From Acididesulfobacillus acetoxydans (lineage in GTDB: Bacteria > Bacillota > Desulfitobacteriia > Desulfitobacteriales > Desulfitobacteriaceae): DNA of 64,000 bases. Position 1 is the first letter of the stretch. The number at the start of each line of letters is the position of its first letter. Below, one piece after another: positions 1 to 64,000 of the stretch. Position numbers and translations under genes: made by a program. The stretch is from positions 2,480,001-2,544,000 of the forward strand of contig NZ_LR746496.1 of the NCBI RefSeq assembly GCF_902729405.1. The letters run 5' to 3'. Below the pieces are notes generated by a model. The model saw only the letters and a program-made list of their open reading frames with translations, searched no databases and had not been told where the DNA came from.

Positions 1-82
1 CAGGAAGCGGTGAGCCGGATTGAGTCCCGCCATCTTCTCAGGCTCAGAACTCCTGACAACTGAAGAGACAGGGACGGTGCCG

Positions 83-1453
83 TCATTCATCCGGCAAAGG
101 CTGGCCTTTGGTTTCCCTGGCCCAAATCAGGGTGACGATGCCTACGATGTAGATGAGAGAGACGATGGTTACGGCTCTCGCGTAGGAGCCCAAAGTGCTG
201 ACCAGCAAGCCTGTGCTGAGCGGACCGGTGGCGGCCAGAATCCGGCCGAAGTTAAAACAGAAGCCCTGTCCGGTCGCCCTCAGCCGGGTGGGATAAAGTT
301 CCGCTAAATAGATAGGAAAACCCGAAAATACACCGTTATTGAAAAAACCGAGGATGGGCAGGAGGAGGAGAAGGGTCACGTAATCTTTGACAGTGTAAAA
401 AACATAGGGGGCCAGCAGAAGACTGCCCGTGAAGAAGAAGAGGAAGGTCTTTTTGCGGCCGATCCAGTCAGCCAGCGGGCCGAAGAGCACATAACCCACG
501 ACGGCCCCGGCGTTGAGGGCCATGGTGGCGTAGCTTTGGTAGTTGGAGACAGTCGCTTCCGTGTAGGCCCGGCCCCGGAGCAGTTCGACCACAAAAGTCG
601 GTGTCCAGTTGGTTACGGCCCAGAGTCCGAAAACCGCGGTAAAAGCCAAGAGAGAACCGACGATCGTATCGCGCCTCAGCCCCGGCCAGAAGATCTGCTT
701 TAAGGTCAGAACGGTGAACTTCGGGTTGCTCCTCTCGGGGGAAAGCTTTATCTTTTCCCGGCGCTGCCGCACCCGAAGCCAAGGCTCGGGTTCGCCGACC
801 TTCTCTCGAATGAAGGCGGCGGAAAGGGCGGGAAAGATGCCGATGACCAAGACGGCCCGCCAGGGTGTGAAATAATGGGCAGCGGCCCAGGGAACAACGA
901 AGAGGTTCACCAGAGCGGCCAGAAAAAAACCGGCTCCCCAGGCACTCTGCATTAAACTGACGACGCGGGTGCGGTACTTATCCGGAAAAGATTCAGCCAC
1001 CAATGAGGAACCGGCGGCCCATTCGCCCCCAATACCCAAGGCGGTCAAGAAACGGAAGACCATCAGCTGTGTCCAGGTTTCGGAAAGAGCGGCAACACCG
1101 GTGAAGACCGCGTAGACCAAGATGGAAAGCGAAAGGGTGCGGCTGCGGCCTATGTAGTCTGCCAGGGTGCCGAAAAGAGTTCCTCCCACGGCCCAGCCGA
1201 CCAAAAAGACGGCTAAAATGATGCCCCCGTGGGCGGCGATGCTCGCCTTGTTAGCCGTGGGGCCGAGCAGGTCCTGCAGAGATGAGAGCATAATCATGGC
1301 AAAGAGAGTTGAATCCATCGAATCAAAGACCCAGCCGATCCAGGCGGCCAAGAGGACGAGCCACTGCTGGCGGGTCATAGCTTCGGGAAGCCAAAAGGGC
1401 AAGGTCCTGAAGCGATTCGCGGAAGATGGGGAGTCTTTGCTCATCGTTTTCAC
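83..1453 (-). CDS. MFS carrier, metabolite:H+ symporter type
   Basis: A 12-helix major facilitator protein of 456 aa. TM1 carries an acidic FDSMD segment and the TM4-5 region reads RFLTALGIGGEWAAG, which is typical of carboxylate/sugar proton symporters (SHS/AAHS-like) rather than drug pumps. It acts in the cytoplasmic membrane; the substrate cannot be read from sequence, though an organic acid is a reasonable inference. The GTG start at 1453 overlaps the stop codon of the upstream NtrC-type regulator, so the two are translationally coupled. An in-frame ATG at 1444 is an alternative start; neither has ideal spacing from the GAGGA site. The order kinase, regulator, transporter suggests the two-component pair controls uptake of the carried substrate. 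The family is certain, the substrate unknown. Confidence 0.85.
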   Translation of the reverse strand: MKTMSKDSPSSANRFRTLPFWLPEAMTRQQWLVLLAAWIGWVFDSMDSTLFAMIMLSSLQDLLGPTANKASIAAHGGIILAVFLVGWAVGGTLFGTLADYIGRSRTLSLSILVYAVFTGVAALSETWTQLMVFRFLTALGIGGEWAAGSSLVAESFPDKYRTRVVSLMQSAWGAGFFLAALVNLFVVPWAAAHYFTPWRAVLVIGIFPALSAAFIREKVGEPEPWLRVRQRREKIKLSPERSNPKFTVLTLKQIFWPGLRRDTIVGSLLAFTAVFGLWAVTNWTPTFVVELLRGRAYTEATVSNYQSYATMALNAGAVVGYVLFGPLADWIGRKKTFLFFFTGSLLLAPYVFYTVKDYVTLLLLLPILGFFNNGVFSGFPIYLAELYPTRLRATGQGFCFNFGRILAATGPLSTGLLVSTLGSYARAVTIVSLIYIVGIVTLIWARETKGQPLPDE

Positions 1454-3066
1454 CGTTCCTCTGTGTCGATGCCATATTCCTCGATTTTATATTGCAAGGC
1501 GCGGCGGCTGATGGCCAGTAATTTGGCGGCCCGGAGCTTGTTACCTTTGGTCTGATGCAAGGCCTTAGTGATGGCCGCTTTCTCCACCGCTTTCAGGGCT
1601 TCCCGCAAGTTGCCGGGCGCGCCTTTGTCCGGGTCGGCGGCAAAATCGGGTTCGCCCGGTTCGGGAGCGGAACCGACAGGGGAAGTTCCCGGCGCCGCCG
1701 GGGGCGCCGTCGCGTTCGAAAAGGTCGGGAAAGCTGCCGGAACGGCTGTCGGGACAGGCAGTGCGGATTTCGGGTCGCCGGGCGTGAATTCGCCGCCGCC
1801 CGCCGCGGATACAGCCGGACCGGGCTGGGATGTTTCAGTGCCGGGTTCCGGCTGCCGGCCCTCTTCCTCCGCGACGGCCCGTTCCCGTCCGGCCCCGGTC
1901 GCGATTTCGGTCGGTAAATCTTCCGTCAGTATGACCTGGCCGGCCCCCATGACGATGGCGTGTTCGATGGAGTTTTCCAACTCCCGGACATTCCCGGGCC
2001 AGTCATAGGTTTCAAGGACGCGAATGACCGGTTCGGGCAAGGATTTTGGCGGCCTGCCGAGCTTGGCACAGTACCTGTCGCGAAAATAAGCGGCCAAGAG
2101 GGGAATGTCTTCTTTCCGCTCTCTCAGCGGCGGCATGACAATCGAGACCACGTTCAGCCGGTAAAACAAATCGGAGCGGAAAGTCTTGCGGGCGACCCCT
2201 TCTTTCAGGCTTTGATTGGTGGCGGCCAGAACGCGCACATTTACGGCTACGCGTTCATTTCCGCCTACGCGTTCGAACTCGCGTTCCTGCAGCACCCGCA
2301 GGAGTTTGACTTGAAGCTGGGGACTCATTTCTCCAATCTCGTCGAGAAAGATGGTTCCCCCGTCGGCAAACTCGAATTTGCCGATTTTGCGGCTGAGAGC
2401 CCCGGTGAACGAGCCTTTTTCGTGACCGAAAAATTCACTTTCCAAAAGCCCCTCAGGGACAGCTCCGCAGTTCACCGTGACAAAAGGACCGTGTTTGCGG
2501 CTGCTGTAAGCGTGAATGGTGCGGGCGACCAGTTCTTTGCCGGTCCCGCTCTCACCCTGGATTAAGACCGAAGAATCACTGGCGCTGACCCGGCCGATGA
2601 TTTTAAAAACTTCTTGCATGGCCGCGCTGGCGCCGATAAACGTATTTTTAACGGTTTGAGCGGAAAGGACGGTACGGTCTGTCTCCGAGGGTTCGGAAAA
2701 GGAGGAGAGAGCCCTGGCCGTGAGCGCTTTGACTTGGGCGATGTCGAAGGGTTTGCTCAAATAGTCAAAGGCCCCCAGGCGCATGGCGTCAAGGGTGGTC
2801 TCGACTGTGCTGAAGGCGGTCATGATAATGATCGGCAAGCGGGGATACTCCAGGCGTAAGATTTTAAAGGTTTCCATGCCATCCAATTTGGGCATCCGGA
2901 TGTCCATAATCAGCAAGGCAAAAGCCCCCCGCCTGACTTGAGTTAAGACTTCCTCCCCGTTCCCCGCCGTGGTGACGCAGTAGCCCAGTTTAGTCAGGAC
3001 TTTTTGCAGAAGGTTGCGCACGCTTTCCTCGTCGTCCGCCACCAAAATATTAGGTGCGTTTGGCAA
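1450..3066 (-). CDS. Sigma-54-dependent response regulator (NtrC/AtoC family)
   Basis: A 538-aa three-domain activator. An N-terminal receiver domain (about 1-125; DD pair, phospho-acceptor Asp in LLIMDIRMP) is followed by an AAA+ domain (about 143-385; Walker A GESGTGKE, sigma-54 contact loop GSFTGA) and a C-terminal Fis-type helix-turn-helix (about 490-538; [18 protein letters not shown]). It drives RNA polymerase-sigma54 transcription when phosphorylated by its cognate kinase. Start is a TTG at 3066 with GGGAGG about 10 nt upstream. Oddity: the AAA+ and Fis parts are separated by a Pro/Ala/Gly/Glu-rich linker of about 85 residues (roughly 400-485), much longer than usual in the family. It lies 15 nt after the sensor kinase and overlaps the downstream transporter. 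Confidence 0.93.
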
Positions 3067-3081
3067 TGGCTTGCAACCTCC

Positions 3082-4497
3082 CTACCCGTTTTGCCGCAGG
3101 GGCAAATGAATCTCAAAAGCGGCGCCCCTTTCGGGTGCGCTGCGGACTTGAATGTGGCCGTGGTGAAGCTCAACCAGCTGGTGCACAATGGCCAGTCCCA
3201 AACCCGTGCCTTGTTCTTTGGTCGTAAAAAAGGGGTTGAACAGTTCCCCCATGTGCTCAGGCATTATGCCTGTGCCGGAATCGATGATGCGGACGATGGC
3301 TTCTTCATCATACCGTCTGGTGCTTAGATAGATAGTCCCTTGCTCCGTAATGGCCTGAATCGCGTTGAGTAAAAGATTGAGCAGGATCTGTTTGATCTGC
3401 TCCCGGTCTGCTTCTACCACAATATGTTCGCCAAAATCCCGGATCAGTTCGATATGCTCCCGCAGCGCGCGATTATCAATCAAGACCAGGGTTTCGTCGA
3501 TCGCGGCATTGAGGTCAACCGGCTGAAAACGGCTGGCGGCTGGGCGGGCGAAAGCCAGCAGTTCCTGAACCAGGCGGTCGAGGCGCCAGACTTCCTTTTC
3601 AATGACAGAAGTGTATTCGTGTTTTTCGTCGCCGGCGGGCAATTCTTCGTCCAGCAACTGGGTGTAACCTTTGACCGCCGTCAGGGGATTGCGGATCTCA
3701 TGGGCGACCCCGGAGGCCAGTTCCCCTAAAGCCGCCAGGCGGCTGGCACGCAGGACCTGCTCTTCCAAGAGGCGCTTTTCCCGCAAGTCAATCATCACCA
3801 GCAAGACCCCTATCAGTCGGTTTTGCATGTCGAAAAGGCGGGAGCCGGTCACGGCCATGGCAATTGAAGTTCCGTCCGGACGGGTGTAGAGGGTCTCTTT
3901 GGCCCGGACGGTTTCCTCTTGCTGAAGAAGCGTGTGAATCAGGGTTTGCAAAGATTCGGAAAATCCCGCCTGCAAATAGTTGAGGCTGAGGGCCGCGGTC
4001 TGTTCAATTCCGGTGAGGAACGCGGCGGCAGGGTTGAAAAGAACGATCTTGCCGCTTGCGTCCACGGTGATGATTCCGTTCGGGCTGTTGACCAACAAGG
4101 CGTCCCTGTGCGTTTGCGCTTCGCGCAGGCGGGAGGCCATCCGGTTAATGGAAGCGGAGATCTCCCCCATGACGCCGTGCATGGGCTTGATCGTGGTCAC
4201 CAGGTTGTGTCCCAAATCATCGAGTCCGCGCTGAATGGTCTGAACAGAACCCGCGAGTTCGCTGACGAAGATGCCGGCTCCGGTTATGCTGACGACGGTG
4301 CCGATGATCAAAAGGTAGATAACATTTTCGCGCAGACGCTGAACTTGCATATCGTTCGGACTGAGGGATACGCCCGCCTGTAAAGCGGTGAGCTGGAGCG
4401 CTTTGTCGGCGGTCTGCATGCTGAAAAACCCGGTCACAAAGATCGGAATGACCACAAGCAGGAAAATGGCCAAGATAAGACTGAAACGGTACTTCAT
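3082..4497 (-). CDS. Membrane sensor histidine kinase (AtoS/NtrB-like)
   Basis: A 471-aa kinase. Two N-terminal transmembrane segments (about 7-27 and 60-82) flank a very short external loop. They are followed by a HAMP-like segment, a PAS domain (about 130-240; NSPNGIITVDASGKIV), a HisKA dimerisation/phosphoacceptor helix with the H-box GVAHEIRNPLTAVKGY, and a HATPase_c domain with N (NLLLNAIQA), G1 (IIDSGTGI) and G2 (GTGLGLAIV) boxes. The phospho-accepting residue is the His in VAHEIRNP. Its partner is the NtrC-type regulator 15 nt downstream. ATG at 4497 follows a strong GGGGGAGG site. The short periplasmic part suggests sensing by the cytoplasmic PAS domain or within the membrane; the ligand is unknown. 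Confidence 0.92.
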   Translation of the reverse strand: MKYRFSLILAIFLLVVIPIFVTGFFSMQTADKALQLTALQAGVSLSPNDMQVQRLRENVIYLLIIGTVVSITGAGIFVSELAGSVQTIQRGLDDLGHNLVTTIKPMHGVMGEISASINRMASRLREAQTHRDALLVNSPNGIITVDASGKIVLFNPAAAFLTGIEQTAALSLNYLQAGFSESLQTLIHTLLQQEETVRAKETLYTRPDGTSIAMAVTGSRLFDMQNRLIGVLLVMIDLREKRLLEEQVLRASRLAALGELASGVAHEIRNPLTAVKGYTQLLDEELPAGDEKHEYTSVIEKEVWRLDRLVQELLAFARPAASRFQPVDLNAAIDETLVLIDNRALREHIELIRDFGEHIVVEADREQIKQILLNLLLNAIQAITEQGTIYLSTRRYDEEAIVRIIDSGTGIMPEHMGELFNPFFTTKEQGTGLGLAIVHQLVELHHGHIQVRSAPERGAAFEIHLPLRQNG

Positions 4498-4659
4498 GGC
4501 AATCCTCCCCCTAACCGGGCCGAAAGGACGGCAGAGAAAGTCAGAATTTCCCGACTGGAAGCCTCAGCCGTATGCCTCCGGATTCATCCCTGGGGCGCTC
4601 TGGGCGAAAGGCCTGTAGTCCCCAACGACTGCCGCACTGAGGCCGTTTGTACGACCTAA

Positions 4660-4712
4660 AAGCTCCTTGAGAGACTTGGGAATCCTCGCGTTTCAACGCG
4701 GGGAGGAAGTGA
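4660..4712 (+). repeat. IS200/IS605-like right-end hairpin relic
   Basis: The segment reads CCTTGAGAGACTTGGGAA and then a near-perfect hairpin (CGCGTT, two-base loop, AACGCG, extended by three more pairs) ending GGGGAGGAAGT. This layout, GGAATCC plus GC hairpin plus GGGAGGA, is that of the conserved right end of IS200/IS605-family elements carrying tnpB. No tnpB reading frame survives; the 500-bp gap between the kinase and the efflux gene otherwise holds only the terminator at 4898. Assignment by pattern only. Confidence 0.4.
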
Positions 4713-4897
4713 ACAGCGGTTGCCTCTATAGTGTACCACGAAAGGGCAGCGCCTAGAAAGAGCAGGAGAAAAATCCGAAAAATCCCCTTAAAGAAGAAAG
4801 TGATCCGACACTGCAAAGGGGGTCGCCCCGGTCGGTCAATTTCGTGGGGCGAAGCAGACATTGTGTACCCGCAGATGTTGACACTTTCCGATAGGCC

Positions 4898-4929
4898 GAA
4901 AAAGGTACCCCCGCCGGGCGGGGATACCC
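4898..4929 (-). terminator. Rho-independent terminator of the efflux gene
   Basis: Read on the minus strand, a GC-rich hairpin (GGGTATCCCCGCC paired with GGCGGGGGTACC) is followed directly by a run of five T. It lies about 80 nt beyond the stop codon of the DHA2 transporter. Confidence 0.85.
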
Positions 4930-5005
4930 AGATGACTAAGCTAGACTCTCTGGCCTCGGTTAGCGGAAACTATAGGGACTTAGGACTAGGGTAATCACAG
5001 CCGAG

Positions 5006-6724
5006 CTAGCGTACGGCCTCTGTGCGTTTGCCGCGCAGATAAGACGCGATCGCCGCAATGAAGGAGAGGGCTGCCGAGATGTAGAACGCGACCCGCAAAC
5101 TGGACATCACGGCCGGGGCGATCAATTGGGGAAAGAATATTTTACCCACGATGAGTTGTTGGCTGGCCGCCGGCAAGCTGTGCAAAACCTGGGGCGGCAG
5201 GAGACTGGCCATGGGATTGTAACCCAAGAAGGCGGCAAACAAGGCGCCGGTAGGCGGGAGATTGGCTGTCTGCCGGGCCACTGCTGCCGGAACGCCGACA
5301 TGAATCAGGCCCTGATACATGGCCACCGGCAAATGCTGTATCATGCCGAAGATGAGAAGCGTAAAATAGAGGGTCATGCTGAGTGCCATCCCGGTGTTTT
5401 GCAGGGTTGACCTCATTCCGGAAGACACGCCCCGCTGCTCGGCGGGAACTGTGTTCATAATGGCGGTCGTGTTCGGCGCCGCAAACATGCCCATGCCGAA
5501 CCCTTGAATGAGCAGAATGACGACAAAAGGCAGATAGCTGAAATTGGCGGGCAGCAGAGTCAGAAGGATAAAAGCCAGGGCGGAAAGCAGCATTCCGAAC
5601 GAGGCCAATCCTCTGGCACCGTATCGGTCCGAGAGATACCCGCTGAGGGGCCCCATGATAAAGAAGCCTATCATCATGGGCAGCATATAAATGCCCGCCC
5701 AGAGAGGAGTCTGTTCAAAATTGTAACCATGAAGCGGGAGCCAGATCCCCTGGAGCCAGATGATCAGCATGAAGGTCAAGCCTCCGCGCGCAATGGAGGA
5801 GAGAAATAAACTGAGATTGCCGGCGGCAAAAGCTCGGATACGAAAGAGGTCTAAACGAAACATCGGAACTTTGGTGTGGAGTTCGATATAGATAAAGGCG
5901 GCCAGAAAGATGATGCCAATGACAATACCGGCCTGAACGAAGGGGCTGCCCCAGCCCATTTTGGCCTGTCCGTAAGGCATGATTCCGTAGGTGAGCGCCA
6001 AGAGGAGTACGGTCAAGCCCACGGCAAAAGTGCCGTTACCCAACCAGTCGATTTTTTCATGGGCGGTCAGCTTACCGGTCTCTTTTAATTTAAAATAGGC
6101 CCAAAAAGTACCCGCCAGGCCCACCGGCACGCTGACTAAAAAGACCAGGCGCCAATGCAGGTCGGCCAGCAGGCCGCCGACGATTAAACCCAACAGGGAG
6201 CCTCCGATCCCGAAGATCTGGTTGAGTCCCATCGCCATTCCCCTCTGGGAAGGGGGAAAGGCGTCTGTGAGGATGGCGGTGCTGTTGGAAAACAAGAACC
6301 CGGCGCCCACACCTTGCAGAAGCCTGAAGATGATAATCTCCGTGGCCCCGGCATTTCCGCTGCCCGGGGTCAGAAACAACAAGACGGAGGCCAGGGTGAA
6401 GATGGCAAAGCCCAGATTATAGAGACGTACCCGGCCAAATATGTCGGAGATCCGGCCGAAGGATACCAAGAGGGTGGCGGTCACCACCGTATAGCCCATG
6501 AGCATCCAAAGCAGGTAAGTGGCTCCGCTGGGAGCCATAGGGTTCATCTTTATCCCTCTGAAAATAGCCGGCAGGGAGATCAAGATAATGTTGGCATTGA
6601 GGCTGGCCATCAAAACCCCTAAAGTCGTGTTCGACAGGGCCACCCATTTATAAGAATCTTTGGCCTGCGCCAGCGCGTGGCCTTTTTTGTCTCCTAAACT
6701 CCCGGTTTGTGGATCAGAACGCAT
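5006..6724 (-). CDS. Drug-efflux MFS, DHA2 (EmrB/QacA) family
   Basis: A 14-helix proton-coupled exporter of about 572 aa with the family's TM1 pattern [21 protein letters not shown] split across motif D1, the A-motif after TM2 ([16 protein letters not shown]) and a long C-terminal half. It is expected to export lipophilic compounds or drugs across the cytoplasmic membrane. The ATG at 6724 has GAGGGG upstream and is preferred over the TTG at 6757, which would add 11 unlike residues and lacks a good ribosome site. It is a single-gene unit with its own terminator. No adjacent TetR or MarR regulator is seen. Confidence 0.88.
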
Positions 6725-6779
6725 ATGATTTTCTGCCCCTCGCTTTCGAAAACACAAAAATTACTTCGATTACAAATAA

Positions 6780-6900
6780 GTAGTATAGCACGGATTTGCC
6801 GTGAAGTCTAGTCACCGCGATCACACTGATCACTCTAATCACTCGACCATTCAGATTACTCAGGTCACTCGCTTATAATGTTACCTTTGAAGTCTAATTA
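6780..6900. repeat. Degenerate short repeats upstream of the efflux gene
   Basis: AT-rich stretch with loosely repeated ATCACT/TCACTC words (for example GATCACACTGATCACTC). No reading frame is seen. It may contain the promoter of the efflux gene on the minus strand, but no clear -35/-10 pair could be assigned. Confidence 0.4.
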
Positions 6901-6959
6901 TTCAAGAGGTTAAAATCCGGAAAACAACGGGTTCCGCCGCCACTGCCAACGCTTCAGGA

Positions 6960-7205
6960 TCAAAAACCAAAGAGCCAAAGAGCGCAAGAGCCGAAAAGCC
7001 AAGAGGCTAAAGAGACCAAAGAGACCAAAGAGGCTAAAGAGGCTAAAGAGGCTAAAGAGGCTAAAGAGGCTAAAGAGGCTAAAGAGACTAAAGAGGCTAA
7101 AGAGACTAAAGAGACCAAAGAGGCTAAAGAGACTAAAGAGGCTAAAGAGACTAAAGAGACCAAAGAGGCTAAAGAGACTAAAGAGGCTAAAGAGACTAAA
7201 GAGCT
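6960..7205. repeat. 9-bp minisatellite, GAG(G/A)C(T/C)AAA units
   Basis: About 25 tandem copies of a 9-bp unit (AAAGAGGCT, AAAGAGACT, AAAGAGACC) with less perfect copies at the left edge. The plus strand reads as a Lys-Glu-Ala/Thr repeat open from about 6898 to a TAA at about 7216 but has no ATG/GTG/TTG start or ribosome site in frame. The minus strand reads Ser-Leu-Ala/Val. It is best treated as non-coding repeat between two minus-strand genes. Confidence 0.9.
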
Positions 7206-7215
7206 AAGAAGCTAA

Positions 7216-7260
7216 AAAGCAAAAAAGCAGGCATCCCCCTAACGATTGCGAGGGGGATGC
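7216..7260 (-). terminator. Terminator after the ASKHA gene
   Basis: A perfect 10-bp stem (GCATCCCCCT / AGGGGGATGC) with a 10-nt loop at 7231-7260. Read on the minus strand it is followed by CTGCTTTTTTGCTTTTT, so it terminates transcription about 85 nt after the stop of the ASKHA gene and just before the minisatellite. Confidence 0.85.
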
Positions 7261-7343
7261 AGCGACACTAAAGTCCATGAGCAAGATGCCTTAAAACTAC
7301 GAGGCTTACGGCAGGTTGCGGTTCTGTCAGCCGACGGACCCGC

Positions 7344-8945
7344 TTACAGCTCTGAGGATTTTTGATCCGCCAAACGTTTTTCCACGCTAGGATAGCGGGC
7401 AAGATCCGTATGAGGAAGAAATTTGCTGCTGCGAAATTTGTCCATGAAGGCGGGCTCCGCGTTCAACTCGAAATAGGTGAGTTTGCTGCAGATGGCTTCC
7501 GCTTCCAAACGCTTGGCACGGGAGAGGAGTGCCTGTCGCGCCCCTTCGCCCGAACTGTTGCCCAGACGGATAATGGCGGCGCGGGGAAGGTCCGGATACA
7601 AGCCGATGGCGATGGCGGACTCGACCGGAAGATATTGGCCGAAAGCCCCGGCCGCATAGAAGTGATGAATCTCCTGCCAGGAGCAGCCCACATTTTCGAG
7701 CAAGAGGTCGATGGCGGCATTCACCGCTCCCTTGGTTGCCATGAGATTGTCAATGTCTGCCTGGCTAACCGCGATGTCCCGGTCGAGTGCGGGATCCGTT
7801 TCCGCCCTCGGCACGAGGAGGAATTGTTCCTGCCCGTTGAGCAAGTGAGCCCTGCGGTCGACGAGGCCATGCAGAAAGAGCTCGGCGAGCGTGTCCACCA
7901 GTCCGGAACCGCAAATGCCCCGGGCCGGAATATTACCGATGGTTGAGAATTCGACTTGTGGACTGCCGCCGGGCAGAATAGAGACGCGGTCGATGGCCCC
8001 GGGTTCGGCTCGCATGCCGAAAGTGGTTACTCCTCCTTCCAGGGCAGGTCCGGCCGCCCCGGCACAGGCCGCCAACCAGTCCGCACACCCCAGAACGATC
8101 TCGCCGTTCGTGCCAATATCGACAAAAAGGGAAACTTCCGTTTGACGGTGCAGACCGCTGACAAGAATTCCGGCCACCACATCCCCGCCCAGAAAGCTGC
8201 CCACGCTGGGCAGACAGTAAACCGGGGCCAAAGGGTGTACCTCAAGCCCGATTTCTGCGGCGGTTAAGATTCCCGGGTTATTGACCACCGGGGTGTAGGG
8301 TACTTTGGCGATAGAGGCGGGGTTCAGCCCAAGCAAGAGATGGACCATAGTCGTGTTGGCCCCGATCGCAATGGCGCTGATGGCGCGCGTGTCCCCGGGG
8401 GCAGGAGAAAGACGTCTGATCAAACGGTTGAGAGTTCCTAAGACCGCTTGCCTCAGGTTTTCCAGCCCCTCCGCTTCGGCGGCAGAGCGGATGCGGCTTA
8501 GGATGTCTTCTCCCAGGGGAACCTGGCCATTATAGTCGGGGGCGTGCCGCAGGATTTCTCCGCTCGCCAGATCGACGAGATAGACGACGACGGTGGTGGT
8601 GCCGATGTCGATGGCGAGCCCCAGGTGGTTCCGCCGGGTGTCCCCCGCTTCGATATCCATTATACGCCAGCTGTTTTCTGTCTCCGCCAGGGTTACCGTG
8701 AGCGGCCCCCGGGCGTTATTCAGCAGCCAGAGGCCGGGAAGCTCCGCCATGAGGGAGAGCGGGAAGGCTACCCGGCCGTAGTCCGGGGCCAGCGCCTGCC
8801 GGATTCGGTCCGCAATGGCCCGGTTGTCCCGGGGTGTCGGCCCGGATAAGGGGAGGAACACTTTGCGGCTCAAGGGTTCCAAGTTCTCCAGGTGCGTCCG
8901 GCTTTGACCGGTCAGGATGACAGGCTCGACTTCAGGGTTTGACAT
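7344..8945 (-). CDS. RACo-like ASKHA ATPase without ferredoxin domain (DUF4445)
   Basis: A 533-aa protein matching the ATPase part of reductive activators of corrinoid proteins (RamA/RACo). A linker region (about 15-105) is followed by the ASKHA core with phosphate-1 loop GLAIDIGTTTVVVYLVD, a second ATP loop (SLFVDIGTNGEIVLG) and C-terminal motifs AAGAFGQYL. These proteins use ATP to push an electron onto an inactive Co(II) corrinoid. Known RACo proteins start with a 2Fe-2S domain; none is present here, so the electron donor must be another protein or the role differs. ATG 8945 has GAAGG at good spacing; ATG 8960 is also in frame. The start overlaps the end of the DsrE-like gene, so the two are translationally coupled. 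A complete homologue lies at 61878-63713. Confidence 0.85.
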   Translation of the reverse strand: MSNPEVEPVILTGQSRTHLENLEPLSRKVFLPLSGPTPRDNRAIADRIRQALAPDYGRVAFPLSLMAELPGLWLLNNARGPLTVTLAETENSWRIMDIEAGDTRRNHLGLAIDIGTTTVVVYLVDLASGEILRHAPDYNGQVPLGEDILSRIRSAAEAEGLENLRQAVLGTLNRLIRRLSPAPGDTRAISAIAIGANTTMVHLLLGLNPASIAKVPYTPVVNNPGILTAAEIGLEVHPLAPVYCLPSVGSFLGGDVVAGILVSGLHRQTEVSLFVDIGTNGEIVLGCADWLAACAGAAGPALEGGVTTFGMRAEPGAIDRVSILPGGSPQVEFSTIGNIPARGICGSGLVDTLAELFLHGLVDRRAHLLNGQEQFLLVPRAETDPALDRDIAVSQADIDNLMATKGAVNAAIDLLLENVGCSWQEIHHFYAAGAFGQYLPVESAIAIGLYPDLPRAAIIRLGNSSGEGARQALLSRAKRLEAEAICSKLTYFELNAEPAFMDKFRSSKFLPHTDLARYPSVEKRLADQKSSEL

Positions 8946-9327
8946 AGGCGTAGCCTTCATGTTGTTTGCGGACGATTTCGGTGATACCGGCGGGTACGAC
9001 CTGCACCAAGGGCAGGAGTCGGGCGGGATCCAGATGATTGGCTCTTAAGGCGTTGGCGCAGGCGATGAACTGCACGTTCTGGCTGTGGAGCCCGCTCATC
9101 TCCCCGATCAATTCCCTGTAAAAGCCTTCTTGCCAACTGGAGGGGAATTTCTCCACGGTTTCCGGAAGATCGGCATAAAAGGCTACGGCGGGGCCGTTGG
9201 CTACCAGTTCCGCCCGCAGGCTCTCCCGGCCGACATCGTTGAGCAAATTGCGCAGATTGGTCAGAGCGAGGGGCCAGCAGGCCATCTCATCGACGTGTAC
9301 GACGACTCGGTAAGGAACCATAGTCAT
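8932..9327 (-). CDS. DsrE-family small protein
   Basis: A 131-aa cytoplasmic protein with a DsrE/DsrF-like alpha/beta fold signature: an N-terminal strand MVPYRVVVHVDE, ELVANGPAVAFY in the middle, and VQFIACANALRANHLDPARLLPLV near the end, where the Cys corresponds to the conserved DsrE-type Cys region. Family members bind or relay sulfur or act as small regulatory partners. ATG at 9327 follows AAGGAGGAC; a longer frame runs upstream to 9528 but that part has no family similarity. It overlaps the ferredoxin-less ASKHA gene, suggesting the two act together. The exact function is unknown. Confidence 0.75.
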   Translation of the reverse strand: MTMVPYRVVVHVDEMACWPLALTNLRNLLNDVGRESLRAELVANGPAVAFYADLPETVEKFPSSWQEGFYRELIGEMSGLHSQNVQFIACANALRANHLDPARLLPLVQVVPAGITEIVRKQHEGYAYVKP

Positions 9328-9546
9328 GTCCTCCTTCAAGCTGTTCTCAGGTTTATTGTAGCGCTTGGAAAGGAAGAGGACAACAAAAGCTCTATAGGGT
9401 TTCGTTATCCGGGTCATAAGGAAGAGAGCGACGGAAGCTCCGGAGGACGTTGCCCACTGAATCCCCCCCGCCCTATACCGTTCTGGCAGTACCGGCAGAC
9501 GATAAGAACGTTCCGGCGAAGGAAACATGGGGACGTTTCCGGCTCT

Positions 9547-9587
9547 AAAACGCGGAGGCCGGGATATCCGTTTGGCAATCCCGGCTT
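9547..9587 (-). terminator. Terminator after the cytochrome b gene
   Basis: On the minus strand GGAAGCCGGGAT pairs with ATCCCGGCCTCC across a 12-nt loop and is followed by GCGTTTTAG. It lies about 30 nt past the stop of the cytochrome b-c fusion gene and separates it from the DsrE/ASKHA pair. Confidence 0.7.
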
Positions 9588-9614
9588 CCCGCTCACCGCC
9601 GTGAGACGGCGGAA

Positions 9615-10949
9615 TCAGTTATTCTTGGCCCCTTCCCGGATCCAGTTCTTGATGGTCTGGATCTGAGTCTTGGGCAATGGTGGTTGTCCGAAGGGCATTT
9701 GCGGCTGCACACTGCCGGTGATGTGCTGATAAAGGAGGCTTGCTTGGGGATTTCCCGGCGTAACGCGTTTCAATGTTCCGGAATAGGTGGCAATGTTGGC
9801 GTGACACTGAAGACAACTGTTATGGAGAATCGGTTGAATATCTTTACTGTAACTGGGCTGAGCGATGATCCCGGTGCCGGCCAAAGCTTTGGGGACAGAG
9901 TTCATCCCTTGATAGGTGAGAAAACCCAATCCCAGCACCAGAATCCCCGCCAGGCCGAGAGCCAGAGGACGCCGTTTTGCCCGGCGGCTGGAATTGCGGT
10001 CGAGCCAGGGCAGGGAAAAGAGGATGACGATTCCGATAAGCGGCAGTCCGACCATGGCCAGGCCGTCAAGCTTGCCGGGAAAATATTTAAGAAGTTGGTA
10101 AATGCCAAAGAAATACCAAGCCGGTTCCGGCGTGAAATGCGCTTTGTTTAACGGGTCGGCTGCCGCGCCCAGGCCTTTGGGATAGAGAAAGGCGAGCAGC
10201 CACAGGGCCGCGCCCACCAGAAGAACGAATGCGGCCATGCGCAGCGCTACATCCGGCCAGAAGGGCCGGGAGATTTTGCGGACATCTTCTCCGCGCGCTT
10301 CGGCTTCCCGGAGTTCGTCGGTGGAAGCCATCCCCTGTCTCAAAACGAAGAAGAAATGAGGCAGGAAAGCCAGGAGCAAGAGGGCGGGCAAGACGAGCAT
10401 GTGGACGGAGTAGAAGCGGGTCAACGTGGCCCCCGTCACCTGGGTGCCGTCCCGCAAAAGGCGCACGAGAAAGTCCCCCACGATCGGAACGTAGCCGGCC
10501 ATGGCCGTGCCCACCGTGGTCGCCCAGTACCCTTTTTGGTCCCAGGGGAGCAGATATCCGGTAAAAGCTAAGCCCAGAGTGGCGATCAGTAAGATCCCGC
10601 CCATGACCCAGGTCAACTCCCGAGGACGTTTGTAGGCCGCCGCGAAAAAGACACGCAATAAATGCAGCCCGACCAGAACGACCATGAAGTTCGCTCCCCA
10701 GGAATGGAGAGAGCGGACAAAATGACCGGCGACAGAATTTTGCAATGTTTGAATGCTGGCATAAGCACCGCTGGCCGACGGATGATAGACCGTGGCCAAT
10801 AAGATCCCGGTCACCGCCTGGTTAATGAAGGCAAAGAAAGTGGCAAAGCCCAAGTAGTCCAAAAAGTTACTGCGTTTGGGTACGGGGTGGGCAAAAAGAG
10901 CCTGAAGCAGGGACGATGTATGCAGGCGTTCATCGAGCCAACCTTTCAT
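9615..10949 (-). CDS. Cytochrome b (b6-type) fused to cytochrome c
   Basis: A 444-aa quinol-oxidising subunit of a Rieske/cytochrome b complex. The N-terminal four-helix b6 part has two haem-b His pairs: 13 residues between the His in HSWGANFMVVLVGLH and 14 between those in HMLVLPALLLLAFLPH, the latter being the b6f-like spacing. A subunit-IV-like part follows (about 250-340), then a C-terminal haem-c domain after another helix, with CLQCH and a likely axial Met in QPQMPFG. Oddity: the Qo-site PEWY motif reads PAWY (in EPAWYFFGIY). The ATG overlaps the stop of the Rieske gene (ATGA), so the two form one operon. The complex should take electrons from menaquinol to an external acceptor. Cytochrome b, subunit IV and cytochrome c being one chain is uncommon. 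Confidence 0.93.
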   Translation of the reverse strand: MKGWLDERLHTSSLLQALFAHPVPKRSNFLDYLGFATFFAFINQAVTGILLATVYHPSASGAYASIQTLQNSVAGHFVRSLHSWGANFMVVLVGLHLLRVFFAAAYKRPRELTWVMGGILLIATLGLAFTGYLLPWDQKGYWATTVGTAMAGYVPIVGDFLVRLLRDGTQVTGATLTRFYSVHMLVLPALLLLAFLPHFFFVLRQGMASTDELREAEARGEDVRKISRPFWPDVALRMAAFVLLVGAALWLLAFLYPKGLGAAADPLNKAHFTPEPAWYFFGIYQLLKYFPGKLDGLAMVGLPLIGIVILFSLPWLDRNSSRRAKRRPLALGLAGILVLGLGFLTYQGMNSVPKALAGTGIIAQPSYSKDIQPILHNSCLQCHANIATYSGTLKRVTPGNPQASLLYQHITGSVQPQMPFGQPPLPKTQIQTIKNWIREGAKNN

Positions 10950-11587
10950 GCCTGACGCCCCCCAACCATTACGGAATTACCCTGGATTTTAAGGACTCGG
11001 TGATAGAGAGGTCTCGGTGGCGGGCCGGAGAGGACATGACCCCGGATATCGTATACTCCTCCGTGGCAAGGACACATAAATTTATTGACAGACCCAACCC
11101 AGTTCACGGCACACTGCAGGTGGGTGCAATGAAAATCCAAAGCCAACCAGCCTTCTGCCCCAAAGTTAATGACATAGACCCCTTGTTCGATTCCGTTTCC
11201 TTTGTATGTGACTAAGCGCGGTTCATTCACCTTGAAGTCCCCGGTCTGACCCACCTCTTGCAGCGGATCGGCATTGGCCGGCGGGGGATTGAGGAAGTCG
11301 AAAGCCAGGCCGACATAGCCCAAAGCGACTACTCCGGCGACGGAGCCTACTCCCAAACCTAAAAAGCGCCTGCGTGTGACCGGAATACCCGAGGAATCTT
11401 TGCCTGAACTGTCTCCCCTGTCACCGGACAGGTTTTCGCCTGCGCTTTTCGCCAAGCTTTTGCCCGCGTTCCGGTCAGGACTTTTGTCCGAGTTCCGGCC
11501 CAAGTGTTCATTCGTGTTTTCAGCCAAATTGCTATCCGCATTTTTGTCGAAGCGCTGATCGGCATTTTCGTCCAAACCTTTGTCCAC
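10946..11587 (-). CDS. Rieske 2Fe-2S protein with Tat signal
   Basis: A 213-aa Rieske subunit. The cluster ligands sit in CTHLQCAVNW and CPCHGGVYD (two Cys, two His, plus the disulphide Cys). A twin-arginine-type signal TRRRFLGLGVGS (about 70-81) precedes one hydrophobic anchor, so the folded protein is exported by Tat and stays membrane-bound. Oddity: about 68 residues of Asn/Asp/Lys/Ser-rich, repeat-like sequence (recurring ENAD, KNAD, RNAGK, KSAGE words) precede the Tat motif, far longer than normal. The GTG at 11587 has GAGGAGGAG 8-10 nt upstream, so the extension is probably translated; no internal ATG with a ribosome site offers a short start. Overlaps the cytochrome b gene by 4 nt. Confidence 0.92.
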   Translation of the reverse strand: MDKGLDENADQRFDKNADSNLAENTNEHLGRNSDKSPDRNAGKSLAKSAGENLSGDRGDSSGKDSSGIPVTRRRFLGLGVGSVAGVVALGYVGLAFDFLNPPPANADPLQEVGQTGDFKVNEPRLVTYKGNGIEQGVYVINFGAEGWLALDFHCTHLQCAVNWVGSVNKFMCPCHGGVYDIRGHVLSGPPPRPLYHRVLKIQGNSVMVGGRQA

Positions 11588-11729
11588 GGTCTGTCTCCTC
11601 CTCTTTATCTTTTTTAACCTTCGCGTTATAGTGTGTTAAAGCGTTCTGAAAGAGATCTTAGTCGGCCCCTGTTTATATTTAATAAAGACAATATGAAGGA
11701 AATATGAAGATTGTTGGGAGGGCGGAATT

Positions 11730-12536
11730 TTGGAGGGCAGTACGGTTCGTCATTTTGCAACGGAGTTTGCACCGCGCTTTTATGAACTGAACGCACGGCG
11801 CCAGGCGGGGCCGGTCGTTTTGTTGCACTACTTGGAAGAGGCGGCGGTTTCCCATTCCGGGGCGGCAGGCTGCAGCCTGCAAGAACTTGAAGGACGGGGA
11901 GTGGGCTGGGTCCTCAACCGCTGGTATATTGTGGTGGAACGTTATCCTGTTTGGGATGAAAAAGTATCCGTAGAGACTTGGCCCGCCGCCTTCGACCGGT
12001 TTTACGCCACGCGGGAATTTATCGTGCGGGGGCGGGATAATACACGGATGGCGCGCGCCACTTCCCGCTGGATCTATCTCAGTGTCGAAAAAAAGAGACC
12101 CCTCCGTATCCCGGAGGGGTTTGCCAGAGCTTACGGTTTGGATCCCGAGAGGGCAGTGGAGCATGATTTTGCCGCCTTGCCGGTTCGGCAAGGGGAATGG
12201 AATCTTACCACATCCGGGAAGCGGATTTTCGCAGTACGGAGGTCCGACCTCGACGGTTACCATCACGTTAACAATGCCCAATATGTCCAATGGCTGCTCG
12301 AATCTGTCCCGGAGCAAACTTATGACTTAGCGGAGCTTCAGTCCTTGGAAATAGAATACCGGAAAGAGGTCGGATATGGCGGCCGGGTTCGGGTGGACAC
12401 TCTGGCGCTTGAACCGGGGGCGGAAGGGGCTTCGGCCTTGCCGGAGGGCGGACAGGCTTATCTTCACTCCATCGAAGACGCTGACACGCTAAGAGAGTTG
12501 GCGGTGGCCAGGACCATCTGGAAGCGTCAAGAGTAA
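11730..12536 (+). CDS. Acyl-ACP thioesterase (FatA/FatB-like)
   Basis: A 268-aa double hotdog-fold thioesterase. The first hotdog (about 5-130) contains ELNARRQAGPVVLLHYLEEAA and WYIVVERYPVW; the second has the catalytic-type segment SDLDGYHHVNNAQYVQWLLE (Asp, Asn and His of the plant/bacterial FatA family). It releases free fatty acids from acyl carrier protein in the cytoplasm and may set membrane or storage acyl length. The TTG start at 11730 has GGGAGGG 7-8 nt upstream. It is divergent from the Rieske operon and convergent with the small-protein row, and appears to be a single-gene unit. Confidence 0.88.
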   Translation: MEGSTVRHFATEFAPRFYELNARRQAGPVVLLHYLEEAAVSHSGAAGCSLQELEGRGVGWVLNRWYIVVERYPVWDEKVSVETWPAAFDRFYATREFIVRGRDNTRMARATSRWIYLSVEKKRPLRIPEGFARAYGLDPERAVEHDFAALPVRQGEWNLTTSGKRIFAVRRSDLDGYHHVNNAQYVQWLLESVPEQTYDLAELQSLEIEYRKEVGYGGRVRVDTLALEPGAEGASALPEGGQAYLHSIEDADTLRELAVARTIWKRQE

Positions 12537-12572
12537 ACTCGTTCAGCCCCCCACCGAAGCGGGGTACGTGGA

Positions 12573-12600
12573 ACTCCCTTCCACTTGCGGAAGTGGGAGT
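12573..12600 (+). repeat. Hairpin after the thioesterase gene
   Basis: CCACTT-GCGG-AAGTGG with an outer ACTC/GAGT pairing, about 40 nt after the stop. There is no T-run, so it may be a weak terminator or an IS200/IS605-type end hairpin relic. The rest of 12537-12844 shows nothing recognisable. Confidence 0.4.
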
Positions 12601-12844
12601 CTTACGCTTTGGATAAAGCCCGGAAAGGCAGGACTTTCCGCACTCCGCCCGTGTCCCCGGGGCGTGCCGGGGCGCGTCGACCCTCAAACCGCGCCGGGAG
12701 CAGACCCCAAGCCCGGGGGCGGCTTGCGGGCGTGAAACTCGCTGTTGACGACTGAAGAGGTACGGAAGACTCCCGGAGGCATGGAAGACCCGTGCGTGCC
12801 GAAGACGCGCGGGACCCGGGAGGGGATCTTCGGAGGGCCGCGTC

Positions 12845-12979
12845 CTACCGGGGAACCTGTCCGCGGTTCAAAATATCCCGCAGACCGGTGATCACCAGAA
12901 CCGTGATTGCGAAGGCGGTGAAGGCCAGGGCGGGACCCACATAGGAAAAGGGAAGTGCGTAACCGATGTAACCGGCCAT
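12845..12979 (-). CDS. Micro-ORF: 44-aa single-pass membrane protein
   Basis: A 44-residue frame beginning MAGYIGYALPFSYVGP and ending RDILNRGQVPR. ATG at 12979 is preceded by AGGAGGAACTACTCT, an ideal ribosome site, and the product is one hydrophobic helix (about 11-32) with a short basic tail. It is the last member of a co-directional row of small genes (12845-14563). No family is recognised; the size and shape recall accessory subunits of membrane enzyme complexes, but that is only analogy. Confidence 0.6.
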   Translation of the reverse strand: MAGYIGYALPFSYVGPALAFTAFAITVLVITGLRDILNRGQVPR

Positions 12980-13085
12980 AGAGTAGTTCCTCCTTTGCCC
13001 CTGCCGGGATGAACACGGCGCCGGTGTCTGTTGCCGCGACCGGTCTCAGAGCCATAGTATCGTGTTCCGGCCTCTTAACGGTTTA

Positions 13086-13502
13086 TCAAAATTGGGTCGG
13101 AGTCGGTTTTTCTTTGCCCATAAACTCTTGAAATTTGTGGGCGGTGTCGCTGACCGCGGCCCGGAAACCGAGGACGAAAGCCCGGACAAAGAAAAGGGCC
13201 AGGCCCAGGTTGAAGACCGTAAAGCCGAGGGCGATGGGCAGCCTCAGGGTAATGATTCTGACTTGCGTGAAAATGTTATCGGGAACGATGGCTTGTTGTA
13301 CATAAATATGCAAGAGACCGACGGCATCAAACCAGAGCCCGAGCATGGTAATCGACCCATCCTTAGCGACCGGAACGAATATTTCCATGGCGGTGGAGAG
13401 ATAGTTGACAGGATCCGGCAGTTGTTTTAGCCTGTCCTTGAGGCCGGCGGGAAGCTCGCCCGGGGAAAACACCGGGGGGGTCTGAGTCGCTGCCTGTTCC
13501 AT
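13086..13502 (-). CDS. Membrane protein of unknown function, 138 aa
   Basis: ATG at 13502 follows AAGGAGGATACG. The product has a soluble Pro-rich N-terminus (about 1-45), a first membrane segment (about 50-72; ITMLGLWFDAVGLLHIYV), a second (about 90-114; GFTVFNLGLALFFVRAFVLGF) and a short polar tail ending KPTPTQF. No family recognised. It is the largest of the small membrane proteins in the row and may be the core subunit around which the single-pass peptides assemble (inference). Upstream lies an 87-nt spacer carrying a repeat of CGGGAACTTAACTTT. Confidence 0.75.
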   Translation of the reverse strand: MEQAATQTPPVFSPGELPAGLKDRLKQLPDPVNYLSTAMEIFVPVAKDGSITMLGLWFDAVGLLHIYVQQAIVPDNIFTQVRIITLRLPIALGFTVFNLGLALFFVRAFVLGFRAAVSDTAHKFQEFMGKEKPTPTQF

Positions 13503-13521
13503 CGTATCCTCCTTTCCTGAG

Positions 13522-13606
13522 ACGGGAACTTAACTTTTGGGGGGGTCTTTGTCTCTTTTGTATTTTGTTTCCCCGGGTTACGGCGGGAACTTAACTTTGG
13601 GTAGGT
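13522..13606. repeat. Direct repeat CGGGAACTTAACTTT, two copies
   Basis: Copies at about 13523-13538 and 13584-13598, on either side of the spacer between the 138-aa and 43-aa genes; the second copy includes the stop codon of the 43-aa gene. May reflect a local duplication at the gene end. Confidence 0.6.
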
Positions 13607-13722
13607 TCCTTGGGCGGAAAATACAGCCAAATGAGGATACGAAAGAGAATGACGAGGACGATGGCGATGAAGATGTTGTAGGGGTAGAAAAGGCCGAAAT
13701 AAGAGCTGGGCAAGGAGGTCAT
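13591..13722 (-). CDS. Micro-ORF: 43-aa single-pass membrane protein
   Basis: A 43-residue frame starting MTSLPSSYFGLFYPYN with one strongly hydrophobic helix (about 17-36, Ile/Val/Leu-rich) and a polar end PPKEPTQS. The ATG at 13722 lies one base after the stop of the upstream 71-aa gene, so translation is probably coupled. The G-run upstream (GGGGGGA) is a possible ribosome site. Its shape resembles small helper subunits such as CcoQ, but no homology is claimed. Confidence 0.55.
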   Translation of the reverse strand: MTSLPSSYFGLFYPYNIFIAIVLVILFRILIWLYFPPKEPTQS

Positions 13723-13723
13723 C

Positions 13724-13939
13724 CTAAAGTCCCCCCCAAAAGGCATTGCTCAAAGCAAAAGAGACCAGGAAGGAGAGAGCCAGCCAAAAAAGCCAGTAAA
13801 ATTGCACCAGCCAGAGAAAACCGGAGAGGGAAGGACGGGGGCAGGGCGGCTGGGCCTGACAGGAAACAGGCTGCCGGGATGGGGTTCCGTAAGAAGGCGG
13901 CCCCTGTGTTCGATACGGTCTGCCGGTGTAGAAGCCCAC
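13724..13939 (-). CDS. Small membrane protein, 71 aa
   Basis: GTG at 13939, six bases after the stop of the preceding 62-aa gene, with GAGAGGG as ribosome site. The N-terminal 40 residues are Pro/Arg-rich with two Cys (SCQAQPPC); the C-terminal part is one aromatic-rich membrane helix (FLWLVQFYWLFWLALSF). Its stop codon sits directly before the ATG of the 43-aa gene. Other overlapping frames exist in this stretch, but only this one fits the head-to-tail spacing. Function unknown. Confidence 0.5.
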   Translation of the reverse strand: MGFYTGRPYRTQGPPSYGTPSRQPVSCQAQPPCPRPSLSGFLWLVQFYWLFWLALSFLVSFALSNAFWGGL

Positions 13940-13945
13940 CGAATT

Positions 13946-14134
13946 TCACCCTCTCTCAATGGTTCTCAACTTAATCCATAATATGTCAGAGGGGAAGCGG
14001 GGGTTCCGGCACAAAGCGACCGGCAACCGCCCGGCATGGGCTTCTTCTGCGTTTTTGAGCTTTCCCTTCCGCTGAATTTCTTCCACGGCTGAAACCAGTC
14101 CGGAACCGGGCTGACACCAGGGGCAGGGGGCCAA
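13946..14134 (-). CDS. Small CxxC protein, 62 aa
   Basis: A soluble 62-aa product with an N-terminal CPWC motif (residues 4-7) and a third Cys at about 46, which could bind a metal or act in thiol chemistry. The TTG start at 14134 lies nine bases after the stop of the CBS-domain gene; the ribosome site (AAAAGG) is weak. The stop overlaps the ribosome site of the 71-aa gene. Tight head-to-tail spacing is the main support that it is real. No family recognised. Confidence 0.45.
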   Translation of the reverse strand: MAPCPWCQPGSGLVSAVEEIQRKGKLKNAEEAHAGRLPVALCRNPRFPSDILWIKLRTIERG

Positions 14135-14143
14135 GCCTTTTGG

Positions 14144-14563
14144 TTAAAGTTCCCCGGATGGGTTGGAAAAAGTCTTGGCGCAGAACTCGATCAGCTCACG
14201 CCGCCTCACGATGCCAATGAAAATCCCTTTGTCGTCCACGACGGGTACGAAATTCTGGGAAGCCGCGCGGGCGATCAAGTCTTCCATTTGGGCGTCGATG
14301 AGCACGGGAGTATTCACAGTGTGTTGAGGGATATCGGCCAGCGGGATATGTTCCGTGTCGGCAAAAGAAAGGCCGGGTGTGTTTTTCATTTTCCAGAGGA
14401 GGTCCCCTTCAGTAAGGGTTCCCGTATAGCGTCCTTCCGCGTCAATCACGGGCACGGCGGAATAACTGTGGTATTCCATGCGTTCGAGGGCTTGACGCAT
14501 GGTAGAATGATATTTAAGGAAAACCACATCTTTTTTCGGAATAAGAAAGAATGCCACATTCAT
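14144..14563 (-). CDS. CBS-domain pair protein
   Basis: A 139-aa protein made of two CBS motifs (about 15-60 and 85-135), with the characteristic SAVPVIDAEGRYTGTLTEGD and FVPVVDDKGIFIGIVRRREL. Stand-alone CBS pairs bind adenosine nucleotides and act as energy-state or c-di-nucleotide sensors. The start used is the ATG at 14563; no strong ribosome site is visible. First gene of the small-protein row, so it may give nucleotide control over that membrane module (inference). Confidence 0.85.
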   Translation of the reverse strand: MNVAFFLIPKKDVVFLKYHSTMRQALERMEYHSYSAVPVIDAEGRYTGTLTEGDLLWKMKNTPGLSFADTEHIPLADIPQHTVNTPVLIDAQMEDLIARAASQNFVPVVDDKGIFIGIVRRRELIEFCAKTFSNPSGEL

Positions 14564-14965
14564 CGTTTTTGTTCTCCGAATCGTTTTTAATTCAGTGCCT
14601 GCAGCGCCAAACTTGATGGACGGCGCGTGTTCAGTATACTAAACTCAATTTACGGCTTGTGCTCCTAAGCGGGTCAGACAAGAAAAAGTGGATTAAGCGG
14701 CACATGAAAAAGATACCATAAGACTCATTCATTCTCAATTCACACACCTGTCCCCAGGTACCGTCTGGGTTGTTCAAAGCCGGGTGTGTCCCGTCAAGGC
14801 AAAAGACCTTGCTGCGGCGGGTCCGCAGACGACGCACCTCCCGCGCAGATCCTCTTCTTGAAAAAATCACGGGAAAGACACAGTTTTCTCACAGGCGACA
14901 GCGTGACTTTGCCCACCTCAGCGAAGTGAAATCGGGAAAAGATTTTTTAAGGCTGCGTTTACTAC

Positions 14966-14995
14966 TTGACAAAAGCCTTTGGTCAATGCCAGAAT
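14966..14995 (+). promoter_or_regulatory. Promoter of the leuA T-box leader
   Basis: TTGACA at 14966-14971 and CAGAAT at 14990-14995 with an 18-nt spacer, placed about 110 nt before the T-box stem I. The stretch 14564-14965 shows no gene or other signal. Confidence 0.6.
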
Positions 14996-15007
14996 AAAAG
15001 GCAAGAC

Positions 15008-15050
15008 GAACCGAACCCGTAGAACCAACCGAACCCGTAGAACCAACCGA
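15008..15050. repeat. 18-bp tandem repeat in the leuA leader
   Basis: Two adjacent copies of CGAACCCGTAGAACCAAC followed by degenerate CCGAACTGA words, between the promoter and T-box stem I. Confidence 0.7.
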
Positions 15051-15104
15051 ACTGACACGACCGACCAAACCGACTGGATGAACCGAACTGAATAGAAGAG
15101 AAAG

Positions 15105-15515
15105 ACGATGAGAGGGACCAGTACACCTCTTCAGCCACGGCAGAGAGCTGGCGGATGGTGCAAGGCAGTGGTGGCGTGGAAGTAGAACTCTCCCTTGAGT
15201 AGCTGACCCAACGCGTCAGGGCGATTGCGGATCGGGATTTTGCGGGTGACCGTAACTCCGCCGGAATGTCGTCACTGGGTGCCAGTAGGCTCAGACGGAG
15301 CTTCCGCCGTTAGAAGGAAGGGGATATCGGACGCGAACCGGGTTTGGGTGATTGACTTACCGGGGAGCAGGGTACTAGGCGGTGCCGTTTGACGGCCGCC
15401 CGGCACAGGTAGGACTCGGAGCGATCCCGTATCTGCAGAGGGAACGGCTTAGCCGTTTAATTGAGTGGTACCGCGAAATAGCCCTTCGTCTCAAGTGAGA
15501 GACGGGGGGTTTTGT
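15105..15515 (+). promoter_or_regulatory. T-box riboswitch, leucine (CTC specifier)
   Basis: Order of hallmarks: K-turn GATGA (about 15108), AGTA of the specifier loop (about 15120), AGAGAG (about 15145), a distal GGTGCAA element, specifier-side CTC at 15188-15190 immediately 5' of TCCCTT that pairs with GAGGGA at about 15112, the T-box TGGTACCGCG at 15466-15475, and a terminator stem (CGTCTC-AAGT-GAGACG with flanking C/G run, then TTTT) at 15482-15514. Uncharged tRNA-Leu with anticodon GAG would pair with CTC and with the T-box bulge, favouring antitermination and so leuA expression. Confidence 0.92.
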
Positions 15516-15553
15516 TGTGCCGGGAAAAAGTATAAGTTGAGGAGGAATGGCAG

Positions 15554-17071
15554 ATGCGTAGGCTCCGGGTTTTTGACACGACTTTAAGGGATGGGGAACA
15601 GTCTTTGGGGATCACCTTAAATGTTGAGGAGAAGTTGGAGATCGCCCGGCAACTGGTTCTCCTGGGTATCGACATCATAGAGGCCGGGTTTCCGGCTTCC
15701 TCGCCCGGGGATTTCGAATCTGTCGCCACAATTGCCCGGCAGATGAAAGGAGTGGCCATCTGCGGTCTGACGCGGGCCGTGGAACAGGATATCGACCTGT
15801 GCGCGCAGGCGCTGCGCGCGGCGGAACACCCCCGGATCCATACCGGCATAGGGGTCTCCCCAGTGCACATGGCCAAGAAGTTGATGCTCACACCGGAGCA
15901 GGTGGTTGAACGAACGGCTGCGGCAGTGAAATATGCCAAGAAGTTCGTGGACGATGTCGAATTTTATGCCGAGGACGGTTTCCGGGCTGACCCGAATTTC
16001 CTGGTGCATGTTCTGGAGGCGGCCATCCAGGCCGGTGCCACTGTCGTGAATATCCCGGACACGGTTGGCTATGCCAATCCCTGGGAATATGGCAAGCTTA
16101 TCTCTTTTGTCAAGGAAAATGTAAAAGATATCGATCAGGTGACGATCAGTGTCCACTGCCATAACGATTTAGGTATGGCCACGGCCAATTCCCTGGCGGG
16201 CATTATAGCCGGAGCCGGCCAAGTCGAAGGCACGATCAACGGGATCGGAGAGAGGGCCGGGAATACTTCTCTGGAGGAAGTCATTATGGCCATCTATACC
16301 CGGCGTGACGAGTATGGCATCCAAAGCGGTATCCGTCCGAAAGAGATTGCGGCGACCAGCCGCTTGGTCTCCCGCATCACCGGGGTGCCGGTACCGGACC
16401 ACAAAGCGATTGTGGGTGCCAATGCCTTTATGCACGCCTCAGGCATTCATCAGGACGGGGTACTGAAAGACAGGGAAACTTACGAAATCATCCGGCCGGA
16501 AACGATTGGGGTTCCGGAAAACACCATCAGTTTAAGTGCGCGTTCGGGGCGGCATGCCCTGCAGCACAGGCTGCAGGAGTTGGGCTATGACGTAGCCGGG
16601 GAGGAATTGGACTCTGTTTACCACAGTTTTTTAGAGTTGGCGGATCGGAAAAAAGAAGTCTTTGACCAGGATTTGTATGCTTTGATGGGTGATGCCGGCG
16701 CGGGTCCACAAGGGATTCTTCTGCAGCACATGTCGATTGCCACGTCGGGTGTCGATACGGCCACAGCTACGGTGACCTTGGACCTCGCAGGGGAGGTTCA
16801 AACCGACGCGGCCGTCGCCAACGGACCGGTCAATGCCCTCTTCAGCGCCATTGACCGGATAGTAGGTGTCCCGGCCGTTTTGGAGGACTATACACTCAAG
16901 TCCGTCACCCGGGGGAGCGAGGCTTTGGGCGATGCTACGGTCAAACTTCGTTACCCCGACGGCAGCTTGGTTGTCGGCAAAGGGATTAGCACAGATATTC
17001 TGGAGGCAAGCGCAAAGGCTTACCTCAACGCCCTAAGCAAGCGCGGGCGTGGCGGGGAGGTCGGCAAGTAA
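15554..17071 (+). CDS. leuA: 2-isopropylmalate synthase
   Basis: A 505-aa enzyme condensing acetyl-CoA with 2-oxoisovalerate, the first step of leucine synthesis. The TIM-barrel begins FDTTLRDGEQSLGI (Arg-Asp catalytic/metal residues), includes the metal-binding HCHNDLGMA, and has a C-terminal regulatory domain (about 390-505) of the LeuA dimer type that normally binds leucine as feedback inhibitor. ATG at 15554 follows GAGGAGGAATGGCAG. It is controlled by the leucine T-box directly upstream. No leuB/C/D follow; a terminator-like hairpin closes the unit, so the rest of the pathway is elsewhere. Confidence 0.95.
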   Translation: MRRLRVFDTTLRDGEQSLGITLNVEEKLEIARQLVLLGIDIIEAGFPASSPGDFESVATIARQMKGVAICGLTRAVEQDIDLCAQALRAAEHPRIHTGIGVSPVHMAKKLMLTPEQVVERTAAAVKYAKKFVDDVEFYAEDGFRADPNFLVHVLEAAIQAGATVVNIPDTVGYANPWEYGKLISFVKENVKDIDQVTISVHCHNDLGMATANSLAGIIAGAGQVEGTINGIGERAGNTSLEEVIMAIYTRRDEYGIQSGIRPKEIAATSRLVSRITGVPVPDHKAIVGANAFMHASGIHQDGVLKDRETYEIIRPETIGVPENTISLSARSGRHALQHRLQELGYDVAGEELDSVYHSFLELADRKKEVFDQDLYALMGDAGAGPQGILLQHMSIATSGVDTATATVTLDLAGEVQTDAAVANGPVNALFSAIDRIVGVPAVLEDYTLKSVTRGSEALGDATVKLRYPDGSLVVGKGISTDILEASAKAYLNALSKRGRGGEVGK

Positions 17072-17072
17072 A

Positions 17073-17084
17073 GGCGGTACCGCC
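17073..17084. repeat. 12-bp palindrome GGCGGTACCGCC
   Basis: Perfect palindrome beginning two bases after the leuA stop codon. The core GGTACCGC resembles a T-box core but no other T-box elements surround it, so it is listed only as an inverted repeat. Confidence 0.5.
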
Positions 17085-17152
17085 GGAGCGTGACAAAGGT
17101 TATCGGAGATTAGGTCTGCACCGCATGCCTGTTGATGGACAGCGGCCACATG

Positions 17153-17182
17153 AAAAGGCGAGGGTGGTATCCCCTCGTCTTT
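17153..17182 (+). terminator. Terminator after leuA
   Basis: GGCGAGGG-TGGTA-TCCCCTCG followed by TCTTTTG. It lies about 85 nt past the leuA stop and just before the convergent NlpC/P60 gene, so it may serve leuA. Confidence 0.7.
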
Positions 17183-17230
17183 TGACGTCTTTTGACCTGA
17201 TCCCTAAACGGGGCCCGGCGGGCGGCTTCC

Positions 17231-18475
17231 CTATTTGGTGATGACTCGCCTGGCTCCCAGATAGCGCGCGGTCCAGTAGGAATTGTTCATGTCATCATAA
17301 GCGACGCCATAAGCGGCGGAGTCAATCATGGTGTGGTTGCCGACGTAGATGCCGACGTGAGAAGCATCCGGAGCATAGGTACGGTAGAAAACCAAATCTC
17401 CCGGTTGCAGGTTGGAAAGTGCGACCGGTTCACCTTCAGTAAACTGGGATTCCGAAGTTCGGTAGAGTGGAACACCAAAATGTGCGTAGACATACTGGAC
17501 GAAACCCGAACAATCAAAGCCGGGATGAGGACTGGTTCCTCCCCAGACGTAGGGTGTTCCCAGGTACTGGGCGGCATAACCGAGCAGGCTTTGCACGTTG
17601 CCGGACATCTTAACCGGGGCGGACGTTCCCGTACCGGAGGTGGGGTTGATCCCCGCCGCGCGCCCGGCGGCAGCCAGGGCCGCCTCCAGTTCCTGTTCCC
17701 GAATCAGGCGCTGGACGTTGTCGGCGTGTGTTTGAGCATCCGCAGCCGCAGCCACCGTGGTTTTTTCCTTGGCGGAGAGCTGGTCCAGCACGCTTTGTTG
17801 TTGAGCTACAGCGGCTTGCAAGGAAGATTGGGTCTGTTGTTTGGCAGCAAGTTCGTTGCGGAGAGAGGAAGCCTCTTGCTGGACCGCGGCTTTCTTCTGG
17901 TCGACGGCTTGAGTCAAAGCTTGAACCTGCTGCTGCAGGGCGTCGTAGCCATGAACGATGCCCTGGACGGTCTGCCAGCGATCTAAGAAATCAGACAAAC
18001 TGGTCGCTTGGAAGAGCACGTTGAGGTAGGTGGCCGGGCCCGCCTCATATTGGTCACGGACGAAGCCCGCCAGCTCGGCGGCCCGCCGGTTGCGTTCGTT
18101 TTCAAGTTGGGCCTCCTGAGCAGTCAGCTCAGTGAGCGCTTGCTGCCGTTGCGCTAAATCCTTTTGGTAGCGGTCAATACTGGTTCGCAAAGACTGGACG
18201 GATTGCCGCAGGGCCAACAGTTTGTGGGTGGCGGTGGTTTCCTGCTGTTTCTGGGCGGAGAGCTGCCCGTTGTATTGATTGACCTGGGCCTGATAATTGT
18301 GCAACTGTTGTTGTAAAGTGGCGGCGTTGGCCGCTGCCGGAGAGAGCGTTAGCAGGGCGGAACAGAACAGCAAAGCTGTCTTTTTCAAGGGAAGGGTTTT
18401 TGCGCAAACGTTTTTCGCTAAAAAGTTTTTTGCGGAAAGGGTCTGTGCAGAGAACGTTTTTTTTGGTAAATGCAT
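17231..18475 (-). CDS. Secreted NlpC/P60 peptidoglycan endopeptidase with coiled coil
   Basis: A 414-aa exported cell-wall hydrolase. A signal peptide (about 1-50, cleavage near AAANA-ATL) is preceded by a basic stretch of repeated AKN/AKT words. It is followed by a long coiled coil (about 55-270, Gln/Ala/Leu-rich) and a C-terminal NlpC/P60 domain (about 295-414) with the catalytic Cys in PGFDCSGFVQYVY and His in DASHVGIYVG. Such enzymes cut gamma-D-Glu-diaminopimelate bonds during growth or division. ATG 18475 follows GGGAGGAATCCG and is preferred over the frame extension to 18610, which lacks a ribosome site. Confidence 0.9.
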   Translation of the reverse strand: MHLPKKTFSAQTLSAKNFLAKNVCAKTLPLKKTALLFCSALLTLSPAAANAATLQQQLHNYQAQVNQYNGQLSAQKQQETTATHKLLALRQSVQSLRTSIDRYQKDLAQRQQALTELTAQEAQLENERNRRAAELAGFVRDQYEAGPATYLNVLFQATSLSDFLDRWQTVQGIVHGYDALQQQVQALTQAVDQKKAAVQQEASSLRNELAAKQQTQSSLQAAVAQQQSVLDQLSAKEKTTVAAAADAQTHADNVQRLIREQELEAALAAAGRAAGINPTSGTGTSAPVKMSGNVQSLLGYAAQYLGTPYVWGGTSPHPGFDCSGFVQYVYAHFGVPLYRTSESQFTEGEPVALSNLQPGDLVFYRTYAPDASHVGIYVGNHTMIDSAAYGVAYDDMNNSYWTARYLGARRVITK

Positions 18476-18799
18476 CGGATTCCTCCCAAATCTAGAAAAA
18501 TTTTTAACCCACACCGGCTGATTTTTAAACCAGAGCGGAGTGTGCAAAAGATAACATGATACAGTCAAGTCCCGAACAGGTAAACCAGCGAAGAGACAAT
18601 GAAGAGACAACTTTGAATAAGGGCCCAGGTGTTATGTATTTGTATTCGACACAAAGGGACAACCTCCTGCCGAATAGGAAAAAAATGCGCCAGGAAGTAT
18701 GAGGAAATCCGGTGGTAAAAAGATGCAATACGGGCCTGTCCGTGCTATAATCTCCTTGAACCCCGCTCCCTTCCTTCCCGAGGCAGAGATTCGGCCGTG

Positions 18800-19024
18800 C
18801 CGGTCAACTACCCCGTGGCTATTGTTAAGGCTGAAATACCCAGGGGCGAATATGTCGGCAACCGGGTGCGCCGGGTAGCACTACGGAATCCTGGGTAGCT
18901 CGCTATTAAGGACTTGAGTGGGAAGCGAAGAGCGCAGGGTGTCCCGTACGAACACATGAGGATACTGCAGCGGGCCGACGGCCGGGGTTATGAAGCAGAA
19001 ACCGCGCTTCGTCCCCATGTCTGA
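18800..19024 (+). pseudogene. IscB-like (RRXRR/HNH) C-terminal relic
   Basis: One frame reads VAIVKAEIPRGEYVGNRV, then RRVALRNPG, a TAG stop at 18896, then QGVPYEHMRILQRADGRGYE and a TGA at 19022. This matches the conserved C-terminal pattern of IscB proteins (GDIVKA.VP.GK..G...GRVAVR ... QG...... LLQRADGYGY). The N-terminal RuvC/HNH parts are absent and the frame is stopped, so it is a decayed end of an IS200/IS605-type element. The surrounding 18476-18799 contains only AT-rich sequence with a TATAAT at about 18747. Confidence 0.6.
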
Positions 19025-19097
19025 AGCCGGGGGCCTCTGCGCAAAGCATTCGGTGATGCGAAATTGGGTAATGCTAAAGATAAAGGGGGAATTTTCT

Positions 19098-19304
19098 GTG
19101 CCGTTTATCAAGATGGAAGCAGGAAAAATGGATCAGGCCCAAAAGGAAACGCTGATTGCCGGGTTTACGGAAGTCGCCAGTGCGACCTTAGGGATCCCAC
19201 CCGAGGCCTTTTTGGTTCTGATTAAGGAAAATGAAATGGACAACTGGGGAAAGGGCGGCCGGATGCTGAGTAAAGTCCTGGCTGAACAGAAGCGGGGTAA
19301 CTAA
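19098..19304 (+). CDS. 4-oxalocrotonate tautomerase-like protein
   Basis: A 68-aa tautomerase-superfamily protein with the obligatory Pro immediately after the initiator (MPFIKMEAGKM), which becomes the N-terminal catalytic base. The GTG start at 19098 follows AAAGGGGGA at proper spacing; the longer open frame from 18990 would bury the Pro and overlaps the IscB relic. Members interconvert keto/enol acids; substrate unknown. It stands 24 nt before ygbA and may be co-transcribed with it and with the flavodiiron protein gene. Confidence 0.82.
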   Translation: MPFIKMEAGKMDQAQKETLIAGFTEVASATLGIPPEAFLVLIKENEMDNWGKGGRMLSKVLAEQKRGN

Positions 19305-19328
19305 GAGTAGGGTTTTGGGAGTAAGGCT

Positions 19329-19676
19329 TTGGCGGCGAAAGAAAATCGGCTGGAAAGGGAAAAGAAAACGGTCGAGCTGATGATCGGGCTTTACTGCCGC
19401 CGGGTGCATCACACCCGGGACGGTCTCTGCCCGGATTGCAGGAAACTTTTGGATTATGCCTTCCGGCGTATTGAGCATTGCCGTTTTGGCAGTGAAAAAC
19501 CGACCTGTGCCAACTGTTCTGTTCATTGTTACAGCCCGCAGATGCGTGAGCAAATCCGTTTTGTCATGCGCTATTCTGGCCCGCGTATGGCCTTGAGGCA
19601 TCCGCTCATTGCCTGGAGGCACCTTCGAGATGGACGGAGGCATCCCGTTCACGGCAACGGTAGGCCGAAGTCTTAA
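19329..19676 (+). CDS. ygbA: YgbA family (nitrous oxide-stimulated promoter) protein
   Basis: A 115-aa protein that matches the YgbA_NO family, named from NO/N2O-responsive expression in other bacteria. The family pattern is complete: IGLYCRRVHH, GLCPDCRKLLDYA, CRFGSEKPTCANCSVHCY and the end RYSGPRMALRHPLIAWRHL. The six conserved Cys plus His suggest a metal site. Start is a TTG at 19329 with GGGAGTAAG upstream. Lying just before a flavodiiron NO/O2 reductase gene, it supports a nitrosative-stress cluster. The biochemical role of the family is not settled. Confidence 0.85.
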   Translation: MAAKENRLEREKKTVELMIGLYCRRVHHTRDGLCPDCRKLLDYAFRRIEHCRFGSEKPTCANCSVHCYSPQMREQIRFVMRYSGPRMALRHPLIAWRHLRDGRRHPVHGNGRPKS

Positions 19677-19740
19677 AGGCACCCGGGCGGGGCGCCTGTT
19701 TTGTTGTGGCGGAAAACGAATTACCGAAAGGAGAATCGAT

Positions 19741-20931
19741 ATGGGATTTTGCATTAACGATAATGTGACCTGGGTCGGAAAAATTGATTGGGAACTGAGG
19801 ACTTTCCATGGGGAGGAACTATCCACGCACAGGGGATCTTCTTACAATTCCTATCTGGTCAGGGATGAGAAGACAGTCTTGCTGGATACTGTTTGGCAGC
19901 CTTTCACGGAGGAGTTCATTCGGAACTTGAGAAAGGAAATCCCTTTAGAGGACATCGATTATATCGTCATGAACCATGTCGAAGGGGATCACAGCGGCGC
20001 CCTGCCGGCCCTCATGAAAGAAATTCCGCAGACGCCCATTTACTGTACGGCCAATGCGGTGAAAGAGTTAAAAGGGCACTACCATGAAGATTGGAATTTC
20101 GTCCCGGTGAAGACGGGGGACCGCCTCAGTTTAGGCAAAAAGGAACTCGTTTTTATTGAGGCGAGGATGTTGCATTGGCCGGACACGATGTTTTCCTATT
20201 TGACAGAGGATGCCATTCTTTTCAGCAATGATGCTTTTGGACAGCATTTTGCATCGGAGCTCATGTTCAACGACAAGGTGGACCAAGCGGCTCTCTACGC
20301 CGAAGCCCTGAAGTACTACGCCAACATTTTGACTCCTTTCAGCAAGCTGGTGGAGAATAAAGTGAACGAAGTCGTGAAGCTCGGTCTTCCGCTCAACATG
20401 ATTTGCCCCAGCCACGGGATTATTTGGCGTGACAATCCGCTCCAGATTGTACACAAATATCTGGAGTGGGCACAGAATTACCAGGAGAACCAAATCACCA
20501 TTATTTATGACACGATGTGGAACAGCACGCGGAAGATGGCCGAGGCTATCGCGGCCGGGATTCAAAAGGTCAACAGTGACATAACGGTTAAACTTTTTAA
20601 TTCGGCCCGTTCCGACAAAAACGATATCTTGAGCGAGGTATTTAAATCGCGGGCGGTCCTCGTCGGCTCACCCACCATCAATAAGGGAGTGCTTTTCTCA
20701 GTGGCGGGAATCTTGGAGATGATTAAAGGCCTCGGCCTCAAAAACAAGAAAGGGGCTGCTTTCGGGAGTTATGGCTGGAGCGGCGAAGCCGTAAAACTGA
20801 TCAACGGTGAACTGGAAAAGGCGGGAATTGCGCTTTTGTCGGACGGCCTGAGAATCACCTGGGTTCCGGATGAAGCTGTGTTAGAAGACTGTCGGGCCTT
20901 CGGCCGCAAAATTGCGGAAGAGTTGGCGTGA
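19741..20931 (+). CDS. Class A flavodiiron protein (NO/O2 reductase)
   Basis: A 396-aa protein with a metallo-beta-lactamase-like diiron domain (about 1-250; ligand motif HVEGDH in MNHVEGDHSGALP, later His in ARMLHWPDT and an Asp in FSNDAFG) and a C-terminal flavodoxin domain (about 255-396; IIYDTMWNSTRKMAEAI binds FMN phosphate). It reduces nitric oxide or oxygen to N2O or water in the cytoplasm, protecting anaerobes. The ATG at 19741 has AAAGGAGAATCGAT upstream; the longer frame from 19609 is within ygbA and rejected. No rubredoxin gene is adjacent. Confidence 0.93.
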   Translation: MGFCINDNVTWVGKIDWELRTFHGEELSTHRGSSYNSYLVRDEKTVLLDTVWQPFTEEFIRNLRKEIPLEDIDYIVMNHVEGDHSGALPALMKEIPQTPIYCTANAVKELKGHYHEDWNFVPVKTGDRLSLGKKELVFIEARMLHWPDTMFSYLTEDAILFSNDAFGQHFASELMFNDKVDQAALYAEALKYYANILTPFSKLVENKVNEVVKLGLPLNMICPSHGIIWRDNPLQIVHKYLEWAQNYQENQITIIYDTMWNSTRKMAEAIAAGIQKVNSDITVKLFNSARSDKNDILSEVFKSRAVLVGSPTINKGVLFSVAGILEMIKGLGLKNKKGAAFGSYGWSGEAVKLINGELEKAGIALLSDGLRITWVPDEAVLEDCRAFGRKIAEELA

Positions 20932-20944
20932 GTTCGGATTAGGA

Positions 20945-21020
20945 GCCCGCTTCCCCAAGCGGGGAGCGCGCGGGCAGGGTGGCAAAGCCTTTTCAAGCAC
21001 GGTTTAGGGAGTGCTTTTTG
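20945..21020 (+). terminator. Double hairpin terminator after flavodiiron gene
   Basis: A stem of GCCCGC/GCGGGC enclosing CCCC-AAGC-GGGG (20945-20976) is followed by AGCAC-loop-GTGCTTTTT (about 20996-21019), the latter with a five-T run. Confidence 0.75.
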
Positions 21021-21052
21021 AGTACACTTCAGAGAGTGCCGGCGGTGCTCAG

Positions 21053-21081
21053 GGAGCTCTCAGAAAAAGTTCTGAGGGCTC
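21053..21081. repeat. Inverted repeat before the MalY-type gene
   Basis: GAGCTCTCAGAA-AAAG-TTCTGAGGGCTC, a 12-bp stem with one mismatch and no T-run, about 70 nt before the start codon. It may be an operator or a leader hairpin. Confidence 0.5.
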
Positions 21082-21152
21082 TTCCTGTCGGCGACAAATG
21101 AGCGGGCGGGGCGGCCCGTGAACGACAAGCGGGCGCGAAAGGGGGCAAATGG

Positions 21153-22346
21153 GTGGACAGGGAATTTGATCGAGTGGTGGAACGCAGGCATACGAGTTCT
21201 GTTAAGTGGGATTTTAACGAAGAGACCTTTGGAGCCAAAGATGTCTTGCCGATGTGGGTGGCTGACATGGATTTCTTGGCGCCGCAGGCGGTGATCGACG
21301 CTTTGACGCGCCGGGCTGAGCACGGCATTTACGGTTACAGCGAGAGTATGGCGGGGTATTACGAAGCGGTCCGGGAGTGGATGTCCAAGCGGCACGGCTG
21401 GAGTATCGAAAAGGACTGGATCGTGTTCAGTCCGGGCGTGGTTCCGGCCCTGAACTGGCTGATCCGGGCTCTGGCCCGGCCGGGAGCCAAAGTGGTGATC
21501 CAGCCTCCGATCTATCCGCCTTTTCAGAGAGCCATAGAAAACAATGGCTGTGAGCCGGTCCATAACCCTCTGAAATGGGAGGAGGGCCGCTATGTCATGG
21601 ATATGACGGGACTGGAGAAGGAATTTGCGGCCGGTGCCCAAATGCTCATTCTCTGCAGTCCGCATAATCCTGTGGGCCGGGTGTGGGAGCGGGCCGAGTT
21701 GGAGGCCCTGGCCCAACTGTGTCAGGCTTATGGGGTAAGCGTCATTGCGGACGAGATTCACAGTGACCTGATTTATCCCGGGAAGGAGCATGTCGCTTAC
21801 GGCACCTTGTCAGAAAAAGCGGCGCAGCAGGCTGTCGTCTGTACGGCCCCGAGTAAGACCTTTAATCTCGCGGGTCTGCAGACTTCGAATCTCATCATTC
21901 CCGATCCCGGCCGGCGCCAGGCTTTCCGGAAGGTGATGGAGCGAAACGGCATTCATCATCCCAATGTCTTCGGCCTGACCGCTTTGGAAGCGGCCTACCG
22001 GCAGGGGGGAGAATGGCTCGACAAGCTCATGCTCTACCTGGCGGAGAATCTCGGGTTTTTGACAGACTATCTTGCCGACAAGGTGCCTCAGGTCAAGGTG
22101 GTCCGGCCGGAGGGGACATATCTCGTTTGGCTTGATTTCCGGGCTTTAGGGTTGGAAGCGGAGGCTCTGCAGGAGTTTCTGCTCAAGTCGGCCCGGGTGG
22201 CGCTCAATGCCGGGTACACCTTCGGGCCGGGTGGGGCGGGTTTTGCCCGCATGAACATCGCCTGTCCGCGCGTAACTTTGCAAGAAGGGTTGAGCAGGAT
22301 CGCACGGGCTGTAGGGGAACTGCTGACGGGCCAAGAACAGGGGTAA
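21153..22346 (+). CDS. MalY/PatB-type PLP C-S lyase (cystathionine beta-lyase)
   Basis: A 397-aa class I/II PLP aminotransferase-fold enzyme. It starts DREFDRVVERRHTSSVKWD, typical of MalY/PatB, with LPMWVADMDF soon after. The cofactor Lys is in APSKTFNLAGLQTSN and phosphate-binding features follow. It probably cleaves cystathionine or cysteine conjugates to release pyruvate, ammonia and a thiol; a minority of the family also act as transaminases. GTG at 21153 follows AAAGGGGG. Single gene; the next gene starts 200 nt later. Confidence 0.9.
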   Translation: MDREFDRVVERRHTSSVKWDFNEETFGAKDVLPMWVADMDFLAPQAVIDALTRRAEHGIYGYSESMAGYYEAVREWMSKRHGWSIEKDWIVFSPGVVPALNWLIRALARPGAKVVIQPPIYPPFQRAIENNGCEPVHNPLKWEEGRYVMDMTGLEKEFAAGAQMLILCSPHNPVGRVWERAELEALAQLCQAYGVSVIADEIHSDLIYPGKEHVAYGTLSEKAAQQAVVCTAPSKTFNLAGLQTSNLIIPDPGRRQAFRKVMERNGIHHPNVFGLTALEAAYRQGGEWLDKLMLYLAENLGFLTDYLADKVPQVKVVRPEGTYLVWLDFRALGLEAEALQEFLLKSARVALNAGYTFGPGGAGFARMNIACPRVTLQEGLSRIARAVGELLTGQEQG

Positions 22347-22546
22347 AATAAGAATAGGGGTAAGAAAGAACAGCTTTACCGGACCGCTTTGAGAAGCAAG
22401 GCGGAAAGCGGGAGCCGGCCGCCCCGGCGCGATTTGCGGTCTTGGGGCCCTGCCGTTCCAGGGCAAAAGAAAAAGCGGCCCTAAGGGGGGACTCGTTGTC
22501 AGGGCCGGCGGGATTCGTTGTCAGGTCCCGTGAAAGGAGTGGAGAG

Positions 22547-24037
22547 TTGTTTAAGAGAGAAACGGTGAGGGTATTTGTGCTGGTCAGCGTGATGCTGGCT
22601 ATGTTTATGGCCGCGGTGGAAGGAACGATTGTGGCTACGGCCATGCCGAGCATCGTCGGGGACTTGGGCGGTTTTACCCTCTTCAGCTGGGTTTTTTCGG
22701 CCTTTCTCCTGGCGCAAACCGTTACCATTCCTATTTACGGCAAACTGGCGGACTTGTACGGCCGCAAGCCCGTCTTCGTCTTGGGTGTGGTGGTATTTCT
22801 CGCCGGTTCCACCCTTTGCGGTCTGGCGACCAGTATGAATCAGCTTATCTTTTACCGCTTGATCCAAGGAGTGGGGGCGGGGGCGGTGCAGCCGATCGCC
22901 ACAACGATAGTCGGGGACATTTACAATCTCGAGGAACGGGCTCAGGTCCAGGGCTACCTTTCCGGCGTCTGGGGCTTTGCCTCGATTATCGGGCCGGCCG
23001 TGGGCGGGCTGTTCGTCCAGTATGCCCGCTGGTCTTGGGTCTTTTGGATAAACATTCCCGTCGGTCTTCTCTCCGCGCTGGGCATCATCCTCTTTTTCCG
23101 GGAAACTGTGACCCAGCGCGCACATAAGGTCGACTACCTCGGATCGGGATTGATCTTTGTTGCGATCAGTGCCCTAATGGTGGTTTTGATCCAGGCCGGG
23201 ACGGTCTGGCCCTGGGGATCGGCGCCTGTTCTGGGGCTTTTGGCGGTTTTCGCGGCGGGAAGCTTGCTTTTTGTCGTCAGGGAGAAAAGAGCGACGGAGC
23301 CGGTCATGCCCTTGGAAATCTGGCACGACCGCCTGATTACGGTGGCTAATTTGGCCTCTTTGACGACGGGGATCGTGCTGGTCGGGATCGACACTTTTCT
23401 GCCGACTTTCGTCCAAGGAGTCATGAATAAAACTCCCATTGTCGCCGGTTTTGCCCTGGCCGTCATGTCCATAGGCTGGACCTTGTCCGCCACGGTGGCC
23501 GGACGCATGATTTTGCGGCTGGGCTATCGGAGGACGGCCCTCGGCGGAGGCCTATGGCTCGTCATCGGGTCCGTTTTTTTTGTCACTCTGCAACCGAGTC
23601 GCGGCTGGTTCTGGGCCGCCGGCGGTTCTTTCTTGGTCGGTGTGGGTATGGGATTGGCACGCACCGTCTTTATCGTGGCGGTTCAGAGCAGTGTGGCTTG
23701 GGAGATGCGCGGAGCCGCTACGGCGGCCAACATGTTCACCGGAATTTTGGGCAACACTGTGGGAGCTGCCCTCCTGGGCGGGGTTTTGAATAATCGGATG
23801 ACCGCTTATCTCAGGCACATTCCGGCGGGCCAAGGGGCACCGCTCAATCTGGATGTCGTGAATGCCCTTTTAGATCCCCAGAAAAGGCAATCCCTGTCCG
23901 CCGAAATGCTGCGAGTGCTGCAGAGGGGTTTGACGATTTCTCTCCACACGGTCTACTGGGGGGTTATGGTCCTGTCTTTCGCCAGTTTGTTCTTAATCTA
24001 TTTCCTGCCCCGCCGGACCAAGGAGGAAAGCCAATGA
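22547..24037 (+). CDS. Second DHA2-type (EmrB/QacA) efflux MFS
   Basis: A 496-aa 14-helix exporter. TM1 carries the DHA2 motif VEGTIVATAMPSIVGDLGG, motif A is GKLADLYGRKPVF, and antiporter motif C is GVWGFASIIGPAVGGLF. Length and motifs fit proton-driven export of drugs or peptides across the cytoplasmic membrane. The TTG at 22547 with GAAAGGAGTGGAGAG upstream is preferred over the frame extension to 22442. Not closely similar to the efflux pump at 5006-6724, so not a recent duplicate. Confidence 0.88.
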   Translation: MFKRETVRVFVLVSVMLAMFMAAVEGTIVATAMPSIVGDLGGFTLFSWVFSAFLLAQTVTIPIYGKLADLYGRKPVFVLGVVVFLAGSTLCGLATSMNQLIFYRLIQGVGAGAVQPIATTIVGDIYNLEERAQVQGYLSGVWGFASIIGPAVGGLFVQYARWSWVFWINIPVGLLSALGIILFFRETVTQRAHKVDYLGSGLIFVAISALMVVLIQAGTVWPWGSAPVLGLLAVFAAGSLLFVVREKRATEPVMPLEIWHDRLITVANLASLTTGIVLVGIDTFLPTFVQGVMNKTPIVAGFALAVMSIGWTLSATVAGRMILRLGYRRTALGGGLWLVIGSVFFVTLQPSRGWFWAAGGSFLVGVGMGLARTVFIVAVQSSVAWEMRGAATAANMFTGILGNTVGAALLGGVLNNRMTAYLRHIPAGQGAPLNLDVVNALLDPQKRQSLSAEMLRVLQRGLTISLHTVYWGVMVLSFASLFLIYFLPRRTKEESQ

Positions 24038-24193
24038 GAAGTGCCGGGGGGTGGGGGCAGGAAGCACGGGAGGTCGACGAAAATCTTGGGGCAAGAGGGG
24101 AGCCCGTGGCGAGACGGCCGTGGCGGTTTGACTTAGCAGAGAGGTAACGGCGGCCCTGAAAGCGCAAGGCGGGGAGGGGTCAATTGGCCCCGT

Positions 24194-25414
24194 TTGTCAG
24201 CTGAGCAGCCGGCAAGAGGGCCGGTCTTACCGGATAGGGGGTGTGCGGAACACTTGAAAGGAACCAGATTTGTCCTATATTCTGCCGTAGGCATCGGTTT
24301 TGCCTTGTATACGGGTCTTTGCTATTATGTGGGCCTGCGTGGCTGGCAGCTCTTTTTCAGCTCTTTTCTCTTGCTCCCGGAGAAGGTCTATTGGATCGGT
24401 TTTTGGATCATAGCCATGGCTTACTTGGCAGGCCGTTTAGGGGAAAGGATTTTGCCGGAGGCGGTGAGTCACGCCTTCAGCATGATCGGTTCTTATTGGC
24501 TGGGAATTATGTTCTATGCTCTCTGGGTATTGGCTGCAGTGGATTTGATGCGGGGGCTGAACGAGGGATTTCACTTTTTGCCCCATGCCCTGACACGGGG
24601 GCCGTGGTTGGGGCGGGCAATCTTTCTCGTTGTGCTCGGCTTGGTTCTCTACGGCCTGTGGAATGCCCGCCACCCGATTGTGAACCGCTATAACCTGACC
24701 ATCGGCAAAAAAGCCGGAAGCCTGGGGGAATTACACATCGTCCTTGTCTCTGATATTCATTTGGGCGCTATTATGAATAACGGCCGTTTGGCTGCGCTGG
24801 TGGAGAGAGTAAATGCTCTCAAGCCGGACCTGATCCTTTTGGCCGGGGATGTAATCGATGAAAACGTGGAGCGGGTGATCCGACAGGACATGCGCATGAA
24901 CCTCAGCCGCTTGCAGGCTCCTTTCGGAGTCTACGCCGTGCTGGGCAATCATGAGTATCTGGGCGGGCATGTCCGGGAGGCCTTGGCTTATATGGCGGAG
25001 GCGGGGGTGCATATGCTGCGCGATGCTTCGGTTAAAGTAGCCGACAGTTTTTATCTCGTGGGGCGGGATGATCGGAGCGCGCGGCATTTCACAGGCCAAG
25101 GGCGCCGGCCGCTCGCGAATCTGCTGGAAGGCCTGGACCTCTCCTTGCCGGTGATCGCCCTGGATCACCAGCCCAGCCACTTGGAAGAAGCAGAAAGGGC
25201 GGGCGTTGATCTGCAGCTTTCCGGTCACACCCACAAGGGTCAGCTCTTTCCTATTCAGCTCCTTACACGGCACCTGTTTGCGGATGATTTCGGGCTGCTG
25301 GAAAGAGAAGACTTTCGTGTCGTCGTTTCCTCGGGCTTTGGCACCTGGGGACCGCCCCTGCGGGTGGGGAACAGACCGGAAATCGTCGAAATCGACGTTC
25401 ACTTCAGGCCGTGA
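24194..25414 (+). CDS. Membrane-anchored metallophosphoesterase (YkuE-like)
   Basis: A 406-aa protein with four predicted N-terminal transmembrane segments (about 30-160) and a calcineurin-like phosphoesterase domain (about 180-400). All metal motifs are present: VSDIHLG, LAGDVIDEN, LGNHEY and LSGHTHKGQ. Homologues act on the outer face or on nucleotide-lipid substrates; the substrate is not known here. The TTG at 24194 has GGGGAGGGG about 12 nt upstream; a TTG at 24254 is an alternative. It is 156 nt after the efflux gene. Confidence 0.88.
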   Translation: MSAEQPARGPVLPDRGCAEHLKGTRFVLYSAVGIGFALYTGLCYYVGLRGWQLFFSSFLLLPEKVYWIGFWIIAMAYLAGRLGERILPEAVSHAFSMIGSYWLGIMFYALWVLAAVDLMRGLNEGFHFLPHALTRGPWLGRAIFLVVLGLVLYGLWNARHPIVNRYNLTIGKKAGSLGELHIVLVSDIHLGAIMNNGRLAALVERVNALKPDLILLAGDVIDENVERVIRQDMRMNLSRLQAPFGVYAVLGNHEYLGGHVREALAYMAEAGVHMLRDASVKVADSFYLVGRDDRSARHFTGQGRRPLANLLEGLDLSLPVIALDHQPSHLEEAERAGVDLQLSGHTHKGQLFPIQLLTRHLFADDFGLLEREDFRVVVSSGFGTWGPPLRVGNRPEIVEIDVHFRP

Positions 25415-25613
25415 AGGTTTTGTAAGACGGGGGTCGGGGTTCGTCCGCCGAGGCGGAACCGAGCCTGCGCCGGCCGGGTGGGAGGCGAGCGTTGGCACCG
25501 TTTACAGGAGGTTCAATTTTGGCTAAAATAGTCTCGGCGGACGAGCCGTCCCCGTGTACCCGTTCAGCGGAGGCTGAACATCAATCAAAAATAGAAGTGA
25601 GGGGTTATTGACC

Positions 25614-27461
25614 ATGAGCAGCGGTGTCGAAACCAAAGAATTTCAAACGGAAATCCGGCAGTTGCTGGATATTGTCATCAATTCGCTCTATACGGACAAG
25701 GAGATTTTCCTGCGCGAGCTTATATCCAATGCCGCGGACGCCATGGAAAAAGTGCGTTACCTTCAACTCACTGGGGCTGACGTCAAGGATGGGGACCTAC
25801 CCCTGGAAATTACTCTGACGGCGGACGAGGAAACCCATACCCTAACCGTTGCCGACCCGGGAATCGGTATGAACCGGGAGGAATTGGTGGAAAATCTGGG
25901 GACCATTGCCCATTCCGGTTCCAAAGAGTTTATCAAACGCCTGGCGGAAGGAACCCAGGATTTTAAACTGATCGGCCAGTTCGGGGTGGGATTTTATTCG
26001 GCTTTTATGGTGGCCGACAAAGTGGAGCTTTACACCCGCTCCTATCGTCCCGAGGCCGAGGGCTGTCTCTGGAGTTCTGACGGCAGCGGCAGTTATACGG
26101 TCGAGGACACCCCCGACCTGGTGCGGGGCACCAAAATTATCCTGCACCTTAAAGAAGATGCCCGGGATTTTGCCAAGGAAGAGACCCTGAAAAGAATCGT
26201 CAAGCAGTATTCGGGGTTTGTGCCCTATCCGGTTCTCCTCAACGGCCAAAAGGTCAACACGGTTCAGGCCCTCTGGACCAAGAACAAGAACGAGATTACG
26301 GATGAGGAATACAACGAGTTTTATAAATACATTGCCAATGCCTATGACGAGCCTCTCTTTCGGCTGCACTTCAGTTCCGATGCTCCTATCTCCTTACAAT
26401 CTCTCTTATTTGTGCCCAAGGAAAACTTTGAACACTGGGGCTTCGGCCGCCTGGACCCGGGGGTCAACCTCTACTGCAAAAAGGTGCTTATTCAAGAACA
26501 GTCCAAGGATATCCTGCCGGAATGGATGCGCTTTGTCAAAGGCGTAATTGACAGCGAGGAACTTCCGCTCAATATTTCGCGGGAAACCATGCAGGACAGC
26601 GCCTTGGTCCAGAAGATTAACAAAGCGGTCACCGGTCGCTTCCTTAAGTTTTTGGACGAACAGGCCAAGTCAGAACCGGAAAAGTACAAGGAGTTTTACG
26701 ATAAGTTCGGAGTCTTCATTAAGGAAGGGGCGGCCAATGATTTCGGCCACCGCAATGAACTCGTGAAGCTGATGCGCTTCGAGTCCATGAAGACGGAGGC
26801 GGGCAAATTCATTTCCCTCTCAGATTATGTTCAGAACATGGCCGAAGAACAAAAAGCCGTCTACTATGTCAACGGCCCCAGCCGCGAGGTCATCGAGGCG
26901 GGTCCTTACTTGGAAATCTTCCGGAGCAAAGGTCTGGATGTCATCTACACGCGTGAGGCGATCGAGGATTACGTCTTAAGCCTTATGGGTGAATTTGAAG
27001 GGAAGAAACTGATTTCGGCCGACCAAGCGGAACTCGATCTCGATCTTCCGGGTCAGGAAGAGAAGACCGAGGGGGAGGAGAGTTTAAGCGAAGAAGCGCT
27101 TAACGCGCTTACGGCTTGGCTGAAAGAGGCCTTGGGCAGCAAAGTGACGGAAGTTCGCGTTTCCAAGCGTTTGGCGGACAGCCCGGCCATCGTGCTCAGC
27201 CCTTACGGGACTTATAGCATGCAGCGCATGATGCAGCTTGTGAACCGGGATTTGAACCAAGTGGGTCCCGCAATTTTGGAGATCAACCGCAACCACCCGC
27301 TGATCAAACGCCTCTATGCCCTGCACGAGCAGAACGATCCCTTCGCTCAAACCGCGGCGGAACAGGTTTTCGAAAATGCCAGGATCGCGGCGGGACTGAT
27401 CGTCGATCCGCGCGAAATGGTGAACAGGCTCTACGCGATCCTGGAGCGGGCTCTCAAATAA
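25614..27461 (+). CDS. htpG: Chaperone HtpG (Hsp90)
   Basis: A 615-aa cytoplasmic Hsp90. The N-terminal GHKL ATPase has ELISNAADAMEKVRY, VADPGIGMNREEL and GQFGVGFYSAFMVADKV. The middle domain has RGVIDSEELPLNISRE-like sequence (here KGVIDSEELPLNISRE) and the C-terminal dimerisation domain ends NRLYAILERALK. Full length. ATG at 25614 is chosen over the TTG six bases earlier because GAGGGG lies 9 nt from it. It is a stand-alone gene; the convergent FetB gene ends 80 nt beyond. Confidence 0.97.
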   Translation: MSSGVETKEFQTEIRQLLDIVINSLYTDKEIFLRELISNAADAMEKVRYLQLTGADVKDGDLPLEITLTADEETHTLTVADPGIGMNREELVENLGTIAHSGSKEFIKRLAEGTQDFKLIGQFGVGFYSAFMVADKVELYTRSYRPEAEGCLWSSDGSGSYTVEDTPDLVRGTKIILHLKEDARDFAKEETLKRIVKQYSGFVPYPVLLNGQKVNTVQALWTKNKNEITDEEYNEFYKYIANAYDEPLFRLHFSSDAPISLQSLLFVPKENFEHWGFGRLDPGVNLYCKKVLIQEQSKDILPEWMRFVKGVIDSEELPLNISRETMQDSALVQKINKAVTGRFLKFLDEQAKSEPEKYKEFYDKFGVFIKEGAANDFGHRNELVKLMRFESMKTEAGKFISLSDYVQNMAEEQKAVYYVNGPSREVIEAGPYLEIFRSKGLDVIYTREAIEDYVLSLMGEFEGKKLISADQAELDLDLPGQEEKTEGEESLSEEALNALTAWLKEALGSKVTEVRVSKRLADSPAIVLSPYGTYSMQRMMQLVNRDLNQVGPAILEINRNHPLIKRLYALHEQNDPFAQTAAEQVFENARIAAGLIVDPREMVNRLYAILERALK

Positions 27462-27542
27462 CGATTTAGCGATTCGTCTTTTTACTCCATATGCTTAAGC
27501 AATTTGGAGACAAGCGGGATAAGGTGGCCATGGCTTAAAAGT

Positions 27543-28343
27543 TTACTGTCTGCTCTGCCCAACGAAAGGTTGCAAAGCTCCGTCTGACGTAAACAGCTTT
27601 TTAAACGAAAAACCTACCAGGAGCAAACAGCCGATGGCCACCGCGGCCGCGATCATGAGCATGACCACGATTTGATAGCGGACAGCCTGGAGAGGATCGG
27701 CCCCGCCCAGGATCTGTCCGGTCATCATGCCCGGAAGGCTGACGATGCCGACGACCATAAGGGAGTTGATGGTCGGGGTCAGGCCGGCGCGCAGGGCCTC
27801 GCGAACCGAAGACTGGATCGCTTCCCAGGGAGTGGCCCCGAAGGTTAGGAGAGCCTCAATCTCGGCCGCCCTGGCCCTGGCATCCGCATAGAGGCGGTCG
27901 AGGGAGATGGCGATCCCGTTCATGGAATTTCCTAAGAGCATGCCAAAGATGGGAATCACGATGCGGGGGGAATACCAGGGAGTGGGGGCGATAATGAGTC
28001 CGGTCACAATCGAGCCAACCAAATACGTGCTGGCGAGCAAAGAGACAAAAGCGAGGAGCGTCGGGTAGTTCCGGACATTCGGTGTGCGTTTTACCGCTGT
28101 GCGGGCGGCCACAAAAGACATAAGCAGCGTGACCAGAAGAACCGGCCAGAAACTGTTCAGCTTAAAGAGGTAAGTGAGGACATAGCCCACGAGGGTGAGT
28201 TGGACAAAAGTACGAACGGTGCCCCAAACCAGGCTTTTCAGCAGACCCAGTCTCAAAAGTGAGGCAATTCCTCCCGTAATCAGCACGAGCAGGACCGAAA
28301 AAGTCAGTTGGGCGTAAGAGATGGGCAAGGTTGAGGTTTGCAC
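27543..28343 (-). CDS. fetB: ABC exporter permease, FetB (iron efflux)
   Basis: A 266-aa membrane protein of the UPF0014/FetB family with about seven helices. Diagnostic segments are GTVRTFVQLTLVGYVL, FGMLLGNSMNGIAISLDRL and SLPGMMTGQILGGADPLQA. With FetA it exports iron and helps resist oxidative stress in Escherichia coli. GTG 28343 follows AAGGAG at good spacing. FetA lies 207 nt upstream; the intervening stretch has a small AGGCC-TTGC-GGCCT hairpin at 28432-28445 but no convincing gene, so the pair may be transcribed together with some internal control. Confidence 0.9.
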   Translation of the reverse strand: MQTSTLPISYAQLTFSVLLVLITGGIASLLRLGLLKSLVWGTVRTFVQLTLVGYVLTYLFKLNSFWPVLLVTLLMSFVAARTAVKRTPNVRNYPTLLAFVSLLASTYLVGSIVTGLIIAPTPWYSPRIVIPIFGMLLGNSMNGIAISLDRLYADARARAAEIEALLTFGATPWEAIQSSVREALRAGLTPTINSLMVVGIVSLPGMMTGQILGGADPLQAVRYQIVVMLMIAAAVAIGCLLLVGFSFKKLFTSDGALQPFVGQSRQ

Positions 28344-28550
28344 GGTTCAAAACTCCTTGGTCATTAAACATTTTGATATAGGAGATTCCTTCGAAGCTCA
28401 AAGGAAAATGAAAGTTTGGTGTCAGGTGAAAGGCCTTGCGGCCTGAAGGCTCGGCGGAGACAAAGGAGACCTGCCTCTTGGTCAGCTTTGTCAATATAAG
28501 ATTCGGCGGGTCGCGGCGGCAGCTCGACCCGGTTTGAACTGCGGGATGTT

Positions 28551-29204
28551 TTAGGGCAGGGGTCTTCGTCGGCTCTCCGCCAGGTCGAGAAATTTTAGCC
28601 CCGGTAAATCCAAGTAGTCGTCCGTGTGCGAGACCAGGAGTGCGGCCCGGCCCGCTCCCTTCAGCCAGTCCCCAAGTACGCCATAGAAAGCCGTACGGGA
28701 GGTTTCATCCAGGGCCGCGGTCGGCTCGTCCAAAAGGAGAACTTTAGGTTCAATCAATAGGCCACGGATAAAGGCGACCCTTGAGGCCTCGCCGCCGGAA
28801 AGGGTACGGGCATCCTGCTCCCAGAGGGTTGGGGGGAGCTTTAGGGTTTCCATCAAGGCCCCAGTGCGTGCGGGATCCGGAGAAGTGCCGCTCAGGGTAC
28901 GGAGAGAGAAGGGCTTGGCGAAATTGTCGGCCACGCTGCCGTCGAAGAGAGCCGGTTTTTGCGCGACGTAATGGACTGAGGCGCGCCAAATTGGAGAGGG
29001 AATATCCTGCCAGGGCTGTTCCTCCAGGTAGGCAGTGCCGCCTGAGGCGGGCTGCAAGCGGGCTAAAATCCTCAGCAGGGTGGATTTCCCCACACCCGAG
29101 GGGCCGCGTACGACCAGGATCTCTCCTGCCTTGAGCGCCGCGGAAAGAACGAACGGTGCCTGACTCCCGGCCGCGAAGGAGAGATCGCGGAAAGAAAAAA
29201 ACAT
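28551..29204 (-). CDS. fetA: ABC exporter ATPase, FetA
   Basis: A 217-aa ABC ATPase. Walker A is GPSGVGKST, the Q-loop lies in VAQKPALFDG, the signature is LSGGEASRVAFIRGLL and Walker B is VLLLDEPTAALD with the switch His in LLVSHTDD. It energises FetB. The ATG at 29204 has GGAG six bases away. No DNA-binding regulator or metal box is seen nearby. Confidence 0.88.
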   Translation of the reverse strand: MFFSFRDLSFAAGSQAPFVLSAALKAGEILVVRGPSGVGKSTLLRILARLQPASGGTAYLEEQPWQDIPSPIWRASVHYVAQKPALFDGSVADNFAKPFSLRTLSGTSPDPARTGALMETLKLPPTLWEQDARTLSGGEASRVAFIRGLLIEPKVLLLDEPTAALDETSRTAFYGVLGDWLKGAGRAALLVSHTDDYLDLPGLKFLDLAESRRRPLP

Positions 29205-29362
29205 CTAAAACTCCGACCTCGTTTCTGTTTGTCTTTTCCGTAGGATAGTCGAAACACGGCGTGTTTGCAAGGGAGATTCCTTGCGCGTGTGAGATGCCGG
29301 AGGTAACCAAAGTTGCCTGTTTCCAGAGGCTCTCAGTCTCCGATCATCGGTACCTTTAAGCC

Positions 29363-29566
29363 TTAATTATCGCTTACAGTCCCCCGGTGCGGGCTTTCCG
29401 GCTGCTCGGGCGAGGACGTCCCCCGGTGCCGGTGCCAAGCCAGTGCGCCTCCGGTGCCGAGCAGGAGCGAAGAAGTCAGCCAATGGCGGAATGTGAATCT
29501 TCCCACACTGAGTAGAAATTCACGCCTGGTCGTAGTTTTATTTAAGCCGAGCGGAAGGTCATCCAC
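29363..29566 (-). CDS. Small protein with Tat-like signal, 67 aa
   Basis: GTG at 29566 follows GAGGAGG with 8-nt spacing. The product has a twin-arginine-like motif TTRREFLLSVG (about 11-21), a hydrophobic stretch (about 28-45) and a polar His/Arg-rich tail. It may be a membrane-anchored Tat substrate or helper peptide; no family is recognised. It is monocistronic, with no neighbour on the same strand within 150 nt other than fetA. Confidence 0.6.
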   Translation of the reverse strand: MDDLPLGLNKTTTRREFLLSVGRFTFRHWLTSSLLLGTGGALAWHRHRGTSSPEQPESPHRGTVSDN

Positions 29567-29818
29567 CGTTTAACCTCCTCGTACAATTTAAGGGTAACTT
29601 CCGGAAGCGGACTGCTCTCCTTAGCTTAGCCCAAATTTGAAGGAGTGACAAGGGGGGATCCGCAAGCGCCACTGGGCAACGATGCTGCCTTTCTGCGGGC
29701 GCTCACTCAGGGCTTAGATTTTCTGAAGCAGCGTTTTTCGAAATTAAAAAAAGGATAGGTAATTAAAAAAAACATAGGTAAGTTGTAAATTATCCCTTTA
29801 TTTCGACTAGGGGCAATG

Positions 29819-29824
29819 GTATAA
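29819..29824 (+). promoter_or_regulatory. Possible -10 box of the fadR promoter
   Basis: TATAAT at 29819-29824 with a weak TTTATT 17 nt upstream, placed 20 nt before the first FadR operator. A second TATAAT at 29881-29886 overlaps operator 2. The remainder of 29567-29818 has no recognisable feature. Confidence 0.45.
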
Positions 29825-29843
29825 TAAAGGCATCCCCAAGAAA

Positions 29844-29861
29844 TGAATGACGATTCATTCA
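29844..29861. promoter_or_regulatory. FadR operator 1
   Basis: TGAATGACGATTCATTCA, a perfect 7-bp inverted repeat with a 4-bp centre. It agrees at all 14 arm positions with the Bacillus subtilis FadR site pattern (TGAATGA, four bases, TCATTCA). Confidence 0.88.
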
Positions 29862-29885
29862 CTAAAGGATTAGGTTAAGGTATAA

Positions 29886-29903
29886 TGAATGAGGATTCAT
29901 TCA
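29886..29903. promoter_or_regulatory. FadR operator 2
   Basis: TGAATGAGGATTCATTCA, a second perfect inverted repeat 42 bp (four helical turns) downstream of operator 1 and overlapping a TATAAT. Binding here would repress fadR and possibly the fad genes that follow. Confidence 0.88.
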
Positions 29904-29923
29904 TGAGGATCTCAAGGATGAGG

Positions 29924-29986
29924 AACAATGAACAATGAACAATGAACAATGAACAATGAACAATGAACAATGAACAATGAACAATG
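29924..29986. repeat. 7-bp tandem repeat, nine copies
   Basis: Nine uninterrupted perfect copies of AACAATG, ending four bases before the fadR ribosome site (GGAAGGG). Each copy carries an ATG that runs only five codons to a TGA. Confidence 0.95.
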
Positions 29987-29996
29987 AAAGGAAGGG

Positions 29997-30680
29997 ATGA
30001 TTTTGACCGCGCAGCGTGAGGATAAATTCCGCCGGATTCTCGACGCGGCCGTTGAAGCGTTCGCGGAAGTGGGTTATCACCAATGCCAGGTGTCTAAGAT
30101 AGCCCGCCTCGCGGGAGTGGCCGACGGAACCATCTATCTCTATTTCAAAAACAAAGAGGATATCCTTATTCGCCTTTTTCAGGAACGCATGGGGGATTTC
30201 ATCCGGGATATCCGCAACCTGCTTCAAGGCCGGGAGACGACGCGGGCCCGCTTAATGACCATCATCGAGACCCATTTCAGAAACATGGAGGAAAACCTTT
30301 CTTTGGCCAAGGTGACTCAGCTCGAACTCAGACAGTCGGACCTCAAGATCCGGACTGCCATCAATGCTCCACTCAAAGAATATTTCAGATTGATTGAGGA
30401 GGTGATCCGCAGCGGGATCGAACGGGGAGAGCTTGCTCCGGTGGATGTCCGAATTGCCCGGCAGCTGATTTTCGGTGCTTTGGACGAGGCGACCACAGAT
30501 TGGATTATGGCCCGGACGAAAAGAAGCCTGTTGAGTGAATCCGAAGAGATGCTTTATCTTTTTGAAGGGGCGCTCGGTTTGGCACGGGAACCTCGTCCGC
30601 GTGCAGGCCGGGGTGCGAATCCGCAACGGACAGCGGACGTATCAGGCAAGATGAATGCGGGCGAAGGCGCAAGGGCGTAG
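29997..30680 (+). CDS. fadR: TetR-family fatty-acid regulator FadR
   Basis: A 227-aa regulator. The N-terminal TetR helix-turn-helix (about 5-55) reads AFAEVGYHQCQVSKIARLAGVADGTIYLYFKNKEDIL; the C-terminal ligand domain (about 80-195) resembles Bacillus FadR, which releases DNA when long-chain acyl-CoA binds. ATG at 29997 follows AAAGGAAGGG. The two upstream operators and the beta-oxidation genes downstream fix its role. The C-terminal 35 residues (RPRAGRGANPQ...) are extra and low in complexity. It precedes fadN by about 190 nt. Confidence 0.92.
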   Translation: MILTAQREDKFRRILDAAVEAFAEVGYHQCQVSKIARLAGVADGTIYLYFKNKEDILIRLFQERMGDFIRDIRNLLQGRETTRARLMTIIETHFRNMEENLSLAKVTQLELRQSDLKIRTAINAPLKEYFRLIEEVIRSGIERGELAPVDVRIARQLIFGALDEATTDWIMARTKRSLLSESEEMLYLFEGALGLAREPRPRAGRGANPQRTADVSGKMNAGEGARA

Positions 30681-30779
30681 AGGAGGATTCGGTCAAAGTT
30701 ATTTTTGACAGCTGCCGGGCTGCACAAGCTCAGAGGTAATCGGTATTAATTTCTCGGGTAAAGCTCTGAAACATCATCA

Positions 30780-30845
30780 CTATTATTACAAGAGCTTATT
30801 ATTACAAGAGCTTACTATTACTAAAACCTATTATTGCGAGGGCCT
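30780..30845. repeat. Degenerate 17-bp repeat before fadN
   Basis: About four imperfect copies of TATTATTACAAGAGCT between fadR and the ribosome site of fadN. No operator of the FadR type is present here. Confidence 0.7.
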
Positions 30846-30871
30846 ATTATCATTTGAGAGGAGGAAGTTCA

Positions 30872-33259
30872 TTGCAGATTCTTAAAGCAGCGGTATTGGG
30901 ATCCGGGGTCATGGGTAGTGCCATTGCGGCTCACCTGGCTAACGCCGGAATTCCCAGCATCCTTTTGGACATTGTTCCGCCCGGTCTTACCCCGGCGGAG
31001 GAAGCGGCGGGACTAACTCTGGCGGACAGGCGGGTGCGGAATCGCTTCGCTCAGGAAAACAAGGACAAACTGGTCAAGATGAACCCGGCCCCCCTGTTTG
31101 TGCCGGAATTTGCCGAGCGGATCGAAGTGGGAAATTTCAGCGATGATCTGGACCGCCTGCAAGAGGTGGATTGGGTGATCGAAGTCGTCGTGGAAAGGCT
31201 GGAGGTTAAGCAGGACCTGCTGAGAAAGGTTGCCGAGCGGGTGCGTCCGGGTACTATCGTCAGTTCCAACACTTCCGGGATTTCATTGAAGGCTATGTCG
31301 GCGGGGCTGCCGGAGAGTTTTGGCCGTTATTTCCTGGGTACGCATTTTTTCAATCCGCCCCGTTACATGAAGCTGTTGGAAATCATCCCCGGTCCGCAGA
31401 CAGATGCGGCAGTTCTCTCTTTTATGCGGGAATTCGGAGAACGGGTTTTGGGCAAAGGAGTGATCCTAGCCAAAGATACCCCGAATTTTATCGCCAACCG
31501 AATCGGAGTCTACGGCATGGCGGTTACGCTCCAGGAAATGCTGCGTTCCGGCCTCCGGGTCGAAGAAGTTGACGCCCTGACGGGGCCTGTTTTGGGTCGG
31601 CCAAAGAGCGCCACTTTCCGGACGGTGGACATGGTAGGCTTGGATACCTTTGTCCATGTGGCCGACAATGTGGCCGAGAATGTTCCGGCGGAAAAGGAGA
31701 ATTTCGTTTTGCCGGAATTTATTCAAAGCATGTTACAGAATGGCTGGCTGGGCGACAAGACAAAACAGGGGTTCTACCGAAAGAGTAAAGGACCGCAGGG
31801 GAAAGTGGTGGAGGCCCTTGACCCCGGGACGATGACTTATGCTCTCCCCCGTCCGGCCGTTTTCCCGGCCCTGGAAAAGGCCAAAGCGGCTGCGACCCTG
31901 TCAGAGAAAATCCGGACGCTGGTCAGCGGAGATGATCCGGGGGCTCGTTTTGCCTGGGGCGTTCTCAAAGCGGTGTTGCTTTATGCGGCCGAGTTGATTC
32001 CCGAGATCGCGGATGAGATCGTGTCCATAGATGACGGTATGCGTTGGGGTTTCAATTGGGAATTGGGGCCTTTTCAAACCTGGGACGCTTTGGGGGTCAA
32101 GGCTGCGGCGGAGCGCATCCAGGCTGAAGGGGGCCAAGTTCCGGCTCTCGTCCGGAAACTCCTCGCTCAAGGTTATGACTCTTTCTACCGGAAACTCGGG
32201 GACGGGGGGATGGCTTACTACAGTGAAAGCGGCTACCGCGAAAAAACTCCGAGCCCTTATGCATTTTCCTTTCCGGAGGCCCATCAAGCCGGGCGGGAGA
32301 TCTTCGGCAATGCCGGCGCCAGCCTCATCGACTTGGGGGATGGGGTAGCCTGCTTGGAATTTCACTCTCCTAACAACTCCATCGGGGCCGACATTGTAAC
32401 CATGATTCACAAGGCCTTAGCCGAAGTGGAAAAGAATTATCTCGGCCTGGTTATCGGCAACCAGGGCAAGAACTTCTGTGTCGGCGCTAACCTCATGCTG
32501 ATCCTGCTGGAAGCGGAGGATGAAAACTGGGATGACCTCGATCTGATGGTGCGCGAATTCCAGAACAGCACTATGGCTTTAAAATACGCAAAGAAACCTG
32601 TAGTGGCCGCCCCGCACGGGATGGCTCTGGGCGGAGGGACGGAGATTTGCCTGCATACCCATGCCATTCAAGCTGCCGCAGAAGCCTACCTGGGCCTGGT
32701 GGAGGTCGGAGTGGGCCTCATTCCCGGCGGCGGCGGTGTGAAAGAAATGGCGGTCCGGGCTTTGGAAGGGGTCCTGCCCGGCGTTCAGGTTACCCCGGAT
32801 TACTTTTTTGCCAAGCGTTTTGAGACAGTGGCCATGGCCAAGGTTTCCGACAGCGCCGAAAAAGCGCGCCAGATGGGGTTCTTGCGCGACCATGATCGTT
32901 ACAGCTTGAACGGGGAACACGTCATCCTCGACGCTAAGGCCCGGGTCATAGATCTGGCGCGCACCTTCCGTCCGAACCTGCCCGCTAAGGTAAAGATTGC
33001 GGGTCCCGGGGTCAGGGCCACCTTGGAACTCGGGCTTTACGGCATGAAGGAAGGCGGGTACATCTCAGAGCATGATCTCCTCATCGGAAAAAAACTCGCC
33101 TTCGTCCTGACCGGCGGCAATCTGCCGGCGGGCAGCCCGGTGACGGAGCAATACCTGTTGGATCTGGAACGGGAGGCTTTTCTCAGCCTGGCCGGCGAAG
33201 CCAAGACTCAGGAGCGCATCAGGTACATGCTGACCAAGGGCAAGCCCTTGCGCAATTAA
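30872..33259 (+). CDS. fadN: 3-hydroxyacyl-CoA dehydrogenase / enoyl-CoA hydratase (FadN)
   Basis: A 795-aa bifunctional beta-oxidation enzyme in the Bacillus order: NAD-binding dehydrogenase first ([21 protein letters not shown] at the N-terminus, [16 protein letters not shown], a dehydrogenase C-terminal domain to about 470), then a crotonase domain (about 490-700; [27 protein letters not shown]). It hydrates enoyl-CoA and oxidises the 3-hydroxyacyl-CoA. The TTG at 30872 with AGGAGGAAG 5-6 nt upstream is preferred to the TTG at 30854. fadA begins 14 nt after it. Confidence 0.95.
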
Positions 33260-33273
33260 GAGGGGGGAAAAAG

Positions 33274-34434
33274 ATGCAAGAAGCCTTTATCATTGAAGCG
33301 AAGCGGACGGCCGTGGGCAAATCGGGCCGCGGTTCGCTGGCTCAGGTCCGGCCGGACGACCTGGGGGCTTATGTGATTCAAGATGTCTTGAACCGGGTGC
33401 CCGGCCTCAAGCCGGAAGAGATTGATGACCTGGTGGTCGGCTGCTCCTTTCCGGAAGCGGAACAGGGGATGAATATGGGACGGGTCATGGCTCTGCGGGC
33501 AGGACTCCCCATCGAGGTCCCGGGTATGACGGTGAACCGCTTTTGTTCTTCAGGCTTGCAGGCCATTTCCATCGCCGCCGACCGTATCCGCCTGGGCGAG
33601 GCACAGGTGATACTGGCCGGCGGGGCGGAGAGCATGTCGCTCGTCCCGATGGGGGGAAACAAAGCCGCTCCCAGCCCCTACATGATGGAAAATAATCCCG
33701 AAATCTATATGTCCATGGGTCTGACCGCGGAGAATGTGGCGGCTAAGTATGAGATCAGCCGGGAAGAACAGGATGTCTTCGCTCTGGCCAGCCAGCAAAA
33801 AGCCTACGCGGCCCAAAAGGAGGGACGCTTTGACGCGGAAATCGTACCGGTGCCCCTCCCGGCCTATGGTCAGGGTGTGGAACGCTGGTTTAGGGCGGAT
33901 GAGGGAATCCGGCCGGACACCAGTCTGGAGGGACTGGCCAAGCTGCGCCCAGTCTTCCGCGCCGGAGGGAGCGTGACCGCGGGCAATTCCTCGCAGACGA
34001 GCGATGGGGCGGCGATGACTCTTCTCTGCTCGGAAGGGAAAGTCCGGGAGCTGGGGCTAAGCCCTCTGGCCGTTTGGCGGGGTTTTGCGGTGGCCGGAGT
34101 CGAGCCGGAACTTATGGGTATCGGCCCGATCAAGGCGATTCCCAAAGTCCTTAAACAAGTGGGCCTGCGTTTGGACGAGATCGATCTGTTCGAGCTCAAT
34201 GAAGCCTTTGCCGCCCAGTCCCTGGCGGTGATCAAAACTTTGGGCATTGATCCCGGGAAGGTGAATCCCAACGGCGGGGCGATTGCCTTAGGCCATCCGC
34301 TCGGCTGCACCGGAGCGAAGCTGACGGCCACCCTCTTGCATGAGATGAAACGCCGGAAATTGAAATACGGCATGGTCACCATGTGCATCGGCGGGGGGAT
34401 GGGAGCGGCCGGGATTTACGAACTTCTGCCTTAA
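33274..34434 (+). CDS. fadA: 3-ketoacyl-CoA thiolase
   Basis: A 386-aa thiolase that releases acetyl-CoA. The acylated nucleophile is the Cys in [13 protein letters not shown]; the C-terminal catalytic His lies in [20 protein letters not shown] and the proton-relay Cys in [13 protein letters not shown]. Full length. ATG follows AAGAGGGGGGAAAAAG. It is in an operon with fadN (14-nt gap) and fadE (144-nt gap). Confidence 0.95.
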
Positions 34435-34578
34435 CAGCCCTAACAGGAAAAACACGTTGCGAAGGGTTTAAGGAAATGAGGGAGCAAAGGGTTTTCACGA
34501 GAAACTGTGGTGTGGGATAGGTTGCGCCCTGAGCGCGAAGCGTCGGGAAATCGGTATTTGGTATGAGGAGGAAGAGCA

Positions 34579-36360
34579 ATGGCGTCAGAAACGGATTTGG
34601 CCCTGAGGGGCGGGGGTTTCCTGCTGGTGGAGGTCAGCCCCGACCGGGTTTTCATTCCGGAAGAGTTGAATGAAGATCACCTGCAATTGAAACGGATGAC
34701 CCATAACTTTGTCGAAAAAGAGGTTGCTCCCCGGATTGAAGAACTGGAAGAAAAGAAAGAGGGTGTCATTACATCCCTCCTGCGTCAGGCGGGGGACCTC
34801 GGTCTCTTGGGCCTGGAGGTCCCGGAAGAGTTCGGGGGCCTGAGCCTGGACAAGTATTCGACAGTCGTCGTTGGTGAGGAAGTCCCGCGCGGGGGATCCT
34901 TTGCCGTCGCGTATGCGGCGCACACCGGAATTGGTACCCTGCCTATCGTGTATTTCGGAACTTCGCAACAAAAAGCGAAATACCTGCCTGCCTTGGCTTC
35001 GGGGGAAAAAATCGCCGCCTACTGTTTGACTGAGCCCGGGTCCGGATCCGATGCTTTGGGAGCGAAAACGACGGCCGTTCTTAATGCCGAAGGCACACAT
35101 TACATTCTCAACGGAACCAAACAATTTATCACCAACGCCGGCTTTGCCGACATTTTCCTTGTCTACGCCAAAGTGGACGGAAAATTGACCAATTTTATCG
35201 TCGAACGCGATATGCCGGGAGTGTCTTTCGGCCTGGAAGAAAAGAAGATGGGCATCAGGGGATCCTCCACCCGCCAGGTGATTCTGGAAGATGTGGCGGT
35301 TCCGGCAGAGAATGTAGTGGGAGAACTGGGACGGGGGCACGTCGTGGCTTTCAACATTCTCAATGTAGGCCGCTTTAAACTGGCCGCCGCCGCCATGGGG
35401 AGTGCTCAACTGGTACTCGAGACAGCGCTGGGTTACGCGGCCGAACGCAAACAGTTTGGAGTTCCTTTGACGTATTTCGGAGCGATTCAAGCCAAACTGG
35501 CCGAGATGGCTGCGCAGACTTACGTGGCGGAAAGTGTGGTCTACCGGACCGCGGGTCTGATGGAAGAAGGGTTTCGCGGGCTGGACTTGACGGGGGACTG
35601 CCGCAAAGAAGCGGGGAAAGCCTTGGAGGAATATGCAATTGAATGCTCCCTGAACAAAGTCCTGGCCTCGGAGGTCTTGGATTTTGTGGCGGACGAAGGC
35701 GTCCAAATCCATGGGGGTTACGGGTTTATTCAGGAGTACCCCATCGAGCGGATGTACCGGGATTCTCGCATCAACCGCATCTTTGAAGGGACGAACGAAA
35801 TCAACCGCCTCCTGGTCCCGGGAACGCTTCTGAAAAGGGCTATGAGCGGTGAGCTGCCGCTTCTGCAGGCGGCGCAGGCGGTGGGCAAAGAACTCCTAAG
35901 CGCCAGCCCCGCCGGCCAAGAAGAAGGTCTGGGCGGCGTCCTGAGGCTCGTACAAAAAGGGAAAAAGTTGTTCCTGATGGCAGCGGGCCTGGCGGCTCAA
36001 AGAGAAGGCAATGCCCTCAAAGACAACCAATTTGTACTCATGGCCCTGGCGGAAATGGTCCTGCAGATCTATGCGGCGGAAAGCGCGGTCCTGCGGGCCA
36101 TGAAGCTGGAAGGTCTGGAAGTTCAGGCTAAGCATAAACTCTTTGCGGCTAAGGCCTCAACTCTGGCGGCCTATACCGCCTTTAACAGCCTGGAACAGCA
36201 GGCGAAAGAAGTCATTTGTGCCGTGGAAAAAGGCGATGCTCAGGCCACCGCTTTGGCCGGAGTGAAAAAACTCGCCCGCCGTGCCAATGCCGACCTGATC
36301 GGGCTGCGGCGCGAGCTTGCGGCGATGACCGTCGAGCAAGGAAAATATCCGCTCCGTTAA
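34579..36360 (+). CDS. fadE: Acyl-CoA dehydrogenase
   Basis: A 593-aa FAD enzyme of the Bacillus FadE type: an acyl-CoA dehydrogenase core (about 30-410; substrate/FAD motif YCLTEPGSGSDALGA, end motif EGTNEINRLLVPG) plus a C-terminal helical domain of about 180 residues. It introduces the 2,3 double bond into acyl-CoA. ATG follows TGAGGAGGAAGAGCA. The start is 18 residues longer than the conserved core. Genes for the electron acceptor EtfAB are not in the window. Confidence 0.93.
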   Translation: MASETDLALRGGGFLLVEVSPDRVFIPEELNEDHLQLKRMTHNFVEKEVAPRIEELEEKKEGVITSLLRQAGDLGLLGLEVPEEFGGLSLDKYSTVVVGEEVPRGGSFAVAYAAHTGIGTLPIVYFGTSQQKAKYLPALASGEKIAAYCLTEPGSGSDALGAKTTAVLNAEGTHYILNGTKQFITNAGFADIFLVYAKVDGKLTNFIVERDMPGVSFGLEEKKMGIRGSSTRQVILEDVAVPAENVVGELGRGHVVAFNILNVGRFKLAAAAMGSAQLVLETALGYAAERKQFGVPLTYFGAIQAKLAEMAAQTYVAESVVYRTAGLMEEGFRGLDLTGDCRKEAGKALEEYAIECSLNKVLASEVLDFVADEGVQIHGGYGFIQEYPIERMYRDSRINRIFEGTNEINRLLVPGTLLKRAMSGELPLLQAAQAVGKELLSASPAGQEEGLGGVLRLVQKGKKLFLMAAGLAAQREGNALKDNQFVLMALAEMVLQIYAAESAVLRAMKLEGLEVQAKHKLFAAKASTLAAYTAFNSLEQQAKEVICAVEKGDAQATALAGVKKLARRANADLIGLRRELAAMTVEQGKYPLR

Positions 36361-36524
36361 GGACCGGAGAGCGGGTAAACAGTGGAAAACCACATATTCC
36401 ACAGCCTGTCCGGTCGCGTTTGAGCAAACACCGTTCGGCCGGCTGCCGGCTAAGCCCGGTGGGCAGAGAAGAAACGGGAAAAAAAGCGAAAGACAGGGTT
36501 TTTGGCCTGGTAGAAAGTTTTTGT

Positions 36525-36560
36525 CCGGTTAGAGCGGGAATTTTATCTTGGTCTAACCGG
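36525..36560. repeat. 9-bp inverted repeat in the fadE-fadD gap
   Basis: CCGGTTAGA and TCTAACCGG separated by 18 nt. The 590-bp gap 36361-36950 also contains direct repeats of CCTGGCCA but no gene, FadR-type operator or clear promoter that could be assigned. Confidence 0.5.
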
Positions 36561-36950
36561 AGCCCTTTCGGGCCGAGAAACTTTGCCGCAGCCCAGCCTG
36601 GCCAAGAAACCTGGCCAGGGCCCGGCAACCGCACCGGAGTCGCCGGACAAAAAGGTTCCGCCGGAGCGGGTTAGCCGGCGGTTAACGGAAATGGCGGTTC
36701 CTTAAGGCAAGGTGTTTGCCTTGGATATCACAATATTCATGCAGTTCCTCATAGAGTATATAGCGAGCCATGTCTGGAGCCGAGACTGGCCAAACAGGGC
36801 GCGCCTCTCAGTACGGGCCGCTCCCGGGACCGGAGACTTTGCGGAGTCTGAAGATCGCGGCCTCTTCTCACTGGGAGTGGGCGACCCGGCCTGCGTCCAA
36901 AGTGCAAGGCGGACAACATGGCCTTTGTTCAAAGTGAAGGGGGGAAAACA

Positions 36951-38732
36951 ATGGATGCCATTAAAGGGAACCCATCCCCATACGCAGAGAAACCCTGGCT
37001 CAAGTTTTATCCTTCTCAGGTGAGACCTCAGCTGGATTACCCGAGGGTTCCGCTGACTCACCTGCTCGAGAAGGCAGTGAGGGATTTTCCTGACCGGATA
37101 GCCACCGTCTTTTTCGGCGCCAAGCTGACCTACGCGGAAATTTGGCGCCAGGTTAACCGCTTTGCGGGGAGTTTGGCCGCCTCAGGGGTAAAAAAGGGGG
37201 ACAGAGTCGCGCTGATGCTGCCCAACTGTCCGCAGGCCGTGATTGCCTATTATGGAGCTTTACTTATCGGGGCTGTTGTGGTCCAGCATAATCCACTCTA
37301 TGTCGAACGCGAACTTCAGTTCCAACTTCAGGATTCCGGCTCGGAAACCATTGTGGCTCTCGACTTGCTCTATCCCCGCATCATGAAAATCAAGGCGGAC
37401 ACTCCCTTGCGCCGCATCATCTTCACCGGCCTGGAGGAGTACATGCCTTTCCCCAAAAACCTAGTCTATGTGTACAAAACGAAAAAAGAAGGGAAAAGCC
37501 GGAATTATCCTGCCGCCACGGGGGTTTATTCCTGGAAGGAGTTCTTGCAGCAAGGCCAGGATAGCGCTCCCAGGGTGGAAGTCCGGGAGGGAGATCTGGC
37601 CGTATTGCAATACACCGGGGGAACAACCGGAGTGCCCAAAGGAGCCATGTTGACGCACGCGAACCTCATGGCCAACACCTATCAGGTTTTGGCCTGGATG
37701 ATGGACGGCAAGCCGGGTCAGGAGAGAATGTTGTGCGCCCTGCCCTTCTTTCACGTCTACGGCATGACGGTCGCCATGAACGTCGGCGTAGCTTTGGCTT
37801 CCCAGCTGATTATTCTGCCTAAATTCGAGGTCAAAATGGCCTTGGAGGCGATTAGAAAATACCGGCCCACTTTCTTTCCCGGCGCTCCGACGATGTATGT
37901 GGCCATCAACACTTATCCGGAGGTGCGAAAATACAATATATCCTCGATCCGCTCTTGTCTGAGCGGATCGGCCGCTTTGCCCCTGGAGGTGCAGGTGACG
38001 TTCGAACGGCTGACTGGCGGAAGATTGGTGGAAGGTTATGGACTTTCCGAGTGCTCTCCGGTCACTCACTGCAATCCCCTGCTCAATGAGCTCCGCCGCA
38101 ACGGCACGATCGGGCTGCCTTTGCCCGACACCGAAATCAGAATTGTCGACCCGGACACACACGAAGAGATGGCACCGGGACAGGCCGGCGAGCTGGCGGT
38201 GAAAGGGCCGCAGGTGATGATCGGGTATTGGAACCGTCCTGAGGTCACGGCCATGTCATTGCAAGACGGTTGGTTCTACACGGGTGACATTGCCCAGATG
38301 AATGAAGACGGTTATTTTGTCATTGTCGACCGGAAGAAGGATATCATCATTGCGGGCGGTTTCAACATCTACCCGCGGGAAGTGGAAGAGGTGCTCTATC
38401 AGCACCCGGCGGTCCGGGAAGCGGCGGTCACGGGAATTGCCGACTCTTACCGGGGAGAAACCGTCAAAGCCTATCTCGTTCTCAAAGCCGGGCAGGAAGC
38501 GAGCGCAGAGGAGATTATCCAATACTCCCGCAGTAAGCTGGCGGCTTACAAGGTTCCGCGTGTGGTCGAATTCCGCCAAGAACTGCCCAAAACGATTGTC
38601 GGCAAGGTCCTCAAACGCCAACTGCAGCAAGAGGAGGAACAGGCGGCAGAAAAAGCAGCGGCCGAGAGGGAGCAAGACGGGACGGGAGACTTAGAGACGA
38701 GGAAGAGGGAGCAAGACGGGGGAGCGGACTGA
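36951..38732 (+). CDS. fadD: Long-chain acyl-CoA synthetase
   Basis: A 593-aa adenylate-forming ligase that activates fatty acids to acyl-CoA for the preceding beta-oxidation enzymes. The AMP-binding P-loop is YTGGTTGVPKGAMLTHAN, with EGYGLSECSP, GDIAQMNEDGYFVIVDRKKD and the C-terminal catalytic Lys in KTIVGKVLKR. ATG at 36951 with AAGGGGGGAAAACA is preferred over ATG 36918. Oddity: after the catalytic Lys region a charged tail of about 35 residues (EEEQAAEKAAAEREQDG, then an Arg/Glu-rich stretch) is encoded by a repeat whose copies continue past the stop codon. Confidence 0.94.
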   Translation: MDAIKGNPSPYAEKPWLKFYPSQVRPQLDYPRVPLTHLLEKAVRDFPDRIATVFFGAKLTYAEIWRQVNRFAGSLAASGVKKGDRVALMLPNCPQAVIAYYGALLIGAVVVQHNPLYVERELQFQLQDSGSETIVALDLLYPRIMKIKADTPLRRIIFTGLEEYMPFPKNLVYVYKTKKEGKSRNYPAATGVYSWKEFLQQGQDSAPRVEVREGDLAVLQYTGGTTGVPKGAMLTHANLMANTYQVLAWMMDGKPGQERMLCALPFFHVYGMTVAMNVGVALASQLIILPKFEVKMALEAIRKYRPTFFPGAPTMYVAINTYPEVRKYNISSIRSCLSGSAALPLEVQVTFERLTGGRLVEGYGLSECSPVTHCNPLLNELRRNGTIGLPLPDTEIRIVDPDTHEEMAPGQAGELAVKGPQVMIGYWNRPEVTAMSLQDGWFYTGDIAQMNEDGYFVIVDRKKDIIIAGGFNIYPREVEEVLYQHPAVREAAVTGIADSYRGETVKAYLVLKAGQEASAEEIIQYSRSKLAAYKVPRVVEFRQELPKTIVGKVLKRQLQQEEEQAAEKAAAEREQDGTGDLETRKREQDGGAD

Positions 38733-38785
38733 GAGGAGGGGAAGAGGGAGGAAGACGGAAGAGCAAAAGGTGGGGAAAAGATGAG
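38665..38785. repeat. Degenerate repeat across the fadD stop codon
   Basis: Three imperfect copies of (A)GAGGGAGCAAGACGGG spaced 40-50 bp, two within the fadD tail and one after the stop. Confidence 0.65.
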
Positions 38786-38835
38786 CGGGGGGAAAGCTCG
38801 CTAAGGCATGACAGCTGTGGTATTATACTGAAAGT

Positions 38836-39189
38836 ATGGATAAGAACACGACATCGAGAATCATCATAGTTGAGGGACGCACAGATAGAGACAAGCTGCG
38901 GCTGGTGTTGGATGAACCGGTAGAGATCATCTGTACCAACGGGACTTTGGGTGACGAACGCTTGGAACAACTGCTAGCGTACCTGGAGGACAAAGAAGCC
39001 TATCTGCTGGCGGACGCCGACAGTTCGGGCGCTAAACTGCGCCAAATGTTTAACCGGGAGTTTCCGCAGGTACATCACCTTTATACCCAAAAAATGTACC
39101 GGGAAGTGGCGGCCACTCCGGAAGAATATCTGGCGCAGATTTTGGCCAAGGCCCATTTCGCGGTCAAAGATAGGCCGCCCCGGGTTTGA
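38836..39189 (+). CDS. Toprim-domain protein (YusF-like)
   Basis: A 117-aa protein consisting of a Toprim fold: the conserved Glu is in IIIVEGRTDRDKL and the Asp pair in LLADADSSGAKLRQMF. It resembles Bacillus YusF and the RNase M5-type small Toprim proteins, suggesting an RNA/DNA nuclease or ligand-binding function; substrate unknown. Start ATG 38836 lacks a strong ribosome site. In Bacillus, yusF is near the fadNAE genes, so the neighbourhood is conserved. A clear terminator follows at 39269. Confidence 0.82.
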   Translation: MDKNTTSRIIIVEGRTDRDKLRLVLDEPVEIICTNGTLGDERLEQLLAYLEDKEAYLLADADSSGAKLRQMFNREFPQVHHLYTQKMYREVAATPEEYLAQILAKAHFAVKDRPPRV

Positions 39190-39268
39190 GGGGCTCTTGC
39201 GCGACAGGGGGCAATTCCGGCCGTTGTGCCTGCGCGCGGGAGCTTTGATTTTTGTCTTCATCTTATGA

Positions 39269-39303
39269 CCGGGACTGTCAAATTGACAGCCCCGGCTTTT
39301 TTC
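39269..39303 (+). terminator. Terminator after the Toprim gene
   Basis: CCGGGACTGTCAA pairs with TTGACAGCCCCGG and is followed by CTTTTTT. Strong rho-independent terminator ending the fad/Toprim unit. Confidence 0.93.
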
Positions 39304-39463
39304 AGCTGGTCCGGCTTTTTTACCTAATGACAAGTGCAAGTCATGCCGAGTTATGGTCGTTGCTCTGTTTGAGGAATGGATTTTGGCTAAGTGGGAAAAA
39401 ATTAAAACCTAATCGCGAAACAGAGTTTGCGAAGTGAGACAAGCTTGAAAGGAGTCCTTTCCC

Positions 39464-40330
39464 ATGAGCCAAACCAAAACTCCCCAGCCGGCTTTTCCGG
39501 CGCAGCACCAAGATCCCCCAGGTTTGGAATCCCTGATGAACCCAAGACCGCTCTTTGAGGATCCCGGCTACCGCGGGAGCGGAAAACTGCAAAACAAGGT
39601 AGCTTTGATCAGCGGCGGGGACAGCGGCATCGGGAAAGCCGCGGCAATCGCCTTCGCGCACGAAGAAGCCGATCTCGCACTCATCTATCTGAGCGAACAC
39701 GAGGATGCCGCGGAGACTAAAAAACGTATTGAGCAGTTGGGCCGGCGCTGCCTGTTGCTGGCGGGTGACGTGGGACTGCAAGAATTTTGTCGGCAAGCCG
39801 TAAAAGAGATTATTCAAGAATTGGGGCAGATCGACATACTAGTTAATAATGCCGGCGAACAGCACCCGCAAAATAGTCTGGCCGACATCAGCGCGGCCCA
39901 GCTGGAGCGAACTTTCCGGACCAATGTCTTTGGTCAGTTTTACCTTACCCAGGCGGTTTTACCCCATCTGCGCGCGGGCAGCACTATCATCAACACCACT
40001 TCGATCACGGCCTACGCGGGCCACGAGCTTTTGATCGACTACTCGGCCAGCAAAGGGGCAGTGGTCTCTTTCACCCGTTCTCTTTCGGAATCCTTGGCGA
40101 AAACGGGAATTCGCGTTAACGGTGTAGCCCCCGGTCCGATTTGGACCCCACTGATCCCTTCCACATTTTCTCCCCAGGATGTGTCTGTCTTCGGTTCTAC
40201 AGTGCCGTTGCAAAGAGCGGGCCAACCGTACGAACTGGCTCCCGCCTACGTTTTCCTAGCCGGCCAAGATTCGGCCTACATGTCCGGGCAAATCCTGCAC
40301 GTCAACGGCGGGCAGATCGTGAACGGCTAG
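39464..40330 (+). CDS. Short-chain dehydrogenase (general stress type)
   Basis: A 288-aa SDR of the glucose/ribitol dehydrogenase-like stress group. A Pro-rich N-terminal arm (about 1-45) precedes the Rossmann fold with SGGDSGIGKAAAIAF, NNAGEQHPQ, active-site YSASKGAVVSF and the end LAGQDSAYMSGQILHVNGG. NAD(P)-dependent; substrate unknown. ATG 39464 follows GAAAGGAGTCC. It is bounded upstream by a terminator and downstream by a decayed fragment of a similar gene. Confidence 0.9.
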   Translation: MSQTKTPQPAFPAQHQDPPGLESLMNPRPLFEDPGYRGSGKLQNKVALISGGDSGIGKAAAIAFAHEEADLALIYLSEHEDAAETKKRIEQLGRRCLLLAGDVGLQEFCRQAVKEIIQELGQIDILVNNAGEQHPQNSLADISAAQLERTFRTNVFGQFYLTQAVLPHLRAGSTIINTTSITAYAGHELLIDYSASKGAVVSFTRSLSESLAKTGIRVNGVAPGPIWTPLIPSTFSPQDVSVFGSTVPLQRAGQPYELAPAYVFLAGQDSAYMSGQILHVNGGQIVNG

Positions 40331-40360
40331 CAGGCCACACGGGTTTTTTCCGGGGGCGCG

Positions 40361-40472
40361 TCTTTGACCGATTTTATCTCACTCAGGCGATTTGCCCTGC
40401 CTGCACAGGGCCGCTGTATTACTGGTGCCGCCCCGATTACTGCTGACGCGGGCCATGAACTTTTGACATCCT
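40361..40472 (+). pseudogene. Fragment of a second SDR gene
   Basis: The stretch translates VFDRFYLTQAICP, mirroring VFGQFYLTQAVLP of the intact SDR (39926-39966). After an internal deletion and frameshift, GACGCGGGCCATGAACTTTTG mirrors the region coding AYAGHELL at 40013-40035. About 110 bp survive, too diverged to be a fresh duplication. Confidence 0.75.
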
Positions 40473-40542
40473 GAGGTGCAGGTTCTGCTCGGTAATCAAC
40501 CGGGGTGGGTAAGGAGCCACCGAACTTTCAGGGAGGGGTAAG

Positions 40543-41121
40543 ATGCGGCATCGTAAACCGAAGCGGGACTGGTCGGAGATTATCGTCAAAATATCGACCG
40601 TCGTTTTTGCCTGTACTGCCCTGGTCACCGTCTTCATCACGATCAGCTCCTGGCGGGTGCAGCGGGAGGCGGCCCGTCCTTATCTCACCTTCAGAGAATC
40701 GCCCACCGTCACCCTCAACCAAGGTGTGAATCTGGAGCTGAAGTTCACAAATGTCGGGGCGCATCCGGCTACCGACCTCTGGAGCCGGGCCCTTGTCATC
40801 GACCGGAGCTTCCGGGGCTCGCCGGTGTACGCCAAGGAGCATACAATCGTTAACGACATCCCTAAAGATACGACTTCCACTTTGCTCATTTCAATTGACC
40901 CGCAGAGTCTGAGTCCTGATGCGGGTTCGATCGCAGCGCATTACCTCGTTGTTTTCTTCAAATACAGCGATCCCATTATCAGAAAGCGCTACGCGCAAGC
41001 GATCTATCTCAAATGGAACGGAGAAGCGAACGGGCAGCCCGAATCCCTTTATCATGTGGAAACCGGGGAGAAGGATAAAATCCTGGCCTATCTGAAAACC
41101 CACAAGATCAGTGTACCCTGA
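40543..41121 (+). CDS. Membrane-anchored protein of unknown function, 192 aa
   Basis: ATG at 40543 follows GGGAGGGGTAAG. One N-terminal transmembrane segment (about 14-37) is preceded by a basic head (MRHRKPKRD), then an all-beta-looking domain (about 50-150; repeated LTFR/LELKFTN strands) and a polar C-terminal tail. The pattern of an anchored immunoglobulin-like domain is common in conserved hypotheticals; no enzyme motif is seen. Function unknown. Confidence 0.72.
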   Translation: MRHRKPKRDWSEIIVKISTVVFACTALVTVFITISSWRVQREAARPYLTFRESPTVTLNQGVNLELKFTNVGAHPATDLWSRALVIDRSFRGSPVYAKEHTIVNDIPKDTTSTLLISIDPQSLSPDAGSIAAHYLVVFFKYSDPIIRKRYAQAIYLKWNGEANGQPESLYHVETGEKDKILAYLKTHKISVP

Positions 41122-41161
41122 GCAGGGCCTGTGCTAAGGAGACTCTAAACCAGAGGCGGGA

Positions 41162-42142
41162 TTAATGCCGTCCTCGGTCACCGGTTAGGTTTTGGACGAA
41201 AAAGTTACTCACTTTAGCAAGATATTCGCGGGGTTCTACCGAGTAAGCCCCGACATGCTTTGCCCTGTGCACGATCCAGAGAGAGTCTTTGGGGTTCTTG
41301 GCCTGATCATAGAGTTCTACGGAGTTAATCATGGGGATGGTCGTGTCGGCATCACCGGCGATGAAGAGGACGGGTCGCGCTTTCATTTGCGCGATCGTTT
41401 TGATCGGGCTGACGCGTGCCGGGTTAGCCCCTGTGAGCAGGGGAATCTCCGTTAAAATCAGGGGAGTGAAGGGAAAATTAGGCAGGTGAGTCCAATGGGG
41501 CATGCCTGTTTCCAAGTAAGTGCGCAAGTCGGCAAACGGGCTGTCTAGGACCATGGCGGCGACATCCGGGTCCTTGGCGCCTACGAGAGCCGCCGTGGCG
41601 GCTCCCATGGAATAGCCGATGATTCCGATATGCCGGTAGCCGAGTGCCTTAGCGCAGTCAACCGCGCCCAGGAGGTCCCTCTGCTCAAAATCGCCCACGG
41701 AGACCAAGTTGCCGGGAGAAACGCCCGAATCCCGGAAGTCAAAGAGCAGGGTGCTGATACCTTTCTGCCAGAGGGCTTCGGCTACAGGTAAAGATGGCTT
41801 ATCCCCGCAGCGGTTGCCGCCGTAGCCGTGCGCTTCAATCACGATCGCGTTCGCCTGAGGGGCAGGCACATACCAACCGGAGAGGGGAAGGTGGTCTGTC
41901 CGGCTGGGGAAGGTTATATTCGTAAAGTTCAGGCCCAGTTGAGACGGTGTTCCGGTTAGGGGTTTGCGGGGCGGATGGGTTAAACTCCAGCCTACGAAGG
42001 CTGAAATACCGGTCACGCAAAGAAAAGCAAGGATGAGAGCGGACAGCGTTCCCCAGAGCAGCCAGCGGGGCCATGTTCTCTTTCTCTTTAAGTGCGGTTC
42101 AGGAGTTAAGACGGAAGGCCGGGTCAAATCCTCGGGAGCCAT
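41162..42142 (-). CDS. Membrane-anchored alpha/beta hydrolase
   Basis: A 326-aa hydrolase with one N-terminal transmembrane helix (about 20-45). The oxyanion region is IEAHGYGGNRCG, the nucleophile Ser is in GYSMGAAT (G-x-S-x-G), with Asp in AGDADTTIPM and His in AKHVGAY completing the triad. Likely an esterase/lipase-type enzyme on the outer face of the membrane. ATG 42142 has AAAGGAGATACAACC upstream and is preferred over the longer start at 42166. Single gene, divergent from the germination operon. Confidence 0.88.
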   Translation of the reverse strand: MAPEDLTRPSVLTPEPHLKRKRTWPRWLLWGTLSALILAFLCVTGISAFVGWSLTHPPRKPLTGTPSQLGLNFTNITFPSRTDHLPLSGWYVPAPQANAIVIEAHGYGGNRCGDKPSLPVAEALWQKGISTLLFDFRDSGVSPGNLVSVGDFEQRDLLGAVDCAKALGYRHIGIIGYSMGAATAALVGAKDPDVAAMVLDSPFADLRTYLETGMPHWTHLPNFPFTPLILTEIPLLTGANPARVSPIKTIAQMKARPVLFIAGDADTTIPMINSVELYDQAKNPKDSLWIVHRAKHVGAYSVEPREYLAKVSNFFVQNLTGDRGRH

Positions 42143-42719
42143 GGTTGTATCTCCTTTCGTGCTCAATAGGCAAGGCTTTCCGATGCTTGGTGCACCGGAA
42201 GAAGAGACGGCAGGCTATTTCTTTGCCCAAACGGTCAGCTATCCGGCAAACGGCGGGCGGCCGGCCTAAGCCGGGATGGCAGGTGAGTCCCTCTGAAGAA
42301 CTTTTTGTCGGCAAGGGGCGGCGAGAATTGCATCCGGAGCACGGGGTGATCGTTTCTCTGAGGAACTTTTCGCCGTTGCGGTCCGATTTCCTGCCGCTTG
42401 GGACGGTTCCCGGCGTAGTTTCGGCAAGTGTAACAAGTCGGGGAACACACGCAAGAGCGGAAGCAAGCCGGAACACCGGCACGGGTAGGCCAAACCCCGA
42501 GGGCGTATGGCAGCAGGAAATGGAGGGGCATTCGGGCGGGGCGCACAGCGGAGGAGATGGGCCGGCAGCCCGGCCAGGGGGCGAGCGGAGGGGAAACAGC
42601 CAACGACGGGCCAACCGCGACTGTCGGTGGGATGCATCAAAGCGGGGGGTATGTGGCAAGCTAAATCCAATGGCTTGGGATTCCGGAAAAGTCGGAAAAG
42701 CGAAACAGAGGATGGAGCG

Positions 42720-44345
42720 ATGGGTAAGGAGCTTTTGAAAAAAGCCCTGGGCTGGGCGGGCAAAAAAGGTTCCCCACAGGACAGGCCGCCTCAGCCTGAG
42801 GAAAAGAGACCGTTGAGTACTAATTGGGATGAGAATCAAAAAAACCTGCGGGAAGTCTTTTCGCAATGTGCCGATGCGGTGTTTCAGGAAACCAGTTTCA
42901 ACGCCGAGCAGCCGCTGAGGATTCTGCTCGTGTACCTGGAGACCCTGACGGATCAGGCTCAGATCAGTCAAACCATTATTAAATCCCTGCAGCAGGGTCC
43001 CTTGGAACTGCCGGATGAAGTGCGGATTTCTCCGGCCACGTCCCCGGAGGTGTTGCAAAAGCATGTCCTCAGTGCCTGCCATCCGCAGACCAGCACGGAT
43101 CTGCTGGAACTTACCAAATTCGTCTTAGGCGGAAATATCGGGATTCTGATCGAGGGGAGTTCCCTGGCCGTGGTAGTCCCGGCCCAGGGCGGACAGGCCA
43201 GGCCGATTAACGAGCCGGAGAACGAGCCGAACATCCGCGGCCCGCGGGATGGTTTTGTCGAGAGCCTGAAGACGAATATCAGCCTGATCCGGCGCCGCTT
43301 GCGCACCAGCCGTTTGAAAGTCGAGACCCTGGAGCTGGGACTTCTGACCAAAACGGCGGTGGCTGTCTGTTACGTGGAAGGATTGGCCCGGCCGGAAATG
43401 GTCGAAGAAGTGCGGCGGCGCCTGCGGCGCATCAACGTGGACGCGGTACTTGGCAGCGGCTATGTCGAGGAATTTATCGCCGATGAATCCATCAGCCTGT
43501 TTCCCTTGATCTTGACCACCGAGCGTCCGGACCGGGTTACGGCGGCCCTGCTGGAAGGAAGAATCGGCATCCTGGTGGAAAATTCCCCCTCAACTATGGT
43601 CGTTCCCTGCACCTTTATCAGCCTCCTCCAGGCTTCGGAGGATTATTATGTCACGGCTCCTTTTTCCACTTTCATCCGTTTGCTGCGTTTTGTCGCCTTA
43701 AATATTGCTCTGCTTCTGCCGGCCGTGACCGTGGCCGTCTTCTCTTTTCATCAGGAACTCGTTCCCGTCACTCTGCTCAGCACCGTGTCCAACACTAGGC
43801 AGGATGTGCCCTTCCCCATCTTTATCGAAGTCCTCCTGATGGAAGTGACTTTTGAACTCCTGCGGGAAGCCGGCTTGCGCCTGCCCAAGACCATCGGCCA
43901 GGCGGTGAGCACCGTGGGGGGGCTGGTGATCGGGCAGGCCGCGGTGGAAGCCGGTTATTTCTCCCCTCTGCCGGTCATCGTCGTGGCCCTGACGGCGATC
44001 GCTTCTTTTACGGCACCGAACTACATTGTCGGGACCAGTATCCGCATCCTGCGCTTTTTCCTGCTCATTTTGGCCGCCCTCTTGGGCGGGGTGGGGATCA
44101 TGCTGGGGCTGATGGCGATTCTGGCCCACCTGACCGCCCTGCGCTCTTTCGGTATTCCCTATCTGTCTCCTTTTGCTCCCATGAGTCCGGCTGATCTGAA
44201 GGACAGTTTTGTCAGGGTCCCTTGGTGGGCCATGATCACGAGGCCCCGGCTGGAAGGCGTGCGCGAGCCGCAGAGGCAGGACCCTGACCAGGGTCCCAAG
44301 AAACCGGAGCGGAGCGGGATAAGGAAGGGGAGACGGCGGCCTTGA
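42720..44345 (+). CDS. gerAA: Spore germination receptor A subunit
   Basis: A 541-aa GerA-family protein. A large soluble N-terminal part (about 60-300, TNWDENQKNLREVF, ILIEGSSLAVVVP) precedes about five membrane segments (about 310-500; VTFELLREAGLRLPKTIGQAVSTVGGLVIGQAAVEAG is split across the family core). With the B and C subunits it forms the germinant receptor in the spore inner membrane. ATG 42720 follows GAGGATGGAGCG; the frame runs further upstream but lacks a family match. Its stop overlaps the TTG start of gerAB. Confidence 0.95.
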   Translation: MGKELLKKALGWAGKKGSPQDRPPQPEEKRPLSTNWDENQKNLREVFSQCADAVFQETSFNAEQPLRILLVYLETLTDQAQISQTIIKSLQQGPLELPDEVRISPATSPEVLQKHVLSACHPQTSTDLLELTKFVLGGNIGILIEGSSLAVVVPAQGGQARPINEPENEPNIRGPRDGFVESLKTNISLIRRRLRTSRLKVETLELGLLTKTAVAVCYVEGLARPEMVEEVRRRLRRINVDAVLGSGYVEEFIADESISLFPLILTTERPDRVTAALLEGRIGILVENSPSTMVVPCTFISLLQASEDYYVTAPFSTFIRLLRFVALNIALLLPAVTVAVFSFHQELVPVTLLSTVSNTRQDVPFPIFIEVLLMEVTFELLREAGLRLPKTIGQAVSTVGGLVIGQAAVEAGYFSPLPVIVVALTAIASFTAPNYIVGTSIRILRFFLLILAALLGGVGIMLGLMAILAHLTALRSFGIPYLSPFAPMSPADLKDSFVRVPWWAMITRPRLEGVREPQRQDPDQGPKKPERSGIRKGRRRP

Positions 44346-45433
44346 GCCAGGAGAAAATATCCGGGAGCCAGGTTTCCACTGTCCTTTTTATTCTGGTCAT
44401 GGCGACCGGCGTCTTGTTTGTTCCCGGGATTACAGCCCGTAGGGCGTTCCAGTCCGCCTGGCTGGTCCCGCTCGCCATCCCTCTTTTAACCGGTTTGATC
44501 AGTCTCTGGGCTGTATACCGGCTGGGGCAGCGCTTTCCCGCCAAGACCGTGATCGAGTACAGTCCTTTGCTCTTGGGCAAGGTTTTAGGGAAAGGGCTGG
44601 GACTCCTTTACATCCTGTTTTTCCTTATGACCAACATTCTCGTGATCCGGGAGTTTTCTGTTTTTCTCACGGTTACCCTTTTGCCGGAAACCCCCGGCTA
44701 CGTCTTGAATATCTCGGTGGTCCTCTTGGCCGCCTATATCGTCAGCAAAGGGATCGAAGTCATCGCCCGCATGGCCCAGTTTGTCCTTCCTCTTTTTCTC
44801 GCCAGCCTGTCTATGCTCTTGCTGCTTTCCGTGCCGGAAATGGCCCCAAGGCGCCTGCTGCCTCTCCTGGAGGGCGGGTTCCTGCCTGTCGTGAAGGCTT
44901 CCTTGGTACCCTCCGCCTGGTATGGTGAGATCGTCGTCTTGCTGCTCCTCCTACCCCATTTGAACAAACCGCGCGAACTCCCGCGCAAGGGAGTCTTGGC
45001 CTTGGCCTGGATCACGGTTTTTCTAACCCTGGACATCCTGGCGACTTTACTGGTTTTTGGACCCTATTTATCCGGGCAGCTGACCTTCCCTTTCTGGACC
45101 TTGGCCCGCTTCATCGAGTTTCATAAATCTTTCTCGCGTTGGGAGACCCTGATCGTCATCCTCTGGGAAGCCGGCATGATCCTCAAGGTAGCCCTGTTAT
45201 ATTACGCAGCCTGTTTAGGCAGCCTGCAGTGGCTGGGCAAGGCCCCCTTCGGCTGGGTTCTCGGCGTCTTGGGCGGGGTGCAGATTTTAGCCGCCTGCTA
45301 TCTCGTCGGAGGGCAGATTCAGCTGGCAGCCATCCTGGAACATGTCTTTCCCTTATTTGCCCTGCCCTTCGAGATAGGGCTGCCGCTTTTCCTTGTGGGG
45401 ATTGCCCGCCTGCGCAACTTAGGGAGGGTTTGA
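44342..45433 (+). CDS. gerAB: Spore germination receptor B subunit (permease-like)
   Basis: A 363-aa protein with ten helices of the amino acid permease-like GerB family (SGSQVSTVLFILVMATG-like start, FLFFLMTNILVIREFSVFL, WTLARFIEFHKSF). It is thought to bind the germinant. TTG at 44342 overlaps the gerAA stop (TTGA). gerAC follows after one base. The germinant cannot be inferred. Confidence 0.93.
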   Translation: MSQEKISGSQVSTVLFILVMATGVLFVPGITARRAFQSAWLVPLAIPLLTGLISLWAVYRLGQRFPAKTVIEYSPLLLGKVLGKGLGLLYILFFLMTNILVIREFSVFLTVTLLPETPGYVLNISVVLLAAYIVSKGIEVIARMAQFVLPLFLASLSMLLLLSVPEMAPRRLLPLLEGGFLPVVKASLVPSAWYGEIVVLLLLLPHLNKPRELPRKGVLALAWITVFLTLDILATLLVFGPYLSGQLTFPFWTLARFIEFHKSFSRWETLIVILWEAGMILKVALLYYAACLGSLQWLGKAPFGWVLGVLGGVQILAACYLVGGQIQLAAILEHVFPLFALPFEIGLPLFLVGIARLRNLGRV

Positions 45434-45434
45434 G

Positions 45435-46616
45435 ATGAGACGCACACGGAGATACCTGGGACTTCTCCTTTCCCTCCTCCTGCTCCTGAGCGCGGGGGGA
45501 TGCTGGAGCCGTAAAGATGTGGAAGAACTCGGGATCGTCACTTTAGTGGGTTATGATCGCATTATGCGGAACGGACACGAGATGTGGCAGGAGTCCATTC
45601 GGATCCTGAGCGGCATGGCCCCCGCCCAAGGAGGTAAACCCCAAGGACTGAGCAGCGAAACCCTGTTTAAAGGGACGGGACTGACGATTCAGCAGGCCGG
45701 GACGAACTTGAACCTGCGGACTTCCCGTCTGCCCTTCTACGGCGATATCGTGGGCGCGATCATCGGGGAGAAGGCGGCAGAGGAGAATCTGCGGGACATC
45801 GTCGATCTCCTTCTGCGCCATCCTCAAGCCAGGCCCGGCACGTATATCCTGGTCTGCAAGGGGGAGGCCTTTAACCTGATGCGCTCCGAACCGGAAATGA
45901 CCAAAACTCTGTCTAAGGAACTGAATGAAATGATAGAACAACGGGTCTGCCGCTTAGGAGTGTCTTTCCCGGTCACTTTGGCCCAGTTTGCCGAATGGCT
46001 CCTCTCTCCGGACAGGGACGCGGTGGCGAGCGAAGTTCAACCCGTCTATCCTCGGGAGAATACGCCGAAAACTGTCTCCCAGTCGCTCCTCGTCTCCGGG
46101 TTGGCGGTGTTCCGCGGGCCGAAGTTGGTCGGGTTTCTCAATAAGGAAGAGAGCCTGGGGACCGAACTCATCGTCCACTCGCTCAACAGGGCTCAGGTTG
46201 CCATTCCGCTGCCCGAGGACGGACGCTATTTCACTTACCAGGTGATGTCCGGTCGGCACAAAATTATACCGTCGGTGCAGGACGGGAAAGTGTCTTACCG
46301 GGTAGAGATTGACGTCAAAGGGGCGGTCTTCGATGCCGCCGGACACGAGCTTTCCCTGCAGAGCGCGGAACATGTCGAAGCCTTGGCGGCTGACAAAATC
46401 CGCGGCATTGTGCTGAGAGCCGTACAGAAGGCCAAAGACTTTCGCGCCGATTATCTCGGGCTCAGCCAGGAACTGCACCGTACGGATCCCGCCGAGTGGG
46501 AGGAAATACAGCCCCAGTGGCGGGAAAATTTCGTCGAAGCCCCGGTTGACGTTGAGGTCAAAGCCCAGGTCCTCAGCAGCGGTTCCTTGGGAGCGAAACT
46601 GCCGCTTAAGCCATAG
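45435..46616 (+). CDS. gerAC: Spore germination receptor C subunit (lipoprotein)
   Basis: A 393-aa lipoprotein with signal peptide and lipobox LLLLLSAGGC-W (Cys about 24). The following GerC domain has VEELGIVTLVGYD and a C-terminal part typical of the family. It anchors to the outer face of the spore inner membrane. ATG 45435 follows GGGAGGGTTTGAG. Last gene of the gerA operon. Confidence 0.93.
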   Translation: MRRTRRYLGLLLSLLLLLSAGGCWSRKDVEELGIVTLVGYDRIMRNGHEMWQESIRILSGMAPAQGGKPQGLSSETLFKGTGLTIQQAGTNLNLRTSRLPFYGDIVGAIIGEKAAEENLRDIVDLLLRHPQARPGTYILVCKGEAFNLMRSEPEMTKTLSKELNEMIEQRVCRLGVSFPVTLAQFAEWLLSPDRDAVASEVQPVYPRENTPKTVSQSLLVSGLAVFRGPKLVGFLNKEESLGTELIVHSLNRAQVAIPLPEDGRYFTYQVMSGRHKIIPSVQDGKVSYRVEIDVKGAVFDAAGHELSLQSAEHVEALAADKIRGIVLRAVQKAKDFRADYLGLSQELHRTDPAEWEEIQPQWRENFVEAPVDVEVKAQVLSSGSLGAKLPLKP

Positions 46617-46763
46617 AGCAGGGGGAGGGGGCGCCCCAGACGGCGCCCGCCCGCTTGGCCGCACGCGAAAAGCGGCCAGGGTTCGCCGCCGCGAGGGAAA
46701 GGAACGGGTCAGCGGGCGATGTCCGGGGAGCCGTGAATGGTCTACGGGGTGAGCGGGAAGGTC

Positions 46764-46820
46764 ATGGCGGTTTAAGTGCCGCCTCAGAGGGCAATTATAC
46801 GGGGAGTGACGCGCGCGTCA
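46764..46820. repeat. Hairpin and 14-bp palindrome upstream of glnS
   Basis: A GGCGG/CCGCC hairpin at about 46764-46783 is followed by the perfect palindrome TGACGCGCGCGTCA at 46807-46820. The first could end the germination operon (no T-run) and the second could be an operator. No T-box is present before this tRNA synthetase gene. Nothing else is seen in 46617-46985. Confidence 0.5.
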
Positions 46821-46985
46821 TGGTCCGGAGGTGGACAGGTCGGCCGCTCTCGCTTAAAATAGAAGGATAATCGGTAAGATAGGAACATACTGGTAGAGGG
46901 GGTCACGCTTATCATTACGGAATCGAATACCTCGGAAGCGTCAGATCTGACCGGTCGGGCCAAGTCCGCAGGTTCGCCCGGCTTT

Positions 46986-48707
<1,722 letters not shown>

Positions 48708-48848
48708 GGCACAACGGCGATCTAAAGGTTGGCGAAACGGCCGTATGCGGCAGCAAAAGCTCTTTAAAATTGAGGCACAACGGCCCGCCTTTGCTGCTGC
48801 CTTCTTCTTCACGACATGTTCACACTTTATTCATGACCGGGGCACAAT

Positions 48849-48876
48849 CTTAGGTTAAACTCTGGTTAAACCTAAG
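48849..48876. promoter_or_regulatory. Operator-like inverted/direct repeat
   Basis: CTTAGGTTAAAC-TCTG-GTTAAACCTAAG (12-bp arms, one mismatch), which also contains GGTTAAAC twice with an 11-bp period. It lies about 50 nt before the SHOCT gene start; the 11-bp period is typical of OmpR-type regulators. Confidence 0.55.
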
Positions 48877-48925
48877 GGTGCAGAAAAAGAAGCAGAGTTT
48901 AAACGTGAAGAAGGAGGAACCGGTC

Positions 48926-49108
48926 ATGATGTTTTTGGCAATTATTTTGGTCATCGCCCTCTTTTATTATGCGGTGAGACAGCCCGTGCCGGGCGTCAGC
49001 CCGTCCTGCGGCAAGCGCGATGCGCTGGATGTTTTGCGTGAACGCTATGCCCGGGGTGAAATGGACGCGGCGGAATTTCGCGCGCGCAGAGAAGAACTTA
49101 GTCGGTGA
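48926..49108 (+). CDS. Small SHOCT-domain membrane protein, 60 aa
   Basis: One N-terminal helix (MMFLAIILVIALFYYAV) is followed by a SHOCT motif (about 33-60: ALDVLRERYARGEMDAAEFRARREEL). SHOCT motifs are short helical oligomerisation modules found next to other domains or membrane helices. ATG 48926 follows GAAGGAGGAACCGGTC. A related gene follows 208 nt downstream. Confidence 0.85.
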   Translation: MMFLAIILVIALFYYAVRQPVPGVSPSCGKRDALDVLRERYARGEMDAAEFRARREELSR

Positions 49109-49316
49109 GAAAGAAACCGGCGGAGAACGGGGCCGGCCGGAATAATCAGGCTCGGAACGGAGAAAACTAATTCGGCGCCAAGCTCGCACTTTTCCCCTGG
49201 GCTTGGGAACATACGGCGAAGATGTTGCCCGCAACGTCTTACTGGGATTCCGGCCCCATGGCGAGTCGGAGCGCCCGGACGGAGGAAGTTCGGGTAAGAA
49301 ACGGAGGGTACGGACT

Positions 49317-49592
49317 ATGATGGGATGGGGTTGGGGCTATGGCCCCGGAAACGGCTTTTTTGGCGGCTATTGGTGGATGGGCATCATTATGTTGGCGGTT
49401 CAGGCTCTCTTCTGGGGTCTGGTGATTTATTTCGGCATCCGCCTTTTTCAGGGTGGCGCTTCTCGGATCACCAATGGGAACGGGGGTTCGCATGTGCGTA
49501 TTGATCCTGTGGATATTCTTAAGGAGCGTTACGCCCGAGGAGAAATAGACGCCGAAGAATACCGGCGGCGCAAGGAAGATCTGCAAAGCTGA
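49317..49592 (+). CDS. SHOCT-domain membrane protein, 91 aa
   Basis: Gly/Trp/Tyr-rich head (MMGWGWGYGPGNGFFGG), one membrane helix (about 22-43) and a C-terminal SHOCT motif (ILKERYARGEIDAEEYRRRKEDL) very similar to that of the preceding gene, so the pair arose by duplication of the motif. ATG 49317 follows GGAGGGTACGGACT. Such proteins often sit in metal- or envelope-stress loci; no specific function known. Confidence 0.85.
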   Translation: MMGWGWGYGPGNGFFGGYWWMGIIMLAVQALFWGLVIYFGIRLFQGGASRITNGNGGSHVRIDPVDILKERYARGEIDAEEYRRRKEDLQS

Positions 49593-49767
49593 ACGGTCGG
49601 GTTTGGTTGCAGGTGGTCAAGGAGCACGGAGAAAATGCCAGTAACCTTTTGCGTCTTCAGCCTTGGCTCGTTTCCGGCCTCCGGCTTCTGACCTCCGGCC
49701 TCTGGACTGAGAGGCTCAGCCGCATGCCCCTAGCTTCAGCCATGAGGTTGATTCAGAGGTTTAAGTC

Positions 49768-49805
49768 AAATCCGCTTCTCACAACAAGGGGGCGGATTTT
49801 TTTCT
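49768..49805 (+). terminator. Terminator after the SHOCT genes
   Basis: AAATCCGC and GCGGATTT separated by a 16-nt loop, followed by TTTTCTTTT. Confidence 0.85.
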
Positions 49806-49967
49806 TTTCAGATTCTGGCCCCAGGCGGCCGCGCCGGCCCCTTGGTGCGCCTCGCCGTATTCTCGGGACAGCATACCGTGCCGCCTCGGGATACCATACT
49901 GACGGCTATGTCCGGGAGGGTTTAAGTCTGCCGGCGAGGGTTTGGGACCGAACAGCGTCTCCGCTGT

Positions 49968-50010
49968 GCGTGACGTTCGCGAGCTAAAGGTGACACGTTC
50001 GCAAGCTGAG
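49968..50010. repeat. 22-bp direct repeat upstream of hypA
   Basis: GTGACGTTCGCGAGCT and GTGACACGTTCGCAAGCT, start to start about 21-22 bp (two helical turns), about 130 nt before hypA. It could be a regulator site. The rest of 49806-50136 has repeats of CCTCCGGC near 49680 but no gene. Confidence 0.6.
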
Positions 50011-50136
50011 GCTGGTCAACCTTGGGTGAAAAATGCTAAAATAGTCATAAGCCGCGGGCGACCGGATGCTCCGAAAGGTTGAGTTTCCGCTCAGGAGCGA
50101 AGGGGACGGTGAACCTCGCGAAAGGAGTCGGAAGAG

Positions 50137-50505
50137 ATGCATGAGATGGGCCTCATGGCCGAAATGGTGGATCTTCTGGCGGAGAGTGCCAAAGAACATC
50201 AAGTGCGCCGCATCGATAAGGTGAAGCTGATCGTGGGAAAAATGACCAACGCCCTGCCCGATGCCCTCCAAATGGCCTTTGACGTGTATAAAGAACAGGA
50301 ACTTTTCAGTCCCTCGGCCGTCCTCGAGATTGAGGAAAGAGAGACCATCGGGCACTGTGCCGAATGCGGGACGACCTTTCCGGTCCGGGACAACGCACTT
50401 TTCATCTGCCCGTCTTGTCAGGGACTGAGAATCGATATCGTTTCGGGACGGGAACTGTACATTGAAAACTATGAGGGAGAAGAGGAAACCCGTTATGACA
50501 ATTAA
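50137..50505 (+). CDS. hypA: Hydrogenase nickel chaperone HypA
   Basis: A 122-aa Ni/Zn protein. The N-terminal MHEMGL gives the Ni-binding His2; the zinc site is CAECG and CPSC (about 73-92). It delivers nickel with HypB to the large subunit of NiFe hydrogenase. ATG 50137 follows GAAAGGAGTCGGAAG. The stop lies beyond the hypB start (overlap 11 nt), so the genes are coupled. Confidence 0.95.
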   Translation: MHEMGLMAEMVDLLAESAKEHQVRRIDKVKLIVGKMTNALPDALQMAFDVYKEQELFSPSAVLEIEERETIGHCAECGTTFPVRDNALFICPSCQGLRIDIVSGRELYIENYEGEEETRYDN

Positions 50506-51166
50506 AGTGGACCTGGGAACCCCTTTGCTCGCCCGCAATGAAGAGATGGCTGAAGAAATACGTTACCTGGCGGCAGAGAACCAGATTTTTATCGTTAACA
50601 TCATGAGTTCGCCCGGGGCAGGAAAGACCACACTGTTGGAACAGGCCCTGGGCTATTTGACAAAAGAACTGCGGACGGCGGTCATCGAAGGGGACATTGC
50701 GACCACGCGCGATGCGGATCGCATTTCCGCCCACGGGGTGGAAGCGGTGCAGCTCAATACCGAGGGGGCTTGTCATCTGGATGCCCGGATGGTTTACCGA
50801 GCCATGCAAAAGCTGGATCTAACTCAAGTGGACCTTCTCCTGATCGAAAACATCGGTAATTTGGTCTGCCCGGCCGAATTCAACCTTGGTGAGGACCTGC
50901 GCCTTGTTCTGCTGAGCACGACGGAAGGGAACGATAAAGTGGTGAAATATCCTGTTATGTTCCGGGATGCTCAGATGTTGGTCATCAACAAGGTAGACCT
51001 CTTGCCTTATACCGATTTCAGCAGGGAGGAACTGGCCGGCGATGTGGCAGGACTCAATCCCGCCCTGGAAATTTTCTATACTTCGGCCCGCAGCGGCGAA
51101 GGTGTAGAGAATTGGGTCAAACGGCTGGTCGGGCTCGTCCGAGCTAAGTATGGGGTATCTTCATGA
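50495..51166 (+). CDS. hypB: Hydrogenase GTPase HypB
   Basis: A 223-aa SIMIBI GTPase with Walker A SSPGAGKTTLLEQ, G2/G3 VIEGDIATTRDADR and base-recognition NKVDLLPY. It hydrolyses GTP to release nickel with HypA. It lacks the His-rich N-terminal stretch found in some HypB that store nickel. ATG 50495 chosen from GAGAAGAGG upstream; the extended frame from 50462 overlaps hypA more. hypF starts four bases before its end. Confidence 0.95.
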   Translation: MTIKVDLGTPLLARNEEMAEEIRYLAAENQIFIVNIMSSPGAGKTTLLEQALGYLTKELRTAVIEGDIATTRDADRISAHGVEAVQLNTEGACHLDARMVYRAMQKLDLTQVDLLLIENIGNLVCPAEFNLGEDLRLVLLSTTEGNDKVVKYPVMFRDAQMLVINKVDLLPYTDFSREELAGDVAGLNPALEIFYTSARSGEGVENWVKRLVGLVRAKYGVSS

Positions 51167-53697
51167 GGGAAACATCCGGGTCGGGACAGGCTTGTTGGCA
51201 TATTCAGATCACGGGGATGGTTCAGGGAGTGGGTTTTCGCCCCTATTTGTACCGTCTGGCGCAAGACTACGGTTTGCTGGGCTGGGTGCTGAACGACGGC
51301 GAAGGGGTGGAGCTCGAGGTGCAGGGGCCGCGTGCGGCTCTTGCCGGTTTCTTGGAGGCGTTGCCGCGGGAAAAGCCCCCTTTGGCCCAAATTCACGGCT
51401 TGACTAAACAAGAGCGCCCGCCGGGGACTTTCACGCGTTTCGAAATTCGCGCCAGCGTCCTGCACTCGCGTCCCCAGGTTCTTATCCCTCCCGACCTGGC
51501 TATTTGTCCGCAGTGCCGGGAGGAAGTTCTGGCCGCCGGGGAGCGTTATCACCATTATCCCTTTACTAACTGTACTTATTGCGGCCCGCGCTTTACGGTA
51601 GTTAAAGGGCTTCCTTATGACCGTGTGCGCACCTCGATGGCGGCCTTTGAGATGTGTCCCGAATGTGCGGCAGATTACCGCAATCCCTTGCACCGGCGCT
51701 TCCACGCCCAACCTACGGCCTGCAGCCGCTGCGGTCCCCAGGTTACCCTCCTGGACCGAGAAGGGGTGCCGCTGTCGGGCCATTGGGAAGAGAGATTTTC
51801 CGTTCTGCTGCGGGCGGGCAAAATCTTTGCCGTCAAGGGGATCGGAGGGTTTCATCTTGTCTGTTCGGCCCTGAACCAAGAGGCCGTTCAACGCCTGCGC
51901 CAGGCCAAGAAGCGCCCCTTTCGTCCCTTGGCCGTTATGGCCAAAGATGTGGCAACGGTGAAGAAGTATTGCCGTGTCAGTCCTCTGGAGCGGGAAACCC
52001 TTCTCGGTCCGGCGGCTCCTATCGTCATTCTGGAGACCAAGCCGGGAGCGGTTCCGGAGAACTTGGCTCCCCGGCAAAAGACTCTGGGAGTTATGCTCCC
52101 CTATAGTCCTTTGCATATCCTGCTTTTTACCGCGGAGACTGATCTTTTGGTCATGACGAGCGGGAATGCGCGGGGTCTGCCTATCGTCAAGGATAACGAG
52201 GAGGCTTTGCGCGATTTGTCTCCCTTTGCCGACTATTTCCTCGTGCATAACCGGGAAATCGTCAATCGCTGTGATGACTCGGTCGTGCGCGTGATCCAAG
52301 GCGGCGTCCATTTTTACCGCCGTTCCCGCGGCTATGTACCGGCCCCGGTGGCTTTAACTCTTGATACGGAAGCCGACGTGTTGGGCTGCGGCGGGGAGAT
52401 GAAAAATACCTTCTGCCTCATCCAGGGGCGGAACGCTTTTCTCAGCCAGCACCTCGGTGACATGACTTACCTGGAGGGCTTGGAAAATTACCGCCGGGCC
52501 CTGCGGCACTTGCAAGGGCTTTTGCAAATCGCGCCCCGGATCATCGGCTATGATCTTCACCCTCAGTACAGTGTCACTCCCCTCGTGCGCGGACTGTTTG
52601 AGGGCCCGGATGAGACGGAGGGGGAGGCAGAGGGGAATAAGAATGTTAAGAGAGAGGGAGGTATACAGAGAAGCGGAGGTATAAAGAAAGAGGGCGGTAT
52701 AAAGGGAAGCGGGGGTATAAAGAGAAACGAGCAGGTTCCTGTCCGCTTTTTCGCCGTCCAGCACCATCACGCTCACCTGGCCTCAGCCATGGCGGACAAT
52801 GCCCTGGAGGGGGAAGTCATCGGGGCTATCCTGGACGGAACCGGCTACGGCACGGACGGCACACTTTGGGGGTTTGAGATCCTCAGCGGCGGTTACCGGT
52901 CGTTTACCCGGCAGGTGCACTTGGCACCCGTGCCTCTGCCCGGGGGGGAACGTGCGGTTCTCAATCCCTGGCTGACCGCGACGGCTTATCTCTTGACCTA
53001 CCTGGGTGAGGAGGGGAAAAGTTTGGCCGAGCGCTGTTTCCCGGGCAGAGAAAAGGATGTGGCCCAGGTAGCGCGTATGCTTGAACACGAGGTCAATGCG
53101 CCTGGGGCCAGTGGGGCGGGGCGGCTTTTTGATGCGGCGGCCGCTTTACTCGGAATTTGCCTGACCAGTACGTACGACGGTCAGGCGGCCATGGAGCTTG
53201 GGGAGCTGGCGAGAGTGAGCCTCTCCGCAGGCGGGTTTTCGTCGGCGGCTGCGTTGGGACCCGGGGAACCCGCTTCTGATCGCGTTGATGATACCTGGCA
53301 AGAGTACCGTGTCGGGCAGTGTGTATCCGGGGAGTCCGCCTCTTATCCCTTTGGCTTGAGGGACGGCATTCTGGAGGCAGATGGGCTTCTGCGGGGAATA
53401 CTCCGCGACCGGCAAGCCGGCTTCGCAGTCAGAAAAATAGCCGTCAAATTTCATCGGAGCGTGGCGCAAATGGTCTTAGCGGGTGTCAAAGAGGCTTTTC
53501 GCCACACTGGGTTACGACGGGTGGTCCTAAGCGGCGGGGTCTGGCAGAATCCGCTGCTTCTGGACTTGGCGCTCGAGCTTCTCAGCGCCAACGGGTTTAC
53601 CGTCTATACCCATCGGTCCGTTCCCGCCAATGACGGGGGTTTGTCCTTGGGTCAGGCGGTGGCGGCTTATCATATGTGGCTGAGCGAGCAGAGTTAG
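51163..53697 (+). CDS. hypF: Carbamoyl transferase HypF with repeat insert
   Basis: A 844-aa protein that makes the CN ligand precursor of the NiFe site by transferring carbamoyl from carbamoyl phosphate to HypE. Domains: acylphosphatase (about 10-95; ITGMVQGVGFRPYLYRLA), two zinc fingers (CPQC, CTYCG, CPEC, CSRCG, about 110-190), YrdC-like (about 200-390) and Kae1-like (about 400-840; VQHHHAHLAS, GTGYGTDGTLWG). Oddity: about 45 residues (near 487-525) between the YrdC/Kae1 parts are a low-complexity repeat of GGIK-type words encoded by a DNA tandem repeat at 52620-52735. hypC, D and E are not in the window. Confidence 0.95.
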   Translation: MRETSGSGQACWHIQITGMVQGVGFRPYLYRLAQDYGLLGWVLNDGEGVELEVQGPRAALAGFLEALPREKPPLAQIHGLTKQERPPGTFTRFEIRASVLHSRPQVLIPPDLAICPQCREEVLAAGERYHHYPFTNCTYCGPRFTVVKGLPYDRVRTSMAAFEMCPECAADYRNPLHRRFHAQPTACSRCGPQVTLLDREGVPLSGHWEERFSVLLRAGKIFAVKGIGGFHLVCSALNQEAVQRLRQAKKRPFRPLAVMAKDVATVKKYCRVSPLERETLLGPAAPIVILETKPGAVPENLAPRQKTLGVMLPYSPLHILLFTAETDLLVMTSGNARGLPIVKDNEEALRDLSPFADYFLVHNREIVNRCDDSVVRVIQGGVHFYRRSRGYVPAPVALTLDTEADVLGCGGEMKNTFCLIQGRNAFLSQHLGDMTYLEGLENYRRALRHLQGLLQIAPRIIGYDLHPQYSVTPLVRGLFEGPDETEGEAEGNKNVKREGGIQRSGGIKKEGGIKGSGGIKRNEQVPVRFFAVQHHHAHLASAMADNALEGEVIGAILDGTGYGTDGTLWGFEILSGGYRSFTRQVHLAPVPLPGGERAVLNPWLTATAYLLTYLGEEGKSLAERCFPGREKDVAQVARMLEHEVNAPGASGAGRLFDAAAALLGICLTSTYDGQAAMELGELARVSLSAGGFSSAAALGPGEPASDRVDDTWQEYRVGQCVSGESASYPFGLRDGILEADGLLRGILRDRQAGFAVRKIAVKFHRSVAQMVLAGVKEAFRHTGLRRVVLSGGVWQNPLLLDLALELLSANGFTVYTHRSVPANDGGLSLGQAVAAYHMWLSEQS
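52620..52735. repeat. In-frame tandem repeat within hypF
   Basis: Four imperfect copies of about 21-24 bp with core GGAGGTATAAAGA/GGCGGTATAAAGG/GGGGGTATAAAGA, all multiples of three so the frame is kept. Confidence 0.88.
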
Positions 53698-53828
53698 CAA
53701 GCCGGCGGGACCTTTGGGGCTATACTAACGAAGTTAGACGGCATTCGGCTGAGTGAGCAAGGTTGCGGCTATTCTCTGCAAGGAACAGGGAGCGAGTATG
53801 ATGATTTGGAGAAAGGGGCAAAGGAAGG

Positions 53829-54440
53829 ATGGAGTTTCTCTGCGTGGACTTTGAGTTTAGCGTTAAAAGGGCCTTTGGCAGTCCGCGGGCCTGGTTCCCG
53901 GAAATCATTGAGGTGGGGGGGGTGCGGGTCAGCGCCGAGGGCGAACTCGGTTTGGAGCGATACGGGGCCTTTGTCAAACCGCGTTTTTGGCCGCGCTTGG
54001 GACCGGATTGTTACGGGATCACGGGTATCAGGCAGGAGGATGTGGATCAGGGGGTTTCCTTGGAAGACGCGCTTCCCAGACTGAAGGACTTGGCCCCGGC
54101 CCCGGACACCTGGCTGGTCGCCTGGGGAGACGCTGACCGGCGCATTCTCGGCCATGTATGTGAACAGTATGGGCTCGAGTATCCCTATCTTTGGGAGAAT
54201 TACTGTGATCTGGCGGAATCATATAAAAATTTTGCTCAACTGGAGAGGACGGCATCTCTAAAAACCGCCGTGACGGAAATGAAGGTAGAACAGGTGGGCA
54301 TCCTCCATTCCGCCTTGGATGACGCGGTTAACGCGGCTCTGGTCATGCAGAAAATGCTGGCTCAGGGATGGTCGGCGGAGCGGGCTTCCCTTATTCCCGA
54401 GTCGGGGAAGAAAAAAGCGGGCGGTCACCGGGGAGTCTAG
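53829..54440 (+). CDS. DEDDh 3'-5' exonuclease (KapD-like)
   Basis: A 203-aa exonuclease with Exo I CVDFEF (Asp, Glu), Exo II around WLVAWGDADRRIL and Exo III HSALDDAVNAAL (His, Asp). It resembles Bacillus KapD and the ERI-1 group, which act on RNA or in sporulation control. ATG 53829 follows AAAGGAAGG. It converges with the broken glutamate-synthase-like gene, stops 30 nt apart. Confidence 0.86.
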   Translation: MEFLCVDFEFSVKRAFGSPRAWFPEIIEVGGVRVSAEGELGLERYGAFVKPRFWPRLGPDCYGITGIRQEDVDQGVSLEDALPRLKDLAPAPDTWLVAWGDADRRILGHVCEQYGLEYPYLWENYCDLAESYKNFAQLERTASLKTAVTEMKVEQVGILHSALDDAVNAALVMQKMLAQGWSAERASLIPESGKKKAGGHRGV

Positions 54441-55455
54441 GCCCATCCCGCTTGACACCCGGGGGGAATTTCACCAAGCCCGTTTCACCCCGGTTATCTC
54501 AGCTGTCAAGGCATCGAGAGCCACAAGGTCGTCGGGGTTCAGTTCTTTTAGAGAAGTCTTGCCCAGTGCGCGCATGGCTTCCTCCATTTCCAGAACGAGG
54601 GCACTAATCGCGTTCACGACACTGGTGGCCGCTTGTTCAATATTGAGCTTGTTTTTGCTGAGGGAATCATAAAAGACCAGGGTGGTCGGCGGCTCCCAAG
54701 GAATCACTTTGTCCAATTGCCTGTGGGGCAAAGAGAAAAGCGGCACGCTGGCCATATAAATAGCATCGGCACCCAAAGCCAGGGCCTTGAGGCATTCCCC
54801 GGGCGTGAAGAAGCCGCCGGCGATAATCAGGCTCACTTTGTCGCGCGCTTGTTGCCGGGTCAAAAAACGCTGGGCGCGCATCAAAGCAACCAGGGTAGGA
54901 AGGCCGAAATCGTCCTGCTTGATAGAGGAAGAGGCGTGCGAGCCCCCTTGGGCCCCGTCGATAACCAAAACGTCAAAACCCAATTTGAGTGCTGCCTCCA
55001 GGTCTTCCTCCAGGTTCCCCGTGGCCATTAGTTTTAAGGCGAGCGGGACGCCGCGGGCTTTTTGCCGCAAAGTCTTGACGAAGCCGGGCCAATCGCCGGG
55101 CTTGCTGATTCCGGGCGGGGCGGGCAGTCCGATGGCGGCGGCCCCGGGAGTGAGTCCCGAGAGTTCCTGGGCCCGGCCTTGGAACTCGGACGCCTCGATG
55201 CGCACCGGTCCGGTGTCTGCCCCCTGCCCGGTTTGCACTTCCAACATGTCGGCGGAGGCGATCTGTTCCGGCGTCCTGGCTCCCCAAGCCCAGCGCACGA
55301 TTTGCAGGACGTATTTACCGGCGGCGGCCCGTTCTTCCGGCAAAAAAGGCCCTTCTCCCGAGCAGGTGCTGGTCTGCAGGGTTTTTGCGGCTTTGGCCAG
55401 GGCTATTTTCGCTTCGGCGCTCAGGGCTACACCGTAGCCCATGGCGCTGATCATG

Positions 55456-57358
55456 GTGCGCCACGCATGACGATTAACTTGACGGTGAAAGTCCGTTATG
55501 GGGGTATGTAGCGACCAACCATTAGCTCAAGGCAAGGGTGTCCATTGCGAGATGGAATCTGAAGGAAGCCGGCGGCAAAGTTCCGCCCCGAGGAACACGA
55601 ACAATATTAGGCGCGAAATGTGGGGTAAGACTGCCATACAAGTTGAAGCCCAAAAGCTACACGGACACGTCAGCGTAAATGTTGCGGGGACATGGAATGA
55701 AAGTGAATCGTCTTACCGTGGGAGGCCTCACGGACGGGTGGAAACGGAGTAAGAAGCCCGGTTGAAACAAGATTTGTCGTGAGGAGTCAGCAGAAGCCAT
55801 AGTACAGAGGTGTCCCGGACACCGACGGAAGGGCGGAACCAAAGGAGGTGTGGGTCAATGAAAGTTACCGAAGGTGGTAATTTAAAACACAGACAACTTT
55901 GCTTTAAAGACTATCTGCAAAGGTCATCTGCGGAACAGAGAGAGTATGCAGAAGTGTGCGTGCCACCCAGGATGACCAAAACCGACAACACCAACACAGA
56001 CGAGCAGACAGAGAAACTGCTAGAGGAAATTCTCAGCGCCGAGAACCTTAATCGAGCCTACTACAGAGTGAAGGGGAACAAAGGCGCGGGTGGAATCGAC
56101 GGTATGCAGGTGGACGAACTTCTACCCTACCTGAAAGGACACAAGGATGAACTTTTGCAAGCCCTCTGGGACGGGAAATACCGTCCGAAACCCGTACGGA
56201 GGGTAGAAATACCCAAAGAGAACGGGAAAATGAGAAAGCTGGGAATCCCTACCGTCGTGGACAGACTGATCCAACAGGCCATAACCCAGGTCCTTTCGCC
56301 AATCTTCGAAAGGCAATTCTCAGACAACAGCTATGGGTTCCGACCTCAACGAAGCGCTCACGACGCGCTAAGAGCATGTCAAAGGCATATCACAGAAGGC
56401 TTTGTCTACGTCGTGGACATGGACTTGGAGAAATACTTTGACACGGTCAACCAAAGCAAACTCATCCAAATCCTCTCAGACACCATCAAAGATGGACGAG
56501 TCATATCCCTAATCCATAAATTCCTCAGAGCAGGGATTATGGTGGACGGACTATTTGAAGAAAGTCCGGAAGGCGTACCCCAAGGGGGGCCCCTTAGTCC
56601 CTTACTTGGAAACGTCATGCTAAACGTTTGTGACCACGAGCTAGAAAAGCGTGGGCATCGCTTCGTACGCTACGCGGATGACATGATGATTTTCTGCAAA
56701 AGCGAGAAAGCGGCCCGGCGAACGCTAGACCATATTGTTCCTTATATCGAAGGGAAACTATTCCTCAGAGTCAATAAGGAGAAAACAAGCGTGGCACACG
56801 TGAGGAAAGTCAAGTATCTGGGATACGGCTTCTACATCCACAAAGGAAGAGGACGACTGAGAATCCACCCGAAAAGCATCCTGAAGCTAAAGGACAAGAT
56901 CCGGAAAGTCACCGGACGGAGCAACGGGATGGGAATCGAGGAGAGAAAGGCAAAACTCAATTACATCATCCGAGGATGGACCAATTACTTTAAACTGGCA
57001 GACGCCAAAGCGTTACTCGGAAAGATGGACGAATGGCTACGAAGTCGAATTCGGATGGTCACATGGAAACGATGGAAGAGAGTACGCACACGATACGCGA
57101 ACTTGCAGAAGCTTGGCATCAAGAAGGAGCAAGCATGGATGTGGGCAAACACAAGAAAGGGCTATTGGCGAGTAGCCCATAGCCACATTTTGACAATGTC
57201 CTTATCCAACAAACGCATCGAACGCGCAGGATACCCCAGTTTTAGTCAATGCTACTCTGCCAAATAACGTGTAAACTTTGGAGGCGCCGTATACCGAACG
57301 GTACGTACGGTGCTGTGGGAGGTCGGCTGGCCAATTAATGACCAGCCTCCTACCCGAT
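55456..57358 (+). mobile_element. Group II intron, complete (1903 bp)
   Basis: Starts GTGCGCC (GUGYG consensus), has a structured about 400-nt domain I-III region, a maturase gene in domain IV, a domain V hairpin just after the maturase stop (about 57281-57316: GGCGCCGTATACC-GAAC-GGTACGTACGGTGC), a domain VI hairpin with TAATGA in a stem and ends CCTACCCGAT (AY end). Both ends were fixed by the in-frame rejoining of the host gene. No target duplication is expected or seen. Confidence 0.93.
55858..57267 (+). CDS. ltrA: Group II intron reverse transcriptase/maturase
   Basis: A 469-aa intron-encoded protein. RT blocks 0-7 include NKGAGGIDGM, GKMRKLGIPTVVDR, NSYGFRPQRSAHDA, GVPQGGPLSPLLGN and the catalytic YADD in RYADDMMIF. 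A maturase X domain follows (about 330-420; KLNYIIRGWTNYFKLADA). There is no HNH endonuclease at the C-terminus, as in the En-minus bacterial classes (C or D). It splices its intron and copies it into new DNA sites. ATG 55858 has AAAGGAGGTGTGGGTCA; the frame also runs from a GTG at 55810. Intact by all visible motifs, so probably active. Confidence 0.95.
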   Translation: MKVTEGGNLKHRQLCFKDYLQRSSAEQREYAEVCVPPRMTKTDNTNTDEQTEKLLEEILSAENLNRAYYRVKGNKGAGGIDGMQVDELLPYLKGHKDELLQALWDGKYRPKPVRRVEIPKENGKMRKLGIPTVVDRLIQQAITQVLSPIFERQFSDNSYGFRPQRSAHDALRACQRHITEGFVYVVDMDLEKYFDTVNQSKLIQILSDTIKDGRVISLIHKFLRAGIMVDGLFEESPEGVPQGGPLSPLLGNVMLNVCDHELEKRGHRFVRYADDMMIFCKSEKAARRTLDHIVPYIEGKLFLRVNKEKTSVAHVRKVKYLGYGFYIHKGRGRLRIHPKSILKLKDKIRKVTGRSNGMGIEERKAKLNYIIRGWTNYFKLADAKALLGKMDEWLRSRIRMVTWKRWKRVRTRYANLQKLGIKKEQAWMWANTRKGYWRVAHSHILTMSLSNKRIERAGYPSFSQCYSAK

Positions 57359-57851
57359 ATGGGGATGCGCAAGGTAAGAGGTCTTTCGGAACCGGGGCCG
57401 AGCGTAACTTGCATATCGACGGGTGTACTTTCGATGAGGTACGGGCCGGACATCTGGTGGGGCGAAAACATAAGGTTATCAAAGCCGGGAAAATGTTTGG
57501 GACTGCCGATGGGACGGGTGATCGGCTGGCCGAATTCGGCGCGCAGGTCCGTCTCCAGGATATTGAGCACTGAAACGCGCTTGCCTGCCACCCAGAGCTC
57601 CATCAGGTTTTGAGTGTACTTATCCTCTACCAGTTTGCTGACAAAACTTGCGATCTCTTTGCCCAGGATGTAGCGGAAGAGTGGTTTGATCAAAAAGACT
57701 AAGACCAGGCAGAGTTGCAGCGCGAGCAGGCACAAGATGAGGAAGAGCCAAATTGAGTTTGTGAGTGTGATCTGCACAGTGTGTCACCATCCCATACCCC
57801 GGCAAGCGGGGGTTACTGCTTTGGCACTTGTGCGCCGCCGGAGGCTCGGTG

Positions 57852-59285
57852 TCAATGGCCGGAACTCGGGCTGTTTTGCTTCCTGGTTCGCCACCAGGCC
57901 GTGTAAATCTGCCAGATGAGGAGGAAATCGCCCAGGGCAAACACTCCCCCGGCCAGGACGCGAGCCAGCAAATACGGGGTGAGATGAAAGCGCACCTGCA
58001 TGAAGTCCTGACCCAGGATGCGCCAGAGATAAGTTTGCACAAAACCGGCCACGAGCAGGGCCGTACCCATTCCGATCAGCCCGATGTTGAGCAGAAGAAC
58101 CGCCAGGACTCCGGCCTTGTACCCTTTGGCAGTCGGTTCGCTCCCCCAGCTCAAGATGTAATAACATGCGGCTAGAACCAGAAAACCCATGCTGCCGAAG
58201 AGGGCGAGATGGGCGTGGGCAGAGGTCGTGTAAGTCCCGTGCACATAGAGATTGACCCAGGGAATGGTGATCATCAGGCCCAAGACTGAGGCGCCCAGGA
58301 CATGATAAATTAGACTGCTGAGGATCAGCCAGAGGGTGAGCTTTTCCCGTTTGCTCTTGATCCCGGTCTTGCTGCTCAGTTTTGAACTCTTGAAACCAAC
58401 ATACGTCATCTGGACCAGCATTGCGACCGGAACCACCTCTAGTAGGCTGATGAGTGTGCCCAGGAGCAGCCAGAGGGAGGGGACTCCTATCCAGAAATAA
58501 TGGTGGCCGGTGCTGTACAAACCGCCGCTGACCGCCAAACCGGCCTCCAGGTAAAGCCACTTCTCCACCTGTTCCCGCACAGCCAGGCCGGAAACTATGA
58601 AGAAGGTGGCGATGAACCCGGCGGTAGTCAACTCAAAGGCCATCTCTTCCCACAGATGAACCACCCAGAATTTGGCCGCCTCATCCAGGGTGGGATTATT
58701 GTAGTGGAGGGCATTGGGCAGGAGCAGGATGAGAAGGAAAAGAACGCCCACCGTCATGATGGCGGCGGCCGGGGTGATGTGGTGTTTATCAGCCCAGAGG
58801 GTGCGGACCAGGTTGTAGGCGGCGAGGAGCAGGGCTAGGCCGATACCGAGATAGAGAAGAGGCATTCCCTCCAGATATTCTCGCCCATTGCCGATACGCA
58901 GGCTCAAGCTAAGATAGACTGAAAGGGCGAAAGTCAGGACAATTCCAAACTGCCAGCGAGCCAGGCGGGGAGAGAAGACCTCGCGGTTCAGTTCGGCGGC
59001 GGTGAAGTAATAGACCATTCCCATGGTGCCGATCAGGGGCCAAAGGACGGCGAAACCGAGATGAATGGCCCGCCCAAATTCAAAGGGGATGGGCGAAGGG
59101 AGATCCGGTATCACCAAGTCCAAAGCGCCTGCGAGGGCGACCATACTTTGTACCGCGAAGAGCGTCACGGCCGCCAGGCAATAACGGCGGCTGATCATCT
59201 GGACGAGGAAAACCCGTTGCGGCGGGCGTGCCAAAACCCGGTGCCTGCCCGAGGCCTGAGAGGAAAACGCACGAAATAATTTCAC
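57852..59285 (-). CDS. norB: Nitric oxide reductase catalytic subunit (NorB-like)
   Basis: A 477-aa haem-copper superfamily protein of about 12 helices. Metal ligands typical of NorB are present: HLWEEMAFEL (FeB His and the NorB Glu four residues on), GHHYFWIG (the two adjacent FeB His residues), and TSAHAHLALFG (haem ligands). It reduces two NO to N2O with electrons from the cytochrome c subunit. GTG at 59285 overlaps the norC stop; Met30 is a possible later start. The cytochrome oxidase Tyr-His cross-link motif is absent, supporting NO rather than O2 reduction. Confidence 0.87.
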   Translation of the reverse strand: MKLFRAFSSQASGRHRVLARPPQRVFLVQMISRRYCLAAVTLFAVQSMVALAGALDLVIPDLPSPIPFEFGRAIHLGFAVLWPLIGTMGMVYYFTAAELNREVFSPRLARWQFGIVLTFALSVYLSLSLRIGNGREYLEGMPLLYLGIGLALLLAAYNLVRTLWADKHHITPAAAIMTVGVLFLLILLLPNALHYNNPTLDEAAKFWVVHLWEEMAFELTTAGFIATFFIVSGLAVREQVEKWLYLEAGLAVSGGLYSTGHHYFWIGVPSLWLLLGTLISLLEVVPVAMLVQMTYVGFKSSKLSSKTGIKSKREKLTLWLILSSLIYHVLGASVLGLMITIPWVNLYVHGTYTTSAHAHLALFGSMGFLVLAACYYILSWGSEPTAKGYKAGVLAVLLLNIGLIGMGTALLVAGFVQTYLWRILGQDFMQVRFHLTPYLLARVLAGGVFALGDFLLIWQIYTAWWRTRKQNSPSSGH

Positions 59286-59686
59286 GGCTCATCCCCTGCC
59301 TTTTGCGGCTGCGGCGGCCAGCCCAGAGTGGGTATGGTGTGTACATATTCCAGGTAGCTGACCACATTTTCCGCCTCAGTCCGCTTTAAAGCGGGGTGGT
59401 GCCGGTAACGGTTGGGGCGCATGACCGGCGGCTGAATGAGGTATTGAACCAGTTGGGGCGGGTTCACTTTGGCCACAATGTTAGTTAAATCCTCACCGAC
59501 GTAGCCGCCGTTGCCGAACAAAGTGTGGCAGCTGACACAGTTGTGCTTTTGCCAGACCCGTTTGCCGGCGGCGGCCTGTTGAGAAATGGGAACAGGCAAT
59601 CGGGCCGACAAAAGTGTCACCGCTGCGAATAGTACAAGGGAACAGGCACTCAAGATGAGGAAGGATCTCAATTTCAAGGTGTGCAC
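59282..59686 (-). CDS. norC: Cytochrome c subunit of NO reductase (NorC-like)
   Basis: A 134-aa membrane-anchored monohaem cytochrome c: one N-terminal helix (about 8-28), haem motif CVSCH (about 49-53), NGGYVGEDLT and a likely axial Met in PPVMRPNRY. It passes electrons to NorB. GTG 59686 has GGAGAGGAAG upstream. It forms an operon norC-norB followed by the interrupted glutamate-synthase-like gene. Confidence 0.88.
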   Translation of the reverse strand: MHTLKLRSFLILSACSLVLFAAVTLLSARLPVPISQQAAAGKRVWQKHNCVSCHTLFGNGGYVGEDLTNIVAKVNPPQLVQYLIQPPVMRPNRYRHHPALKRTEAENVVSYLEYVHTIPTLGWPPQPQKAGDEP

Positions 59687-59759
59687 TTCCTCTCCGGCGA
59701 ATATGGCAAGCGTATTGTTTGCCGATGCGGGGGTTCTTTATACCTGCCATGTTCAGACC

Positions 59760-59781
59760 GTACGGATTACGTACGGATTAC
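59760..59781. repeat. 11-bp tandem repeat upstream of norC
   Basis: Two adjacent perfect copies of GTACGGATTAC, about 75 nt upstream of the norC start on the opposite strand. The one-turn period suggests a regulator site. The rest of 59687-59890 has no gene. Confidence 0.8.
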
Positions 59782-59890
59782 AGGTAAGCAATTTGAGGTC
59801 GTCCAAGGTCACTTTTCCCGCACCATGACGCCGATCAGCCGGGATGAATACTTGGATCCAATATACTTGTCGGGGAGTTTGAAAAAACGT

Positions 59891-59920
59891 TTGTCAAAAT
59901 GGCCGAATCCGGGATAAAAT
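59891..59920 (+). promoter_or_regulatory. Promoter of the methyltransferase gene
   Basis: TTGTCA at 59891-59896 and TAAAAT at 59915-59920, 18-nt spacer, about 95 nt before the GTG start. Confidence 0.6.
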
Positions 59921-60014
59921 ATACTCGTGGTTTTGTGGTTCGGTCTGGGGAAACGCACGTTTCCGACCCTGCAAAATAGTTTTGCGGAGAAATTTGGAAA
60001 GGGGCAAAGTTATA

Positions 60015-60809
60015 GTGATCATCGTTGGAGAATTGATCAATTCCACTCGGAAGGCGATTGCCCAAGCAATCGAACAAAAGGACAAGCCTTATTTGCAGGA
60101 TCTGGCAAAACGCCAGGCTGAATCGGGTGCCGCTTTTATCGACATCAACACGGCGGCCAGCGGCAATGAGATTGAGAACATGAAATGGATGGTTGAGCTT
60201 GTCCAGGAAGTGACGGATGTACCCCTCTGTATTGACAGCCCCAGCGCCGCGGCTTTGCAAACCGGTTTGCAACTTTGCCGGCAAAAGGCTTTGGTGAACT
60301 CCATCACGGCGGAGAAGGAGCGCTGGGAGCAAGTGCTTCCGCTGGTGCAGGAATTCAAGACGGGGGTTATTGCCCTTTGCATGGAAGACGGGGGTATGCC
60401 GGAGAGCACGGATGACCGTCTGCGGGTGGCGGAGAAATTGGTCACGGGGTTAACCGCCTCCGGTGTGGCAAAGACCGATATATACCTTGATCCCCTGATC
60501 AAACCGCTCGGGGTCAACCACAAGTTCGGCGCGGAAGTGCTGGAGACCACGCGTCTCCTACGGGAACGTTATCCCGAGGTCCACATTATTTCCGGGCTTT
60601 CCAATGTCTCGTTCGGACTGCCGGAACGCAGGCTGATTAACCGGGCGTTCATGACTATGAGCGTCGCCATGGGGATGGATGCTTTCATTCTTGATCCCCT
60701 CGATCAGGTGATGATGTCGTTTCTGGCGGCTGCACGGGCTTTGGCCGGGTACGATGAGTATTGCATGGACTATATTGCCGGGGTGCGCGCCGGAAAAGTT
60801 AAAGCTTGA
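60015..60809 (+). CDS. Methyltetrahydrofolate:corrinoid methyltransferase
   Basis: A 264-aa pterin-binding TIM-barrel protein (AcsE/MtgA family). It starts VIIVGELINSTRKAI with the GE-IN-TR motif that contacts tetrahydrofolate, and has FIDINTAA, LCIDSPSAAAL, and ISGLSNVSFGLP, all family features. It moves the methyl group between methyl-THF and a corrinoid protein in the cytoplasm, as in acetogenesis or methylamine/betaine use. GTG 60015 after GGAAAGGGGC is preferred to TTG 59982. The corrinoid protein itself is not in the window. Confidence 0.93.
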   Translation: MIIVGELINSTRKAIAQAIEQKDKPYLQDLAKRQAESGAAFIDINTAASGNEIENMKWMVELVQEVTDVPLCIDSPSAAALQTGLQLCRQKALVNSITAEKERWEQVLPLVQEFKTGVIALCMEDGGMPESTDDRLRVAEKLVTGLTASGVAKTDIYLDPLIKPLGVNHKFGAEVLETTRLLRERYPEVHIISGLSNVSFGLPERRLINRAFMTMSVAMGMDAFILDPLDQVMMSFLAAARALAGYDEYCMDYIAGVRAGKVKA

Positions 60810-60957
60810 AAGGGTTGCCTCGTGATGGGCGGCGGCACGGGTCACCGGTTGCCCGGTGCGACCGGCGGGATGTGAGGAAGGACCGCCTGGGTTCGAGGTC
60901 GCAATCCCGCGGGGGTTTCCGGATAAAGGTATACGTCAGAACAGGGACGGAAATATT

Positions 60958-60992
60958 GGGGCAGTATCCCGGCAATTCCCGGGTACTGCCCC
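60958..60992 (+). repeat. Strong hairpin after the methyltransferase gene
   Basis: GGGGCAGTATCCCGG paired with CCGGGTACTGCCCC, loop CAATTC. No T-run follows, so it may be a transcript-end or leader element. Confidence 0.6.
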
Positions 60993-61079
60993 TGAACGTT
61001 AGCACACTATCGCCATTGAGGCTATGCCCTTGAGAGGCTGTGCTATGCAGGCTGTGCTATTTTGAGTTCGAAATTTCAG

Positions 61080-61108
61080 TTGGAAATATGTTAAGCTTGT
61101 ACTATAAT
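61080..61108 (+). promoter_or_regulatory. Promoter of the DUF6951-RACo genes
   Basis: TTGGAA at 61080-61085 and a perfect TATAAT at 61103-61108 with a 17-nt spacer; further TATAAT words lie at about 61119 and 61136. No cobalamin riboswitch was found in 60810-61247. Confidence 0.75.
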
Positions 61109-61247
61109 TTAAGTGTCTTATAATCTAAAATGCCCTATAATTTTGCCGTTCTACAATTTGAGTCGAATGATTTGAATTGAGCGCGGGCGAGTATCGAGAA
61201 ATATCGAAAGAGTGACAATTAGACAATTATTGGAGGAGGGGGCTAAG

Positions 61248-61565
61248 ATGGCGACAGGAGTTATTCACAGCGGTATTTGCGGTTACACGATCACGGTCAA
61301 AGCGGACTCCACGGACGGGCAAACGGTGCGCTTGGATATCGAGACCCAGTGCCCAAACTGGCAAAAAATAGCCGCCGAATTGAAGGAAGTGGACGCCTTC
61401 CAGGAACTGTTCAAGAAACTGCATATGGGTCAGGTCTATGAGACTTTTGCCAAGTATAGCCCGCACCCCAGCTGCCCGGGCTTGTCGGGGACTCTCAAGA
61501 CGGTGGAAGTGGCAGCCGGATTGGCCCTCCCGCAGAAAGCGGACATTGAGGTTACAAGAGAGTAG
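61248..61565 (+). CDS. DUF6951-like protein
   Basis: A 105-aa protein starting MATGVIHSGICGYTITVKAD. The pattern GICGY at the N-terminus, SPHPSCPGLSGTLKTVEVAAGLALP near the end and two more Cys agree, from memory, with the DUF6951 family found beside methyltransferase/corrinoid genes in acetogens and methanogens. The four Cys could bind a metal or Fe-S cluster, though this is inference. ATG 61248 follows GGAGGAGGGGGCTAAG. Between the methyltransferase and RACo genes, so part of the corrinoid module. Confidence 0.75.
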   Translation: MATGVIHSGICGYTITVKADSTDGQTVRLDIETQCPNWQKIAAELKEVDAFQELFKKLHMGQVYETFAKYSPHPSCPGLSGTLKTVEVAAGLALPQKADIEVTRE

Positions 61566-61608
61566 ATGAGGGCAGAGCCCGTGCCGGATCAATGTGTCGC
61601 CGGCAGAG

Positions 61609-61698
61609 GATAAAAACGCGCGAGGGTGCACTGCGGAGGATGAAAGCGCGCGAGGGGGTACTGCGGAGGATGAAAGCGCGCGAGGGGGTACTGCGGAG
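61609..61698. repeat. 30-bp tandem repeat, three copies
   Basis: Three head-to-tail 30-bp units, the last two (61639-61698) identical (core GCGCGCGAGGGGGTACTGCG), between the DUF6951 and RACo genes. It can be read as MKAREGVLRR, but that frame has no ribosome site. There are no spacers between the units, so this is not a CRISPR. Confidence 0.9.
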
Positions 61699-61877
61699 GT
61701 TCGTTTGTCTCAGACGGCCGGGACTTTATGGGAACTTTCAGGAGAGATTTTACAGGCTCGGGCCTGAACCGAGGAGCGGCGAGAAAAAGAGCACGCCTCT
61801 GGGATTGAAAAAAGGCTGCGTAGGAGACAGCGGAGCCGAAAAAAGCGCAGGTGGATCGAGCGGAGGAGATGGAGCGG

Positions 61878-63713
61878 ATGGAGAAAATGCCGGGGATGGA
61901 GAAGATGCCGGATATGGAAAAAGGAGTGCATTATCAGGTTACCTTTCTCCCGGATAAGATTCAGATGAAAGTCCCGGCCGGCATGAGTGTGTTGGCTGCG
62001 GCGGCCGAGGCCGGAGTGGAGTTGGAGGGTCCCTGCGGGGGAAAGGGGACCTGTGGCAAGTGCCGGGTTAAGCTCGTTGAAGAGAAGGGAGAAGAATGGG
62101 TGCGGGCCTGTCAAACCCCGGTTAATCGTGACCTGATGGTTGAGATTCCTCAGGCAGAGGTTTCGGTTCAGCGTAAAAGCGACCTTTCCCGGCGGGCGGT
62201 ACCAGTCGATCTGGCGTCCGGCATCGAGAAGGTAAAACTGAAAGTTACCCCACCCTCGCTGGAACATCAGGTGGCTGATGCGGATCGATTCCTGTCGGCT
62301 CTGGACCGGGAAGATGTGAAACTCTCTTTGGAGGCCCTGCGTGCCTTGCCCCGAGCCCTGCGCCGGGCGGACGGGCTGGTCAGCGCGGTCTTGTGCGAAG
62401 ACGAGGTTTTAACGGTGGAGGCGGGCGACACGACGGAACGTCTTTATGGTCTGGCCGTGGATATCGGAACCACGACCGTCGTGGCCGCTTTAGTTGATCT
62501 GAGACAGGGGGAAACCTTGGCCACGGCGTCCGCCAGTAACACGCAGAATATTTTCGGTGCCGACGTCATTGCCCGGATTGAGCATGCGACGCAAAAAGCG
62601 AAGGGCTTAGAACAACTGCAACAGCGGATTCTGCAGGTTATCCGTAAACTTGTCGCCCGCCTGGCTGCCGAAACCGGCGTCAAAGAGGAGGAGATTTACC
62701 AGGTCACGGTGGTGGGTAATACCACTATGAGCCATTTGTTTTTGGCGGTTGATCCGGCGAATCTGGCCCCTTCTCCGTTTATTCCGGGCTTTTCCCGTAT
62801 GGTGAGTTTAAAGGCCAAGGAATTGGGGCTGAATACGGCCCCGCAAGCCCAGGTCTATGTGCTGCCCAATATCGCCGGGTATGTGGGAGCGGATACCGTA
62901 GGGGTTATTTTAGCTACGGAGTTAGATAAAAAGGAAGGTGTCAATCTGGCGGTTGACATCGGTACCAATGGAGAAATTGTCCTGGCTGCCCACGGTAAGA
63001 TTTGGAGCTGCTCGACGGCGGCGGGACCCGCCTTTGAAGGGGCCCAGATCGAATTTGGTATGAGGGCCGCCACCGGCGCGATTGAAAAGGTGAAGATTAC
63101 GGATGAAGGTCTACAGCTCCAAGTCATCGGCGACAGCGAGCCCAAAGGAATCTGTGGTTCGGGTTTGCTGGATCTGGTCGCAGAACTGGTGCGCACTGGG
63201 ATCGTCGAAGAGAGCGGGCGGATGTTGGGAGCCGAAGAAGGGGACGATTTGCCGCCTGTCTTGCGGCAAAGACTGAGCAGAGCCGGTTCCGGCAACAGCT
63301 TTGTTCTGGCAGAGGCCGGTGCCGGTCGGAAAGACGATGTGGTACTCACCCAGAAAGATGTGCGGGAACTCCAATTGGCCAAAGCGGCAATGCGGGCCGG
63401 TATCGAGATTCTTCTCAGCACCGCGGGCATACGGTATCATGACCTGGATCAGGTTCTCCTGGCGGGGGCCTTTGGCAACTATGTCGACAAGTACAGTGCC
63501 TTGGCCATGGGGTTGTTGCCTCCCGTAGCGGCTGAAAAGATTCAATCCGTGGGCAATGCGGCCGGAGCAGGGGCCCAGCTCGCTCTGATTTCCCGCTCCG
63601 TGCGCGAACACTCCATGGAGATTGCCCGTAAGGTCGTGCATGTCGAGCTTTCCAGCCGCAGCGATTTTCAGGATAAGTTCGTCGATGCTCTGAGTTTGAC
63701 GCAGGGGCTCTAG
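61878..63713 (+). CDS. Reductive activator of corrinoid proteins (RACo, RamA-like)
   Basis: A 611-aa ATP-dependent reactivator. The N-terminal 2Fe-2S ferredoxin domain (about 20-95) has CGGKGTCGKCRVKL and a fourth Cys in VRACQTPV. A linker region (about 100-190) and an ASKHA ATPase (about 190-611) follow, with LAVDIGTTTVVAALVD, LAVDIGTNGEIVLAAHG and LLAGAFGNYVDK. It reduces Co(II) corrinoid to the active Co(I) state in the methyltransferase system. ATG 61878 follows GGAGGAG at 9 nt; other ATGs lie in the Met-Glu-rich repeat (MEKMPGMEKMPDMEK) at the start. It pairs with the upstream methyltransferase; compare the shortened homologue at 7344. Confidence 0.93.
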   Translation: MEKMPGMEKMPDMEKGVHYQVTFLPDKIQMKVPAGMSVLAAAAEAGVELEGPCGGKGTCGKCRVKLVEEKGEEWVRACQTPVNRDLMVEIPQAEVSVQRKSDLSRRAVPVDLASGIEKVKLKVTPPSLEHQVADADRFLSALDREDVKLSLEALRALPRALRRADGLVSAVLCEDEVLTVEAGDTTERLYGLAVDIGTTTVVAALVDLRQGETLATASASNTQNIFGADVIARIEHATQKAKGLEQLQQRILQVIRKLVARLAAETGVKEEEIYQVTVVGNTTMSHLFLAVDPANLAPSPFIPGFSRMVSLKAKELGLNTAPQAQVYVLPNIAGYVGADTVGVILATELDKKEGVNLAVDIGTNGEIVLAAHGKIWSCSTAAGPAFEGAQIEFGMRAATGAIEKVKITDEGLQLQVIGDSEPKGICGSGLLDLVAELVRTGIVEESGRMLGAEEGDDLPPVLRQRLSRAGSGNSFVLAEAGAGRKDDVVLTQKDVRELQLAKAAMRAGIEILLSTAGIRYHDLDQVLLAGAFGNYVDKYSALAMGLLPPVAAEKIQSVGNAAGAGAQLALISRSVREHSMEIARKVVHVELSSRSDFQDKFVDALSLTQGL

Positions 63714-63824
63714 GACAGGGCCGAGCAAAAGGTCCGCTTGAGAAGAAAGACCCCGGGAAGCAAGGGTTACTACCCATGGGTACCCCTAATGACCGAGGGG
63801 GTAATTGGTACGAGAGAGCAGGAA

Positions 63825-63867
63825 AGCAGACATCCATCCACGATGACGTGGGTGGATGTCTGCTTTT
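63825..63867 (+). terminator. Strong terminator after the RACo gene
   Basis: AGCAGACATCCATCCACG-ATGA-CGTGGGTGGATGTCTGCT, an 18-bp stem with a single G-T pair, followed by TTTTAG. No gene is seen from 63714 to the end of the window. Confidence 0.85.
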
Positions 63868-64000
63868 AGCGGGCGGTAGTGCCAACGCGGAATGGGGAAG
63901 CCGACTTGGTTGTCAGCAGTTGTGGCAGAAAGAGCGGAGAAGAAGCAGAAAGCGTGATGCCAGTCACAGCTTAACCGGCTCAGTCTGCGTAGAATAAATT

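Follow-up and report, generated by a model that had tools for sequence, protein, structure and literature searches.

A complete group IIC intron of 1903 nt (55456..57358, + strand) interrupts a minus-strand gene for an FMN glutamate-synthase-like protein in the chromosome of Acididesulfobacillus acetoxydans. Very probably, the RNP of this intron was reverse-spliced into the hairpin-bearing lagging-template strand of the host gene, which would account for the antisense gene interruption. Coordinates refer to the window, the whole 64,000-nucleotide stretch that was analysed (positions 2,480,001-2,544,000 of a single contig of 4,520,225 bases, the 4.52-Mb chromosome). Antisense group II introns are not spliced from the mRNA of their host gene. 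Because the intron lies on the + strand and the gene on the minus strand, the host mRNA is not repairable by splicing, as an earlier note made from this sequence had argued, and a knock-out of the host gene is to be expected. To that reading the present analysis adds the terminator-targeting type of the intron (IIC), a hairpin in coding sequence as its likely target, and the direction of replication as what may lie behind the antisense orientation.

The intron ends GTGCG (55456) and CCCGAT (57358), first placed in the earlier note, recur in nine full-length copies. Rfam models matched the + strand in order and above the gathering score. Group-II-D1D4-3 (1.8e-27; 55541-55712) and D1D4-1 (55765-55834) mark the domain I-IV core (55541..55834), and domains V-VI (57282..57358) are covered by Intron_gpII D5/D6 (RF00029, 48.7 bits), whose match stops exactly at 57358, the 3' joint. 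The intron encodes an intact RT/maturase of 469 aa (55858..57267, + strand) with the YADD motif and a GGAGG ribosome site just upstream. This protein was shown to carry RVT_1 (PF00078, 1.3e-40) and GIIM (PF08388, maturase domain X, 3.5e-23) and to match TIGR04416 with 418.8 bits. No endonuclease domain was found in it by Pfam, which gives RVT_1 and GIIM only, and its C-terminus lies 50 aa past domain X. The nearest PDB sequences were the GsI-IIC RT (4.6e-118) and the group II RT/maturase 7uim, at about 398 bits, whereas LtrA scored far lower (164 bits, 4.6e-47). Judged by its sequence, the element is a class C (group IIC) intron: its RT is nearest to IIC enzymes and lacks an endonuclease domain, and its sites mostly follow hairpins. 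With known members of the class (B.h.I1, GsI-IIC, Ta.it.I1 and the E. rectale IIC introns) it shares a compact ribozyme, an endonuclease-less RT-maturase, GTGCG...AT ends, insertion after hairpins and on the lagging-template strand, and the presence of multiple copies.

The interrupted gene consists of a 5' part of 139 codons and 2 nt (57359..57777, minus strand) and a 3' part (54471..55455, minus strand) that holds nearly the whole Glu_synthase/FMN barrel domain (PF01645, 2.3e-44). Deletion of 55456-57358 rejoined the two in frame to a single ORF on the minus strand, 467 aa long (...LRIP-IMISAMGYG...) with a Glu_synthase match of 3.3e-46, which confirmed the joint as it had been proposed. The uninterrupted homologue whose search had been suggested was found in G001, the one other genome of the same genus among the relatives searched. 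There the gene is an open frame of 469 aa, colinear across the joint at the DNA level and 91% identical to the host gene over the C-terminal part. Relative to this empty site, the intron was inserted with neither duplication nor deletion. The earlier note had also considered that the protein family might normally start at the ATG near 55454, the upstream part then belonging to another gene. That is not the case: of 11 orthologues close to the host gene, ten could be aligned with it starting at residue 1 and reaching about residue 467, and one starting at residue 27, which assigns the upstream part to the host gene. The rejoined gene and its G001 counterpart differ by a dN of 0.061 and a dS of 0.744, from which purifying selection until recently is deduced. 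One intact paralogue, 37-39% identical, is present elsewhere in the genome. The host gene begins with GTG (57775-57777), and the orthologue from the same genus with ATG.

A search of the chromosome with the intron recovered nine copies at the full length of 1,903 nt, with identical ends and 99.9-100% identity, besides small fragments and one copy truncated on the 3' side. The copy at 2,762,767 is identical to that of the window, and the other full-length copies are one or two substitutions away. Such near-identity indicates that the family moved recently. Together with the empty site in G001 it agrees with the recent event that the earlier note had envisaged; as to retromobility, the sequences imply recent mobility only.

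The strand of insertion was compared with the direction of replication. GC skew changes sign at about 0.46-0.68 Mb (ori) and near 2.9 Mb (ter), and the + strand is thus the lagging-strand template in the arm that contains the window. The sense strand is the lagging-strand template in nine of ten copies, the window copy included, the exception being at 2,726,583. This excess (P = 0.011 for at least 9/10) is weak alone and is confounded, since terminators mostly point with replication. Unlike the intergenic terminators, where gene direction confounds the strand bias, the window site involves no gene terminator. Class C introns are reported to prefer the lagging-strand template (PMC8919778). The preferred strand here is the + strand and the host gene, on the minus strand, runs head-on to replication; an insertion into that strand is antisense to the gene.

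It is established that insertion of IIC introns takes place downstream of intrinsic terminators (PMC4424553, PMC8919778, PMC7161350). A sample of 71 non-redundant insertion sites of the intron subfamily was drawn from the same genome, its relatives and GTDB genomes. At 61 of these sites the foot of a hairpin, usually a terminator, lies 1-10 nt before the intron. The usual IIC site is just past an intergenic terminator, whereas the window copy follows a hairpin in coding sequence (55417..55447, + strand) that consists of host codons as they read on the other strand. In its core, GGGCTAC (55424-55430) and GTAGCCC (55434-55440) pair around the loop ACC, and the stem is extended outward. The fold was calculated at -12.0 kcal/mol as DNA and -21.8 as RNA, and its foot is 7-8 nt before the intron. 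The corresponding stretch of 11 orthologues, in which the joint was mapped by alignment (a motif search for it had found one orthologue only), gave folds of -1.3 to -6.4 kcal/mol, and none of them has the hairpin. Immediately before the joint these orthologues have A or T, where this genome has G. The presumed target hairpin thus appears, from these comparisons, to be private to this lineage, and the changes in this stretch relative to G001 leave the protein unaltered. Immediately 5' of the intron is an IBS1-like ATG (55453..55455, + strand), and the bases 5' of the intron end in TG in eight of the nine full-length copies of this genome. The presumed IBS3, base +1, is A at the window site versus T in 57 of the 71 subfamily sites, a difference that weighs against the account given below.

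Most likely, a hairpin in the DNA of the host gene that mimics terminators is why the intron sits where it does. The RNP of a mobile group IIC intron would have reverse-spliced into the + strand of the gene, having mistaken the coding-sequence hairpin for one of terminator type with a short IBS1 (here ATG) a few nucleotides on. As the template of the lagging strand, the + strand would be single-stranded often enough for the hairpin to fold, and nascent lagging-strand DNA would serve as primer for the RT, which lacks an endonuclease. In a gene head-on to replication, insertion into the preferred strand would necessarily be antisense. A related case is that of the group IIC-attC introns of integrons, which are likewise IIC introns recognising a DNA stem-loop other than a terminator; they differ in that no integron or attC was seen at the window insertion, where the stem-loop consists of ordinary codons.

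Could the intron have landed here by chance, with the hairpin a coincidence? In the same genome, two full-length copies follow a hairpin that is weak or missing (-5.5 kcal/mol at L025, -1.0 kcal/mol at L028), so that insertion does not strictly depend on one. At the window site, however, the hairpin belongs to the strongest 0.1% among comparable positions: with thresholds set from this site, only seven of 7,427 TG positions on both strands of the window have an equally strong hairpin with its foot at 3-10 nt. The spacing is the usual one and the hairpin is missing from every orthologue compared, and insertion without hairpin recognition is accordingly considered unlikely.

Two further readings bear on the consequence of the insertion and on its reality. 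The 3' part might still be translated from the ATG at 55454, one base from the joint, to give a soluble FMN-barrel protein lacking the membrane segment at the N-terminus; this ORF retains nearly the full Pfam domain (70-368 of 369). Against such use, a scan of 53500-60300 gave no promoter-like site on the minus strand, a ribosome-binding site is not evident in the intron sequence upstream, and the N-terminal part is kept in orthologues. Gene decay is uninformative on this point, as the intron is too recent. Continued use of the split gene is judged improbable to a greater degree than a chance insertion. Least credible of all is that a repeated intron was misplaced at this locus by the assembly. 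Nine near-identical copies are the type of repeat that misleads assemblers, but misplacement would produce chimeric flanks, and joining the flanks here restores a single exact gene, colinear with that of G001, in a genome that is a single contig.

Antisense copies within genes are uncommon in this subfamily, the mechanism being ordinary and the substrate unusual. In line with the earlier remark that most such insertions lie outside genes, only three of the 71 sites interrupt a recognisable gene, and that of the window is the only antisense one among the 71. The other two are in sense orientation: one interrupts a C39-peptidase ABC transporter gene (L071) and one, L025 (G000:C1:4472710-4474612, minus strand), is a near-identical copy of the same genome inside a cas4-like gene that is in frame once the intron is removed. 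Two sites with large ORFs across the rejoined flanks and no Pfam match (L075, L121) were not counted as interrupted genes. The general picture of group II introns is unchanged by this case, which offers a clean empty-site example of how a gene can be broken by a terminator-seeking intron and why the insertion is antisense. Terminator-like hairpins that arise in coding sequences, especially in head-on genes, might constitute a second category of IIC target that is both genuine and predictable, with codon-level drift exposing a conserved gene to antisense knock-out; this generalisation is put forward tentatively and is more doubtful than the account of the single insertion.

The host gene follows norCB, as previously described, and no further gene of the run comes after it; for this reason the intron interrupts the host gene and not norCB. 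An exonuclease-like ORF (53829-54440), next at lower coordinates, converges with it. Upstream on the minus strand lie a norB-like gene of the COX1 family (57852..59285), the neighbour that is conserved with the host gene, and a norC-like cytochrome c gene (59282..59686). Of 16 orthologues with 68% identity or more, 15 have a norB-like gene immediately upstream, the exception (L165) having none in the stretch examined; of ten more distant homologues checked (37-62% identical), none has one there. The protein encoded right after norCB in the close orthologues is a membrane-anchored FMN glutamate-synthase-like protein (norCB and the host gene together span 54471-59686 here). Other FMN glutamate-synthase-like genes adjacent to norCB in the same family are about 70-90% identical to the host gene and share the norC-norB-gene order, but all those examined are open, in contrast to the intron-split gene described here.

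Conserved in this position, the protein is a possible accessory of nitric oxide reduction, and an effect of the insertion on NO metabolism is only a possibility; no paper dealing with such proteins in connection with nitric oxide reductase was found. The strain is probably a natural mutant in a conserved norCB-associated gene, which calls for caution in studies of its NO and nitrate metabolism. A nosZ gene is present at 0.77 Mb. In a study of what is probably the same species, DEACI_0715 was described as nosY in the nosZ operon and DEACI_2320-2321 as norBC (PMC10949509), and the chromosomal positions of nosZ and norCB fit this locus-tag order. There norBC was hardly expressed and absent from the detected proteome, and no intron was mentioned (PMC10949509).

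Some other copies of the intron have features of their own. Two remnants (G000:C1:1715670-1715812 and 4278491-4279639) retain the 5' end of the intron and have lost the 3' end, the opposite of the usual 5' truncation by incomplete reverse transcription. The copy L022 (G000:C1:3599297-3601199, minus strand) was not counted as a simple gene insertion since its flanks look like two unrelated genes, an ABC transporter ATPase upstream and a Mg-chelatase/ComM-like gene downstream, an arrangement that could reflect deletion or recombination between copies of the intron.
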